Source: Spirochaetales bacterium (GTDB lineage Bacteria > Spirochaetota > Spirochaetia > DSM-2461). Taken from it: 42,856 nucleotides of DNA. The notes beneath the pieces are model-generated. The model was not told where the DNA came from. It did not search any database and saw nothing but the letters and a program-made list of their open reading frames with translations. Numbering within the stretch: the first letter of the stretch is position 1; each line of letters opens with the position of its first letter. The translations under genes and the position numbers were made by a program. Positions 1 through 42,856 of the stretch are shown piece by piece. The stretch lies in assembly GCA_028532905.1 (NCBI GenBank), contig JAQQAM010000169.1, forward strand, positions 1 through 42,856. The letters are read 5' to 3'.

Positions 1-167
1 ACACATTTGTCCGGCTGCAGACCTTTCCCAATGTTCTGATCACAAGTCATCAAGCCTTTTTTACCAGAGAAGCCGTGGAGAATATCAAAGATACAACCTA
101 CAGCAACCTGATGGAAATCAGTACCGGCAAAGACTGTCCAAACCTTGTGACATTACCCGGGAACTGA
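1..167 (+). CDS. ldhA: D-lactate dehydrogenase, C-terminal fragment (gene starts before the window)
   Basis: An open frame runs from base 3 to a TGA at 165-167 and gives the last 54 residues of a protein whose start lies outside the window. The segment [17 protein letters not shown] is the C-terminal signature of NAD-dependent D-lactate/D-2-hydroxyacid dehydrogenases, and the His in SHQAF corresponds to the catalytic acid of that family. The enzyme reduces pyruvate to D-lactate in the cytoplasm, consistent with fermentative metabolism. Only the tail is visible, so another D-2-hydroxyacid dehydrogenase of the same fold is possible, although the HQAFFT form favours the lactate-specific group. 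Confidence 0.75.
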
Positions 168-203
168 TACAGTTTACCGATATATCAACAGGAGAATCAC
201 AAA

Positions 204-932
204 ATGAAACAAATAAAAACAGGAATCAGATATTTTGCCCTTATGACTGTATCCGCGGTCTTTCTGCTGACAACTCTCTCCTGTCAGAGCAGTGACAGTA
301 TTATGGAAGAGGAGTCTCTCACAGGGATCTATGAAATCCGGTCTTCCGGACTCTTCAGTAAATCCTACACCTTTGCGGGGTACACCATCAGCGATATTGT
401 AACATCAGGCAAACCCTTGAAATCTGTTCTCCGTCTGGATGATGCCACCAAAACCACCACCAGTTCGGCCATGTCCTTTTCCATGAACGACAAGATGGGA
501 TTCAAATGGTCCGGGATCGGTTCCACTGAATCAGAAGCTGTCAGCCTGGGGAAAAATTCAAGAACCACCTACACCCTTAATTACGGGTTTCAGTTATCCG
601 AATCCCAAACCGGCCGGGTCCTTAAATACAAGATTTCCTACAATCCCGGAACCGAAGATTTTGACGGTTTTATGAAAGGTACGGTTGTCGATTCAGAGGG
701 CACCGGCCTGTTTGATGTGTACAGCAGCAAAAACCTGGATTACACAGCCTCCCCTGCGGATGGCCTCGAGGGTTTTACAATCCGGAAGGACAACACAGTT
801 CTCTCCACTGTTCTCAGAAACAGAGGCAAATGGTCCGTGACCTTCAATATTGCAGAGGACGATCCCCTCCGGGCGGATATTGCTGCGGTGATCTCCTCTT
901 TGTATGTTGTGATTGAAGAGGGGAAAGTCTGA
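204..932 (+). CDS. Putative lipoprotein of unknown function
   Basis: This 242-residue protein starts at an ATG with AGGAGA 8 nt upstream. Residues 1-27 form a signal peptide with two positive residues, a hydrophobic core (FALMTVSAVFLL) and a lipobox-like TTLSC, so the mature protein should be lipid-anchored at a Cys near position 27. The rest is Ser/Thr/Gly-rich with alternating polar and hydrophobic strands (for example SGLFSKSYTFAGYTI and YGFQLSESQTGRVLKYKISY), suggesting a beta-rich exported domain. I recognise no family or catalytic motif. It lies 36 nt after the lactate dehydrogenase and could be co-transcribed with it, but nothing links the two functionally. Confidence 0.8.
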   Translation: MKQIKTGIRYFALMTVSAVFLLTTLSCQSSDSIMEEESLTGIYEIRSSGLFSKSYTFAGYTISDIVTSGKPLKSVLRLDDATKTTTSSAMSFSMNDKMGFKWSGIGSTESEAVSLGKNSRTTYTLNYGFQLSESQTGRVLKYKISYNPGTEDFDGFMKGTVVDSEGTGLFDVYSSKNLDYTASPADGLEGFTIRKDNTVLSTVLRNRGKWSVTFNIAEDDPLRADIAAVISSLYVVIEEGKV

Positions 933-1014
933 GTCAAATCAGCAGCCCGGTCTTATCCGGACAGGCGTTCCGGATCGTGATAATAAGAAAAAGAATCCCC
1001 ATGAGGAGTATCAG

Positions 1015-1362
1015 ATGAAGAAAGTGGTTTTTTTTGCATTTCAGGGAGAGGCGGTCTGCTTTGCCCATGCCATGATGAACGTACTGGATCTGGATGCCAA
1101 GGGCTATGAGACAGCTCTTATTATTGAAGGTTCAGCCTGCAAACTTGTGGGAGCCCTGAAGGAGCCCTCCCACCCCCAGCACCCCCTGTATACCAGAATA
1201 ATTGCCAAGGGCCTCCTGGCAGGAGTCTGCCGCGCCTGCTGTCACCAGATGGGCACCCTGGAGGAAGCCGAATCACAGGGACTCCCCCTGCTTTCCGACA
1301 TGAACGGACATCCTCCGGTCGAACCCTGGATTGAAAAAGGGTACCAGGTCATTACGCTTTAA
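1015..1362 (+). CDS. DsrE-like small cytoplasmic protein
   Basis: A 115-residue protein starts at the ATG at 1015, which has GAGGAG at 1003-1008. The frame stays open upstream to 913, but that part overlaps the preceding gene and reads as low-complexity sequence, so it is rejected as coding. The pattern KKVVFFAFQGEAVCFAHAMMNVLDL, then GYETALIIEGSACKLV, then CRACCHQMGTLEEAE, and a closing GYQVITL matches the DsrE/DsrF-like fold seen in small sulfur- or redox-related cytoplasmic proteins. The Cys-rich C-R-A-C-C segment near residues 62-66 is the likely active or metal-binding part. The substrate is unknown. Confidence 0.7.
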   Translation: MKKVVFFAFQGEAVCFAHAMMNVLDLDAKGYETALIIEGSACKLVGALKEPSHPQHPLYTRIIAKGLLAGVCRACCHQMGTLEEAESQGLPLLSDMNGHPPVEPWIEKGYQVITL

Positions 1363-1442
1363 AAAGAGGCGTTTCCAAAAGAACAGAATCTTACCATTTC
1401 TCCATAGACTAATACTTATCACAGGAGTATGATGGGCTCCAC

Positions 1443-2834
1443 ATGACTGAGCAGATACTCAAACCGGGCTTTTCAATAAACCTGTTCTCCCGAGTGAAAC
1501 AGGATCGTGAAAGCTTTATAAAACTTCTGATACTCGCCCTTCCCATTGCGGCACAGAACCTGGTTCAGACCCTTCTGAACATGGTGGACACCCTGATGAT
1601 CGGTCAGCTGGGGGAGACCGCTATTGCCGCGGTGGCTCTCTCCAATCAGATTTTCTTTCTCCTTATGCTCCTTCTCTTCGGTATCAGCAGCGGTGCCTCT
1701 GTTTTTACCGCCCAGTTCTGGGGCAAGAAGGAAATAGACGGGATTCACAGATCTTTAGGGATGGCTCTGATTCTGGGACTGTCCGGCGCCGCCCTGTTTA
1801 CAGCGGCTGCCCAGCTGTTTCCCGCACAGATTCTTGGTATATTTACAAAAGATACAGCGGTGATACAGGCCGGAGTGCCCTACCTGAAGATTGCCTCGGT
1901 GAGTTATATGTTTACCGCGGGCACCATTGTTTACCAGAGTGTTCTGCGGAGTACCGGGATTGTAAAGCTGCCTCTGGTTCTGTCTGTATCAGCATTGAGT
2001 CTGAATGCCGTTTTCAACTATGCCCTGATTTTTGGTAAATTCGGTCTTCCGGAGCTGGGAATAACCGGTGCGGCTCTGGCCACATCGGGAGCCAGAATCA
2101 TTGAGATGACGGTGCTGATTCTTGTGGTCTATCTCAGAAAATATCCCATTGCGGCCACCCCTTTTCAGATGCTCTCACAAACCAGGGAATTTGTAGCCCG
2201 GTTCTTTCACAGAGTGAATCCTGTAATCCTGAATGAAATAGGCTGGTCCCTGGGAATGACCATGTTCACCCTGGTCTATGCCCGTATGGGGACGGAAGTT
2301 CTGGCGGCTTTTAATATTATGGATACCTTTTCCCGTCTGGCCTTTATATTCTTTGTGGGAACCGGAAATGCCACAGCCATTGTGCTGGGCAATATGATCG
2401 GAGAGGGAAAAGCCGACGAAGCCCGGAGAAGTGCAAAGACAATCCTGATGATTGTTCCCCTTATGGCAGCAGCCATCGGTGTGCTGATCTTTTTCCTGGC
2501 TCCCGTCATACCGGAACTGTTCAATGTTTCCGACTATGTAACGGAGCTGGTGGTCAGGATGCTCAGAATCTTCACGGTCGTCCTGTTTATCAAGGCTTCC
2601 AACATGCATATTATTGTGGGAATCCTGCGCAGCGGCGGAGACACCCACTACTGCGCGGCACTGGAACTGCTTCCTCTCTGGCTGATCAGCATTCCCCTGG
2701 TTGCTCTGGCCGGTCTGGTTCTGCAGCTTCCTCCGGCACTGGTCTACCTCTTCTGCCTCAGCGAGGAAATAACCAAGTATATTACCGGTCTGTGGCGCGT
2801 TCTGTCCGGGAAATGGGTACACGACCTGACATAA
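1443..2834 (+). CDS. MATE family multidrug/Na+ efflux transporter
   Basis: This 463-residue integral membrane protein has about 12 hydrophobic helices in two homologous halves. Family features include the N-terminal LALPIAAQNLVQTLLNMVDTLMIGQLGETAIAAVAL segment (shown here by its key part, MVDTLMIGQLG), an internal repeat PVILNEIGWSLG, and the late motif GILRSGGDTHY typical of bacterial NorM/DinF-like MATE proteins. It should export cationic drugs or metabolites across the inner membrane in exchange for Na+ or H+. The start is the ATG overlapping the stop of a five-codon reading frame at 1429-1446. Its last 53 nt overlap the 3' end of the convergent metal ATPase gene. Confidence 0.9.
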   Translation: MTEQILKPGFSINLFSRVKQDRESFIKLLILALPIAAQNLVQTLLNMVDTLMIGQLGETAIAAVALSNQIFFLLMLLLFGISSGASVFTAQFWGKKEIDGIHRSLGMALILGLSGAALFTAAAQLFPAQILGIFTKDTAVIQAGVPYLKIASVSYMFTAGTIVYQSVLRSTGIVKLPLVLSVSALSLNAVFNYALIFGKFGLPELGITGAALATSGARIIEMTVLILVVYLRKYPIAATPFQMLSQTREFVARFFHRVNPVILNEIGWSLGMTMFTLVYARMGTEVLAAFNIMDTFSRLAFIFFVGTGNATAIVLGNMIGEGKADEARRSAKTILMIVPLMAAAIGVLIFFLAPVIPELFNVSDYVTELVVRMLRIFTVVLFIKASNMHIIVGILRSGGDTHYCAALELLPLWLISIPLVALAGLVLQLPPALVYLFCLSEEITKYITGLWRVLSGKWVHDLT

Positions 2835-4950
2835 TTCTCATTACATTGAGAACCGCCATCAGGGCGACACCCACATCTCCGAAGACTGCCAGACCCATTC
2901 CGGCGTAGCCCATGGCAGCCAGTATGAGAATGACCCCTTTGATGCCAAGAGCCATAATTATATTCTGAACCACAACCTCTCTGGTTTTACGGGCAATCCA
3001 CCGGGCATTGACCAGACGGGAGGGTTCATCGGCCATAAGAACAATATCCGCCGCTTCAATGGCCGCATCTGAGCCGAGACCTCCCATGGCGATCCCCACA
3101 TCCGCCCGGGCCAGAACAGGAGCATCATTGATCCCGTCTCCCATAAAAGCAGTTTTCTGTCCCTGTGCAATGGACATTTCCAGAGCCTCGACCTTCTGTC
3201 CCGGCAGCAGGTCGGCCTGAAAGCTGTCCAGTTTCAGCTCCTGTGCCACCGCAGCGGCTGTGGCATCACTGTCACCGGTAAGCATAATCACCGATGAGAT
3301 GCCTCCCTTCTTCAGCTCCTGAATCGTCTGCGCCGCATCACTGCGGGGCTCATCGGAAAGGACAATTGAACCATAATAGTCCTTATCCACGGCCATATGG
3401 ACTGTTGTCTTTCCCGCAGGTCCCGGAACCGTTTCGATTTCTGCCTCCTGCAGCCAGGAAGCCTTTCCCAGGAGGATTCTGTTTTCCTTCCAGTGGGCAA
3501 TAATGCCGTGGCCGGGAACCTCTTCAACAGAATCAGCGGTTAACAGCTCGGAACTGTCCCGGCCTTCGGACCAGGCGGAAACAATGGATTCGGCAATGGG
3601 ATGGGTGGATGAGGATTCGGCCAGAGCCGCAAACCGCAACAGCTCTTCTTCACTTGTGCCCCCGGCCGGATGAAGAGCCGAAACCGAAAACCGTCCCTGA
3701 GTCAGGGTACCTGTTTTATCCATGAAAACTGTATCGATCCTGTTCAAGGCTTCCAGATAGTTCCCTCCCTTTACAAGGATTCCCTCCCGGGACGCCCGGC
3801 CGATTCCCGCAAAAAATCCCAGAGGAATAGAGACCACAAGAGCACAGGGACAGGAGACAACCAGAAAGACCAGAGCCCTGTACAGCCAGTCCCGGAAGAC
3901 CGCTCCTTCCAGGAAGAGGGGGGGAAGAACCGCCAGAAGGACAGCCAGGGCCACAACAGCGGGTGTATAGACTCTGGCAAAGCGGGTGATAAACTGCTCG
4001 GACCTGGCCTTTCTGCTGCTGGACTCCTCTACCATCCTGATAATCCGGGTATAGGATGATTCGGAGAGAGTCTTCACAGACCGGAGTTCCAGAAGGGATT
4101 CTCTGTTGATAAAACCGCTGAGAACTTCACTTCCCTCACGGACCTGCCGGGGATAGGATTCTCCGGTCAGTGCGGAGGTGTCCACAGTCCCCTGTCCCTT
4201 CACGATGACACTGTCCAGAGGAATCCGGTCTCCAGGCCGCAGTCGGTACAGTGTACCTGCAGGAACCGATGCGGCGTCCATTTCTTCAACCGAATCCACC
4301 CGGAGAACCTGAACCAGACCGGGCTTGGAATCCAGCAGATTCCTGATGGACCGCCGGGAGCTGTCCACCGCCAGATCCTGAAAGAACTCACCGATCTGAT
4401 AGAAAAGCATAACCGCCGCTGCTTCCGGGTATTCCCCGATAACAAAGGCTCCCGCCGTGGCAATAATCATAAGGAAGTTTTCATCCAACAGGCGTCCGTT
4501 TCTCATGTTCTTCAGACCCGAAAGAAGAACAGTTCTGCCAATAAGCAGATAGGACAGTGCATAGAGGGCAACTGTTAAACCGGATGACAGATTCCGGACA
4601 AAGGGGAAAGCGATAAGGACCAGAAACAGCAGGGCTCCGGCAATTTCTGAGCTTCTGCGGATAAGAGCCCCGGAGATATTATGAAAGGAAGAAATACCCC
4701 TTTCCTCAGAGCTGTGTTCCGCCTCATCCCTTTTCTCTACAGTAATGCCGTCTTCAACGGTATCCACAAGAGTCTGCAGATCCTGCCGGCTCAAGGCTGC
4801 CGCATTTTCATCCAGATACAGCACCTGTGTTGCCAGATTCACCCGGGCGTCTCTGACTCCGGGGATCTTGTTGATTTTATCCTCAATAACAGCGGCGCAG
4901 TTGGAACAGCATAATCCGCTGAGAATGTATTCATTTTTCTGATTGACCAT
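2782..4950 (-). CDS. zntA: Zn2+/Cd2+/Pb2+-translocating P1B-type ATPase
   Basis: This 722-residue pump expels divalent soft metals from the cytoplasm. In order it has an N-terminal heavy-metal-associated domain with GLCCSNCA (Cys14, Cys15, Cys18), membrane helices, the TGES actuator loop (about 263-266), the membrane CPC motif (about 367-369), the phosphorylation motif DKTGTLT (about 411-417), the SSTHP motif (about 447-451) and GDGINDAP (about 604-611). A conserved Lys (about 671) and Asp (about 692) in the last helices fit the Zn/Cd/Pb subgroup rather than copper pumps. The ATG at 4950 is preferred over a TTG at 4974 because AAAGGCGGG precedes it and the TTG lies in the operator palindrome. 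The 3' end overlaps the MATE gene by 53 nt. Confidence 0.93.
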   Translation of the reverse strand: MVNQKNEYILSGLCCSNCAAVIEDKINKIPGVRDARVNLATQVLYLDENAAALSRQDLQTLVDTVEDGITVEKRDEAEHSSEERGISSFHNISGALIRRSSEIAGALLFLVLIAFPFVRNLSSGLTVALYALSYLLIGRTVLLSGLKNMRNGRLLDENFLMIIATAGAFVIGEYPEAAAVMLFYQIGEFFQDLAVDSSRRSIRNLLDSKPGLVQVLRVDSVEEMDAASVPAGTLYRLRPGDRIPLDSVIVKGQGTVDTSALTGESYPRQVREGSEVLSGFINRESLLELRSVKTLSESSYTRIIRMVEESSSRKARSEQFITRFARVYTPAVVALAVLLAVLPPLFLEGAVFRDWLYRALVFLVVSCPCALVVSIPLGFFAGIGRASREGILVKGGNYLEALNRIDTVFMDKTGTLTQGRFSVSALHPAGGTSEEELLRFAALAESSSTHPIAESIVSAWSEGRDSSELLTADSVEEVPGHGIIAHWKENRILLGKASWLQEAEIETVPGPAGKTTVHMAVDKDYYGSIVLSDEPRSDAAQTIQELKKGGISSVIMLTGDSDATAAAVAQELKLDSFQADLLPGQKVEALEMSIAQGQKTAFMGDGINDAPVLARADVGIAMGGLGSDAAIEAADIVLMADEPSRLVNARWIARKTREVVVQNIIMALGIKGVILILAAMGYAGMGLAVFGDVGVALMAVLNVMRIMSGRVPISRTERATDR

Positions 4951-4972
4951 GGGCTTCCCGCCTTTCTCAAAC

Positions 4973-5008
4973 AATTAAACATATAAGCATGCGCTTATAT
5001 GTTTAATT
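4973..5008 (-). promoter_or_regulatory. Perfect 16+4+16 palindrome, probable SmtB/ArsR operator of zntA
   Basis: The arms AATTAAACATATAAGC (4973-4988) and GCTTATATGTTTAATT (4993-5008) are exact reverse complements separated by ATGC. The dyad overlaps the -10 element and the expected transcription start of the metal ATPase gene. Placement and AT-rich twofold symmetry match operators of SmtB/ArsR-family repressors, one of which is encoded 1.9 kb away in the same orientation (6891-7250). Repression without metal and release by Zn is the natural inference. Binding by that particular regulator is not shown. Confidence 0.8.
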
Positions 5009-5033
5009 TAAATGACTCCTTCTGATCTGTCAA
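5005..5033 (-). promoter_or_regulatory. Sigma70-type promoter of zntA
   Basis: On the minus strand TTGACA (5033-5028) is followed after 17 nt by TAAATT (5010-5005). The -35 is a perfect match and the -10 is 4/6. The -10 sits on the outer end of the operator palindrome, so a bound repressor would occlude polymerase. Confidence 0.6.
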
Positions 5034-5086
5034 TACTTAAGGAGGCCGGAGGACCTTAAAATCTGTGAAATATGATCCTCAGAGAA

Positions 5087-5803
5087 TCAGAACCGGATAT
5101 GCCCCTGCAGGATCTCCTCCACCAGAACAGGGACAAGTTCCCCGGCCTTCCCCTGTCTGTGCTCATCAAAGCGGCTGCGTATCCGGGAGGGTTCCAGATT
5201 AATCTCAATGGTCCGGGCGCCATGGGCCGCCGCGGTTTCTACAAACCCGGCAGCGGGGTAGACATGCCCCGAGGTTCCAATGGAAATAAACAGGGCACAC
5301 TCTTCCAGAAGCTCCATAATCTCGTCCATTCTGTAGGGCATTTCCCCAAACCAGACAACATCCGGCCGTAAAGTCCCGGTCCTGCCGCAGGCCGGACAGC
5401 TCATGTCCACCGTGAGGTCCCCTTCCAGAGGCTCTCTTCTGCCGCAGGAGCTGCACAGGCTTTTCAACAGTTCCCCGTGCATATGGATGATTCTGCGGCT
5501 TCCCCCGGCTTCGTGAAGGTTATCTATATTCTGGGTCACCACCGTGACCACTCCCTGGTACTCCCGCTCCAGCTTACCCAGAGCATAATGGGCGGCATGG
5601 GCCTGTATGGCCTCATCCCTCAGCTGCCCTCTTCTCTGATTATAGAAATTCTGAACCAGAACGGGATTGGCGGCAAAACCTTCAGGAGTGGCCACCTCAT
5701 CAACCCTGTGGTTCGCCCACAGGCCGTCTGCCGCCCGGAAGGTTTCTATCCCCGACTCGGCAGAGATCCCCGCCCCCGTCAGGATGACAATGGAGCCTTT
5801 CAC
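5087..5803 (-). CDS. cobB: Sirtuin, NAD-dependent protein deacylase (class III, CobB-like)
   Basis: A 238-residue sirtuin removes acyl groups from protein lysines using NAD+. Visible motifs are GAGISAESGIETFR (10-23), QNID (91-94), the catalytic His109 in HMHGEL, and a zinc site of Cys117, Cys120, Cys136 and Cys139. Tyr54 and Arg57 in FYNQRR form the YxxR pair that in CobB and SIRT5 binds succinyl or malonyl groups, so desuccinylase activity is likely alongside deacetylation. The start is GTG, sharing GTGA with the stop of the upstream aldo/keto reductase, which suggests translational coupling. It is the third gene behind the SmtB-like regulator. Confidence 0.9.
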   Translation of the reverse strand: MKGSIVILTGAGISAESGIETFRAADGLWANHRVDEVATPEGFAANPVLVQNFYNQRRGQLRDEAIQAHAAHYALGKLEREYQGVVTVVTQNIDNLHEAGGSRRIIHMHGELLKSLCSSCGRREPLEGDLTVDMSCPACGRTGTLRPDVVWFGEMPYRMDEIMELLEECALFISIGTSGHVYPAAGFVETAAAHGARTIEINLEPSRIRSRFDEHRQGKAGELVPVLVEEILQGHIRF

Positions 5804-6894
5804 AAACTCTTTAAGGCCGACTCCAGTTCGGCAAATCTGTCAATGATGGGCAGTTTCTGAGTACAGGCCGCCTCACAGGCTCCGCAGGATGTACACCTTT
5901 CCAGTTCCGACAGGGAGGCGCTCCAGTGCCATTTCAGCCGGTCGGCAATCCCCTCTGCCGTCCCCTTTAGCTTCAGATGGTTCCAGCACTCCTGGAAAGC
6001 CCAGACCTGAATATCCTCGGGACACACATCGCAGTAGCGGCAGCTGGTACACAGAGAATTAAAATCCGAAGAGATGCTCCTTTCCACATGCTCCATCTCG
6101 GACTCTGTATACGGACGGAAGCTCTCAACCGCAGCAACGGCGCTGTCCACATCCGCCTTGTTCCGGAAGCCCACCAGAAAGGATGAGATCCGCTGGTCAT
6201 TCAGAAGAAAATGGAGGGCGCTTTCCAGCATGCTCTGATCATCCCTCACTTTAAGAAAATCCAGGGCGTCACCGCTGCCTGTTATCAGACCGCCGCCCAG
6301 GGGATTCATCACAATAACACCCAGCCCGTTCTCTGCAGCAGCGTCGATTCCCTCCTGTCTGTAGGCAGAGTTCATAACAGAATACCCCAGGGTGACTCCT
6401 TCAAAGTATCCCTCTTCAATAACGGTTCTTATATCGGGTCCGGCCAGATGGGTGGAGAACACTGCATGCCTGATCAGACCTTCCTCTTTGGCTTTGAGAA
6501 TGGCATCAACAGCCCCTCTCCTCTTTCTGCCTTCCCAGTCCTCCATGGTTCGGACATACCAGCAGTTGTAGTAGTCGATACAATCCACATTCAGACGTTT
6601 GAGGGAGGTTTCCAGCTGTGCCCGCAGTTCATCCCCGTCAGGCTTGTTGCTTTTGGTGGAGATGGTGAAGGGTGCTCCCCTCTTCTTCATCTCGGGGATA
6701 GCCTGCCCCATAATCAGTTCCGATTTATCTTCACAGTATCCGGGGGCAGTATCGAAATAGCGGATGCCCTTTTCAAAGGCATGGAGAACGGTCTCTGCCG
6801 ACCCGTCAATATCTGAGGGGTTTTCAAATCTCATTCCTCCGAATCCCAGGGCTGCGGTTTCACTGCCTGAACGGCCGTATTTTCTGGTAATCAT
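5800..6894 (-). CDS. Aldo/keto reductase with C-terminal 2x[4Fe-4S] ferredoxin domain
   Basis: This 364-residue protein has an aldo/keto reductase TIM barrel at about 1-260, with the opening TAALGFGGMRF, the catalytic-Asp segment RYFDTAPGY, the STKSNKPD strand and the cofactor-side FLVGFRNKADVDSAV. A cysteine-rich tail follows, with CTSCRYCDVCP (around residue 283) and CTSCGACEAAC (around residue 337), each able to bind a [4Fe-4S] cluster. Such fusions are common in anaerobes and probably exchange electrons with ferredoxin; the substrate is unknown. The ATG overlaps the stop of the ArsR-type gene (ATGA) and its own stop overlaps the sirtuin start (GTGA), so the three genes form one transcription unit. 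Confidence 0.9.
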   Translation of the reverse strand: MITRKYGRSGSETAALGFGGMRFENPSDIDGSAETVLHAFEKGIRYFDTAPGYCEDKSELIMGQAIPEMKKRGAPFTISTKSNKPDGDELRAQLETSLKRLNVDCIDYYNCWYVRTMEDWEGRKRRGAVDAILKAKEEGLIRHAVFSTHLAGPDIRTVIEEGYFEGVTLGYSVMNSAYRQEGIDAAAENGLGVIVMNPLGGGLITGSGDALDFLKVRDDQSMLESALHFLLNDQRISSFLVGFRNKADVDSAVAAVESFRPYTESEMEHVERSISSDFNSLCTSCRYCDVCPEDIQVWAFQECWNHLKLKGTAEGIADRLKWHWSASLSELERCTSCGACEAACTQKLPIIDRFAELESALKSL

Positions 6895-7250
6895 TTTTTG
6901 GACTCCTGAATATGCTCCCGGCAGGTTTTAAACATCTGAATAACATGTTCATCCTTCAGGGAATAGAATATATGCTTGCCGTCCCGTCTTGAGTTCACAA
7001 CCCGGGCCTGTTTCAGCTGTCTGAGCTGGTGGGAAACAGCAGGCTGGCTCATCTCCATCAGTTCGGCTATCTCATGGACGCACAGTTCATCTTCAATAAG
7101 AGCATTGATAATTCTGAGGCGGGATGGATCACCATAGATCTTGAATGTCTGAACCATCAGTTCGAGATCCTCCCGGGAATTCAGCCGGCTCACAACCTTG
7201 CTGATCCTGGACGCATCATGCTTTACATGGGAATCTTCTATATCCATCAT
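6891..7250 (-). CDS. ArsR/SmtB-family zinc-responsive transcriptional repressor
   Basis: A 119-residue winged-helix repressor with the recognition segment MSQPAVSHQLRQLKQARVV. Asp100, His102, His113 and Glu116 keep exactly the spacing of the alpha5 zinc site of SmtB (Asp104, His106, His117, Glu120), which makes zinc sensing very likely. ELCVHE (Cys57, His59) lies where the alpha3 site ligands occur in CadC and SmtB. An ATG pair at 7250/7247 is chosen by length; an in-frame ATG at 7295 would add 15 residues (with GGCAKL) but has no Shine-Dalgarno. The stop overlaps the ATG of the aldo/keto reductase. It probably controls this operon and the zntA palindrome. Confidence 0.88.
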   Translation of the reverse strand: MMDIEDSHVKHDASRISKVVSRLNSREDLELMVQTFKIYGDPSRLRIINALIEDELCVHEIAELMEMSQPAVSHQLRQLKQARVVNSRRDGKHIFYSLKDEHVIQMFKTCREHIQESKK

Positions 7251-7380
7251 GGGAGACAGTTTAGCACAGCCTCCCTGTTTCTGCCCATAGAACATGTAAA
7301 AAGGCCGATTTTCAAGCACTGAGAATCCGGTTATAATGGAAGCATAAAAATGACCGCCCGTCCGGGCCTGGAGTGAACAG

Positions 7381-7872
7381 ATGAAAAGAGTATTATTGAG
7401 CCTGCTTCTAATCAGCCTGATAATTCCTGCTTTTGCAGAAGAGAAAAAAGTGGAAGACAAAGAGATCAGAGAGATCAATGTCAGCACGGAAAACCTGGAA
7501 GGAAGAGCCAAGATTGGTGTGGCCATAGGATATCCTTCGGGGCTGGTGTTCGGATACCGGCTGGCCAATTATCTGGAAGCCAACCTTCTGGCTGGCAGCT
7601 TCTATAACGGATTCACCCTGGGGGGCAACCTGATGTTCACCGTGGCGGATATCAAAATAAAAGAGCAATCCTTCCCCCTCTCCCTGGGGCCTCAAGTGAA
7701 CTTCCACTTCGGGAAAGATTTCAATATGTCCCTTATGGGTTTTATCCGCTGGGAATATACCTTTGAAGAGATTCCTTTAAACCTCTACCTGGAGGGCGGC
7801 CCCGGGCTGTACTTCCTACAGGGGCCTGAACTGACCTGGTCCACCTCACTGGGTGTCCGCTACGTCTTTTAA
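7381..7872 (+). CDS. Small exported outer-membrane-barrel-like protein
   Basis: A 163-residue protein begins at an ATG with GGAG 8 nt upstream. Residues 1-19 form a signal peptide (MKRVLLSLLLISLIIPAFA) with an AFA-E cleavage site. A short charged linker is followed by alternating amphipathic strands rich in Gly, Tyr and Phe (IGYPSGLVFGYRLANYLEANLL, then GFIRWEYTF, then LEGGPGLYF), and the chain ends in LGVRYVF, a terminal-aromatic ending typical of outer-membrane beta-barrels. A small 8-stranded barrel is the best reading. The function is unknown. It is divergent from the ArsR gene and convergent with the GTPase gene downstream. Confidence 0.75.
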   Translation: MKRVLLSLLLISLIIPAFAEEKKVEDKEIREINVSTENLEGRAKIGVAIGYPSGLVFGYRLANYLEANLLAGSFYNGFTLGGNLMFTVADIKIKEQSFPLSLGPQVNFHFGKDFNMSLMGFIRWEYTFEEIPLNLYLEGGPGLYFLQGPELTWSTSLGVRYVF

Positions 7873-7899
7873 TATAACCAGCCTTGTGAGGCCGAACTC

Positions 7900-8973
7900 T
7901 CAGGAATAGTAGGGTTCAGGAGGAGAGGGAACCAGGGAGTTCCAGGTATAATCCCGGATAGTAAATCCCTCTTCCTTCTGGGCGGCCTGTACAGATTCCA
8001 CATGCTTTTCGATGACCTGGGGTGAACAGGCCGAACGGATATTCAGAACAATCCTGATCTCCTTCACCTCCCCTTCGGGCACATTGATGTCATCCGCCTG
8101 AATATGTCCCATAACAAAACTGACCTTCATCCCCCCCAGAGGGGTAACCAGCAGCACTTTAGCATGAGCCACTTCTCCCAGTTCGGGATTCCGGAAAGAT
8201 TCCATCAGTGGAAAAGAGACATCCATGGGATCTACGGTACCGGTGCTTTCTATGGTCCAGGAGCCGTTGTACCAGCCATAGGCGGCTTCGGCTTCGGCAT
8301 AAACCTGATAATCAATGGGAACCCTGTCTGTAAAATCCAGGGGGAATCCCTTCAGACTGGCTTCCAGCAGGGCCTCCAGACCTTCACCTGTTCTGGAGGA
8401 GCATACAAAGTTTATGGCTCTGGAATTCAGTTGTTTCAGATAATCCAGTGATTTCCCGCACTGTGCCTCATCCAGAAGATCGCTCTTTGAAAGAACAAGG
8501 ACTTCCGACTCCCTGATCTGATGGGAAATCAGAACCTCACCGGGGAGAGAAGGATTAATGAGATCCATTTCCAGATATTCCTTCTGCATCCGCAGGCCGT
8601 CCACAAGGCTGAGATAGGCTTTGACTTCGACAGTATCCTGGTGAAAGCTGACCAGAGGATTGATAACCGTAGCCGCAAGGTCCGTACAGCTGCCCACGGC
8701 TTCGGCAATAATCACATCCGGACCGGTTTCTGCAATGACAGCCTTCAGGGTGTCCAGAAAATCGGGAAAGCGGCAGCAGAAACAGCCTCCGGACACCTCA
8801 TGGGAATCCAGGCCCTCCCAGCGGGAATACATGGTATCCACCAGGGTGTCTCCCTGATCGTTGCTGATTACCGAAACCTTCATTCCCTGCTGCTCCAGCA
8901 AAGAGGCGGCCTTCACCATAAATGTCGTTTTACCCGAGCCGAGAAATCCTCCCAGCAGAATCAGTTTTGTCAC
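7900..8973 (-). CDS. CobW/COG0523 family GTPase, canonical CxCC type
   Basis: This 357-residue G3E P-loop GTPase has a Walker A motif GGFLGSGKTT at the N-terminus, the metal-binding signature GGCFCC (CxCC), EAVGSCTDL in place of the switch II/Walker B region and SKSDLLD in place of NKxD. COG0523 proteins are metal-insertion chaperones or cobalamin-synthesis GTPases. The GTG at 8973 is chosen over one at 9000: AAGGAGC lies just upstream and the GTG shares GTGA with the stop of the preceding GTPase gene. Position downstream of a second CobW gene and an MtaA-like corrinoid methyltransferase suggests zinc or cobalt delivery to that enzyme, which is inference. Confidence 0.87.
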   Translation of the reverse strand: MTKLILLGGFLGSGKTTFMVKAASLLEQQGMKVSVISNDQGDTLVDTMYSRWEGLDSHEVSGGCFCCRFPDFLDTLKAVIAETGPDVIIAEAVGSCTDLAATVINPLVSFHQDTVEVKAYLSLVDGLRMQKEYLEMDLINPSLPGEVLISHQIRESEVLVLSKSDLLDEAQCGKSLDYLKQLNSRAINFVCSSRTGEGLEALLEASLKGFPLDFTDRVPIDYQVYAEAEAAYGWYNGSWTIESTGTVDPMDVSFPLMESFRNPELGEVAHAKVLLVTPLGGMKVSFVMGHIQADDINVPEGEVKEIRIVLNIRSACSPQVIEKHVESVQAAQKEEGFTIRDYTWNSLVPSPPEPYYS

Positions 8974-9893
8974 AGGGCTGCTCCTTCCAGTTCTTTCCAC
9001 AGTTGCAGTATTTTTTCCTCATTTTCCTTGGGGCAGAGGACCGTCAGCCCCCGTCGTATTCCCGGCTTTTGGGCAGGGGTGATGGAATATCCCCGGCTGT
9101 TGTCGGAAACATAAAAAACAGACCCCTCAATATCCACAAAGCCCTTGAGCCTGTAATGGGCTCCTTCCACACGGCTGAGGAAATCTTTCAGGCTCTGTTT
9201 GTCTGTGAAGTTCCCCTGGAGGAACAGACTGCCCGGCCGTGTCTCGGGAGTATTGCAGCTCTCCATAGGGGCATAGCGCTCTGCCGTTTGGGAGGACAGG
9301 ATGAAGCTGTAATCGAACTGTCCGAATGAACCGGTCTGACAGGGGGCACTGGATCTGCCAGCCAGATCGGAGAGTAGTTCATCCACTTCTCTTAAGGGAA
9401 TCAGATCTGTCTTGTTCACCAGAATATGATCGGCCGCCTGTATCTGCCGGTCAATCACATCCAGAACATGAATCAGAGCCTTGTAGCGTACCGGATCGAT
9501 GAGGGTTACAATCTGCTTAATCTCAAAAGAATCATCCAGATTATGATCTGACAGGATTTTGGACATACTGGAAGGATCAGAAAGTCCGGAAGCCTCTATA
9601 AACAGAAGATCGGGCTGTTCCTTCTCAAAATATTTCAGGCCGTAAAGAAAGGGAGCCTTGAGACAGGAGCAGAAGATAGAACCGTTTCCGATTTCGTATA
9701 TCTTGTGTCCTTCCTCCAGGAGTTCGGGATTCTCGTTTTTCAGCAGAGAACCGTCCACAGGAACCTCTCCGAAATCATTGACCAGCATCCCCAGTTTTCT
9801 GTCGTGAAAGGTGCGGACCAGTTCATTGAGAACGGTGGTCTTTCCGGCTCCCAGAAACCCGGCCAGAACTATTATGTCTATTTTTTTATTCAT
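8970..9893 (-). CDS. CobW-like GTPase with degenerate metal motif
   Basis: This 307-residue protein carries Walker A LAGFLGAGKTT, the VNDFGEVPVDG segment, IEASGLSDPSSM and a proper guanine-recognition motif LVNKTDL, so GTP binding should be intact. Where the family has GCxCC, this protein reads GSIFCSC: the first two cysteines of CxCC are replaced by Ser and Phe, leaving a shifted C-S-C. Metal handling may therefore differ from that of its neighbour. The ATG at 9893 has AGGGA about 9 nt upstream, and its TGA overlaps the GTG of the next GTPase. It lies just after the terminator of the methyltransferase gene. Confidence 0.85.
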   Translation of the reverse strand: MNKKIDIIVLAGFLGAGKTTVLNELVRTFHDRKLGMLVNDFGEVPVDGSLLKNENPELLEEGHKIYEIGNGSIFCSCLKAPFLYGLKYFEKEQPDLLFIEASGLSDPSSMSKILSDHNLDDSFEIKQIVTLIDPVRYKALIHVLDVIDRQIQAADHILVNKTDLIPLREVDELLSDLAGRSSAPCQTGSFGQFDYSFILSSQTAERYAPMESCNTPETRPGSLFLQGNFTDKQSLKDFLSRVEGAHYRLKGFVDIEGSVFYVSDNSRGYSITPAQKPGIRRGLTVLCPKENEEKILQLWKELEGAAL

Positions 9894-9937
9894 CTCCCCA
9901 CTTCCCTGAAACTGTCTGTTTTAATTTTACAATACAG

Positions 9938-9977
9938 AAAAAAAAGCCCCGCAGCTGATTTGACCTCAGCCCGGGGC
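9938..9977 (-). terminator. Rho-independent terminator after the MtaA-like gene
   Basis: On the minus strand GCCCCG...CGGGGC encloses a second helix GCTGA/TCAGC and is followed by eight Ts (plus-strand A-run 9938-9945). This is a strong intrinsic terminator between the methyltransferase gene (ends at 10004) and the two CobW genes, which leaves only about 45 nt for a separate promoter. Confidence 0.88.
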
Positions 9978-10003
9978 GTTTTCAATATCAGTATAGAATA
10001 CTA

Positions 10004-11350
10004 TTAAAGTACAGTTTTAACTGTTTCTTCAAGTTCTGCTCTGGAAGGAATCAGAGACACATGAGTCACTTTACCATTTACAGCAAGAGAGGGAAGGTTG
10101 GCCACTCCCAGCTTGCCCAGTCTGGCGATATTCTCGGGCTCAAGGATCTTCCGCTCTACAACTTTGACCTTGTCACCGAAGATTTCAACCATATCGTCGG
10201 CAGCAGCCTTCATGTAACCGCAGGCGGCACATGTGGCGGAGTCGATTGTCAGAACTTCAATCAGAACATGATCCAGATTGTCGTAGTCAGGCATTTCCAC
10301 ATCAATTTCCACTTCTTCCTTCACATAGCTTTCCAGGAAGGTTCTGGTGGCATCGATATTCTGAACAGCCTGTCCCACACCTACAATATTCTCAATGGGA
10401 ACGCCGAAGGGCAGGTCGCATCCGGGAGCCAGGATGAAACGTTCTGTTCCAACCTTGTCCATCAGTTCGATGGCTGCTTTCTGACAGTCTTTCTGGTTAC
10501 CCAGGAGCATGGTCACTGTGAGCTGCAGGTTTCCGGAAATCATTATATTGTGGGCATCGGTCACTTTCTTGGCTTCTACAATATCGATGTTTTCATCGAT
10601 GGAGAGACAGTCGGGTCCGGATTTGGCCATCACTTCCAGGTTCTTTGTGGCATCACCGCAGACAAAGAAGGAGCTGAACACGCCTTTTGAACGGACATGA
10701 TCAAAGAATCTCTTGTAATCGGCAGCCATAAACTGGTCAAACATATCGGGAGAGATCTGGGAAATCAGGGGGTCTACAGAACCGATGATATCCATACCCG
10801 CTTCAATGTAATAATCGGCAACGCCAATGGCGATATCAGTGGCATAGGCAATCAGATTTTTAACATACTCTTCGTCATCGTACATATCCATAAAGATATT
10901 TGTACTTCTCAGGTGGGACGCCAGAGTAAAGGGTCCGCAGACAAGACCGTACAGGGCGGTAGAGTCGCCTACTTCGGCTTTGATTCTGTTCATAACATCC
11001 AGAATCATGGAAAGACGTCCTTCTGTTTTGGCAGGAATCTTTGAGGGGATCTCTTTAGTGTCTGCCAGGGGGTGGCTTTTGACTGTGGGAGGAGAATCTT
11101 CTGCCCAGAGCAGATCACATCCCAGAATTTCCGCTTCAATCTGCAGATCAAATACAACGGGCTGGCCGTCGGGGGAATACTGCTTATTGGATTCTACAAG
11201 GCAGTCAAAGAGCTTGTCTCCGTCTTTCAGGATCTCTTCCGCATTGTAGCCTTTCAGGTTTGCAATCTGTACACCTGTGTAAGGAACCCAGGGGGCCCGC
11301 TCAACAGTTTCTCCCCTGAATGCTTTAAAAACTAAATCTTTTCCGTTCAT
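10004..11350 (-). CDS. MtaA/UroD-fold corrinoid methyltransferase fused to a thioredoxin-like domain
   Basis: In this 448-residue protein, residues 1 to about 350 have the uroporphyrinogen-decarboxylase/MtaA fold (GPFTLASHLRS; SSFFVCGDATKN; ILAPGCDLPFGVPIENI). Members such as MtaA move methyl groups between corrinoid proteins and thiols using zinc held by HxC and a distant Cys. Here the first site reads FVC, so the usual His is Phe, while both Cys remain. The last 90 residues form a small thioredoxin fold with a CAAC active site and a cis-Pro segment NLPSLAVNGK. A thiol relay or metal shuttle to the methyltransferase site is possible but unproven. The ATG has GGAGGTT 12 nt upstream. CobW genes follow after a terminator; a redox-type regulator is divergent. 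Confidence 0.82.
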   Translation of the reverse strand: MNGKDLVFKAFRGETVERAPWVPYTGVQIANLKGYNAEEILKDGDKLFDCLVESNKQYSPDGQPVVFDLQIEAEILGCDLLWAEDSPPTVKSHPLADTKEIPSKIPAKTEGRLSMILDVMNRIKAEVGDSTALYGLVCGPFTLASHLRSTNIFMDMYDDEEYVKNLIAYATDIAIGVADYYIEAGMDIIGSVDPLISQISPDMFDQFMAADYKRFFDHVRSKGVFSSFFVCGDATKNLEVMAKSGPDCLSIDENIDIVEAKKVTDAHNIMISGNLQLTVTMLLGNQKDCQKAAIELMDKVGTERFILAPGCDLPFGVPIENIVGVGQAVQNIDATRTFLESYVKEEVEIDVEMPDYDNLDHVLIEVLTIDSATCAACGYMKAAADDMVEIFGDKVKVVERKILEPENIARLGKLGVANLPSLAVNGKVTHVSLIPSRAELEETVKTVL

Positions 11351-11407
11351 ATATAACTGTAACCTCCGGGTTTATTGTCGATGGATTCATCATAGCTCCC
11401 GATTTGA

Positions 11408-11427
11408 GGACTCTTATATAAAAGTCC
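11408..11427. promoter_or_regulatory. 20-bp dyad between MtaA-like gene and Rrf2 regulator
   Basis: GGACTCTTATATAAAAGTCC is a 20-bp inverted repeat with one mismatched pair. It lies 58 nt upstream of the methyltransferase start and about 100 nt upstream of the Rrf2-type regulator, and includes a TATATAA that could serve as a -10 for the minus-strand gene. Dyads placed this way are typical operators. Use by the adjacent regulator is inferred from position only. Confidence 0.5.
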
Positions 11428-11527
11428 GGCTAATTTTGGTAATAATCAGCAAAAAAATATTGAAAAGTATGATCACTCCGTCAGGTTCCGCCTTGCCCGG
11501 GTTCTCAATTGTAAGTAATATGTGAAC

Positions 11528-11944
11528 ATGCGTATAACAACAAAAGGCCGCTATGCCATCAGAGCAATTGTGAATATGGCCGCTTCAAATGAAAATAAAC
11601 CCATTTCCATAAAATCAATTTCCAACAGTGAAGAGCTGTCGCCGATTTTCCTGGAACAGATCTTCACCAAACTGAAAAAGGCGGGGATAACCGAATCCGT
11701 CCGGGGAGCCTCCGGGGGATTCAAACTAGCGAAAGAACTGGATCAGATTACTGTTCTTGATGTTCTGGAAGCTGTGGAGGAAGGAGTTGTTCTGGCACCC
11801 TGTACAGCAGGAGAGGGCAACTGTGACCGTTCCGTTGACTGCGGTCTTGCCAATTTCTGGTATGAGACAGAGCAGGGAATAAGAGATCAGCTCCAGAATA
11901 AAACAGTACAGAGCATTATGGATCAGTACATAAGCCAGGGATGA
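11528..11944 (+). CDS. Rrf2/IscR-type transcriptional regulator with three-Cys cluster motif
   Basis: A 138-residue regulator starts MRITTKGRYAIRAIVNMA, the classic IscR-like N-terminus. An in-frame GTG two codons earlier (11522) is less likely. The winged helix spans about 1-80, with EQIFTKLKKAGITESVRGASGGF. Cys92, Cys99 and Cys105 match the cluster ligands of IscR (Cys92, Cys98, Cys104) with one extra residue in the first gap, so an Fe-S-dependent redox, iron or NO sensor is likely. It is not next to isc/suf genes but divergent from the MtaA-thioredoxin gene, which it probably regulates together with itself through the dyad at 11408-11427. Confidence 0.85.
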   Translation: MRITTKGRYAIRAIVNMAASNENKPISIKSISNSEELSPIFLEQIFTKLKKAGITESVRGASGGFKLAKELDQITVLDVLEAVEEGVVLAPCTAGEGNCDRSVDCGLANFWYETEQGIRDQLQNKTVQSIMDQYISQG

Positions 11945-11984
11945 GGATCTCTCCCCGGTTCCTGTCATTAAGAGTTTTTAATAG

Positions 11985-14252
11985 CTACTTTTCCGTCTGC
12001 TTTGAAACAGCTGCTTCAAGATAACTGTGGATGTCTTCAAGAGAATTCATCTCAAGAAGACACCTGCTGTCTTTTTCTGCAGCCTTAACATTTACACTGT
12101 TCAGAAATTTCTGCATTTCCGGGATCTGAACCGGAGGCATAGAGAAATTCCTTACCCCCAGCCCCACAAGGAAGTAAATCATTTCCCTGTTGAAGGTCAT
12201 ATTCCCGCAAATACTGAGAGCACAGTTCTCCTGTTCTGCCGCACTGGCTATGCGGGCCAGAGTCCGCAGTACCGCCGGATGCCGGGGATCATAGAGGCCG
12301 GAGACCTTCTCATTGGTTCTGTCCACACCCAGAAGGTACTGAACCAGATCATTGGAGCCTACCGATATAAAATCGGCTTCCCGGGCCAGGTCCTCGGCCA
12401 TCATAACTGCTGAAGGCAGCTCTATCATAACCCCCAGATCCGGAACCGTATCGCAGTCAAACCCATCCCTTTTTAAGAACTCGATACTCTTTTCGACCAT
12501 CCGTCTGGCCTGTCTGAAGTCATCCAGAGAGGAGATAAGAGGAAACATAATCCGGAAATCCCGGCCCTGCCCCGCCCGGATCATGGCTTTAAGCTGTCCC
12601 ACAAAAACCTTCTTGTTCTCCAGAAGAAAACGGATGGCCCTGAGGCCCAGAAAGGGATTCTCCTCTTCCGAACCGGGAACATAGGAAAGAATTTTATCTC
12701 CCCCGATATCCAGGGCTCTTAAGGTGATCACAGGATGATCCATGCCGTCAAAAATCTTTTTGTACACAAGATACTGCTCTTCCTCACTGGGAAAACTGTT
12801 TCTGATGAGAAAAGGAAATTCCGAACGGTAGAGCCCGATGCCCTCGGCTTTCATTCTGACAGCGGTTTTGATATCACTGATCAGGTTCACTGTAGCCCTC
12901 AGGTGGATTCGTTCCCTGTCCAGAGTATAGGTTTCGCTGCAGACCTGGTCTTCACTCTCCCGGGCCAGAGCTCTGTCCTCTTTGAGCTTACTGAACTGCT
13001 GCAGGCTCTCTTCGTTGGGATTGATCAGCAGGTTGCCCTGCAGTCCGTCCAGAATCAGGAGCGTTCCGGTATACAGGGAGAAAAGGCGCTTGTCGTCGGT
13101 ATAGACCAGCGGCACACCCAGTGATTTGGCTAAAATGGTGATATGGGCGGAAGCCCCCTGACTGTACAGGACCAGTCCCTCAACATGCTGTGCCGTAATT
13201 TTTACCAGCTCCGAGGGCAGAAGTTCCCGGGCCACCAGAATCTGTCCCGAATAGTCCCCTGAGTCCTGGGACTCACCGGCCAGATTTCTCAAAAGACGGT
13301 GTCCCAAATCTCTGATATCCTGGACCTTCTCCTGCAGTCTGGGATTATCGCTCTCCGAGAATATCTTCAGAAAATACTCTACCCGGGTAATAATGGCATC
13401 ACAGGGTGAAACTCCCGAACGGATATCCTCCTCCATTTTTCCCACAAAACTGGAATCCCGGAGCATCAGCAGGTGGGTGCTGAAAATAAGAGACCCCACG
13501 TCCGACAATTTCTCTTCCATCTCTGCCTGCAGGAGCTGAAGCTGCTCTTCCGTCTGGGAGAGAGCCTGGGCAAAGTCTTCTTCCGAGGCGTCTATGCAGC
13601 TTTGGGGAAGGCCGCTGTAGAAACCATCTTTCTTACCGCTTTCCACCACATAGGCATTCCCTATACCGATTCCTCCCACAACGGCCTGACCTTTGATCAG
13701 AGAGACGCTTTCCACCTTCCGGGGAGCTTCCGGCTTCTTGCTGACCCCCATCAGGAGCTTGGCATTTTCAAGAGTGGCCGCCAGCTGGGAGGCAATAGCC
13801 TTGAAGGCCATCATATCGTTTTTATTGAAAAATCCGGGCTGCTGGTGCTGGAGAACCAGAACACCGATCCTGGTCAGTCCCCTGAGAATGGGGACGGCAA
13901 GAAAGGCCTGATATTTCTCTTCACCGCTGCCGGGTATGGCTTTGAACTGGGGATGCTCCTGGCCGTTTTTTTCCAGAATGGAACGGAGTTCCTTCATGGA
14001 CGTTCCCACAAGCCCCTCTCCGGGAGTCAGAATCAGTTTGCCGATCAGCTCCGGGTTCAAACCTTCGGTGGCTTCCAGAATCAGCCGGTCAAGATATTCA
14101 TCATAAAGATAAATGGAACAGACATCGGCCTTCATATGTCCTGAGACAGTCTTTACGACCTTCTGCAGAAAACCTCTTACATCGCTTTTTTCGCGGAAGA
14201 GATCTGAAAGTTCGCCGATATTGCATATAAGTTCAACATTATCTTTTATCAA
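11985..14252 (-). CDS. ptsP: GAF-domain phosphoenolpyruvate-protein phosphotransferase (PtsP-like)
   Basis: A 755-residue enzyme I paralogue. Residues 1-165 are a GAF sensor domain. About 185-420 form the phosphohistidine region, with His370 in GASAHITILAKSLGVP as the phosphorylated residue. About 440-740 are the PEP-binding barrel, with RSEFPFL, ALDIGGDK, FLGLRAIRF, SVGSNDLVQYLLGVDR and the conserved Cys in SICGNM. It takes phosphate from PEP and passes it to an HPr/NPr-type carrier; in proteobacteria this branch senses nitrogen status. The start is TTG at 14252, supported by AAGGA 8 nt upstream within the end of the diguanylate cyclase gene. No HPr or EIIA gene is in the window. Confidence 0.9.
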   Translation of the reverse strand: MIKDNVELICNIGELSDLFREKSDVRGFLQKVVKTVSGHMKADVCSIYLYDEYLDRLILEATEGLNPELIGKLILTPGEGLVGTSMKELRSILEKNGQEHPQFKAIPGSGEEKYQAFLAVPILRGLTRIGVLVLQHQQPGFFNKNDMMAFKAIASQLAATLENAKLLMGVSKKPEAPRKVESVSLIKGQAVVGGIGIGNAYVVESGKKDGFYSGLPQSCIDASEEDFAQALSQTEEQLQLLQAEMEEKLSDVGSLIFSTHLLMLRDSSFVGKMEEDIRSGVSPCDAIITRVEYFLKIFSESDNPRLQEKVQDIRDLGHRLLRNLAGESQDSGDYSGQILVARELLPSELVKITAQHVEGLVLYSQGASAHITILAKSLGVPLVYTDDKRLFSLYTGTLLILDGLQGNLLINPNEESLQQFSKLKEDRALARESEDQVCSETYTLDRERIHLRATVNLISDIKTAVRMKAEGIGLYRSEFPFLIRNSFPSEEEQYLVYKKIFDGMDHPVITLRALDIGGDKILSYVPGSEEENPFLGLRAIRFLLENKKVFVGQLKAMIRAGQGRDFRIMFPLISSLDDFRQARRMVEKSIEFLKRDGFDCDTVPDLGVMIELPSAVMMAEDLAREADFISVGSNDLVQYLLGVDRTNEKVSGLYDPRHPAVLRTLARIASAAEQENCALSICGNMTFNREMIYFLVGLGVRNFSMPPVQIPEMQKFLNSVNVKAAEKDSRCLLEMNSLEDIHSYLEAAVSKQTEK

Positions 14253-14257
14253 AAGTA

Positions 14258-17200
14258 CTATCCTTCTTTCCTGTCGGCTCTAAAGACAACATAACGGTCC
14301 CGGCCCAGGTTCTTTGCTTCATACAGAGCATCATCAGCATTCTGTACCAGAATCTCCGGAAGCTGCTCAAAGCCGGGAATAAAACCGGCGATTCCAACAG
14401 AGAGAGTCAGGCAGGATGCTACAGGTGACCCCTCATGGGGAATATTGGCATTATGCACATCCTGAAGCAGTGATTCACAGAGTCTGACACCCTCTGCAGT
14501 ATCCGTATCAAAGAGCAGTACTGTGAACTCTTCCCCTCCGTATCGGCAGACAGCGTCAGTATCCCGCCTCATAACACCCTTAATAAGACCGGCGGCCTTC
14601 TGAAGGGCAACATCACCGCTCTGATGCCCGTAAAAATCATTGTACGCCTTAAAGTGATCCACATCAATCATAAGAAGGGTGATGTATTTCTGTTCCCGCA
14701 CCGCCAGGTGCCACAGATTATTGAGGGACAGATCAAAATACCGTCTGTTGGACAGACCCGTCAGCCCGTCCCGCCAGGCCAGCTGTTCCAGTTTGTCATT
14801 GAGGACCTGGAGATTATCCCTGCTGTTCTCCGCCACATTCAGCTTATTTTTCAACAGAACATTGGCCCTGATATTGGAGGTCTGAATAATGACCAGCAAG
14901 CCCACAAGAATATATACGGCGATGAACCATCTCTGTTTCCAGGGGGGAGCCTTGATCCTGATGGGAACAGACAGACTGTTCTCATTCCACACGCCGTCAT
15001 TATTCGATCCCTGAACCCGGAAGATATAGTTACCGGGAGAGAGGTTCTGATAAACCGCAAAATTACGGGTTCCGTTGTTGATCCACTCCCTGTCCTCCCC
15101 TTCCATTCTGTAACGGAACTGATTGTGGGCAGGAGAAGTAAAATCCAGAGCAGCAAATTCAAAGCTGATGAAATTGTCTTCCCAGTTCAGCTGAATGATC
15201 TCTCCGTTCAGAACGGCCTCTCTGAAATCGACGGGTTCTCCCATCACCTCCATCTTGTTCAGCCACAGAGCCGGGGGGTGGGGGTTATCATAGAGGATCG
15301 CGGAATCAAAGCGCAGAATCCCCTCGGAACTGCCGAAATAGATCAGTCCCTCATCATCAATGGCGGAGCACTTGAACATCTGCTCGGCGACGATGCCGTC
15401 ACTCTCATCAATACTGAGAATACTGCCGTCTTCCAGATTCAGAATATTGATCCCGCTGATTGTGGATATCCACAGACGTTTGGAGGAATCCTCCTGAATG
15501 GCCTGTATCTGATTGGAAAACAGTCCGTCTTTCCGGGTAATATGGGTAAAACGCTCCAGCTTCTCATCAAGAAGATTTATCCCTCCGCCGCTGGTGCCGA
15601 CCCAGATCCGCCGGTTGCTGTCTTCAAAGATATCAAAGACCACATTATTACTGAGGCTGCTGCGGTCCTGTCTGTCGTGATAGAAAAATCTGAACTCATC
15701 TTTGTCTCTGTCATAGAGGTTCAGTCCCTGATTGGTCCCGACCCACAGATTGCCGCGGCTGTCCAGATACTGGCAGAATACCAGGTTATTGCTCAGTTCC
15801 ACATTTCCGGGCTGATAACCGTAGATATTCAGTATCCCCTTCTCCTCGGACCAGTGAATCACACCCATATCATAGGTACCGAACCAGAACGTTCCGTCCC
15901 GGTCTTCTACAATGGAATAGACAATAGGCTCCTGTTCTGTGGTGCTGATCTCTTTCAGAGACAGGTGGTCAAAGTCACTGGTTTCCGGAATAAACCGGTC
16001 AATGCCGCCCAGGGTTCCCACCCAGATTCTCCCTTTGGAGTCCTCCATCACATAGCTGGCATTCCTGTGGGACAGGGTCCAGGGATTATCAGGATCAGGC
16101 AGCCAGTTTGTAACGGTCCAGTCCTCGGGATTTCCTTCGAAGCGCCATAAACCGTGGCTGTAGGTGGAAACCCAGTAACGCCCCCGGCTGTCCATCATGA
16201 GATGATTGATTTTATCATCGGGGAGAGAGAAGGATTCCTCCTCATAATGGATAAAGCGGAAATCTTTTTTCAGAGGATTGAGTTTATTGACACCCTTACC
16301 ATTGGTTCCGATCCAGTAGACTCCGCCGCTGTCTTTATGAAAGGAATACACGATACCGTGGTTCAGTTTATAGGGGTCATCGGGTTCTGCAGGATAATGG
16401 GTCATTCTGCTGCGGGAGGGAGACCAGTTATATAAGCCGTCCCCCCAGGTTCCGATCCACAGCTCTCCAGAGGGGTCCGAGTTCAGAAGATAGACATTGG
16501 CCTCCAGTTCGATATGCTCCAGGATTCTGCCGGTCCCCGGTTCCAGAAGAGAAACGCCGCCGTCCCAGGTTCCGATCCAGAGATTGAAATCATCGGTCTG
16601 GGTAACAGCCATGACATAGGGAGACTGAAGAGAATCAGGGTTTCCCTCTTCGGCTCTGAAATGTCCGAAACTGTCACTCTCGGGAAGGTAGAGGTCCAGC
16701 CCTCCGTAGCTGCCTATCCAAAGACGCTCCCTGCTGTCAATAAAAAGACTGCGGACCGTGTTGTGAAGAAGAGATCCTTCCTGCAGATCGTTATGGTAGT
16801 AGGATTGAATCCGGCCGCTTTCCAGGTCGATTTTATTCAGGCCGTTCAATGTTCCCGCCCAGAGAGTCCCCGAACTGTCCCGGACCAGAGAGATAACCAC
16901 CTCATTGGAAAGGACATCCCTTCCCGGTGTATTTCGGCTCCCCGCTCCTCCGAAACTGAAAATTTCATTGGTATCCAGATTCAGACGGGCAATACCTTCA
17001 TAGGTCCCTATCCAGAGATAGTGCTCATAGGGATCCAGATAGAGGGTCTGAATCAGATTGTGGGGAAGAGAGTTCTCCTCGAAGGGATCATGCTCATAGG
17101 TCATAAAAGATTTGCCGTCGTACCGGCACAATCCGTTCTGTGTTCCGAACCACAGGTATCCCCTGTGATCCTGCACAATACTGGAAACTGAGTTATTAGC

Positions 17201-17320
17201 CAGACCGTCTTTCTGTGTCAGGTGGTCAAAAATAAGAGAATCTGCACACAGGTGCAGAACCGGCAGGATCAAGAGAAAAAAGAAGATTAAGATTCCTGAA
17301 AGTTTACCGGCTCTGCCCAT
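14258..17320 (-). CDS. Two-component-propeller sensor diguanylate cyclase (Reg_prop, Y_Y_Y, GGDEF)
   Basis: A membrane-bound c-di-GMP synthase of 1020 residues. A signal anchor (LSGILIFFFLLILPVLHL) precedes about 14 repeats of the form xLWxGTxxGLxxx, enough for two seven-bladed propellers in the periplasm. A Y_Y_Y domain (YRMEGEDREW, SPGNYIFRVQGSNNDGVW), one transmembrane helix (WFIAVYILVGLLVIIQ), a short coiled coil and a GGDEF domain follow. The active site reads GGEEF, and RDTD five residues before it is an intact inhibitory I-site. Most Reg_prop/Y_Y_Y proteins are hybrid kinases sensing polysaccharide fragments; here the output is a cyclase. The ATG at 17320 is preferred over a GTG at 17362 inside proC. 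Stop and ptsP start are 5 nt apart. Confidence 0.9.
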   Translation of the reverse strand: MGRAGKLSGILIFFFLLILPVLHLCADSLIFDHLTQKDGLANNSVSSIVQDHRGYLWFGTQNGLCRYDGKSFMTYEHDPFEENSLPHNLIQTLYLDPYEHYLWIGTYEGIARLNLDTNEIFSFGGAGSRNTPGRDVLSNEVVISLVRDSSGTLWAGTLNGLNKIDLESGRIQSYYHNDLQEGSLLHNTVRSLFIDSRERLWIGSYGGLDLYLPESDSFGHFRAEEGNPDSLQSPYVMAVTQTDDFNLWIGTWDGGVSLLEPGTGRILEHIELEANVYLLNSDPSGELWIGTWGDGLYNWSPSRSRMTHYPAEPDDPYKLNHGIVYSFHKDSGGVYWIGTNGKGVNKLNPLKKDFRFIHYEEESFSLPDDKINHLMMDSRGRYWVSTYSHGLWRFEGNPEDWTVTNWLPDPDNPWTLSHRNASYVMEDSKGRIWVGTLGGIDRFIPETSDFDHLSLKEISTTEQEPIVYSIVEDRDGTFWFGTYDMGVIHWSEEKGILNIYGYQPGNVELSNNLVFCQYLDSRGNLWVGTNQGLNLYDRDKDEFRFFYHDRQDRSSLSNNVVFDIFEDSNRRIWVGTSGGGINLLDEKLERFTHITRKDGLFSNQIQAIQEDSSKRLWISTISGINILNLEDGSILSIDESDGIVAEQMFKCSAIDDEGLIYFGSSEGILRFDSAILYDNPHPPALWLNKMEVMGEPVDFREAVLNGEIIQLNWEDNFISFEFAALDFTSPAHNQFRYRMEGEDREWINNGTRNFAVYQNLSPGNYIFRVQGSNNDGVWNENSLSVPIRIKAPPWKQRWFIAVYILVGLLVIIQTSNIRANVLLKNKLNVAENSRDNLQVLNDKLEQLAWRDGLTGLSNRRYFDLSLNNLWHLAVREQKYITLLMIDVDHFKAYNDFYGHQSGDVALQKAAGLIKGVMRRDTDAVCRYGGEEFTVLLFDTDTAEGVRLCESLLQDVHNANIPHEGSPVASCLTLSVGIAGFIPGFEQLPEILVQNADDALYEAKNLGRDRYVVFRADRKEG

Positions 17321-17327
17321 AGACTGT

Positions 17328-18134
17328 TCAGCTCTCAGACAGCTTGCCCGACTTCCAGGCACAGACCCTCAGGGCTTCCATCACCGCCGATCGGAATCCT
17401 TTCTCTTCAAGGACTCCCACCGCTTCAATGGTTGATCCACCGGGGGAGCAGACCTGATCTTTGAGCTGGCCGGGATGGGTTCCGGTTTCCAGAACCATTT
17501 TGGCAGATCCCAGTACAGCCTGGGCGGCCATTTTATAAGCCTTGTCCCGGGGGAGACCCTCCCGGACTCCTCCGTCGGCCAGGGCTTCAATAAACATGTA
17601 CACATAGGCGGGACTGGAACCGCACATGGCAGTATATCCGTCAATAAGCCGTTCCTCAAGAACCTCGGTTTTACCATAGGAGCCCAGAAGAGACAGAACA
17701 GCATCCACCTCGTCCTGACTCAGATTGTCAGAGGGACAGACGGCGGTCATCCCCTCGCCCACAAGGGCAGGGGTATTGGGCATGGTCCGCACCAGCTTGA
17801 TCTCCCTTCCGAACAGGGCCGTCACCTGCTCCCGGCTTTTACCGGCGGCGATTGTAATGACTACGGTGCCGGGGGCAACCTTATCCCGGATCTGACGGAT
17901 AACAGGTTCGTAGATGTGGGGTTTGACTGACAGAAACAGATAATCCAGTTTGTCCAGATGCTCCAGGTTGTCTGTGCTTGTGTGAATCCCGCTGAAGCGG
18001 CCGGCCATTCGGTCCAGAGCCTCTTTTGAAGCATCTGAAACAAAGACCTCACCCGCAGTGACTTTTCCCGTATTTAAGAGTCCGCCCACTATAGCCGTAG
18101 CCATATTTCCCGAGCCTATAAAACCAATATTCAT
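17328..18134 (-). CDS. proC: Pyrroline-5-carboxylate reductase
   Basis: This 268-residue enzyme makes proline from pyrroline-5-carboxylate with NAD(P)H. The Rossmann motif IGFIGSGNMATAIVGGLL is at the N-terminus and the signature region GSSPAYVYMFIEALADGGV...QVCSPGGSTIEAV is complete. The ATG has AAGGA 7 nt upstream and a strong promoter lies just before. It is the first gene of an operon with the propeller cyclase (7-nt gap) and ptsP. The pairing is unusual, and no other proline-synthesis genes are present. Confidence 0.95.
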   Translation of the reverse strand: MNIGFIGSGNMATAIVGGLLNTGKVTAGEVFVSDASKEALDRMAGRFSGIHTSTDNLEHLDKLDYLFLSVKPHIYEPVIRQIRDKVAPGTVVITIAAGKSREQVTALFGREIKLVRTMPNTPALVGEGMTAVCPSDNLSQDEVDAVLSLLGSYGKTEVLEERLIDGYTAMCGSSPAYVYMFIEALADGGVREGLPRDKAYKMAAQAVLGSAKMVLETGTHPGQLKDQVCSPGGSTIEAVGVLEEKGFRSAVMEALRVCAWKSGKLSES

Positions 18135-18177
18135 TATTAGAATCCTTTCTGATGAGTTTTTTACAAATATTGGCTTA

Positions 18178-18207
18178 AGTATACTATGATCCCGGGGTCT
18201 GTTTCAA
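18178..18207 (-). promoter_or_regulatory. Promoter of the proC-cyclase-ptsP operon
   Basis: On the minus strand TTGAAA (18207-18202) and TATACT (18183-18178) are separated by 18 nt, each one base from consensus, about 44 nt before the proC ATG. Confidence 0.7.
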
Positions 18208-18278
18208 ACTAAAAGAGCTTTGGAGCAGCCCTTCGGTACGGTTATGATCCGGTCAGAAAACAGCTCCCCCTGAGAAGC

Positions 18279-19769
18279 CTATATTCCCAGAAGCCGGTCA
18301 AGGGCTTCCATATCTAGGGCTTCTTCCACTGCATCGGCAATCCTTTCCAGTTCTGATTCCCTCAGGTCTTCCTCTCTTTTACCGTCCCCGGGAGACTTCC
18401 ATCCCAGAGAGGTGAGAAATCTCCGCCGCAGCTCAAGGTTGTCGAAAATCCCGTGCATATAACTGCCCCAGCAGAGGCCGTCTTTACTGACCGCACCATC
18501 CAGGCTCCCGTCACTGCGTCTGAACAGAGCAGGAGTATCCGGATCAAGAAGCGTACTGTCTCCCATATGGATTTCATACCCTCCCACAGAATGCCCCTCA
18601 AGACCCGACAGAAAGCCCGGACCGCCGCTGAGGGCGCCCTGAACCTGAACCGTCTGTTTGTCTGCTCTGAATACAGTCCGCACCGGCAGAAGTCCCAGGC
18701 CCTCTTCCTCCCTCCTGGAGGATTCGATCCCCTCAGGATCAGCCAGGACACTCCCCATGATCTGATATCCGCCGCAAATTCCCGTTACAGGAATCCCCGC
18801 CGCGGCCTTCTCCCTGATCGCTTGAAAAAGACCTTTATCCTTCATCCATACAAGATCATCAATGGAAGTTTTTGTACCGGGAATAATAATAGCCCGAGCT
18901 CTGGCCAGATCTTCGGGACGGCTTACAAAATGAAGTGTAATTCCCTTTTCATGAAGAAAGGGATCCATGTCATCATAATTGGAAAGATGGGGGAGACGGA
19001 TCACAGCCAGCTCCAGCCCGTCAGGATCACCGAAAAAACTCCGGCCCTGAAGAAATACGGAATCTTCCTGTGCCAGATATATATCAGGAATCCATGGTAT
19101 GACGCCGTATGTCGGAACACCGCCGCATCGTTCGGTAAGCATATCAATGCCCGGCTGCAGCAGATTAACATCTCCCCGGAATTTATTGATAAGGAATCCT
19201 CTGATCCTGTCCCGGTCCTCTCCCACCAGCTCCAGAGTCCCGTATAGGGAGGCGAAAACCCCTCCCCTGTCAATATCTCCCGCCAGGAGAACCGGTGCAT
19301 CAAGATAGCGGGCTACTGACATATTGACGATTTCATAGGCTGTCAGATTGATCTCTGCCGGACTTCCTGCTCCTTCGGCAATAATTATGTCATTTTCCTC
19401 ATTCAGCCGGTCCATAACTTCTGTCAGTTTATGCCAGAGGTCATCCCGGGACATATAGTAGTCCCCGGCTTTCAGAGTCTTCCAGGGCTTACCCATAAAG
19501 ACGATCTGGGAGCGGGTATGCCCCTCAGGTTTGAGAAGAACCGGGTTCATGGAAACATGAGGGGATCTCATAGCGCCCTGAGCCTGAACAGCCTGGGCTC
19601 TGCCGATCTCATGTCCTTCGGGAGTCACAAAGGAGTTGAGAGACATGTTCTGGGATTTAAAGGGGCTGACTTTATACCCCCGCCGGGCATAGATCCGGCA
19701 GAGGGCAGCTACCAGCAGGCTTTTCCCTGCATCCGAACAGGTTCCCTGTATCATCAATGTTCGAGCCAT
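18279..19769 (-). CDS. cobQ: Adenosylcobyric acid synthase (CobQ/CbiP)
   Basis: This 496-residue glutamine-dependent amidotransferase amidates the corrin ring during cobalamin synthesis. The N-terminal ATP-binding domain opens MARTLMIQGTCSDAGKSLLVAALCRIY and includes SPFKSQNMSLNSFVT. The C-terminal glutaminase domain has its nucleophile in GICGGYQIMG and its His in YMHGIFDN. The ATG at 19769 has AAGGAG at ideal distance; the frame open to 20036 crosses repeats and a terminator and is not coding. No other cob genes are in the window, but an MtaA-like corrinoid enzyme and two CobW genes are 8 kb away. Confidence 0.95.
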   Translation of the reverse strand: MARTLMIQGTCSDAGKSLLVAALCRIYARRGYKVSPFKSQNMSLNSFVTPEGHEIGRAQAVQAQGAMRSPHVSMNPVLLKPEGHTRSQIVFMGKPWKTLKAGDYYMSRDDLWHKLTEVMDRLNEENDIIIAEGAGSPAEINLTAYEIVNMSVARYLDAPVLLAGDIDRGGVFASLYGTLELVGEDRDRIRGFLINKFRGDVNLLQPGIDMLTERCGGVPTYGVIPWIPDIYLAQEDSVFLQGRSFFGDPDGLELAVIRLPHLSNYDDMDPFLHEKGITLHFVSRPEDLARARAIIIPGTKTSIDDLVWMKDKGLFQAIREKAAAGIPVTGICGGYQIMGSVLADPEGIESSRREEEGLGLLPVRTVFRADKQTVQVQGALSGGPGFLSGLEGHSVGGYEIHMGDSTLLDPDTPALFRRSDGSLDGAVSKDGLCWGSYMHGIFDNLELRRRFLTSLGWKSPGDGKREEDLRESELERIADAVEEALDMEALDRLLGI

Positions 19770-19863
19770 AATTACTCCTTGCTGTGATTTTCCGGTTGAG
19801 ACCGGCACTTGGCGACCGGAAACTTCAGGAAGTGATTTTAGACCACTGAAGATGATTATTATA
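19770..19863 (-). promoter_or_regulatory. cobQ promoter (-10) and structured leader
   Basis: A perfect TATAAT (19863-19858, minus) with no good -35 places transcription start near 19851. The roughly 80-nt leader contains two inverted repeats: CTTCAG/CTGAAG (19823-19828 with 19846-19851) and TTTCCGGT/ACCGGAAA (19789-19796 with 19815-19822). Then come AAGGAG and the ATG. I looked for a B12 box and found none that I trust, so this is listed as a possible cis-regulatory leader only. Confidence 0.4.
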
Positions 19864-19912
19864 GTAATTCTTTGAAGTATCGTGGCATTTATTTTCGACA
19901 AATATTCGCAAC

Positions 19913-19941
19913 AAAAAAATGATCCCGCACACTGTGCGGGA
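19913..19941 (-). terminator. Rho-independent terminator upstream of cobQ
   Basis: On the minus strand TCCCGCAC-AGT-GTGCGGGA forms an 8-bp stem with a 3-nt loop, followed after 2 nt by a T-rich run (plus-strand A-run 19913-19919). It would end minus-strand transcription coming through the repeat region before the cobQ promoter. Confidence 0.8.
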
Positions 19942-19946
19942 CCGGG

Positions 19947-20082
19947 GGCTGGTCGCAAGACAAGCTTACTGCTCGCCAATGAGTCGTACCGCAGCAAAGC
20001 GAGGAACGATCTCACGCGACCAGAGGCTGGTCGCAAGACAAGCTTGCTGCTCGCCTATGCAGCCAGAGGCTGGTCGCAAGAC
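19947..20082. repeat. Three direct copies of an intergenic repeat
   Basis: GGCTGGTCGCAAGAC begins at 19947, 20025 and 20068. The first two copies extend to CAAGCTT(A/G)CTGCTCGCC (30 nt or more with one mismatch), and the last two share the prefix CCAGAG. Spacing is 78 and 43 nt. The unit contains GCAAG/CTTGC, able to form a small hairpin. It looks like a dispersed genomic repeat family, but copies elsewhere cannot be seen here. Confidence 0.75.
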
Positions 20083-20132
20083 TGGATGGCAGGTTACAAA
20101 GCAGGTAGAGTACCCGGTCTGTACAACCATGG

Positions 20133-20321
20133 TTTGCCTGATCCCTGCTGACGGACAGGAAACAGGCAAAAAGAATAAAGGAGGTTACCGTCTTTATCCG
20201 GCAAACCGGAAAAAGACGCTATGAAGAACCGCTGCCGGATATTGAAATCCGCATGGGCAATTCCTGTTTTTAAAGGCAGCTTCACATCAGCTGCCCCGGC
20301 AGACCCCTTTAGTCAAAAGGG
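20133..20321. other. Tandem stem-loop array, possible structured RNA
   Basis: Five inverted repeats follow each other: TTTGCCTG/CAGGCAAA with an inner CCTG/CAGG (20133-20170); CGTCTTT/AAAGACG with an inner CCGG/CCGG and CAAA loop (20189-20218); CGGAT/ATCCG (20236-20251); GGCAGCT/AGCTGCC (20275-20295); and CCCTTT/AAAGGG (20305-20321). The last two lie right after the xylA stop on the minus strand. No known RNA family is recognised. Confidence 0.45.
20268..20295 (-). terminator. Probable terminator of xylA
   Basis: On the minus strand GGCAGCT-GATGTGA-AGCTGCC is followed by TTTAAAAAC. The 7-bp GC-rich stem sits 30 nt after the xylA stop. The T-tract is short, so termination may be partial. Confidence 0.5.
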
Positions 20322-20324
20322 ATC

Positions 20325-21659
20325 TTAACCAAAAAGATACTGGTTTACGATGTTTTCGTAAAGCTCCTGCTTGCCGCTTACGGTGGCAGGTTCGCCGTTT
20401 TCATGGGCGATTTTCACAAGATCTTCCAGGCTCAGCTTGCCGTCTTCGAAGTCTTTACCCTTTCCGGAATCAAAGGAACTGTACCGTTCAGCCTTCATCT
20501 TGTCCAGCTTGCCGTCTTCCTGAATCTTCGCAGCCATTTCCAGACCCAGGGCGAAGGTGTCCATTCCGCCGATATGAGCGATAAACAGATCTTCCATGTC
20601 CGTAGAGTTTCTTCTGATCTTGGCGTCAAAGTTCAGACCGCCTGTGGTGAATCCGCCCATTCCCAGAACGATTCTCATAATCTCTGTGGCTTCGTACACA
20701 TCGTTGGGGAACTGGTCGGTGTCCCATCCGTTCTGCATGTCGCCGCGGTTGGCATCCAGGCTTCCCAGGAGTCCGTATTCAGCAGACAGCTGAACATCGT
20801 GTGCCCAGGAGTGTCCCGCCAGGGTGGCGTGGTTGGCTTCAACATTGGTGGCGAAATCATTTTCCAGACCATTGGCCTTGATGAAGTTGATGACCGTTTC
20901 GGCATCGTAGTCATACTGATGCTTGGAGGGCTCCATGGGTTTGGGCTCAATATAGAACTTACCCTTGAAACCGATCTTTCTTCCGTAATCCCGGGCCGCA
21001 ATCAGGAACTGGGCCAGGTGGTCTTTTTCTCTCTTCATATCTGTGTTGAACAGAGACATATAACCTTCTCTACCGCCCCAGAAGGTGTATCCTTCACCGC
21101 CGAGTTCCACGTTGGATTCCAGACAGGCTTTCACCTGAGCGGCTCCGTAGGCAAGAACGTTGAAGTCAGGGTTGGTGGAGGCACCGTTCATAAAACGGGG
21201 ATTGGAAAACAGGTTGGCCGTGTTCCACAGCAGTTTGATGCCGGTGGCTTCCTGTCTCTCTTTCAGCATTTTGGTTACAGCCTGAAGATTGCTCTCGTAC
21301 TCACTGAGGCTTGCTCCTTCGGGAGAAGCATCCACATCGTGAAAACAGTAGTAGGGGGCACCCAGTTTTGAGATAAACTCAAATGCCGCATCCGCTTTGT
21401 CTTTGGCCTTATCCATACCGTCGGCCTGTGCCCAGGGGTGAACCAGAGTGGAGTTGCCGAAGGGATCTCCCCCGTCTGCACAGAAACTGTGCCAGTAGGC
21501 AATACCGAAGCGAAGGTGTTCCTTCATTGTCTTGCCAAGAACCTTTTTGTTCTCATCGTAAAATTTGAATGCCAGAGGATTATCGGACCCTTTTCCTTCA
21601 AAAGGGATTTTACCGATGCCTTTGAAATATTCTTTATCTCCTGTAAAAACCTGACCCAT
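20325..21659 (-). CDS. xylA: Xylose isomerase (class II)
   Basis: This 444-residue enzyme converts D-xylose to D-xylulose in the cytoplasm. It has the usual class II length and motifs: [21 protein letters not shown], the catalytic His in YYCFHDVD, the metal-ligand stretch [44 protein letters not shown] and [11 protein letters not shown]. The ATG at 21659 has AAGGAG 8 nt upstream; the frame open to 21740 runs through an intergenic hairpin and is not used. It follows xylB in the same direction with a 129-nt gap holding a stem-loop. Confidence 0.97.
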
Positions 21660-21693
21660 AATGAATCTCCTTACTAAAAATGTATCAATATAA

Positions 21694-21718
21694 GGCAGGG
21701 AAAACCCCTTTCCCTGCC
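21694..21718 (-). other. Intercistronic stem-loop between xylB and xylA
   Basis: GGCAGGGAAA and TTTCCCTGCC form a perfect 10-bp stem with a 5-nt loop. On the minus strand it is followed by TTATATTG and not a T-run, so it is more likely an RNA-stability or processing element between the two cistrons than a strong terminator. Confidence 0.6.
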
Positions 21719-21788
21719 TCGGGAATCCTGGAAACGACACTCTGATCCCGGAAACTGCCTGACCGGCGCTCCCCCGGGAAAAGAGAGA

Positions 21789-23282
21789 TTATTCAAACAG
21801 GGGTGTCAGAGCATTCACATACTTGCTGTACTCTGCATAAACCGCCTTGTATTTTTCGACATTTTCCGGATCGGGAGTACACCCTTTCCCGGAATCCAGT
21901 TCAATATGTTCATCAATGAGTGTATTGATTTCCGGGTCTTTTCCTTCCCCTTTTTCAAGGCACCACAGAGCCTGAACCGCAGCGCCCAGGGCCGCCGCTT
22001 CTGAACTGGCAGGAATAACAACCGGCAGGTTCATGACATCCGCTGTAATCTGCCGCCAGATTCTGGAATTGGCACCCCCGCCGATGAGGCGGATTTCCCT
22101 GGCTTCGAACCCGAGGTTCACAAAGGAATCCAGCCCGACCTTCATCCCCAGAATGGCAGACTCCAGAGCGGAGCGGAAAATATTCTCTTTCTTGACATTC
22201 CCCGCAGTCATTCCCACAATACAGCCTTTTCCGTTGGGAAGGTTGGGAGTTCTTTCTCCATTGAAGAAGGGAAGAGTCAGAATGCCTTCGGCACCCACAG
22301 GAGCTTTGGCTCCCATCTCGTCAAACTCTTTCACACCAAACTCGAACAGGTCTCTCATCAGCTCGGTGGCCACTGTACAGTTCATGGTGCACAAAAGGGG
22401 CAGCCATCCGCCTGAACTGGAGCAGAAGGCAGCCAGATTACCGTCAGGGTCCACAATGGGTTTGTCAGAGTAGCCGTAGAGGGTTCCGCTTGTACCCAGG
22501 CTCATGGTCAGCACACCGTCTCTGGTGGTTCCTGTACCCAGGGCGCCCATCATATTGTCTCCTCCACCGGATGAAACAGGAATCCCCGAGGGAATACCGA
22601 ACTTCTCGGCAATTTCGGGGAGAACAGTACCGGCGGCTTCCCAGGGTTCAATCAGATCGGGCAGGCAGCTCATCAGATCCCTGTCGGGGTCTATAGCCTT
22701 AACAAGCTCTTTGTGCCAGGTTCTGCTGCGCACATCCAGAAGGGCTGTTCCTGAAGCGTCTCCGTATTCCATCACCGCTTTGCCTGTGAGGTAAAAGTTC
22801 AGATAATCATGGGGAAGCAGAATATGCTTCATTTTGGCATAGGCTGCAGGCTGATCCTTTTTGAACCAGAGGATTTTGGAAGCTGTATATCCGGGAAGAA
22901 TGAGATTTCCTGTATCCTCAAGGAGTTTTTCATCGCTGCCGTAGGCCTCTGTCAGTTCCCGGCATTCACCGGCAGTGGAGGTGTCACACCAGAGTTTGAC
23001 ATCGTGCAGAACATTTCCCCGATCATCCACTGGAACAAAACCGTGCTGCTGTCCCGAGACCCCTGCAGCCAGTGCTGTCTGTTTAACAGCCGGATCAATC
23101 TGCTGGAAACAGGATGTGAGGGCATCAATCCACCAGGATGCTTTCTGCTCGCGGCTGCCGTCTTCCCTGGAAATCATATCGTGGGGAGCCGATGCGGATG
23201 CGACTATCTTTTTATTCTCAAAGTCATAAAAAACAACTTTCGTACTCTGGGTACCGTTGTCTATTCCAATTATAGTTTTCAA
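21789..23282 (-). CDS. xylB: Xylulokinase
   Basis: This 497-residue FGGY-family sugar kinase phosphorylates D-xylulose to xylulose 5-phosphate. It opens IGIDNGTQSTKVVFYDFENKK (phosphate-1 motif in IDNGTQSTK), with GVSGQQHGFVPVD near residue 80, SSGGGDNMMGALGTG in the middle and IRLIGGGANSRIWRQITADV in the second domain, all typical of XylB. The start is TTG, with GGAGG 6 nt upstream. It is the first gene of the xylB-xylA unit and is divergent from an AraC-family regulator. Confidence 0.95.
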   Translation of the reverse strand: MKTIIGIDNGTQSTKVVFYDFENKKIVASASAPHDMISREDGSREQKASWWIDALTSCFQQIDPAVKQTALAAGVSGQQHGFVPVDDRGNVLHDVKLWCDTSTAGECRELTEAYGSDEKLLEDTGNLILPGYTASKILWFKKDQPAAYAKMKHILLPHDYLNFYLTGKAVMEYGDASGTALLDVRSRTWHKELVKAIDPDRDLMSCLPDLIEPWEAAGTVLPEIAEKFGIPSGIPVSSGGGDNMMGALGTGTTRDGVLTMSLGTSGTLYGYSDKPIVDPDGNLAAFCSSSGGWLPLLCTMNCTVATELMRDLFEFGVKEFDEMGAKAPVGAEGILTLPFFNGERTPNLPNGKGCIVGMTAGNVKKENIFRSALESAILGMKVGLDSFVNLGFEAREIRLIGGGANSRIWRQITADVMNLPVVIPASSEAAALGAAVQALWCLEKGEGKDPEINTLIDEHIELDSGKGCTPDPENVEKYKAVYAEYSKYVNALTPLFE

Positions 23283-23341
23283 CTGAATCCTCCAAACCGG
23301 TTATGTGTATCAAGTATCTACCCGCCTTGGATCAAAATGAA

Positions 23342-23371
23342 TGGACAGAATTGACAGTTCATACATATAAT
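23342..23371 (+). promoter_or_regulatory. Promoter of the AraC-type regulator gene
   Basis: TGGACA (23342-23347) and a perfect TATAAT (23366-23371) are 18 nt apart. Transcription would start near 23378, just before AGGAGG at 23381-23386. The sequence GGACAGAATTGACAG here contains two close GACAG copies, which could be direct half-sites for an AraC-type activator. Confidence 0.6.
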
Positions 23372-23392
23372 TGACCTCATAGGAGGAATTTC

Positions 23393-24241
23393 CTGCAAAT
23401 TCTGGATGTTGTTTTCGTCTATCAGATGAAAGAAGAGAATGAAATACAATGGCACAGCCGCTACCATTCCCATGGTGAAAACGAGTTTGAACTCCACTAT
23501 TTTATTCAGGGGAGCGGCAGTTTTCTCAATGACAGGACCCGCTTTTCACTGGGACCGGGAACCCTGTTTCTCACCAACCCGGAGATCCATCACTCCATCA
23601 TTGTGCAGGACGGCAACAATCCCATAAGCTATTACGCCGTCTTACTGAAAACAGAGCCTTCCGACAGAGAGATTCAGAGACTCCTCACCATCGATCTCAA
23701 ATCCAACAGAACCTATGACCTGGGAACAAACTATCGTTTTTTCTTTGAAGAAATAAAGGAAAAAGGACTGTCAGGAAGCCGGGCTCTGCGGCAGTCGGCG
23801 GTTCATCAGCTCATTTCTTTTCTGTATGTTTTATCAGGGGAGGAGGATTTCCACTTTTCCGACAGCCGGAACAGCCATATAGAAAAAGCGCTGCGGATTA
23901 TGCAGAACAATATCACCAGAGATCTGGACCTGGAAGACATTTCAGGAAAACTGGGACTGAGCAAATCCTATTTTATCAGACTGTTCCAGCAGAAAATGAA
24001 GACGACGCCTATGAAGTACTTTATGAAACTGAAGATTGAGGCGGCAGGGGCCATGCTGACCAGTACGGACCGTCCCCTTCTGACCATAGCCCAGGATCTG
24101 AACTTCTACAGTGAGTTTCACTTCAGCCGGGTGTTTAAGCAGTATACCGGTTCAGCCCCTTCTGTGTACCGCAAGCAGTACCTGCAGCTGGCGGGAGAAC
24201 ACAAGGCGGCGGCTCAGGAATCCTCCAGCCCGGACAGTTGA
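23393..24241 (+). CDS. AraC-family regulator, probable xylose-operon activator (CTG start)
   Basis: This 282-residue regulator has an N-terminal cupin-type sensing domain (HSRYHSHGENEFELHYFIQGSG; LGPGTLFLTNPEIHHSI) and a C-terminal AraC domain with two helix-turn-helix motifs (LDLEDISGKLGLSKSYFIRLFQQ and LTIAQDLNFYSEFHFSRVFKQYTG). Divergence from xylB points to xylose control. The first ATG (23426) has no Shine-Dalgarno, whereas a perfect AGGAGG at 23381-23386 stands 6 nt before an in-frame CTG at 23393. That start adds ILDVVFVYQ, which reads as a first cupin strand. The 3' end overlaps the convergent gene by 28 nt. Confidence 0.85.
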   Translation: MQILDVVFVYQMKEENEIQWHSRYHSHGENEFELHYFIQGSGSFLNDRTRFSLGPGTLFLTNPEIHHSIIVQDGNNPISYYAVLLKTEPSDREIQRLLTIDLKSNRTYDLGTNYRFFFEEIKEKGLSGSRALRQSAVHQLISFLYVLSGEEDFHFSDSRNSHIEKALRIMQNNITRDLDLEDISGKLGLSKSYFIRLFQQKMKTTPMKYFMKLKIEAAGAMLTSTDRPLLTIAQDLNFYSEFHFSRVFKQYTGSAPSVYRKQYLQLAGEHKAAAQESSSPDS

Positions 24242-25674
24242 AGCTCCTCTACCCGGTGGATACCGTTCTGCCCCAGTATGATTCTGAAGCGGACAACAGG
24301 GCCGGTTTCTCCGGTATGTCTGTTTTCCAGAATCAGTACAAGATTGACATGATAAACCCTGCTGCACCTCAGCTCCTTGACCGAATCACCTTCCCGGCAG
24401 TTGAGAATTTCGGTGCTGCTGTCCATCTTCCTGAGCCAGTCACCCAGATTCAGCCGGACAATGTCGGTAATTCCTTCCAGACGGCTGTGGTTCCGGAACA
24501 GGGGAACAGACCGGATTCTGAAGTCCCTTTTATATTTCAGGATATCCTCTTTCATCAGCCCCCGACTGAGCTTGTCTTTGCCCGCACGCCTGTACAGGAG
24601 AGCAAGGTCAGAAAGCTGTCTGCTGTCGGAGAAGGTCACAGACTCTCTGATCCGCCCGCAGTTTCTGCCGCTCCGGGGATCCCTGAGCCGCTGCATCCGG
24701 TCGGCCACCAGAAAAGGGGAGATCCTGAGAAAGAGGAAGCGGAGATTTTCCTTCATCCTGTCCTTGACTGAATAGGCGGCTATGGCAATCAGGGCCCAGT
24801 ACAGACTGCCTTCCGGAAAAAGCCTGCTGGATATAAGTGTGGCTCCCAGAGCAAAGGCCATGGCCACAGCAGCCGCCAGTCCCAGGAGAAACTGCCCCAC
24901 CCGCTCAGCGGCCCTGGAGTGAACAGCCGAAAGATACAGAGATTCCTGTGACCATTTTTTCAGCTGATGGCTCCTGTACACAAAGGCTTCCGCCCCCTGG
25001 GAATCCAAATCCACGGGAAGACGCCATCCGTACTTTTTTCTTACACCCCCAAGGTATGAGAAACATTTTTCCAGTCTGTTTTGACGTTTCCTGTTTTCTT
25101 CCTGATCCGGCCATTCCTTCAGGGTTGTGAGGATGTAATCACTGAACAGCCAGGTCAGAGCTTCCAGTGTCCAGATCAGGGATTTCTTTACCCGCCCTTT
25201 TTTGACAGGAAGACTTTCAAGTTCCTGAAGCCGGGTCAGAAGGGAGCCGATAATGTCCTCCACAACCGATGGAAAGGACTTCTCCATGGGCAGGCGATTT
25301 TCATCCAGGCCTCTGCCTGTTTCAGACAGGACAATATTGACCAGGGTCTTCAGCTCATAAATCACCCTCTTCCGCCAGTCCCCTTTTCGGGGCTCCTGTT
25401 TCCAGAGCTGGGCAAGCCGGTTCAGAGGGCTGGCCTCGCAGCTGGAGTCAACCAGATCATCCAGAGCAATCCGGGGAGTTGTAAAACGGGTGTGAACCGT
25501 CAGGTCCGAGAGAATTTTATCTCTGGAAAAGGAGGAATCCGACACTCCCAGCTGGGAGGGAATAAAGAACACAGTGGACATTCTGTACCTGTTCTCCTTC
25601 CGGCGGGAATCCAGAGGGTATCCGATTTTTATCTCGAGCTGGGATGCTCCGTGGGCTTTTATCTGATAATCCAT
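24214..25674 (-). CDS. Unrecognised protein with two central membrane segments
   Basis: I do not recognise this 486-residue protein. The first 240 residues are soluble and charged, opening with a polar strand-rich stretch (QIKAHGASQLEIKIGYPLDS) and a Lys/Arg-rich helical region. Two hydrophobic helices follow (FLLGLAAAVAMAFALGATLIS and LYWALIAIAAYSV), then a basic C-terminal domain with FRIRSVPLFRNHSRLEGITDIVRLNLGDWLRKMD in part, ending in beta-strands (VYHVNLVLILEN). A cytoplasmic protein anchored by a hairpin is likely. The ATG at 25674 lacks a good Shine-Dalgarno. It is convergent with the AraC gene and divergent from the aminotransferase, so context gives no role. Confidence 0.75.
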   Translation of the reverse strand: MDYQIKAHGASQLEIKIGYPLDSRRKENRYRMSTVFFIPSQLGVSDSSFSRDKILSDLTVHTRFTTPRIALDDLVDSSCEASPLNRLAQLWKQEPRKGDWRKRVIYELKTLVNIVLSETGRGLDENRLPMEKSFPSVVEDIIGSLLTRLQELESLPVKKGRVKKSLIWTLEALTWLFSDYILTTLKEWPDQEENRKRQNRLEKCFSYLGGVRKKYGWRLPVDLDSQGAEAFVYRSHQLKKWSQESLYLSAVHSRAAERVGQFLLGLAAAVAMAFALGATLISSRLFPEGSLYWALIAIAAYSVKDRMKENLRFLFLRISPFLVADRMQRLRDPRSGRNCGRIRESVTFSDSRQLSDLALLYRRAGKDKLSRGLMKEDILKYKRDFRIRSVPLFRNHSRLEGITDIVRLNLGDWLRKMDSSTEILNCREGDSVKELRCSRVYHVNLVLILENRHTGETGPVVRFRIILGQNGIHRVEELQLSGLEDS

Positions 25675-25878
25675 TTATTTTTATGATAATTCACCCGGAG
25701 GAAAGGAACAAGGCGATTCCCTAAACCCTTCTGTTTAAGTATGATAATTCCCGATACCCCGTGAATGGAGCCCGCCGGGAAGCAGACCGGCAGCTCCGCC
25801 GGGAACAGACAAGATAGTCTGTATAGAAGAACACCAGAGTCACAAAGGGGCTCCGGGCAATGTAATAGGAGAAACAAA

Positions 25879-27165
25879 ATGAACCCACAGGCTTCGGCAC
25901 TTAATGAGGTACTGGAAGCACAGAACCCTGCAGTCTACTCGCTTCTAAGTAAAAGAGGAAAAGCTATTTTCTTTCCCAAGAAGGGTCTTGTGATGCAGGG
26001 AAAAGACGCCTCAGGCAAAAGAATCAATGCGTCCATTGGAATGGCAACAGAAGATGACGGCTCCCCCCTGCGCCTGGCAGCTATCGAATCACTGGTGAAT
26101 ATGCCTCCTGAAAAGGTTTTTCCCTATGCCCCCAGTTACGGACTACTGCCCCTGAGGCAGAAATGGCAGTCCATCATCCGCAGCAAGAATCCCTCTCTGG
26201 GAGATACAGAGCTGACCATGCCGGTCGTCACCAACGCTCTGACCCACGGTCTGAGTATGGCCGGCTATATGTTCCTGGACGAAGGGGACACTGTGATTCT
26301 GCCCGATTACTACTGGGGGAACTATAATCTGGTTTTTAAAAACGCCTACCTTGCCGATTTTGACACCTACCCCATGTACAAAGAGGGCGGTTTCAATCTG
26401 GAGGGTCTGAAAGAGAAGCTGATGGCTCCCGGAACCAAAAAGGTAGTTCTTCTCAACTTCCCCAACAATCCCACCGGCTACACTCCCACCGATGCAGAAA
26501 TGAAGGGCATCAGAGATGTAATCCTCGAAGCAGCGGAAGCCGGAAAAAATATTGCCGTTCTGATTGACGATGCCTACTTCGGCCTTGTCTTTGAAGAGGG
26601 TGTGGCCACCGAATCGATCTTTGCCTCTCTGGCGGATCTTCACCAGAATGTTCTGGCCGTGAAAGTGGACGGCGCGACCAAAGAAGACTATGTGTGGGGA
26701 TTCAGAGTGGGATTCATAACCTTCAGCTGGAAGGGCATGACTGCCGAAGCCGGGCAGACCCTTGTGGACAAGGTTGCCGGTGCGGTGAGAGGGAATATCT
26801 CCAATGACTCCATCCTGTCCCAGAACCTGCTTCTCACAGCCTATGACAATCCCGGATATGCAGATGATAAAAAGGGCAAATACGCACTTATGAAATCCCG
26901 CTACGATCTGGTGAAAAAAACGATTGCCTCCCATCCCGAGTACAGCGAATACTTTGATGCCATTCCCTATAACTCCGGATACTTCATGTGTGTGGAATTG
27001 AAGAAAGGAAATGCCGAGGACGTGAGACAGAAGCTCCTGGCAGACTATGACACAGGGATAATCGCCCTGGGCTCACTGATCCGTGTGGCCTACTCGTCCC
27101 TTCCTGCCGCCTATATTGAAGAGCTTTTCAATAATATCTACAGCGCCTGTAAAGATCTTGACTGA
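25879..27165 (+). CDS. Class I/II PLP-dependent aminotransferase
   Basis: This 428-residue aminotransferase has the fold-type I landmarks: PYAPSYGLLPLRQ substrate-arm region (about 83-95), NFPNNPTGY (193-201), DDAYFG (230-235) and the probable Schiff-base Lys268 in VDGATKEDYVWGFRVGF. It should transfer amino groups between an amino acid and a 2-oxo acid; the specific substrate is not evident. The ATG at 25879 has AGGAG about 8 nt upstream; the longer frame from 25765 lacks a ribosome site. A 10-bp-stem terminator follows, so it is probably monocistronic. Confidence 0.88.
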   Translation: MNPQASALNEVLEAQNPAVYSLLSKRGKAIFFPKKGLVMQGKDASGKRINASIGMATEDDGSPLRLAAIESLVNMPPEKVFPYAPSYGLLPLRQKWQSIIRSKNPSLGDTELTMPVVTNALTHGLSMAGYMFLDEGDTVILPDYYWGNYNLVFKNAYLADFDTYPMYKEGGFNLEGLKEKLMAPGTKKVVLLNFPNNPTGYTPTDAEMKGIRDVILEAAEAGKNIAVLIDDAYFGLVFEEGVATESIFASLADLHQNVLAVKVDGATKEDYVWGFRVGFITFSWKGMTAEAGQTLVDKVAGAVRGNISNDSILSQNLLLTAYDNPGYADDKKGKYALMKSRYDLVKKTIASHPEYSEYFDAIPYNSGYFMCVELKKGNAEDVRQKLLADYDTGIIALGSLIRVAYSSLPAAYIEELFNNIYSACKDLD

Positions 27166-27199
27166 GTCAGCTGATTCTTTTAAATAGTGCAGAAAAACG

Positions 27200-27234
27200 G
27201 GACTGTCTCTTACACGGAGACAGTCCTGTTTTTT
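27200..27234 (+). terminator. Rho-independent terminator after the aminotransferase
   Basis: GGACTGTCTC (27200-27209) pairs perfectly with GAGACAGTCC (27217-27226) over a 7-nt loop and is followed by TG and six Ts (27229-27234). It separates the aminotransferase from the CheY operon. Confidence 0.93.
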
Positions 27235-27321
27235 CTTTGCCCAAGTCTTTGCTCCAGGCTTTAGTGAACTGCTCATAAATAATCTTTGCCCCCTCACAGA
27301 AAATGCCCCATAATGATTAGT

Positions 27322-27696
27322 ATGAAAATACTGATTATAGATGACTCTGGTGTCATGCGCCGGATTCACAAAAACACTCTCATTGAAAACAAGATTCCCG
27401 AGGAAGCCCTTATTGAGGCCGCCGACGGGAAAGAGGCTCTGCAGCTGGCCAGCAAAAACGAAATAAACCTTTTTCTTGTAGACTGGAACATGCCCAATCT
27501 AGACGGTCTTTCTTTTGTGGAGCGGATCAGAAATACGGAACGGTATAAAACCACACCCATCATCATGGTCACCTCGGAAGCAGCCAAATACAATGTGATA
27601 CAGGCCATAACAGCAGGGGTAACCGATTATGTGGTCAAACCCATACAGGGAACGGTTCTCTGGGACAAAATTTCCAACTATATAAAAAGCGAGTAG
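27322..27696 (+). CDS. CheY-like single-domain response regulator
   Basis: A 124-residue receiver domain with no output domain. It carries the acidic pair Asp7/Asp8, phosphoacceptor Asp54 in LFLVDWNMPNLDG, Thr84 and Lys106 in DYVVKP, all the residues needed for phosphorylation. The start could be the ATG at 27322 or one at 27313; neither has a clear Shine-Dalgarno. It leads a tight operon with CheX, a membrane kinase and a haem lipoprotein. It may address the flagellar motor or act as a phosphate shuttle within this pathway. Confidence 0.88.
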   Translation: MKILIIDDSGVMRRIHKNTLIENKIPEEALIEAADGKEALQLASKNEINLFLVDWNMPNLDGLSFVERIRNTERYKTTPIIMVTSEAAKYNVIQAITAGVTDYVVKPIQGTVLWDKISNYIKSE

Positions 27697-27700
27697 TCAG

Positions 27701-28159
27701 GTGAAAGCCAAATTCATCAACCCATTTATCAATGCGTCCCAGAGACTGTTTCAGGAATATATGAAGCTGGACGTCCATGCAGGCAAACCCTTTCTTCTGG
27801 CGGACCCCAGAAACCTGAAAGGGGTTTCGGCCATCATCGGTCTGGCCGGAGAGACCACAGGAGCAGTTGTCCTGACCTTCTCCAGAGAAACCGCCATAGA
27901 GATGGTCTCCCGTCTGGAAGGGAAAAAATATGTGGCCCTGGGTGCCGAGATACTGGACGGTGTGGGAGAAATGATCAATATCATTGCCGGTAATGCCAAA
28001 AAGGATCTTCAGGACTACAAAATTGTGATATCCCTTCCCGGCATCATTACGGGGAACGACTATAAAATAAACTGGCCTCAGGGTGTTCCGGTCATATCCA
28101 TTCCCTACGAATCGGAACTGGGTCCCTTTGCCATAAACGTTTCCATCAAGGAAAGCTGA
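27701..28159 (+). CDS. cheX: CheX-family CheY-P phosphatase
   Basis: A 152-residue protein with the CheX/CheC-type phosphatase signature ExxN at Glu90-Asn93 in LDGVGEMINIIAGN and a second conserved Asn98. CheX is the main CheY-P phosphatase in spirochaetes such as Borrelia. The start is GTG, 4 nt after the CheY stop. Pairing with CheY and a kinase in one operon supplies the full phosphorylation and dephosphorylation cycle. The gene normally sits in larger che clusters; here CheA, CheW, CheR and CheB are absent. Confidence 0.88.
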   Translation: MKAKFINPFINASQRLFQEYMKLDVHAGKPFLLADPRNLKGVSAIIGLAGETTGAVVLTFSRETAIEMVSRLEGKKYVALGAEILDGVGEMINIIAGNAKKDLQDYKIVISLPGIITGNDYKINWPQGVPVISIPYESELGPFAINVSIKES

Positions 28160-28160
28160 A

Positions 28161-30359
28161 ATGAAACTGCAGTCCATTCAGGTAAAAGTTATTTCTCTGA
28201 TTCTGCTGGTTATGGTCTTCGCCGTAAGCCTGTCCATATCCTTTGCCATCCGGAATCAGAGGGAAAATCTGATAGCCGCCTCACAGCAGACCCTGGCTCT
28301 CAATACACAGGTTCTGAATCTCACCATCAGAAATATCATGCTCAACGGAGAAGCTCCTCTGGCCAACAGTACAATGAATGATCTGAGGAATATGCCGGAA
28401 TTTCTGGAATATGAGATTTACCGGAGAGACGGAACCCTGGCCTTCAGTGACTATGAGACTCTGGACTTTGTAAACAGCTTTCAGGATATGATCATGTTCG
28501 AACAGACTCCCCGCCTTGAGGGAGGTATGAACGGCAGTACCGGTTTTCAGGACGTTCTCCGGTTTAAGACACCCCGTTCCAGCCTTAATGAAGAGGCAAG
28601 GGAGATGGAATATTTCTTTCCCATCCTGAACTACGCCGAGTGTCGGACCTGTCACGGAGAGGATCATTTTATCAGAGGGATCTCCCACTTCAGAATCAGC
28701 CTGGGAGATGTATACGACAAGGTCAGTTCTGCCGGGCTGATACTGTCGGTTTTCTTTCTGGGAGTAGGCCTCTTTATTTTTGCGGGCATCATCATAATGC
28801 TCAGAAGGGTTATCATCCGTCCGGTTCTCTCCATAGGCAATGTGGTTTCCCTGGTGGGAGACGGCAACCTGGATGTGGACATCAATCTGAAACAGAGAGA
28901 CGAGCTGGGAGAACTGGCCGGCCGTATCAACGGCATGATCCGGGGACTGAAAAAAAGCAAGGCTCTGGAGCTTGAGAATACTCGGATAGAGGCCCGTTTG
29001 AAGGAGAGCCGGAAATATCTGGACAATATCAACGAAGGTCTTCTTCTGCTGAATCCCGATTTCACCATTACAGATGAATACTCATCCTATCTGGAAGAAC
29101 TGTTTGAGACAAAAAACATTGCCGGCTCCAGTTTCCGCCGCTTCGTCCTGGGTAGCGATGAAGAGGGAGAGGAAGCCAGGGAGCTGGATCAGTTCCTCAA
29201 TATTCTGTTTAACAACAGAACAGCCGCCATGAATATGATTATGGAGATCAATCCTCTGAACCGGAAAGAGATGATTCTTCCGGGGGGAAGGAAAATCGTC
29301 GTCTCCGCCCGGTTTCAACGGATAGAAGAAAATGAAACCGTGGAGAATGTGATGGTTCTGTTTCAGGACCTCACAGAGATTCAGGCGACAAAAGAAGCTC
29401 TGGAAGCAGAACGGCAGACCCGTGAATCCGAACTGGAACAAATTGCCGCCATTCTGAAACTGGGTCCCGGTGTTTTTGAAGATTTTGTAGCCTCCGCCCA
29501 TGAGGTTTTGAACTTTCTCAAGGAGAACTCCGATTCTCTGGGAAATGAGGAGATTATCAATAAAGCCTTCCGGGACACCCATTCCCTGAAAGGAACTGCC
29601 CGGTACCTTAAATTTGCAACTCTGGAACAGACCGCTCATACCCTGGAAAGCCGCTTTGACAGCTTCAGAAAGGGAGACGCTCCTGATCCGGGCAGCCCCT
29701 CCCTGGAGGATCTGCTCAGCAGCCTTAACACAGAAGTGGAGTCCATCAGAAAGACAATAGACCGGTTCAGACAGTTTTCCGTCAACCGGGGCAGTGACAA
29801 CCCTGAACTGGATATGTTCAGGATGCAGCTGAATGATATGGTGGAGGATCTCTCGGAGGAACTGGACAAGAATGTAAAGCTGGATTTTCATTCAGACTGG
29901 AGCCGGATTCCCGGACTCAGCCTGCTGCAGAACACGGTGTTTCATCTGATCCGGAATGCTGTTGATCACGGTATAGAAGACTCCTTTGAACGCCTTGCGG
30001 CCGGAAAGGATGAGACAGCCCGTCTGGGATTGAGTTTTATCCGTCAGGAAGACAGCCTGCGGCTTCAGGTCAGTGACGACGGCAGAGGCCTCGATTTTAA
30101 AGCACTGGAGAAAAAAGCCGTTGATGCGGGACTTTTGAAACCCGGCAGGCACTTCCCGTCCCAGATTCTGAATGCCATGTTCAAACCCGGCTTCAGCAGC
30201 AGTGACAGGGTTTCAGAAATATCCGGAAGGGGTGTGGGACTGGATGCGGTAAAAGCGGATGTAAAAAAACTGAACGGGAAAATCAATGTGAAAACAGCTC
30301 CGGCAAAAGGCTGCACCTTCAGTCTGATCATTCCCCTTACGGAACTGGAGGATAAATAA
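28161..30359 (+). CDS. Haem-binding (CxxCH) membrane sensor kinase with Hpt and CheA-type ATPase domains
   Basis: A 732-residue sensor. TM1 (about 8-30) is followed by a periplasmic domain (31-190) whose end contains CRTCH (Cys161-His165), a c-type haem attachment site in the context PILNYAECRTCHGEDHFIRG. TM2 (191-214), a HAMP segment (215-268) and a PAS-like region (285-405) follow. An Hpt-like domain has the phosphorylatable His474 in DTHSLKG. The ATPase domain has HLIRNAVDHGIED (N box), DDGRGLD and GRGVGLDAV. The protein ends at LTELEDK, so the CheW-binding P5 domain of CheA is missing, and there is no receiver domain. It should pass phosphate from His474 to the adjacent CheY. The ATG follows the CheX stop by 1 nt. 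Confidence 0.88.
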   Translation: MKLQSIQVKVISLILLVMVFAVSLSISFAIRNQRENLIAASQQTLALNTQVLNLTIRNIMLNGEAPLANSTMNDLRNMPEFLEYEIYRRDGTLAFSDYETLDFVNSFQDMIMFEQTPRLEGGMNGSTGFQDVLRFKTPRSSLNEEAREMEYFFPILNYAECRTCHGEDHFIRGISHFRISLGDVYDKVSSAGLILSVFFLGVGLFIFAGIIIMLRRVIIRPVLSIGNVVSLVGDGNLDVDINLKQRDELGELAGRINGMIRGLKKSKALELENTRIEARLKESRKYLDNINEGLLLLNPDFTITDEYSSYLEELFETKNIAGSSFRRFVLGSDEEGEEARELDQFLNILFNNRTAAMNMIMEINPLNRKEMILPGGRKIVVSARFQRIEENETVENVMVLFQDLTEIQATKEALEAERQTRESELEQIAAILKLGPGVFEDFVASAHEVLNFLKENSDSLGNEEIINKAFRDTHSLKGTARYLKFATLEQTAHTLESRFDSFRKGDAPDPGSPSLEDLLSSLNTEVESIRKTIDRFRQFSVNRGSDNPELDMFRMQLNDMVEDLSEELDKNVKLDFHSDWSRIPGLSLLQNTVFHLIRNAVDHGIEDSFERLAAGKDETARLGLSFIRQEDSLRLQVSDDGRGLDFKALEKKAVDAGLLKPGRHFPSQILNAMFKPGFSSSDRVSEISGRGVGLDAVKADVKKLNGKINVKTAPAKGCTFSLIIPLTELEDK

Positions 30360-30883
30360 TGAAACCTGTGTGCACTCTGATTCTGCCCCTGTTTCTGACT
30401 CTTTCGCTGTTCAGCGGATGCAGTAATAAATCACCCGAACCTCTCATGGAAGCCCTGCAGTCATCGGATATATCCGGTGAACGCCTGTGGGAAAGGATCT
30501 CAGAGGAGGCTCCCTATGAAGACTACAGCCAATGGCCCGGTCACGAAGGTCTGCAGCCCGGCCAGTCCCCCCACGGCGCCTGGCACAGAGTCTACGCCAA
30601 CAAGCCTCTTGTTGATGCTCTGCCGGTGGCCGATGGAACAGCCCCTTATGGAACCATAATCGTCAAAGAGAATTTCACATCTTCCCGAGAGCTGGACAAA
30701 CTGACGGTCATGGCCAAGGTGGAGGGGTATAACCCGGAGAACAATGACTGGTTCTGGGCCATGCTGTCTCCCGAGGGTGAGGTTCTTGCAGAAGGAAGCC
30801 CCGGGGGATGTATCTCCTGTCACAGCGGAATGAAATATAACGATTACATCATAATCAAAAATCTGGATGAGTCCCTGGAATAA
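30359..30883 (+). CDS. Cytochrome P460-like haem lipoprotein
   Basis: A 174-residue exported protein. A signal peptide with lipobox LFSGC (Cys21) predicts lipid anchoring. The mature domain follows the cytochrome P460 pattern: WPGHEGLQPGQSPHG, AWHRVYAN, GTIIVKENF, LTVMAKVEGYNPENNDWFWA and a C-terminal haem motif CISCH (Cys151-His155). P460 proteins oxidise hydroxylamine or bind NO, but this branch is mostly uncharacterised and may only be a redox or NO-binding cytochrome. Its ATG overlaps the kinase TAA by one base (TAATG), so the two are translated together, suggesting that it supplies or modulates the signal sensed by the kinase. Confidence 0.85.
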   Translation: MKPVCTLILPLFLTLSLFSGCSNKSPEPLMEALQSSDISGERLWERISEEAPYEDYSQWPGHEGLQPGQSPHGAWHRVYANKPLVDALPVADGTAPYGTIIVKENFTSSRELDKLTVMAKVEGYNPENNDWFWAMLSPEGEVLAEGSPGGCISCHSGMKYNDYIIIKNLDESLE

Positions 30884-30917
30884 CCCTATTCTTTCCATAT
30901 CCTACTATTTTACTTAG

Positions 30918-30946
30918 TTGAACCTTACACAGATCAAGAATATACT
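30918..30946 (+). promoter_or_regulatory. Promoter of the mrp gene
   Basis: TTGAAC (30918-30923) and TATACT (30941-30946) are separated by 17 nt, 62 nt upstream of the ATG. This implies the Mrp gene is transcribed separately from the haem-sensor operon. Confidence 0.65.
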
Positions 30947-31008
30947 GATTCCACTGTTTAAAGAGATTCCCCTTGAATCCCGAGTCTTGAATCAATTGGA
31001 GTAGGAAC

Positions 31009-32295
31009 ATGGTACAGAAAGAAGACGTACTGAAAGCACTGTCAGAGATCATAGATCCCGATCTGGGAAAGGATATAGTCACTCTCGGTTTTATCAAAGA
31101 ACTTGTTATAAGCGGAAGCAAAGTCAGCTTTGCCATTGAACTCACCACACCCGCCTGTCCCCTGAAAAACCAGTTCAGGGAAGCCGCGGAAAAACTTGTG
31201 GGAGAGATTGAGGGTGTGGAAAAGGTCAATGTGACCATGACAGCCAGAAATGCCAGAGACCAGAAGAGTGAAAACGGACTGAAGAATGTAAAACAGATCA
31301 TTGCGGTTGCCTCAGCCAAAGGGGGCGTGGGAAAATCCACAGTGGCCGCCACTGTAGCCTGTGAACTGAGAGACCGGGGGTATAAAACCGGATTGCTGGA
31401 CACAGACCTCTTCGGTCCCTCTGTTCCCACACTCTTCAACATCAGCCATCCTGAAGTGTACCAGAGAGACAATATGCTGATTCCCATGGAGAAAGAGGGC
31501 CTGAAACTGATGTCCTTCGGCTTCCTTATGGGGGATGCTCCCGCCATTATGAGGGGTCCCATGGTATCGGGCTATATGCAGCAGATCCTGCTGCAGGTGG
31601 ACTGGGGCGAGCTGGATTATCTGGTAATCGATATGCCGCCGGGAACAGGAGATATTCAGCTGACCCTGAGTCAGACCATCCAGGTGGACGGCGCCGTAAT
31701 CGTAACAACCCGGGCAGCCCTGTCCCTGGTGGATGTCTCCCGAGGAATCCTTATGTTTGAAAAAGTGGGGGTCCCCATGCTGGGTGTTGTGGAAAACATG
31801 TCCCACTTTATCTGCGACAGCTGTGACAAGGAGCATTATATTTTCGGCGAAGCCAAGGCTCCCGGAGAACGCTTCGGACTGGAAACCCTGGCTCAGATTC
31901 CTCTGGAACCGGGGCGCGGCCGGAACATGGTAAACTACAGCAGTAATGACATAAACAAATCCCTGGTGGACAATATCGCCCGGGCTCTGGGGAAAGCGAC
32001 AGCTGAAAAGATCGACCCCCCTGAAGTGGTTCAGGAAGGGGAGACTGTTCTGATCAAATGGAAGGACAAAGAGGACTGGACCGTTAATGCGGTACATCTG
32101 CGAAGCAGCTGCCGCTGTGCCCTCTGTGTGGATGAATATACGGGAGAGAAGATTCTCAACGATGAGGATATCCCCCTGGATATCAGAGTGGAATCTGCAA
32201 CGGCTCTGGGAAATTACGCCCTGTCCATCAGCTGGAGCGATGGTCACAGCTCGGGGATTTTCCCCTACTCTCAGCTGCAGGAGCTTTCAAAGTAA
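31009..32295 (+). CDS. mrp: Mrp/NBP35-type Fe-S carrier ATPase with C-terminal DUF971 domain
   Basis: This 428-residue protein has three parts: an N-terminal MIP18/DUF59 domain (about 1-85, with DPDLGKDIVTLGFI and ACPLKNQ), an Mrp ATPase domain (about 98-330) with the deviant Walker A ASAKGGVGKST, DTDLFGPSVP, VIDMPPGTGD and CDSC, and a DUF971 domain (about 340-428) with LRSSCRCALCVDEYTG. Mrp proteins carry and transfer Fe-S clusters to apoproteins. The three-part fusion occurs in various bacteria. The supply of clusters to the many Fe-S enzymes around it is plausible. The ATG has GGAG 9 nt upstream. Confidence 0.93.
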   Translation: MVQKEDVLKALSEIIDPDLGKDIVTLGFIKELVISGSKVSFAIELTTPACPLKNQFREAAEKLVGEIEGVEKVNVTMTARNARDQKSENGLKNVKQIIAVASAKGGVGKSTVAATVACELRDRGYKTGLLDTDLFGPSVPTLFNISHPEVYQRDNMLIPMEKEGLKLMSFGFLMGDAPAIMRGPMVSGYMQQILLQVDWGELDYLVIDMPPGTGDIQLTLSQTIQVDGAVIVTTRAALSLVDVSRGILMFEKVGVPMLGVVENMSHFICDSCDKEHYIFGEAKAPGERFGLETLAQIPLEPGRGRNMVNYSSNDINKSLVDNIARALGKATAEKIDPPEVVQEGETVLIKWKDKEDWTVNAVHLRSSCRCALCVDEYTGEKILNDEDIPLDIRVESATALGNYALSISWSDGHSSGIFPYSQLQELSK

Positions 32296-32300
32296 ATCTG

Positions 32301-32320
32301 TCAGCCGGCCCCCCGGCTGA
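32301..32320. other. GC-rich stem-loop between convergent genes
   Basis: TCAGCCGG and CCGGCTGA form a perfect 8-bp stem around CCCC, between the ends of mrp and the chemoreceptor gene. Neither side has a T-run, so it is not scored as an intrinsic terminator, although it could block exonucleases for both transcripts. Confidence 0.5.
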
Positions 32321-32370
32321 TGCCCCGTTATGCAGCTACGGCCTTGTCATTTGCAGGGTATGGTCCCGCT

Positions 32371-33936
32371 TCAGGAGGATTCTCCGGGGAGTTCCTCCAG
32401 AGCCTTTACATCGCTCATCCTGAAGAAGGTCATGGAATCCTTCAGGGAGCGGGACTGCCCTGCCAGTTGATTGGCGGAGGCGGCCATCTGATCCGATGAA
32501 GCGGCATTGCTCTGGATAACACGGTCCAGCTGCATAATAGCCTGATTGATCTGCTCCACTCCGCTGGTCTGTTCCATGCTGGCAGCCGATATTTCCTGAA
32601 TCAGAGCTGATGTCTTTTTTATTTCCGGAACCAGTTTCTTCAGCATATCTCCGGCTTCAGAGGCCTTGTTCACAGTAGAGAGGGACAGCTCGCTGATCTC
32701 GGAAGCGGCTTCCTGACTCCGTTCCGCCAGTTTTCTGACCTCAGAGGCAACCACTGCAAATCCACGGCCCTGCTCACCGGCCCGGGCAGCCTCGATGGCA
32801 GCATTCAATGCCAGAAGATTGGTATTCCGGGCAATCTCTTCAATAATGGAAATCTTTTCGGCGATAATCTTCATGGCTTCCAGAGCATCTCCCACAACTT
32901 CACCGCTGTGTTCCGCATCTTCACTCACCCGTCTGGCGATCCCTTCGGTCTCTCTGGCATTATGGGAGTTCTGTTCAATGTTGGAACTCATCTCTTCCAT
33001 GGAGGAGGAGACCTCTTCCGCCGCAGCAGCCTGACTGGAGGAACCGTCGGCAATTTCACGGGCGGTATCGGCAAACTGCTCGCTTCTGTAGCTCATCTCA
33101 TCGGATGACCGGCGGACATCCCCGAAAATTTTCCGTAAACTGCCAACCATAGTGTCCAGGGCTCTGGCCAAATCTCCGATTTCATCTGATCTGCCCAGGT
33201 AGGTCCGGGGGAGTTCCACATCCAGATTCCCTTCGGATACCTCTTTGGTCAGGGCCACCCCCCGGGTTATGGGAACGGCAATACGTCTGCTCATAAAAAA
33301 GCCAAGTCCGATTCCCAGTACGGCGAGAACCAGGAAAACAAGCATCAGTTCTATCACCACACGGGCCTTGATTCTGTTTCCCATGGCATAGATTTCATCC
33401 ACAGGAATCCCCACATAGAGAATCCCGATGAGCTCACCGCCGTAGTCCATAAGGGGTTCATAGGCTGTAAGGTAATTTTTACCCAGAATAAAAGCACTCC
33501 CCAGAAAACGGGTTTTATTCATGATAGGCTGGTAGGCGGCGCTCTCTTTCCCCAGATAGGTTCCTATGGCCCGGCTGCCGTCATCCTTTTTGATATTTGT
33601 GATAACCCGGATAAAGTCATCCCCGTCTTTCATAAAGACAGTGGCTGTTATGCCCAGTTTTCCGGCAAATTCATCCACAAAAGTGTTGCTGTTGACGGTC
33701 TGGTTTCTGGAATCCACAATAACACCGCGGCTCAGCCTGAGATTGCCGTATTCCGCATCCACAGCCCTTACAAAGGACTCTATATCCCCTTCCACTTTCA
33801 TGGTGAGCGCGGCCACAGACACATCCTCCACCAGGTTGCCCAGGCCGATCCGGGAGATGATAAGCCCCCCGATGCTGATACAGAGAACCAGAGTAATTAT
33901 AAAAAGGACAAGTCGTCCTGTGATTGACAGTTTCAA
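32371..33936 (-). CDS. Methyl-accepting chemotaxis protein with periplasmic Cache domain
   Basis: A 521-residue chemoreceptor. TM1 (about 8-30) and TM2 (about 195-215) flank a periplasmic single-Cache domain ([47 protein letters not shown]). HAMP and a cytoplasmic coiled coil follow, with the conserved tip [42 protein letters not shown] (given by its core [20 protein letters not shown]). It signals ligand binding to a CheA/CheW complex encoded elsewhere. The start is TTG with AGGAGG 6 nt upstream. No CheR-binding tail pentapeptide is seen; the chain ends LEELPGESS. Confidence 0.93.
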
Positions 33937-33997
33937 AACAATCCTCCTGATATTCGTAAGATCTGTTATTAATAAATCAGAGCAGATTCTACATATC

Positions 33998-34045
33998 ATT
34001 ATAAGAGGAGTACTATATAGATTTCAAACGGATGTAACTGTTACA
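33998..34045 (-). promoter_or_regulatory. Chemoreceptor promoter and upstream dyad
   Basis: On the minus strand TTGAAA (34027-34022) and a perfect TATAAT (34003-33998) are 18 nt apart. Six bases further upstream, TGTAAC-T-GTTACA (34033-34045) is a 6+1+6 palindrome that could bind a regulator. Confidence 0.65.
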
Positions 34046-34055
34046 GATTGACTTA

Positions 34056-34289
34056 TCAGCGGACGATGGGAAGGTCGGCAGTATCGATGAGAACATCCAT
34101 TTCAAAAATGGTATCCTCTGTGATGTAATCCATATGGGGGGCTTTTTCCATCACCCCCCGGGCCAGATGCCAGGCTCTGATATGCCGCCAGGACTCCATA
34201 TTGAGAATCACTTCCCGGGGCTGTTCCCCCTTCTGCTGGAGTTCCGTTTTCTGCCTGTAGATTTCGGCAATCAGCTCTTCCGGTCTCAA
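34056..34289 (-). CDS. Small conserved-looking hypothetical protein
   Basis: A 77-residue protein, mostly alpha-helical and charged at the N-terminus (PEELIAEIYRQKTELQQKGEQP) with an acidic C-terminal half (YITEDTIFEMDVLIDTADLP). The only usable start is TTG at 34289, with GGGGAG about 10 nt upstream. It follows the TPR gene by 27 nt in the same direction, so it is the likely last gene of the TRAP/MFS/TPR unit. I recognise no family. Confidence 0.6.
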   Translation of the reverse strand: MRPEELIAEIYRQKTELQQKGEQPREVILNMESWRHIRAWHLARGVMEKAPHMDYITEDTIFEMDVLIDTADLPIVR

Positions 34290-34316
34290 AAGAGGGCTCC
34301 CCCCGGATAACAGGAC

Positions 34317-34859
34317 TTATTCATATTCATCATCCTCGAGAACCAGTTTTTCATACATTCTTCTGGCTTCATCGGAGCCCTTTTTGTTGCCCCGTTCTTC
34401 CAGTGTATCTGCCAGGTTGAACCAGGCGTCGGGATTGGTCTTATCCAGTTCTACAGCCCGCCGGAAAAAGAGCTCCGCATCTTCAAAACGGTCTGACACA
34501 AAGCGGAGAACCCCCAGTGAGTTCCACAGCCGTGAACTCTCATCCCCGAAGGTCAGGGACAGATCAAAGGATTCCTCTGCCTCATCGTATCGGTCCAGAC
34601 GAAACAGGGCGACCCCCCGTTCCAGCCAGAAATCGGGATTATCCGGTTCACCGCTGACAGACTGATTAAGCAGAACCAGAGCTTCACCCCAGCTCTCGTC
34701 CAGCATCAGCTCCAGAGCCAGGTTATAGGAAATGACAGGATCCTCGGGAAGCAGCTCCAGGGCTTTACGGAAACACTCTTTGGCTTTCAGCCTCTTCCCC
34801 TCTTCCGAATAGGCCACCCCCAGGGCAACCAGTTCTTCTACAGAGACAGGTTCTTTCAT
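34317..34859 (-). CDS. TPR-repeat protein
   Basis: A 180-residue soluble protein made of about four tetratricopeptide repeats, seen as recurring A-x3-F/Y-x-A-L/V-x-L/D patterns (EGKRLKAKECFRKALELLPEDP, SWGEALVLLNQSVSGEPDNP, RYDEAEESFDLSLTFGDE, RFEDAELFFRRAVELDKTNP). TPR arrays mediate protein-protein contacts. There is no signal peptide, so it is cytoplasmic, unlike the exported TatT upstream. Its ATG overlaps the MFS gene stop (ATGA), which implies coupled translation. Confidence 0.85.
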   Translation of the reverse strand: MKEPVSVEELVALGVAYSEEGKRLKAKECFRKALELLPEDPVISYNLALELMLDESWGEALVLLNQSVSGEPDNPDFWLERGVALFRLDRYDEAEESFDLSLTFGDESSRLWNSLGVLRFVSDRFEDAELFFRRAVELDKTNPDAWFNLADTLEERGNKKGSDEARRMYEKLVLEDDEYE

Positions 34860-36136
34860 GTTTCTGCTGTCCCGCTGTCAGCCTTTCCGCAGCGTACCAG
34901 GAAGAAGGCTCCCAGAGCAAAGAGAATAACGATACAACCGATACCCACCGAATAGGAACCGGTAGCCTGTGTGGCAAATCCCATGATAAATGGGCCCATG
35001 ATGGCGGCGAATTTACCGAAGATATCGAAGAAACCGAAAAACTCTCCGGCCTGATCAGGAGGAATGATGGCACCGAAATAGGAACGGGAAAGGGCTTGAA
35101 TCCCCCCCTGACTGGTGGCCACAAGAAAGGAGATGATAATAAACATGGGAATCAGCATGCCCGGGCCCATAAAGGGGAGCAGAGTTCCCAGAATGGTAAT
35201 CAGAGTATAAATCCCGATTCCCACAAAGAGCATAAACCGGGTGGAGGTCTTCTTGGCCAGAACACCGTAAAGCAGGGCAAAGGGAAAGGCGACAATCTGC
35301 AGCCCCATCAGGTCCAGGAGAAGGATCGTGGAACTGATCCCCATCTTGGAACCGTAGTCAGTGGCCATTTTTATAATGGTTCCCACACCGTCGATATAGA
35401 AAAAGTAGGCCAGCAGGAAGAGGAAAATCTTCTTGTAGGACCGGATATGCTTGAAGGTCTGATAGAGCCTGGAAAAGGCATCCCGGATGGGACGGGGAGA
35501 GGGGTCAATTCCATAGCGCTGTTTGACATTCCGCAGAAAGGGAATACTGAAAACAAACCACCACAGGGCGGTAATGATAAAGGCGATTCTCACCCCTGTG
35601 ATATTGAGAACCGACATATCCCCGTCAGCCATAAGAAAAATAATGACCAGGGAGGCCACAAAGGGAAAGGTGCTTCCGATGTATCCCCAGCCGAAACCGC
35701 TGGTGGAGACCTTATCCATCCGCTGGGGATCAGTGACATCCACAAGACAGGCATCATAGAAGATATTGGCTCCTGCAAACCCCAGGGCTGTGAGAATATA
35801 AAGGACTATGGCGGGAATCCAGGCGCCCGGCTGAATCAGAATCATCAGGGCTGTGGCAGCGGTTCCCACAATCAGAAAGGTTGTGAAGAATTTTTTCCTC
35901 ATGCCTTTGTAATCGGCCATGGTTCCCAGAATAGGAGCCAGAAGGGCAATGACCAGAGCATACAGGCTGTTTCCATAGCCCAGAACGGCAGTGGATGCCG
36001 TATCCGAAAGTCCCCCCTCCCGGGCAATCTGTCCGAAAAACAGGGGAAAGATGGCGGTTGTGATGGTGATGGAATAGGCCGAATTGGCCCAGTCATAAAG
36101 TACCCAGCTACGTTCAGTCTTGGTCAGTCTTGTCAT
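34856..36136 (-). CDS. MFS transporter, UMF1/Atg22-like family
   Basis: A 426-residue protein with 12 predicted helices. The opening WVLYDWANSAYSITITTAIFPLFF and the loop GYGNSLYALVIALLAPILGTMADYKGMRKKF are signatures of the UMF1 group (related to yeast Atg22 vacuolar effluxers), and FYDACLVDV plus LSRSYFGAIIPPDQAGEFFGFFDIFGKFAAI are also typical. In yeast the family exports amino acids from the vacuole; bacterial substrates are not established. It lies 26 nt after the fused TRAP permease, suggesting a related substrate. Confidence 0.9.
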   Translation of the reverse strand: MTRLTKTERSWVLYDWANSAYSITITTAIFPLFFGQIAREGGLSDTASTAVLGYGNSLYALVIALLAPILGTMADYKGMRKKFFTTFLIVGTAATALMILIQPGAWIPAIVLYILTALGFAGANIFYDACLVDVTDPQRMDKVSTSGFGWGYIGSTFPFVASLVIIFLMADGDMSVLNITGVRIAFIITALWWFVFSIPFLRNVKQRYGIDPSPRPIRDAFSRLYQTFKHIRSYKKIFLFLLAYFFYIDGVGTIIKMATDYGSKMGISSTILLLDLMGLQIVAFPFALLYGVLAKKTSTRFMLFVGIGIYTLITILGTLLPFMGPGMLIPMFIIISFLVATSQGGIQALSRSYFGAIIPPDQAGEFFGFFDIFGKFAAIMGPFIMGFATQATGSYSVGIGCIVILFALGAFFLVRCGKADSGTAET

Positions 36137-36162
36137 TGCAGTCCCTCATATTCAAGTTATTG

Positions 36163-38040
36163 TTACCTGGGACCCAGAAAAGCAAGGGAGAACCAGGGTA
36201 CATACGTTATAAGCAGAACCATAACCACCAGTACCAGCAGAAAAGGAACAACTTTTCTGTAGATTTCCACCAGGGGTGTTTCGAAACGGTAGGACGCCAG
36301 AAACAGGTTCATTCCCACCGGAGGGGTCAGATAACCCAGCTGCAGGTTGGCCAGAAAAATAATCCCCAGCTGAACCGGATGAATCCCGAAGAGTTCTCCC
36401 ATGGGGATGACCAGAGGACCCACGACCAGAATAGCCGAGTAGATATCCATCAGACAGCCGGTCAGAAGGAGTATCAGATTCAAAAGGATCAGAAATACGA
36501 TTTTGGACTGAATAGTATCACGGACAAAAGAGGTCAGGGCCAGAGGAACTTCCGCGTCCACCAGATAGTAACTGAATCCCTTGGCCACGGCCAGAATCAT
36601 CAGAATTCCTCCGATAATGGGAAGGCTTTTCTGCATGATCCGGGACAGATCTTTCATTTTAATATCTCTGTGAATGACCCCTTCCAGGAACAGGGAGTAC
36701 ACAACAGAGACAGCTCCGGTTTCCACCAGGGTGAAAAATCCGCCGAAGTATCCGGCCAGAATCAGAACCGGGAGGAACAGCTCCCCGGATGAATCTTTTA
36801 AGGCCGGCAGAATATCCGAAGGGGTAAAGCTTGTTTTTCTCTTTTTGTGAAAGGACGCCGCCACACCCATGGCAGAGAGGGCCAGCACCAGTATGGCCCC
36901 CGGAATCAGACCGCCCAGAAACATATCCTTGACCGAAATCTGCGCCATCACCGCATACATGATGATGGGGAGGCTGGGAGGAAACAGGAGACCGATACTT
37001 CCTGAAGAGGTCAGGAGGCCGGTAATAAAACCTTCCTTGTACTCCCCCGACTCATGAAGCATATAGGATAACAGTCCCCCCAGAGCCAGAATGGTCACAC
37101 CCGATGCCCCTGTGAAGGTTGTAAAAAAAGCGGACACCATAACGGCCATAACAGCCATTCCTCCGGGCAGTCCTCCCAGTACGGCTTTGAACAGCCGCAC
37201 CAGTCTTTCACCCGCCTTGCTTTCAGACAGGATGAATCCTGTAAGGGTGAACAGGGGAATAGCCGGTACAGAAGAGCCTGTGAGCAGGTTGTAGGCTTCA
37301 TTGGGAATAATTTCCAGTGATCCCCAGTCTTTGGAAAAGAGGAAAAAAGCAACTCCCCCCAGAAGGATGAATATGGGAGTTCCGTTCACCGTGGTCAGCA
37401 GCAGAATCAGAATAAGAGGAACCGCTGCGTAGTAGAAAAACTCATAATAGACAAAACTCAGGGAATCCAGAAACAGGGGCGGTTCAGGTAAAAGGGTATA
37501 CAGCATATTGCTGACAGAGGGGATACTCAGAAACAGACCGGTGATGACGGAACAGACAATCACAGGAACCGAGACGGCATGTTTTCCCTTCTCTTCATGG
37601 TGAACGATAAAAAAACGCACCGCCATAACCAGGAATCCCAGAGGCACAATCAGCAGAACCAGACGGATTGGAAAAACCCCGATAGACTGCTCCCTGTCAA
37701 AGCCGATCAGCAGAAAGGAGAGGGACGCAGCAGCCAGTCCGAAACTGATTCCCGAAGAAAAAATCCTGCTCACCGCTGTGGTCAGCACTTCCAGACGCCC
37801 TTTGAATACATCCCGCCCCGATGTGAGGGAAAGATGGGCATTCTCTTTGGAGGCAATCATCCCCGCCAGAAAGGCCAGCCAGAGAACGGCATGGCTGATA
37901 TAGGATTCAGCCGACCGGATTCCGCTGTTGAATATCAGACGGGAGAGAATCTGAAGGACAGGTATAAAAGCCAGAACAAGGAAAACCAGGACTGCTGTGG
38001 AGAACTCAATTTTTCTGAAGATTTTCCTTGTTGAACTCAC
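36163..38040 (-). CDS. TRAP transporter fused small-large permease (DctQ-DctM)
   Basis: A 625-residue permease. About 1-165 form the four-helix DctQ (small) subunit, and the rest is the DctM (large) subunit with its ion-coupled transport helices (VMVSAFFTTFTGASGVTILALGG; LLTSSGSIGLLFPPSLPIIMYA; LTGCLMDIYSAILVVGPLVIP; QLGIIFLANLQLGYLTPPVGMNLFLASYR, each named by its core). The fusion is common in this family. It imports an organic anion delivered by the binding protein, driven by Na+ or H+. The GTG start shares GTGA with the stop of the binding-protein gene. Confidence 0.93.
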   Translation of the reverse strand: MSSTRKIFRKIEFSTAVLVFLVLAFIPVLQILSRLIFNSGIRSAESYISHAVLWLAFLAGMIASKENAHLSLTSGRDVFKGRLEVLTTAVSRIFSSGISFGLAAASLSFLLIGFDREQSIGVFPIRLVLLIVPLGFLVMAVRFFIVHHEEKGKHAVSVPVIVCSVITGLFLSIPSVSNMLYTLLPEPPLFLDSLSFVYYEFFYYAAVPLILILLLTTVNGTPIFILLGGVAFFLFSKDWGSLEIIPNEAYNLLTGSSVPAIPLFTLTGFILSESKAGERLVRLFKAVLGGLPGGMAVMAVMVSAFFTTFTGASGVTILALGGLLSYMLHESGEYKEGFITGLLTSSGSIGLLFPPSLPIIMYAVMAQISVKDMFLGGLIPGAILVLALSAMGVAASFHKKRKTSFTPSDILPALKDSSGELFLPVLILAGYFGGFFTLVETGAVSVVYSLFLEGVIHRDIKMKDLSRIMQKSLPIIGGILMILAVAKGFSYYLVDAEVPLALTSFVRDTIQSKIVFLILLNLILLLTGCLMDIYSAILVVGPLVIPMGELFGIHPVQLGIIFLANLQLGYLTPPVGMNLFLASYRFETPLVEIYRKVVPFLLVLVVMVLLITYVPWFSLAFLGPR

Positions 38041-39047
38041 TGCCTTTTCCTGTAGGCGTCTATCTTGTCACGGATATCCACATAGGTTTCATTGCTTATG
38101 GCCTTACCGGGTCCCACGATCATGGGATAACCGTCTTTGAACATATCATGCCAGGCCTGATTATCCGCTTCTGAAGGTGTCAGGACTTTCAGATCATGTT
38201 CCTTCATAACCCGGAGGCCTTCCTGATTCAGCTTTTCCGTCTCAACATAGAACTCGTGGGCCACATTTTCCATGGCCGCCTTGAAGTCTTCATGATACCG
38301 GGCGGGAATCTTCCGCCAGGCCCGTTCAGAAAGGATAATCCCTCCCAGTACCGGAGCCATGGGTTTGGGGTTCATATTCTTGGCAAAGGCAAACCACTGG
38401 TAGGCGGCGGCCGCCATGGGAATAGAGTAGAACGAATCGATCATACCGCTCTGAAGCCCCATAAGAGTATCATTCAGACCCAGGGGAATAACCTTGAAAT
38501 TCAGAGCCTTGAAAGCCTCCATCATCTCAGGGCTGTCCGGGGAGACAGCAATTCTGGTTTTTCTCAGTTCATCCGGATTGTTTATCTCTGAATTGGAGAA
38601 AAAGTTCACCCAGCCGGATTTGGACCAGACCATGACCTCAAATCCCTTGTCCCGGAATTCTTCATTAAAACCGGGGATCATCTCATCCATCATAAAATCC
38701 AGTTCATCTTCAGTCTGAACCAGAAAAGGAAGGCTGAAAATCAGGGTTTCGGGAACAACTTCTGTCATCCCCATGCTGGTCAGAACAGCCGCATCCAGCT
38801 GCCCGATCCGCATCTTGCGGACCATATCCCCTTCATTACCGGCAATCCCGCCAGGATAGATTTTCAGGGTGACCCTGCCGCCGCTGATCTCTTTCCACTC
38901 CCGGGCCATCTTTTTCAGGGTTTTATCCCAGGAGGAGCCTTCGGGGAAGAGACTGCCCAGTTTTATGGTCAGGGCGGACACAGACATAGTGCTTACAAAC
39001 AGAAGGAGGAGGAGAGAGGAAACAAACTTTTTCATCTTAATACTCAT
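38037..39047 (-). CDS. tatP: TRAP transporter substrate-binding protein (DctP/TatP)
   Basis: This 336-residue periplasmic binding protein has a signal peptide (MKKFVSSLLLLLFVSTMSVSA) and DctP-family features: KLGSLFPEGSSWDKTLKKMA, the WKEISGGRVTLKIYPGG segment, MRIGQLDAAVLTS, the conserved ligand-carboxylate Arg in KTRIAVSPDS and LQSGMIDSFYSIP. Between tatT and the fused permease it matches the Treponema arrangement in which a TPR lipoprotein trimer partners three binding proteins. The ATG at 39047 or 39035 may be used; neither has a strong Shine-Dalgarno. The ligand is unknown; carboxylates or hydrophobic acids are usual. Confidence 0.92.
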   Translation of the reverse strand: MSIKMKKFVSSLLLLLFVSTMSVSALTIKLGSLFPEGSSWDKTLKKMAREWKEISGGRVTLKIYPGGIAGNEGDMVRKMRIGQLDAAVLTSMGMTEVVPETLIFSLPFLVQTEDELDFMMDEMIPGFNEEFRDKGFEVMVWSKSGWVNFFSNSEINNPDELRKTRIAVSPDSPEMMEAFKALNFKVIPLGLNDTLMGLQSGMIDSFYSIPMAAAAYQWFAFAKNMNPKPMAPVLGGIILSERAWRKIPARYHEDFKAAMENVAHEFYVETEKLNQEGLRVMKEHDLKVLTPSEADNQAWHDMFKDGYPMIVGPGKAISNETYVDIRDKIDAYRKRQ

Positions 39048-39082
39048 ATCTTATCATTATATCCCATTACATTGTTCATTCA

Positions 39083-40093
39083 TTAAAAATCAATTAAAAA
39101 AAAGTCTTCCCGGTGATCCAGGAGCCACCGGGCTTTTTCCTGATAGATAATCACAAGAAGCTGGTTGTCCGGATCTTCGTAAGGATCAATGGCCAGAGCC
39201 CTGCTCAACAGCTTCTCAAACTCGGGATAATCCTGATTTTTTACCGAGTAACTGGTTGCCAGGGAAATATAGGTGGAAGGATTCATTCCCTCAGACAGGG
39301 CGACCGCCCGGGCAAAATGGAACCGCGCCCGGTCTTCTTCCTCATTGGAAACATTGAATTTATCGTAGTATTTCTGTTCGAAATCTCCGGCGGCTTCGGG
39401 TGCCGTCAACAGGGCATTTTCAATAATGGAGGGCGGCAGAGACGCCCAGAGGGTCACCATCAGATCGTGAATGCTGCCGCTGCCGTATTCCTCATCCAGA
39501 TCAAGGGCTCTGAAAAGAAAGGCCACCGGCAGATGTACGGTCTGTCCCAGTTCCATATCAAAGGGATTACAGGAGAAGGCACCAAGCCATCCCGCGGCAG
39601 CCCAGTACAGGGCATCCACCTGATCCTTGCCTGCTTCCTGCAGAAATCCGTCAGGATTCATTTCCAGCAGCTGTTCACCGTCCTTGATTTCAAGGTAGAG
39701 GCTTTCCAGAACATAGTTGCGTCCCCTCAGATACATCTTCCGGGCCCGTTCCATCATCATTTCCTGTTCCAGAAAATCATCATCCTCCATCATGGAGGCG
39801 GGAGTCTGAATAAAACCGTTGGCATACATGATAAAAACCTTGCCGGCTGCCAGTTTCAGTGCGGGGTCCTCCGGATTCATATCCATAAGGAGTTCGTACA
39901 TTTTCATAGTAAAAGGAAGAGCATCGGCAATCAGTCTGGGGTCGTCATCCCGGGTAAAAGCACCGGTTCCCGAATCGGAAGAGAGCATATCAGAGAGTTT
40001 ATTCACAGCCATTTTCTCAACAGAGCGGCAGGATGCAAACAATCCCGTAACAGCAAGCAGGACAATAAGATAAAAGTGAATACTTTTTTTCAT
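39083..40093 (-). CDS. tatT: TatT lipoprotein, TPR component of a TRAP transporter
   Basis: This 336-residue lipoprotein has signal peptide MKKSIHFYLIVLLAVTGLFASC with lipobox LFASC (Cys22). The mature part is helical with degenerate TPR-like repeats and the pattern of TatT proteins: ALPFTMKMYELLMDMNPEDPALKLAAGKVFIMYANGF, then a large middle part with LYWAAAGWLGAFS, and a final FEKLLSRALAIDPYEDPDN. In Treponema pallidum TatT (Tp0956) forms a trimer that binds TatP (Tp0957). The ATG at 40093 is chosen for the signal peptide; the frame to 40129 starts at a TTG inside a likely promoter. The name is unrelated to twin-arginine export. Confidence 0.87.
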   Translation of the reverse strand: MKKSIHFYLIVLLAVTGLFASCRSVEKMAVNKLSDMLSSDSGTGAFTRDDDPRLIADALPFTMKMYELLMDMNPEDPALKLAAGKVFIMYANGFIQTPASMMEDDDFLEQEMMMERARKMYLRGRNYVLESLYLEIKDGEQLLEMNPDGFLQEAGKDQVDALYWAAAGWLGAFSCNPFDMELGQTVHLPVAFLFRALDLDEEYGSGSIHDLMVTLWASLPPSIIENALLTAPEAAGDFEQKYYDKFNVSNEEEDRARFHFARAVALSEGMNPSTYISLATSYSVKNQDYPEFEKLLSRALAIDPYEDPDNQLLVIIYQEKARWLLDHREDFFLIDF

Positions 40094-40190
40094 AAGAATA
40101 ACAGTATAAGAATACTCTTTTTTTATCAAGAATATTATTGTTTAGTCCCTTTTCGGATGGGTCTGTCCAGGATGATCAGTACAGGATGTG

Positions 40191-41285
40191 TCAGCTGAGA
40201 AACAACGAGGGAATATCCTCCAGAATTTTCCTGTACACAGAGGCTGTGGGGTATTCATCAATTGTATCCAGATCAATCCATCTGCTTCTGTCCCCCTCCG
40301 GCCCCATCCATTCGGGAATCTTGTCCGTATGGTCCTTCAGGAAAAAGATTCTGGGCTTCAGGGTCTCCTTCCAGCTGGTGTACAGATGAACCCTCTCCCG
40401 GAGGATCATAGAATCGGCGGCCTCCCCGTGTTCAGGGTGCATCAATTCTCCGGAAAGCTCCTCTTCCCGGCCTTCGGGGAAAGCCGGCAGAAACCAGAGA
40501 CCCTGTCCGATCCCCTTTTCTCTGCGGGTCATCAGTATCCGACCGTCACTGATCAGAAGCAGGAGAACAGAACTCTTTTCCGAGATTTTCCGCTTTTTCG
40601 GAGCCGGTATTTCTCCCTGAAGCTCCCGCTCTCTACTGCGGCAGCTCCTCTTCAGGGGGCAGGATTCACAATCGGGGGTTCTTACCCGACAGACCTGCTG
40701 CCCCAGCTGCATCAGAGCGCAGTTGAACAGACCCGGGCTCTCTTCAGGAATACGGGTTTCCAGTGACTCCATCAGGGACAGATCATCTGTCTTCTCCCAC
40801 TCCCTCCGGGCCAGCAGCCTCTGGGCAATCCGCCTCACATTGGCATCCAGAACCGGCCAGGGTTTACCGAATGCCAGAGACAGAAGAGCCCGGGCCGTAT
40901 AGTCCCCGATTCCCGGAACCTTCAGGAGCTGTCTGTACTCATCAGGAAGGTTTCCCCCGTGTTGCTCCATCAGGTAAACCGCCCCTTTTCTGAGATTACG
41001 GGCCCGGGAGTAATATCCCAGCCCCTCCCAGGCCTTGAGAACAGACTGTTCATCGGCGGCGGCCAGGCTCTCCACATCGGGAAACAGATCCATCCACCGG
41101 TTAAAGTGTCCGACCGCCGCCGTCACAACCGTCTGCTGCAGCATGATTTCAGAGATCCAGACCCTGTAGGGGGTGGGATTGTCTCCCCAGGGATAATCGA
41201 TACCGCAGCGGGAAAACCAGTCCAGAAGCTCCCGGGTTTCCTGATGACTGAATAAAGAGCTTTCTGATGATATGGGTTTACTCAA
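40191..41285 (-). CDS. mutY: A/G-specific adenine DNA glycosylase
   Basis: This protein of 364 residues removes adenine mispaired with 8-oxoguanine. Landmarks are YRVWISEIMLQQTVV with the catalytic-Glu segment, the helix-hairpin-helix VPGIGDYTARALLSLAFG with the catalytic Asp in VLDANVRRI, and the [4Fe-4S] ligands C-x6-C-x2-C-x5-C (CRVRTPDCESCPLKRSC). The C-terminal NUDIX-like domain follows (VLLLLISDGRILMTRREKGIGQGLWFLPAF). TTG at 41285 overlapping the end of the pseudouridine synthase gene is preferred; an ATG at 41342 would add 19 residues read from inside that gene. The start is the least certain part. Confidence 0.9.
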   Translation of the reverse strand: MSKPISSESSLFSHQETRELLDWFSRCGIDYPWGDNPTPYRVWISEIMLQQTVVTAAVGHFNRWMDLFPDVESLAAADEQSVLKAWEGLGYYSRARNLRKGAVYLMEQHGGNLPDEYRQLLKVPGIGDYTARALLSLAFGKPWPVLDANVRRIAQRLLARREWEKTDDLSLMESLETRIPEESPGLFNCALMQLGQQVCRVRTPDCESCPLKRSCRSRERELQGEIPAPKKRKISEKSSVLLLLISDGRILMTRREKGIGQGLWFLPAFPEGREEELSGELMHPEHGEAADSMILRERVHLYTSWKETLKPRIFFLKDHTDKIPEWMGPEGDRSRWIDLDTIDEYPTASVYRKILEDIPSLFLS

Positions 41286-42003
41286 TGCTCCGGGACTCCC
41301 CTTTTTCCACGGTCTGTTCCAGATCCTGCCAGAGAATATCATCCTTTGGAACAGGGGCTGTCACCTCTACAGGTTCTCCCTTTACAGGGTGAATAAAACG
41401 GACCCGCCGGGCATGCAGATGGATGCCCCCTCCCGGATTGGAACGTTTGGCACCGTATTTCAGATCCCCCTTGATGGCGCATCCTCTCGCCGAAAACTGA
41501 GCTCTGATCTGGTGATGCCGGCCTGTTTCCAGATCAATTTCCGCCAGGGTGTAATTTTCCGAACGGCAGAGCACCTTATAGGACAACGCCGCCCGTTTGG
41601 CATCTTTCTTTCCCTTCTCCCCGACATAGGAGCGGTTCTTCCTCTTATCCCGCCACAGATAGTCTTCAAAGCGGCCTTCCTCTTCGGGCGGCGCCTTCTG
41701 CAGAACAGCCCAGTAGCTTTTACTGACCCCCTGCTCCCGGAACAATTTGTTCATCCGGGAAAGCCCTTTGGAAGTCTTGGCAAAGATCACGATACCGCTG
41801 GTAGGTCTGTCCAGGCGGTGGGTAATCCCGATAAAGACATTACCCGCTTTCCCGTCCCGCTTTTTGATATAGGCCTGAACCGATTCGGCCAGGGTGGTGT
41901 CCCCGGTTTTATCACCCTGGACTATCTCGGAACTGAGTTTATTCACAATAATCAGATGATTGTCTTCGTACAGAACACGCTCATCATCCATCACATACAT
42001 CAT
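41278..42003 (-). CDS. RluA-family RNA pseudouridine synthase
   Basis: About 241 residues. The conserved opening YEDNHLIIVNKLSSEIVQGD and the catalytic motif THRLDRPTSGIVIFAKTSKGLSRMN (Asp in HRLDRPTSG) identify an RluA-type enzyme that isomerises uridines in rRNA or tRNA; LETGRHHQIRAQFSARGCAIKGDLKYG is the usual C-terminal signature. No S4 domain is seen. Start candidates are ATGs at 42003, 42000, 41991 and 42066, none with a clear Shine-Dalgarno; 42003 is a compromise. The 3' end overlaps the start of mutY, so the two are probably co-translated. Confidence 0.88.
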   Translation of the reverse strand: MMYVMDDERVLYEDNHLIIVNKLSSEIVQGDKTGDTTLAESVQAYIKKRDGKAGNVFIGITHRLDRPTSGIVIFAKTSKGLSRMNKLFREQGVSKSYWAVLQKAPPEEEGRFEDYLWRDKRKNRSYVGEKGKKDAKRAALSYKVLCRSENYTLAEIDLETGRHHQIRAQFSARGCAIKGDLKYGAKRSNPGGGIHLHARRVRFIHPVKGEPVEVTAPVPKDDILWQDLEQTVEKGESRSIE

Positions 42004-42102
42004 GAGGATGAGAATAGCACGGAACCGGGCAAATTGTCTTGCTCCGGATAGGCTGCCGGGGCGCATTGGAAAAAGATAATTTTAAGTGTTATTTTAAAAG
42101 CA

Positions 42103-42366
42103 GTGAGTAAAGAAAACATTAATCCTGAAGCAAAGGACGACAGATTATCCGGTCTGGAAAAGAAACTGGAACAGAAGAAAAGGCGGGGGCATCAGCTGTA
42201 CTGGATCAAATACAATCCCGGAGCCGAGTTCGACTACGACCTGACCGATGCCACAGAAGATGTGCGCTGGATGATTTTTGAAATAAAGAAACTGAGGGAA
42301 GAGAATGAACAGTACAGAGAGTTCATCGCATCCTACAGAAAGCAGATATCCGAAGAGCTGGAGTAG
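42103..42366 (+). CDS. Small coiled-coil hypothetical protein
   Basis: An 87-residue, strongly charged protein. The ends look like short coiled coils (DRLSGLEKKLEQKKRRG and EIKKLREENEQYREFIASYRKQISEELE) around a tryptophan-containing middle (LYWIKYNPGAEFDYDLTDATEDVRWMIFE, core YNPGAEFDYDLTD). The start is GTG at 42103 with only weak ribosome-site sequence. No family is recognised. It is divergent from the pseudouridine synthase and convergent with the YchJ-like gene. Confidence 0.65.
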   Translation: MSKENINPEAKDDRLSGLEKKLEQKKRRGHQLYWIKYNPGAEFDYDLTDATEDVRWMIFEIKKLREENEQYREFIASYRKQISEELE

Positions 42367-42471
42367 TTTTTGGGGGCAGGCCCCTGACGGGGCCCCGGGC
42401 TATTCAGTACTCCGCTGCCGCTCCGGCCGGTTCCGGCTGCCTGCGGCCTACTTACTATCCCTTGCCTGGCG
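42367..42471. repeat. GC-rich spacer with hairpins, probable dispersed repeat
   Basis: This 105-nt spacer is much richer in G+C than its surroundings and contains GGCCCC-TGAC-GGGGCC (42379-42394) and a GCCGGTTCCGGC dyad. No T-run follows, so it is not a standard terminator. The run of CCGCTGCCGCTCCGGCC-type sequence looks like an intergenic repeat unit. Copies elsewhere cannot be tested here. Confidence 0.45.
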
Positions 42472-42856
42472 TTAACCGCAACATTTCTTGTATTTCTTGC
42501 CGCTGCCGCAGGGACAGGGGGCATTCCGGCTGATCTTGGGCTCTTCCCGTTTCTGGGGTCTGTTGATCTCATGACCTTCCAGGAAAATCCACTTGCCCTC
42601 TTTTTTTCCGAACTTGCTTACCTCATGGTGAGTGTAGCGGGCACGGTCCACCATATAGTGGGCCTTGAACTCAACGGTTCCCGTGTCATCTGACTCGCCG
42701 CCCTTTGTGGTTTTAATGATCTCAAGCCCCTGCCATTCAGAGCCTTTTGCCCAGTTTTCCGTAGCCTTTCTGGAATCCTCATAGTCTTTGGGGTCCACTT
42801 CGTGGGTATCCATAATAAAATCTATTTCACCCAGGGCATAGGATGTATAACGGGCC
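42472..42856 (-). CDS. YchJ-like SEC-C motif protein, N-terminus outside the window
   Basis: The frame is open to the right edge, so at least 127 C-terminal residues are present and the start is missing. The edge sequence [21 protein letters not shown] matches the YchJ pattern (core [13 protein letters not shown]). The middle is an NTF2-like strand region ([20 protein letters not shown]), and the protein ends in a zinc-binding SEC-C motif [18 protein letters not shown]. The ATG at 42813 is internal. Function is unknown, although SEC-C motifs bind zinc and appear in SecA and in small orphan proteins. Confidence 0.88.

Follow-up and report, generated by a model that had tools for sequence, protein, structure and literature searches.

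CheA is described as a sensorless kinase that acts only through receptor arrays and CheW, and the P460 enzyme family is known from nitrifiers and methanotrophs. The locus studied here places relatives of both side by side. It raises the question of whether a CheA-type kinase with its own putative haem sensor, a P460-family lipoprotein and a CheY/CheX pair could make up one signalling system that runs apart from chemoreceptor arrays. The locus lies in contig JAQQAM010000169.1 (assembly GCA_028532905.1) of a Spirochaetales bacterium, of which positions 1 to 42,856 of the forward strand (hereafter the window, 42,856 nucleotides) were analysed.

Organization of the cassette

The four genes (Table 1) are separated by 4, 1 and -1 nt, and the kinase and P460 genes overlap at a TAATG junction. 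Coordinates and Pfam searches bore out the first-pass annotation on this coupling and on the gene products as CheY, CheX, an Hpt-ATPase kinase and a P460-like lipoprotein. The residues it had singled out (His474, Asp54 and the two CXXCH motifs) are in place and invariant in orthologues. The stem-loop upstream of cheY reads GGACTGTCTC-N7-GAGACAGTCC and then TGTTTTTT; by eye it is a real terminator, as annotated earlier, though the scanner scored the minus strand only. A new promoter had also been claimed downstream. The candidate matched 9/12 positions, and its region gave 7 promoter hits vs. 4.0 ± 2.2 in shuffles, which is chance level; it was therefore dropped as unestablished. The genes flanking the cassette on both sides in the window are ordinary housekeeping genes.

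Table 1. Positions of the genes, domains and key sites of the cassette in the window
Feature	Position	Strand	Description
Intrinsic terminator	27200..27235	.	10-bp stem, 7-nt loop, T run on both strands; separates cheY from the aminotransferase gene upstream
cheY	27322..27696	+	CheY-type single-domain receiver; Pfam PF00072 1.7e-25; Asp7, Asp8, Asp54, Thr84, Tyr103, Lys106
cheX	27701..28159	+	GTG start; CheX CheY-P phosphatase; Pfam PF13690 1.7e-22; ExxN motif Glu90/Asn93
Kinase	28161..30359	+	732 aa; TM, putative sCache_heme, TM, HAMP, PAS-like, Hpt, CheA-type HATPase
Periplasmic c-haem sensor domain	28251..28745	+	Residues 31-195; AlphaFold2 pLDDT 88.6
Met60 codon	28338..28340	+	Predicted distal haem ligand; invariant in 40 relatives
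CRTCH c-type haem motif	28641..28655	+	Residues 161-165; Cys161, Cys164, His165 invariant in 40 relatives
HAMP domain	28800..28952	+	Residues 214-264; PF00672 2.6e-8
PAS-like region	29007..29396	+	Residues about 283-412; aligns with PAS_9 region of paralogue L040 (Pfam 5.9e-6)
Hpt domain	29475..29696	+	PF01627 1.2e-10; phospho-acceptor His474 (codon 29580-29582), invariant
CheA-type HATPase domain	29925..30341	+	Residues 589-727; PF02518 1.6e-15; N, G1, G2 boxes invariant
P460 lipoprotein	30359..30883	+	Cytochrome-P460-family; PF16694 41.2 bits
P460 key sites	His72 30572-30574; Lys103 30665-30667; Thr116 30704-30706; CISCH (151-155) 30809-30823	+	Residue mapping; also lipobox Cys21

Conservation of the gene order in spirochaetes

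The cassette was found in at least 14 spirochaete genomes. The first-pass annotation had proposed a search for the same four-gene order in relatives, the lack of a conserved neighbourhood being what would count against it. The order is identical in 14 loci from several genera; nine are complete and the others end at contig ends. The flanks of the 14 loci are mostly unrelated to one another. Housekeeping neighbours such as those in the window would be in keeping with four genes put together by chance or hitch-hiking, not forming a single system; an unchanged order in 14 loci with mostly different flanks already contradicts this, and we regard it as very improbable. Trios of CheY, CheX and a CheW-less kinase whose front end differs from this one occur widely in Spirochaetota.

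Signalling domains of the kinase

Both the P1-type Hpt (PF01627) and the P4-type ATPase (PF02518) of CheA are present in the kinase, with all catalytic residues of the two domains invariant in orthologues. The ATPase domain matches CheA P4 structures (6s1k, 3.1e-32). The protein ends five residues past this domain and gave no Pfam match to a CheW (P5) domain, in agreement with the earlier claim that the CheW-binding domain is missing. No PF02895 (H-kinase_dim, the P3 dimerization domain) hit was obtained in the kinase at E ≤ 1. The profile does match two CheAs encoded in this genome. The PAS domain annotated earlier found partial support: Pfam gave no PAS hit in this kinase, but the corresponding region aligns with PAS_9 of the paralogue.

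Sensor domain

The kinase sensor is assigned to the sCache_heme domains (DUF3365/Tll0287) through its predicted fold, weak profile hits and residues. Foldseek searches with the sensor model returned the Cache folds of GSU0935 (3b42, 1.9e-5) and GSU0582 (3b47, 1.7e-4) as top hits, followed by WalK (3.5e-4); Tll0287 itself was matched only at E 0.6. The periplasmic domain carries C161RTCH165, and Met60 aligns with the Met of 3b47 that corresponds to the Met60 position of GSU0582 and GSU0935. Pfam PF11845 and PF21563 gave no hit for the sensor of this kinase. Among relatives, seven of eight sensors match PF21563 (best E 0.006), and two relatives (L061 and L090) score above the cut-off.

NO binding has been measured in sCache_heme proteins, and domains fused to signalling modules show properties of NO sensors (PMC12889525). 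In GSU0935, Met60 ligates the haem (PMC8396549). A reading that is possible though distinctly doubtful is that the sensor reports redox potential through a c-haem switch from His/Met to His/water as proposed for GSU0935 and GSU0582, with P460 as electron donor or acceptor and NO binding incidental. The invariance of Met60 in 40 relatives agrees with it, as do the redox-linked Met60 ligation and proposed redox role of the two Geobacter domains (PMC8396549). It is countered by a HAMP-bearing sCache_heme protein that releases NO slowly, as NO sensors typically do (PMC12889525), and by P460-family pockets, which suit the binding of small ligands and not mainly electron transfer.

P460 lipoprotein

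The lipoprotein scored well above the PF16694 cut-off of 27 bits, and Foldseek matched its fold to 7ead (1.5e-4) and to 9hrk and 6hiu (both about 1e-3). The position of the cross-link lysine is kept: Lys103 aligns with Lys70 of 2je2 and Phe61 of 7ead, and Lys at this position is at least 90% conserved. The distal carboxylate of catalytic P460s, which is needed for NH2OH oxidation (PMC11928373 Table 2), is missing; Thr116 aligns with Glu96 of 2je2 and Gly82 of 7ead. The Phe/Arg distal cap is missing as well, His72 being aligned with Phe29 of 7ead. From this pocket, with Thr116 in place of the carboxylate and His72 at the cap, hydroxylamine oxidation by the lipoprotein appears unlikely, and it was rejected as a function. 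The first-pass annotation had listed hydroxylamine beside NO and redox as a signal; of these, NO or redox is a more plausible guess. Of the rest of the earlier interpretation, the self-contained relay, its conserved order and the lipoprotein as partner found support. Phmmer matches of the lipoprotein to designed Kelch-like proteins came from a short repeat (GYNPENNDW) and were disregarded.

The pair of sensor and P460 genes recurs with another output, a class III nucleotide cyclase. P460 was present in 21 of the 27 sensor genomes vs. 15 of 366 sensor-free genomes (p = 4e-20), and cytochrome-c assembly genes in 26 of 27 vs. 113 of 366 (p = 7e-12), p-values that treat related genomes as independent. 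ResB/CcsA genes adjoin two of the sensor-cyclase-P460 loci. Since the P460 gene is again found next to this sensor domain where the domain is fused to a cyclase, and given the genomic co-occurrence and the ResB/CcsA neighbours, we take it to be a real partner of the sensor, which supports the earlier proposal of a haem lipoprotein working with the kinase. It does not appear obligatory, as no P460 gene adjoins two cyclase fusions (G142 and G211), the MCP fusions or the HisKA fusion.

The lipoprotein could instead be an enzyme that detoxifies NO, hydroxylamine or peroxide, stands outside signalling and is simply expressed together with a sensor for its substrate. Its membership of the P460/c'-beta superfamily and the conserved lysine of catalytic P460s would fit such a role. 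We consider it unlikely, as Thr116 replaces the carboxylate required for NH2OH oxidation (PMC11928373), and a single gene immediately adjoining the sensor, in either order and with several outputs, fits a dedicated partner better.

CheY, CheX and the output

The cassette CheY has the residues of a flagellar-CheY receiver (Asp54, Thr84, Tyr103 and Lys106), and its site residues are invariant in seven orthologues. CheX belongs to PF13690, and Glu90 and Asn93 of its ExxN motif are likewise invariant in orthologues. FliM is encoded in the genome, and the cassette CheY retains the active-site residues with the DWNMP and YVVKP motifs, both consistent with the kinase being a branch of canonical chemotaxis that acts on the flagellar motor via its CheY. 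We find this quite possible and on balance a little doubtful: the cassette CheY shares just 28% identity with the genome's canonical CheY (vs. 48% with a trio CheY), the kinase has no array-joining domain and the cassette supplies its own CheX. Because the genome also holds a canonical cheA/cheW/cheX/cheY operon, motility control is just one possibility for the output. Other kinases encoded in the genome could also phosphorylate the cassette CheY. A fused FliM-FliG (G000:C160, a second flagellar switch protein) was rejected as a special CheY target, as its presence does not track the cassette: it is missing in the cassette-bearing G005 and present in the cassette-free G006, G010 and G013.

Proposed mechanism

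With moderate confidence we interpret the cassette as an array-independent phosphorelay of chemosensory type, with a haem sensor, a P460 partner and its own CheY and CheX. Domains and conserved order support the self-contained relay proposed at first pass. We infer how haem attachment and ligand, phosphotransfer, P460 role and CheY target might fit together. The sensor would hold a covalently attached haem c, with His165 and probably Met60 as ligands, and would bind NO or undergo a redox-dependent ligand switch. Once Met60 is displaced, helices would move and act through HAMP and the PAS-like domain on the CheA-type ATPase, which would phosphorylate its own Hpt at His474. The phosphoryl group would then pass to Asp54 of the cassette CheY and be taken off by the cassette CheX. 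The P460 lipoprotein, anchored next to the sensor, may be a haem partner without catalytic activity: it would bind NO or carry an electron, and would tune or deliver the signal. The cassette probably allows a response to NO or redox without the usual chemoreceptor arrays.

Comparison with known systems

We tentatively propose, at only just short of even confidence, that chemosensory relays independent of arrays form a class widely distributed in Spirochaetota, each combining a CheA-type membrane sensor kinase that lacks CheW with a CheY and a CheX encoded alongside it. The haem version would employ, as signalling partner and not enzyme, a dedicated lipoprotein of the P460 family whose pocket is new (cross-link-position Lys, a His cap and no carboxylate). 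Among open-licence papers we found nothing relevant on CheW-less CheA-like sensor kinases or on P460 with chemotaxis or adenylate cyclase, and no description of either the P460 pairing or the CheW-less relay. A kinase of CheA type that has a membrane sensor, CheY and CheX to itself would illustrate how chemotaxis signalling can run array-free, and a receptor-tied P460 protein would give the P460 enzyme family a role in signalling. The link between P460 and a receptor makes NO/redox sensing in environmental spirochaetes directly testable.

The kinase resembles CheA in its P1-type Hpt, P4-type ATPase and CheY and CheX partners. A CheW domain is found in 100% of 13,673 surveyed CheAs (PMC10782961); unlike these, the kinase lacks CheW (P5) and P3 domains and has its own membrane sensor. 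It resembles the sCache_heme proteins GSU0582 and GSU0935 (PMC12889525, PMC8396549) in fold, CXXCH, aligned Met60 and arrangement of TM and HAMP. The outputs described for that family are cyclase, HisKA and MCP; here they are replaced by Hpt and a CheA-type ATPase. The sensor here is also coupled to a P460 gene, whereas the sCache_heme study (PMC12889525) mentions neither CheA, Hpt nor P460. With cytochromes P460 and c'-beta (PMC11928373) the lipoprotein shares the PF16694 fold, CXXCH and, as in true P460s, the cross-link-position Lys. It differs from them in Thr at the carboxylate position, in a His cap vs. Phe or Arg in all known structures, in being a lipoprotein and in its gene lying beside a signalling receptor. 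The canonical spirochaete cheA-cheW-cheX-cheY operon likewise has CheX and CheY as dedicated partners; unlike it, the cassette has no receptors, CheW or CheA arrays, and its CheY and CheX form a separate lineage.

Organization of the cassette

The four cassette genes were found as the first-pass annotation had claimed, with intergenic gaps of 4, 1, and -1 nt, and the terminator it proposed upstream is present as a bidirectional hairpin. The new promoter it placed downstream is a mere consensus match at chance level. Pfam supported all the domains it had named except PAS; the PAS-like region of the kinase aligns with a paralogue region that Pfam assigns to PAS_9. No CheW domain, as claimed, and no H-kinase_dim was found in the kinase by Pfam. 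A short way downstream, the opposite strand carries a Cache 3/MCP chemoreceptor gene with no evident link to the cassette.

Features of the window and of related loci
Feature	Location	Position	Strand	Basis
Terminator hairpin, bidirectional	window	27200-27235		sequence + scan
CheY	window	27322-27696		
CheX	window	27701-28159		
Kinase	window	28161-30359		
P460 lipoprotein	window	30359-30883		
Cache 3/MCP chemoreceptor	window	32371-33999	minus	
ResB/CcsA beside sensor-cyclase (and P460) genes	L104	926-3231	minus	
ResB/CcsA beside sensor-cyclase (and P460) genes	L119	142-2117	minus	
Ammonium transporter-kinase fusion	L014	145-2898	plus	Pfam
Ammonium transporter-kinase fusion	L030	1468-4221	minus	near-identical start + length
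FliM-FliG fusion	L118 (G000:C160)	1212-3029	minus	

Conservation of the cassette

In a set of 26 family genomes, kinase orthologues that are complete or almost so occur in G005 (75% identical to the window's), G018, G020, G022, G023, G011, and G012; that of G024 is cut by the contig end. The gene order CheY-CheX-kinase-P460, expected to recur in relatives, is conserved at every family orthologue as far as the contig extends (most compared genomes are draft assemblies). A scan of named genome contigs gave further loci in Spirochaeta sp. UBA9216, Spirochaetales MAG2, Spirochaetia GH26, CSMAG_1928, and Dive100_bin10.36. Including the window there are 14 cassette loci, nine of them complete, and none of the 14 has an intact contrary order. 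In G016, a P460 gene precedes a sensor gene that runs off the contig ahead of its output part. Flanking aminotransferase and Mrp genes are common to G005 and the window; the flanks differ in the other genera listed. The orthologues compared show no variation at Hpt His474, the ATPase boxes, CheY Asp54/Thr84/Lys106, or CheX Glu90-x-x-Asn93.

Predicted haem sensor domain

The window's periplasmic sensor domain has no Pfam match. With an eight-member profile the best solved structure was 3b47 (GSU0582, E 0.007), and the AlphaFold2 model (pLDDT 88.6) had its top fold matches in GSU0935 (3b42, 1.9e-5) and then GSU0582 (1.7e-4), both Geobacter c-haem sensor domains. The haem ligands of GSU0935 are His144 and Met60, the Met being displaced by NO or CO (PMC8396549); the family is named sCache_heme, and members fused to signalling modules have NO-sensor properties (PMC12889525). 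CXXCH and Met60 are conserved without exception across 40 relatives. A search of 393 genomes from the phylum found the sensor in 27. Ten sensor proteins examined carried HAMP and a class III nucleotide cyclase (eight), MCP (one), or HisKA and ATPase (one) as output. Loci L061-L063 and L090 have the same sensor family on MCP or HisKA outputs without an adjoining P460 gene.

P460 lipoprotein and probable haem attachment

A P460 gene adjoins nearly all sensor-cyclase versions, 5' or 3' of the sensor gene and mostly overlapping it. By Pfam, P460 is present in 21/27 sensor genomes vs. 15/366 others (p = 4e-20), and a cytochrome-c assembly protein in 26/27 vs. 113/366 (p = 7e-12), although relatedness inflates such tests; the assembly protein occurs in 21/21 good-quality sensor genomes. 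ResB and CcsA genes directly adjoin the sensor-cyclase gene in G281 and G370, following the P460 gene in G281, which suggests dedicated cytochrome maturation. We infer that the sensor and the P460 protein carry haem c, the genomic association with haem-attachment genes being the best evidence available.

The P460 fold was only moderately confirmed by the model (pLDDT 72; TtCP-beta, 7ead, 1.5e-4, TM about 0.5). Lys103, Thr116, and His72 align by HMMER with Phe61, Gly82, and Phe29 of TtCP-beta, positions tabulated as cross-link Lys, carboxylate, and cap, respectively (PMC11928373). Against N. europaea P460 (2je2), Lys103 corresponds to Lys70 and Thr116 to Glu96 (the search query was partly wrong; the 2je2 letters are from the database side). 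Because Lys103 is at the cross-link and Thr116 at the carboxylate position, the window P460 looks, from its sequence, cross-link-capable but non-oxidising for hydroxylamine. His72 is invariant in a 32-sequence alignment, but the loop that holds it is uncertainly aligned in the cyclase-linked branch.

CheW-less kinases in the phylum

CheY-CheX pairs also adjoin CheW-less Hpt-ATPase membrane kinases with other front ends, e.g., MASE6 in G014 and G016. Searching with a profile of the window CheX turned up another 20 loci. Most of them have a CheY-CheX-kinase trio of this kind, with kinases that end at the ATPase domain. CheY-CheX-CheW-less kinase trios at L151-L170 have MASE6, HAMP, or unrecognised front ends and come from many families of the phylum; in L165 (579 aa) and L160 (562 aa) the kinase precedes CheX. 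Since sensor-cyclase-P460 pairs and separate other-front-end trios are both found, several genomes holding both (e.g., G052, G099, G122, and G358), the cassette seems to have arisen by recombining two modules that the phylum already had, judging from distribution rather than a tree. No earlier description of the P460 pairing or of the CheW-less relay was found in the open-licence literature. The window's genome carries, in addition, a canonical cheA-cheW/R-cheX-cheY operon, with whose CheY the cassette CheY shares 28% identity; with trio CheYs it shares 48%.

Other kinases and switch proteins were observed. L014 and L030 encode an ammonium transporter joined to Hpt and CheA-type ATPase domains, again with no CheW domain, probably an ammonium-sensing version of the cassette kinase core. 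L040-L043 in genus g4 encode paralogous HAMP (or TM)-PAS-Hpt-ATPase kinases of 568-599 aa that have neither CheW nor the haem sensor; next to them lie methionyl-tRNA formyltransferase and peptide deformylase-like genes, identified by reading the sequences. In the window's genome, a 605-aa protein downstream of a FliN gene fuses FliM, a FliN-like stretch, and the FliG middle and C-terminal domains; normal FliM (C270) and FliG are also present. Relatives of the fusion occur in G006 and G010-G013, independently of the cassette.

Proposed mechanism and comparison with known systems

The best-supported reading, inferred from haem attachment onward, is NO (or redox) sensing with relay to CheY. NO or a redox change would act at the sensor c-haem and displace Met60; HAMP and the PAS-like domain would pass the change on, leading to phosphorylation of His474, from which phosphate would go to the cassette CheY and be removed by CheX. 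The P460 lipoprotein may modulate or feed the signal.

Compared with the P460-family structures tabulated in PMC11928373, the window P460 appears to have a His cap, listed for none of them. CheA is defined by P1, P3, P4, and P5, and all 13,673 CheAs surveyed have the CheW domain (PMC10782961). Like CheA, the window kinase has a CheA-type ATPase (6s1k match, 3e-32), but it lacks two of the defining domains (P3 and P5) and is therefore not a CheA.
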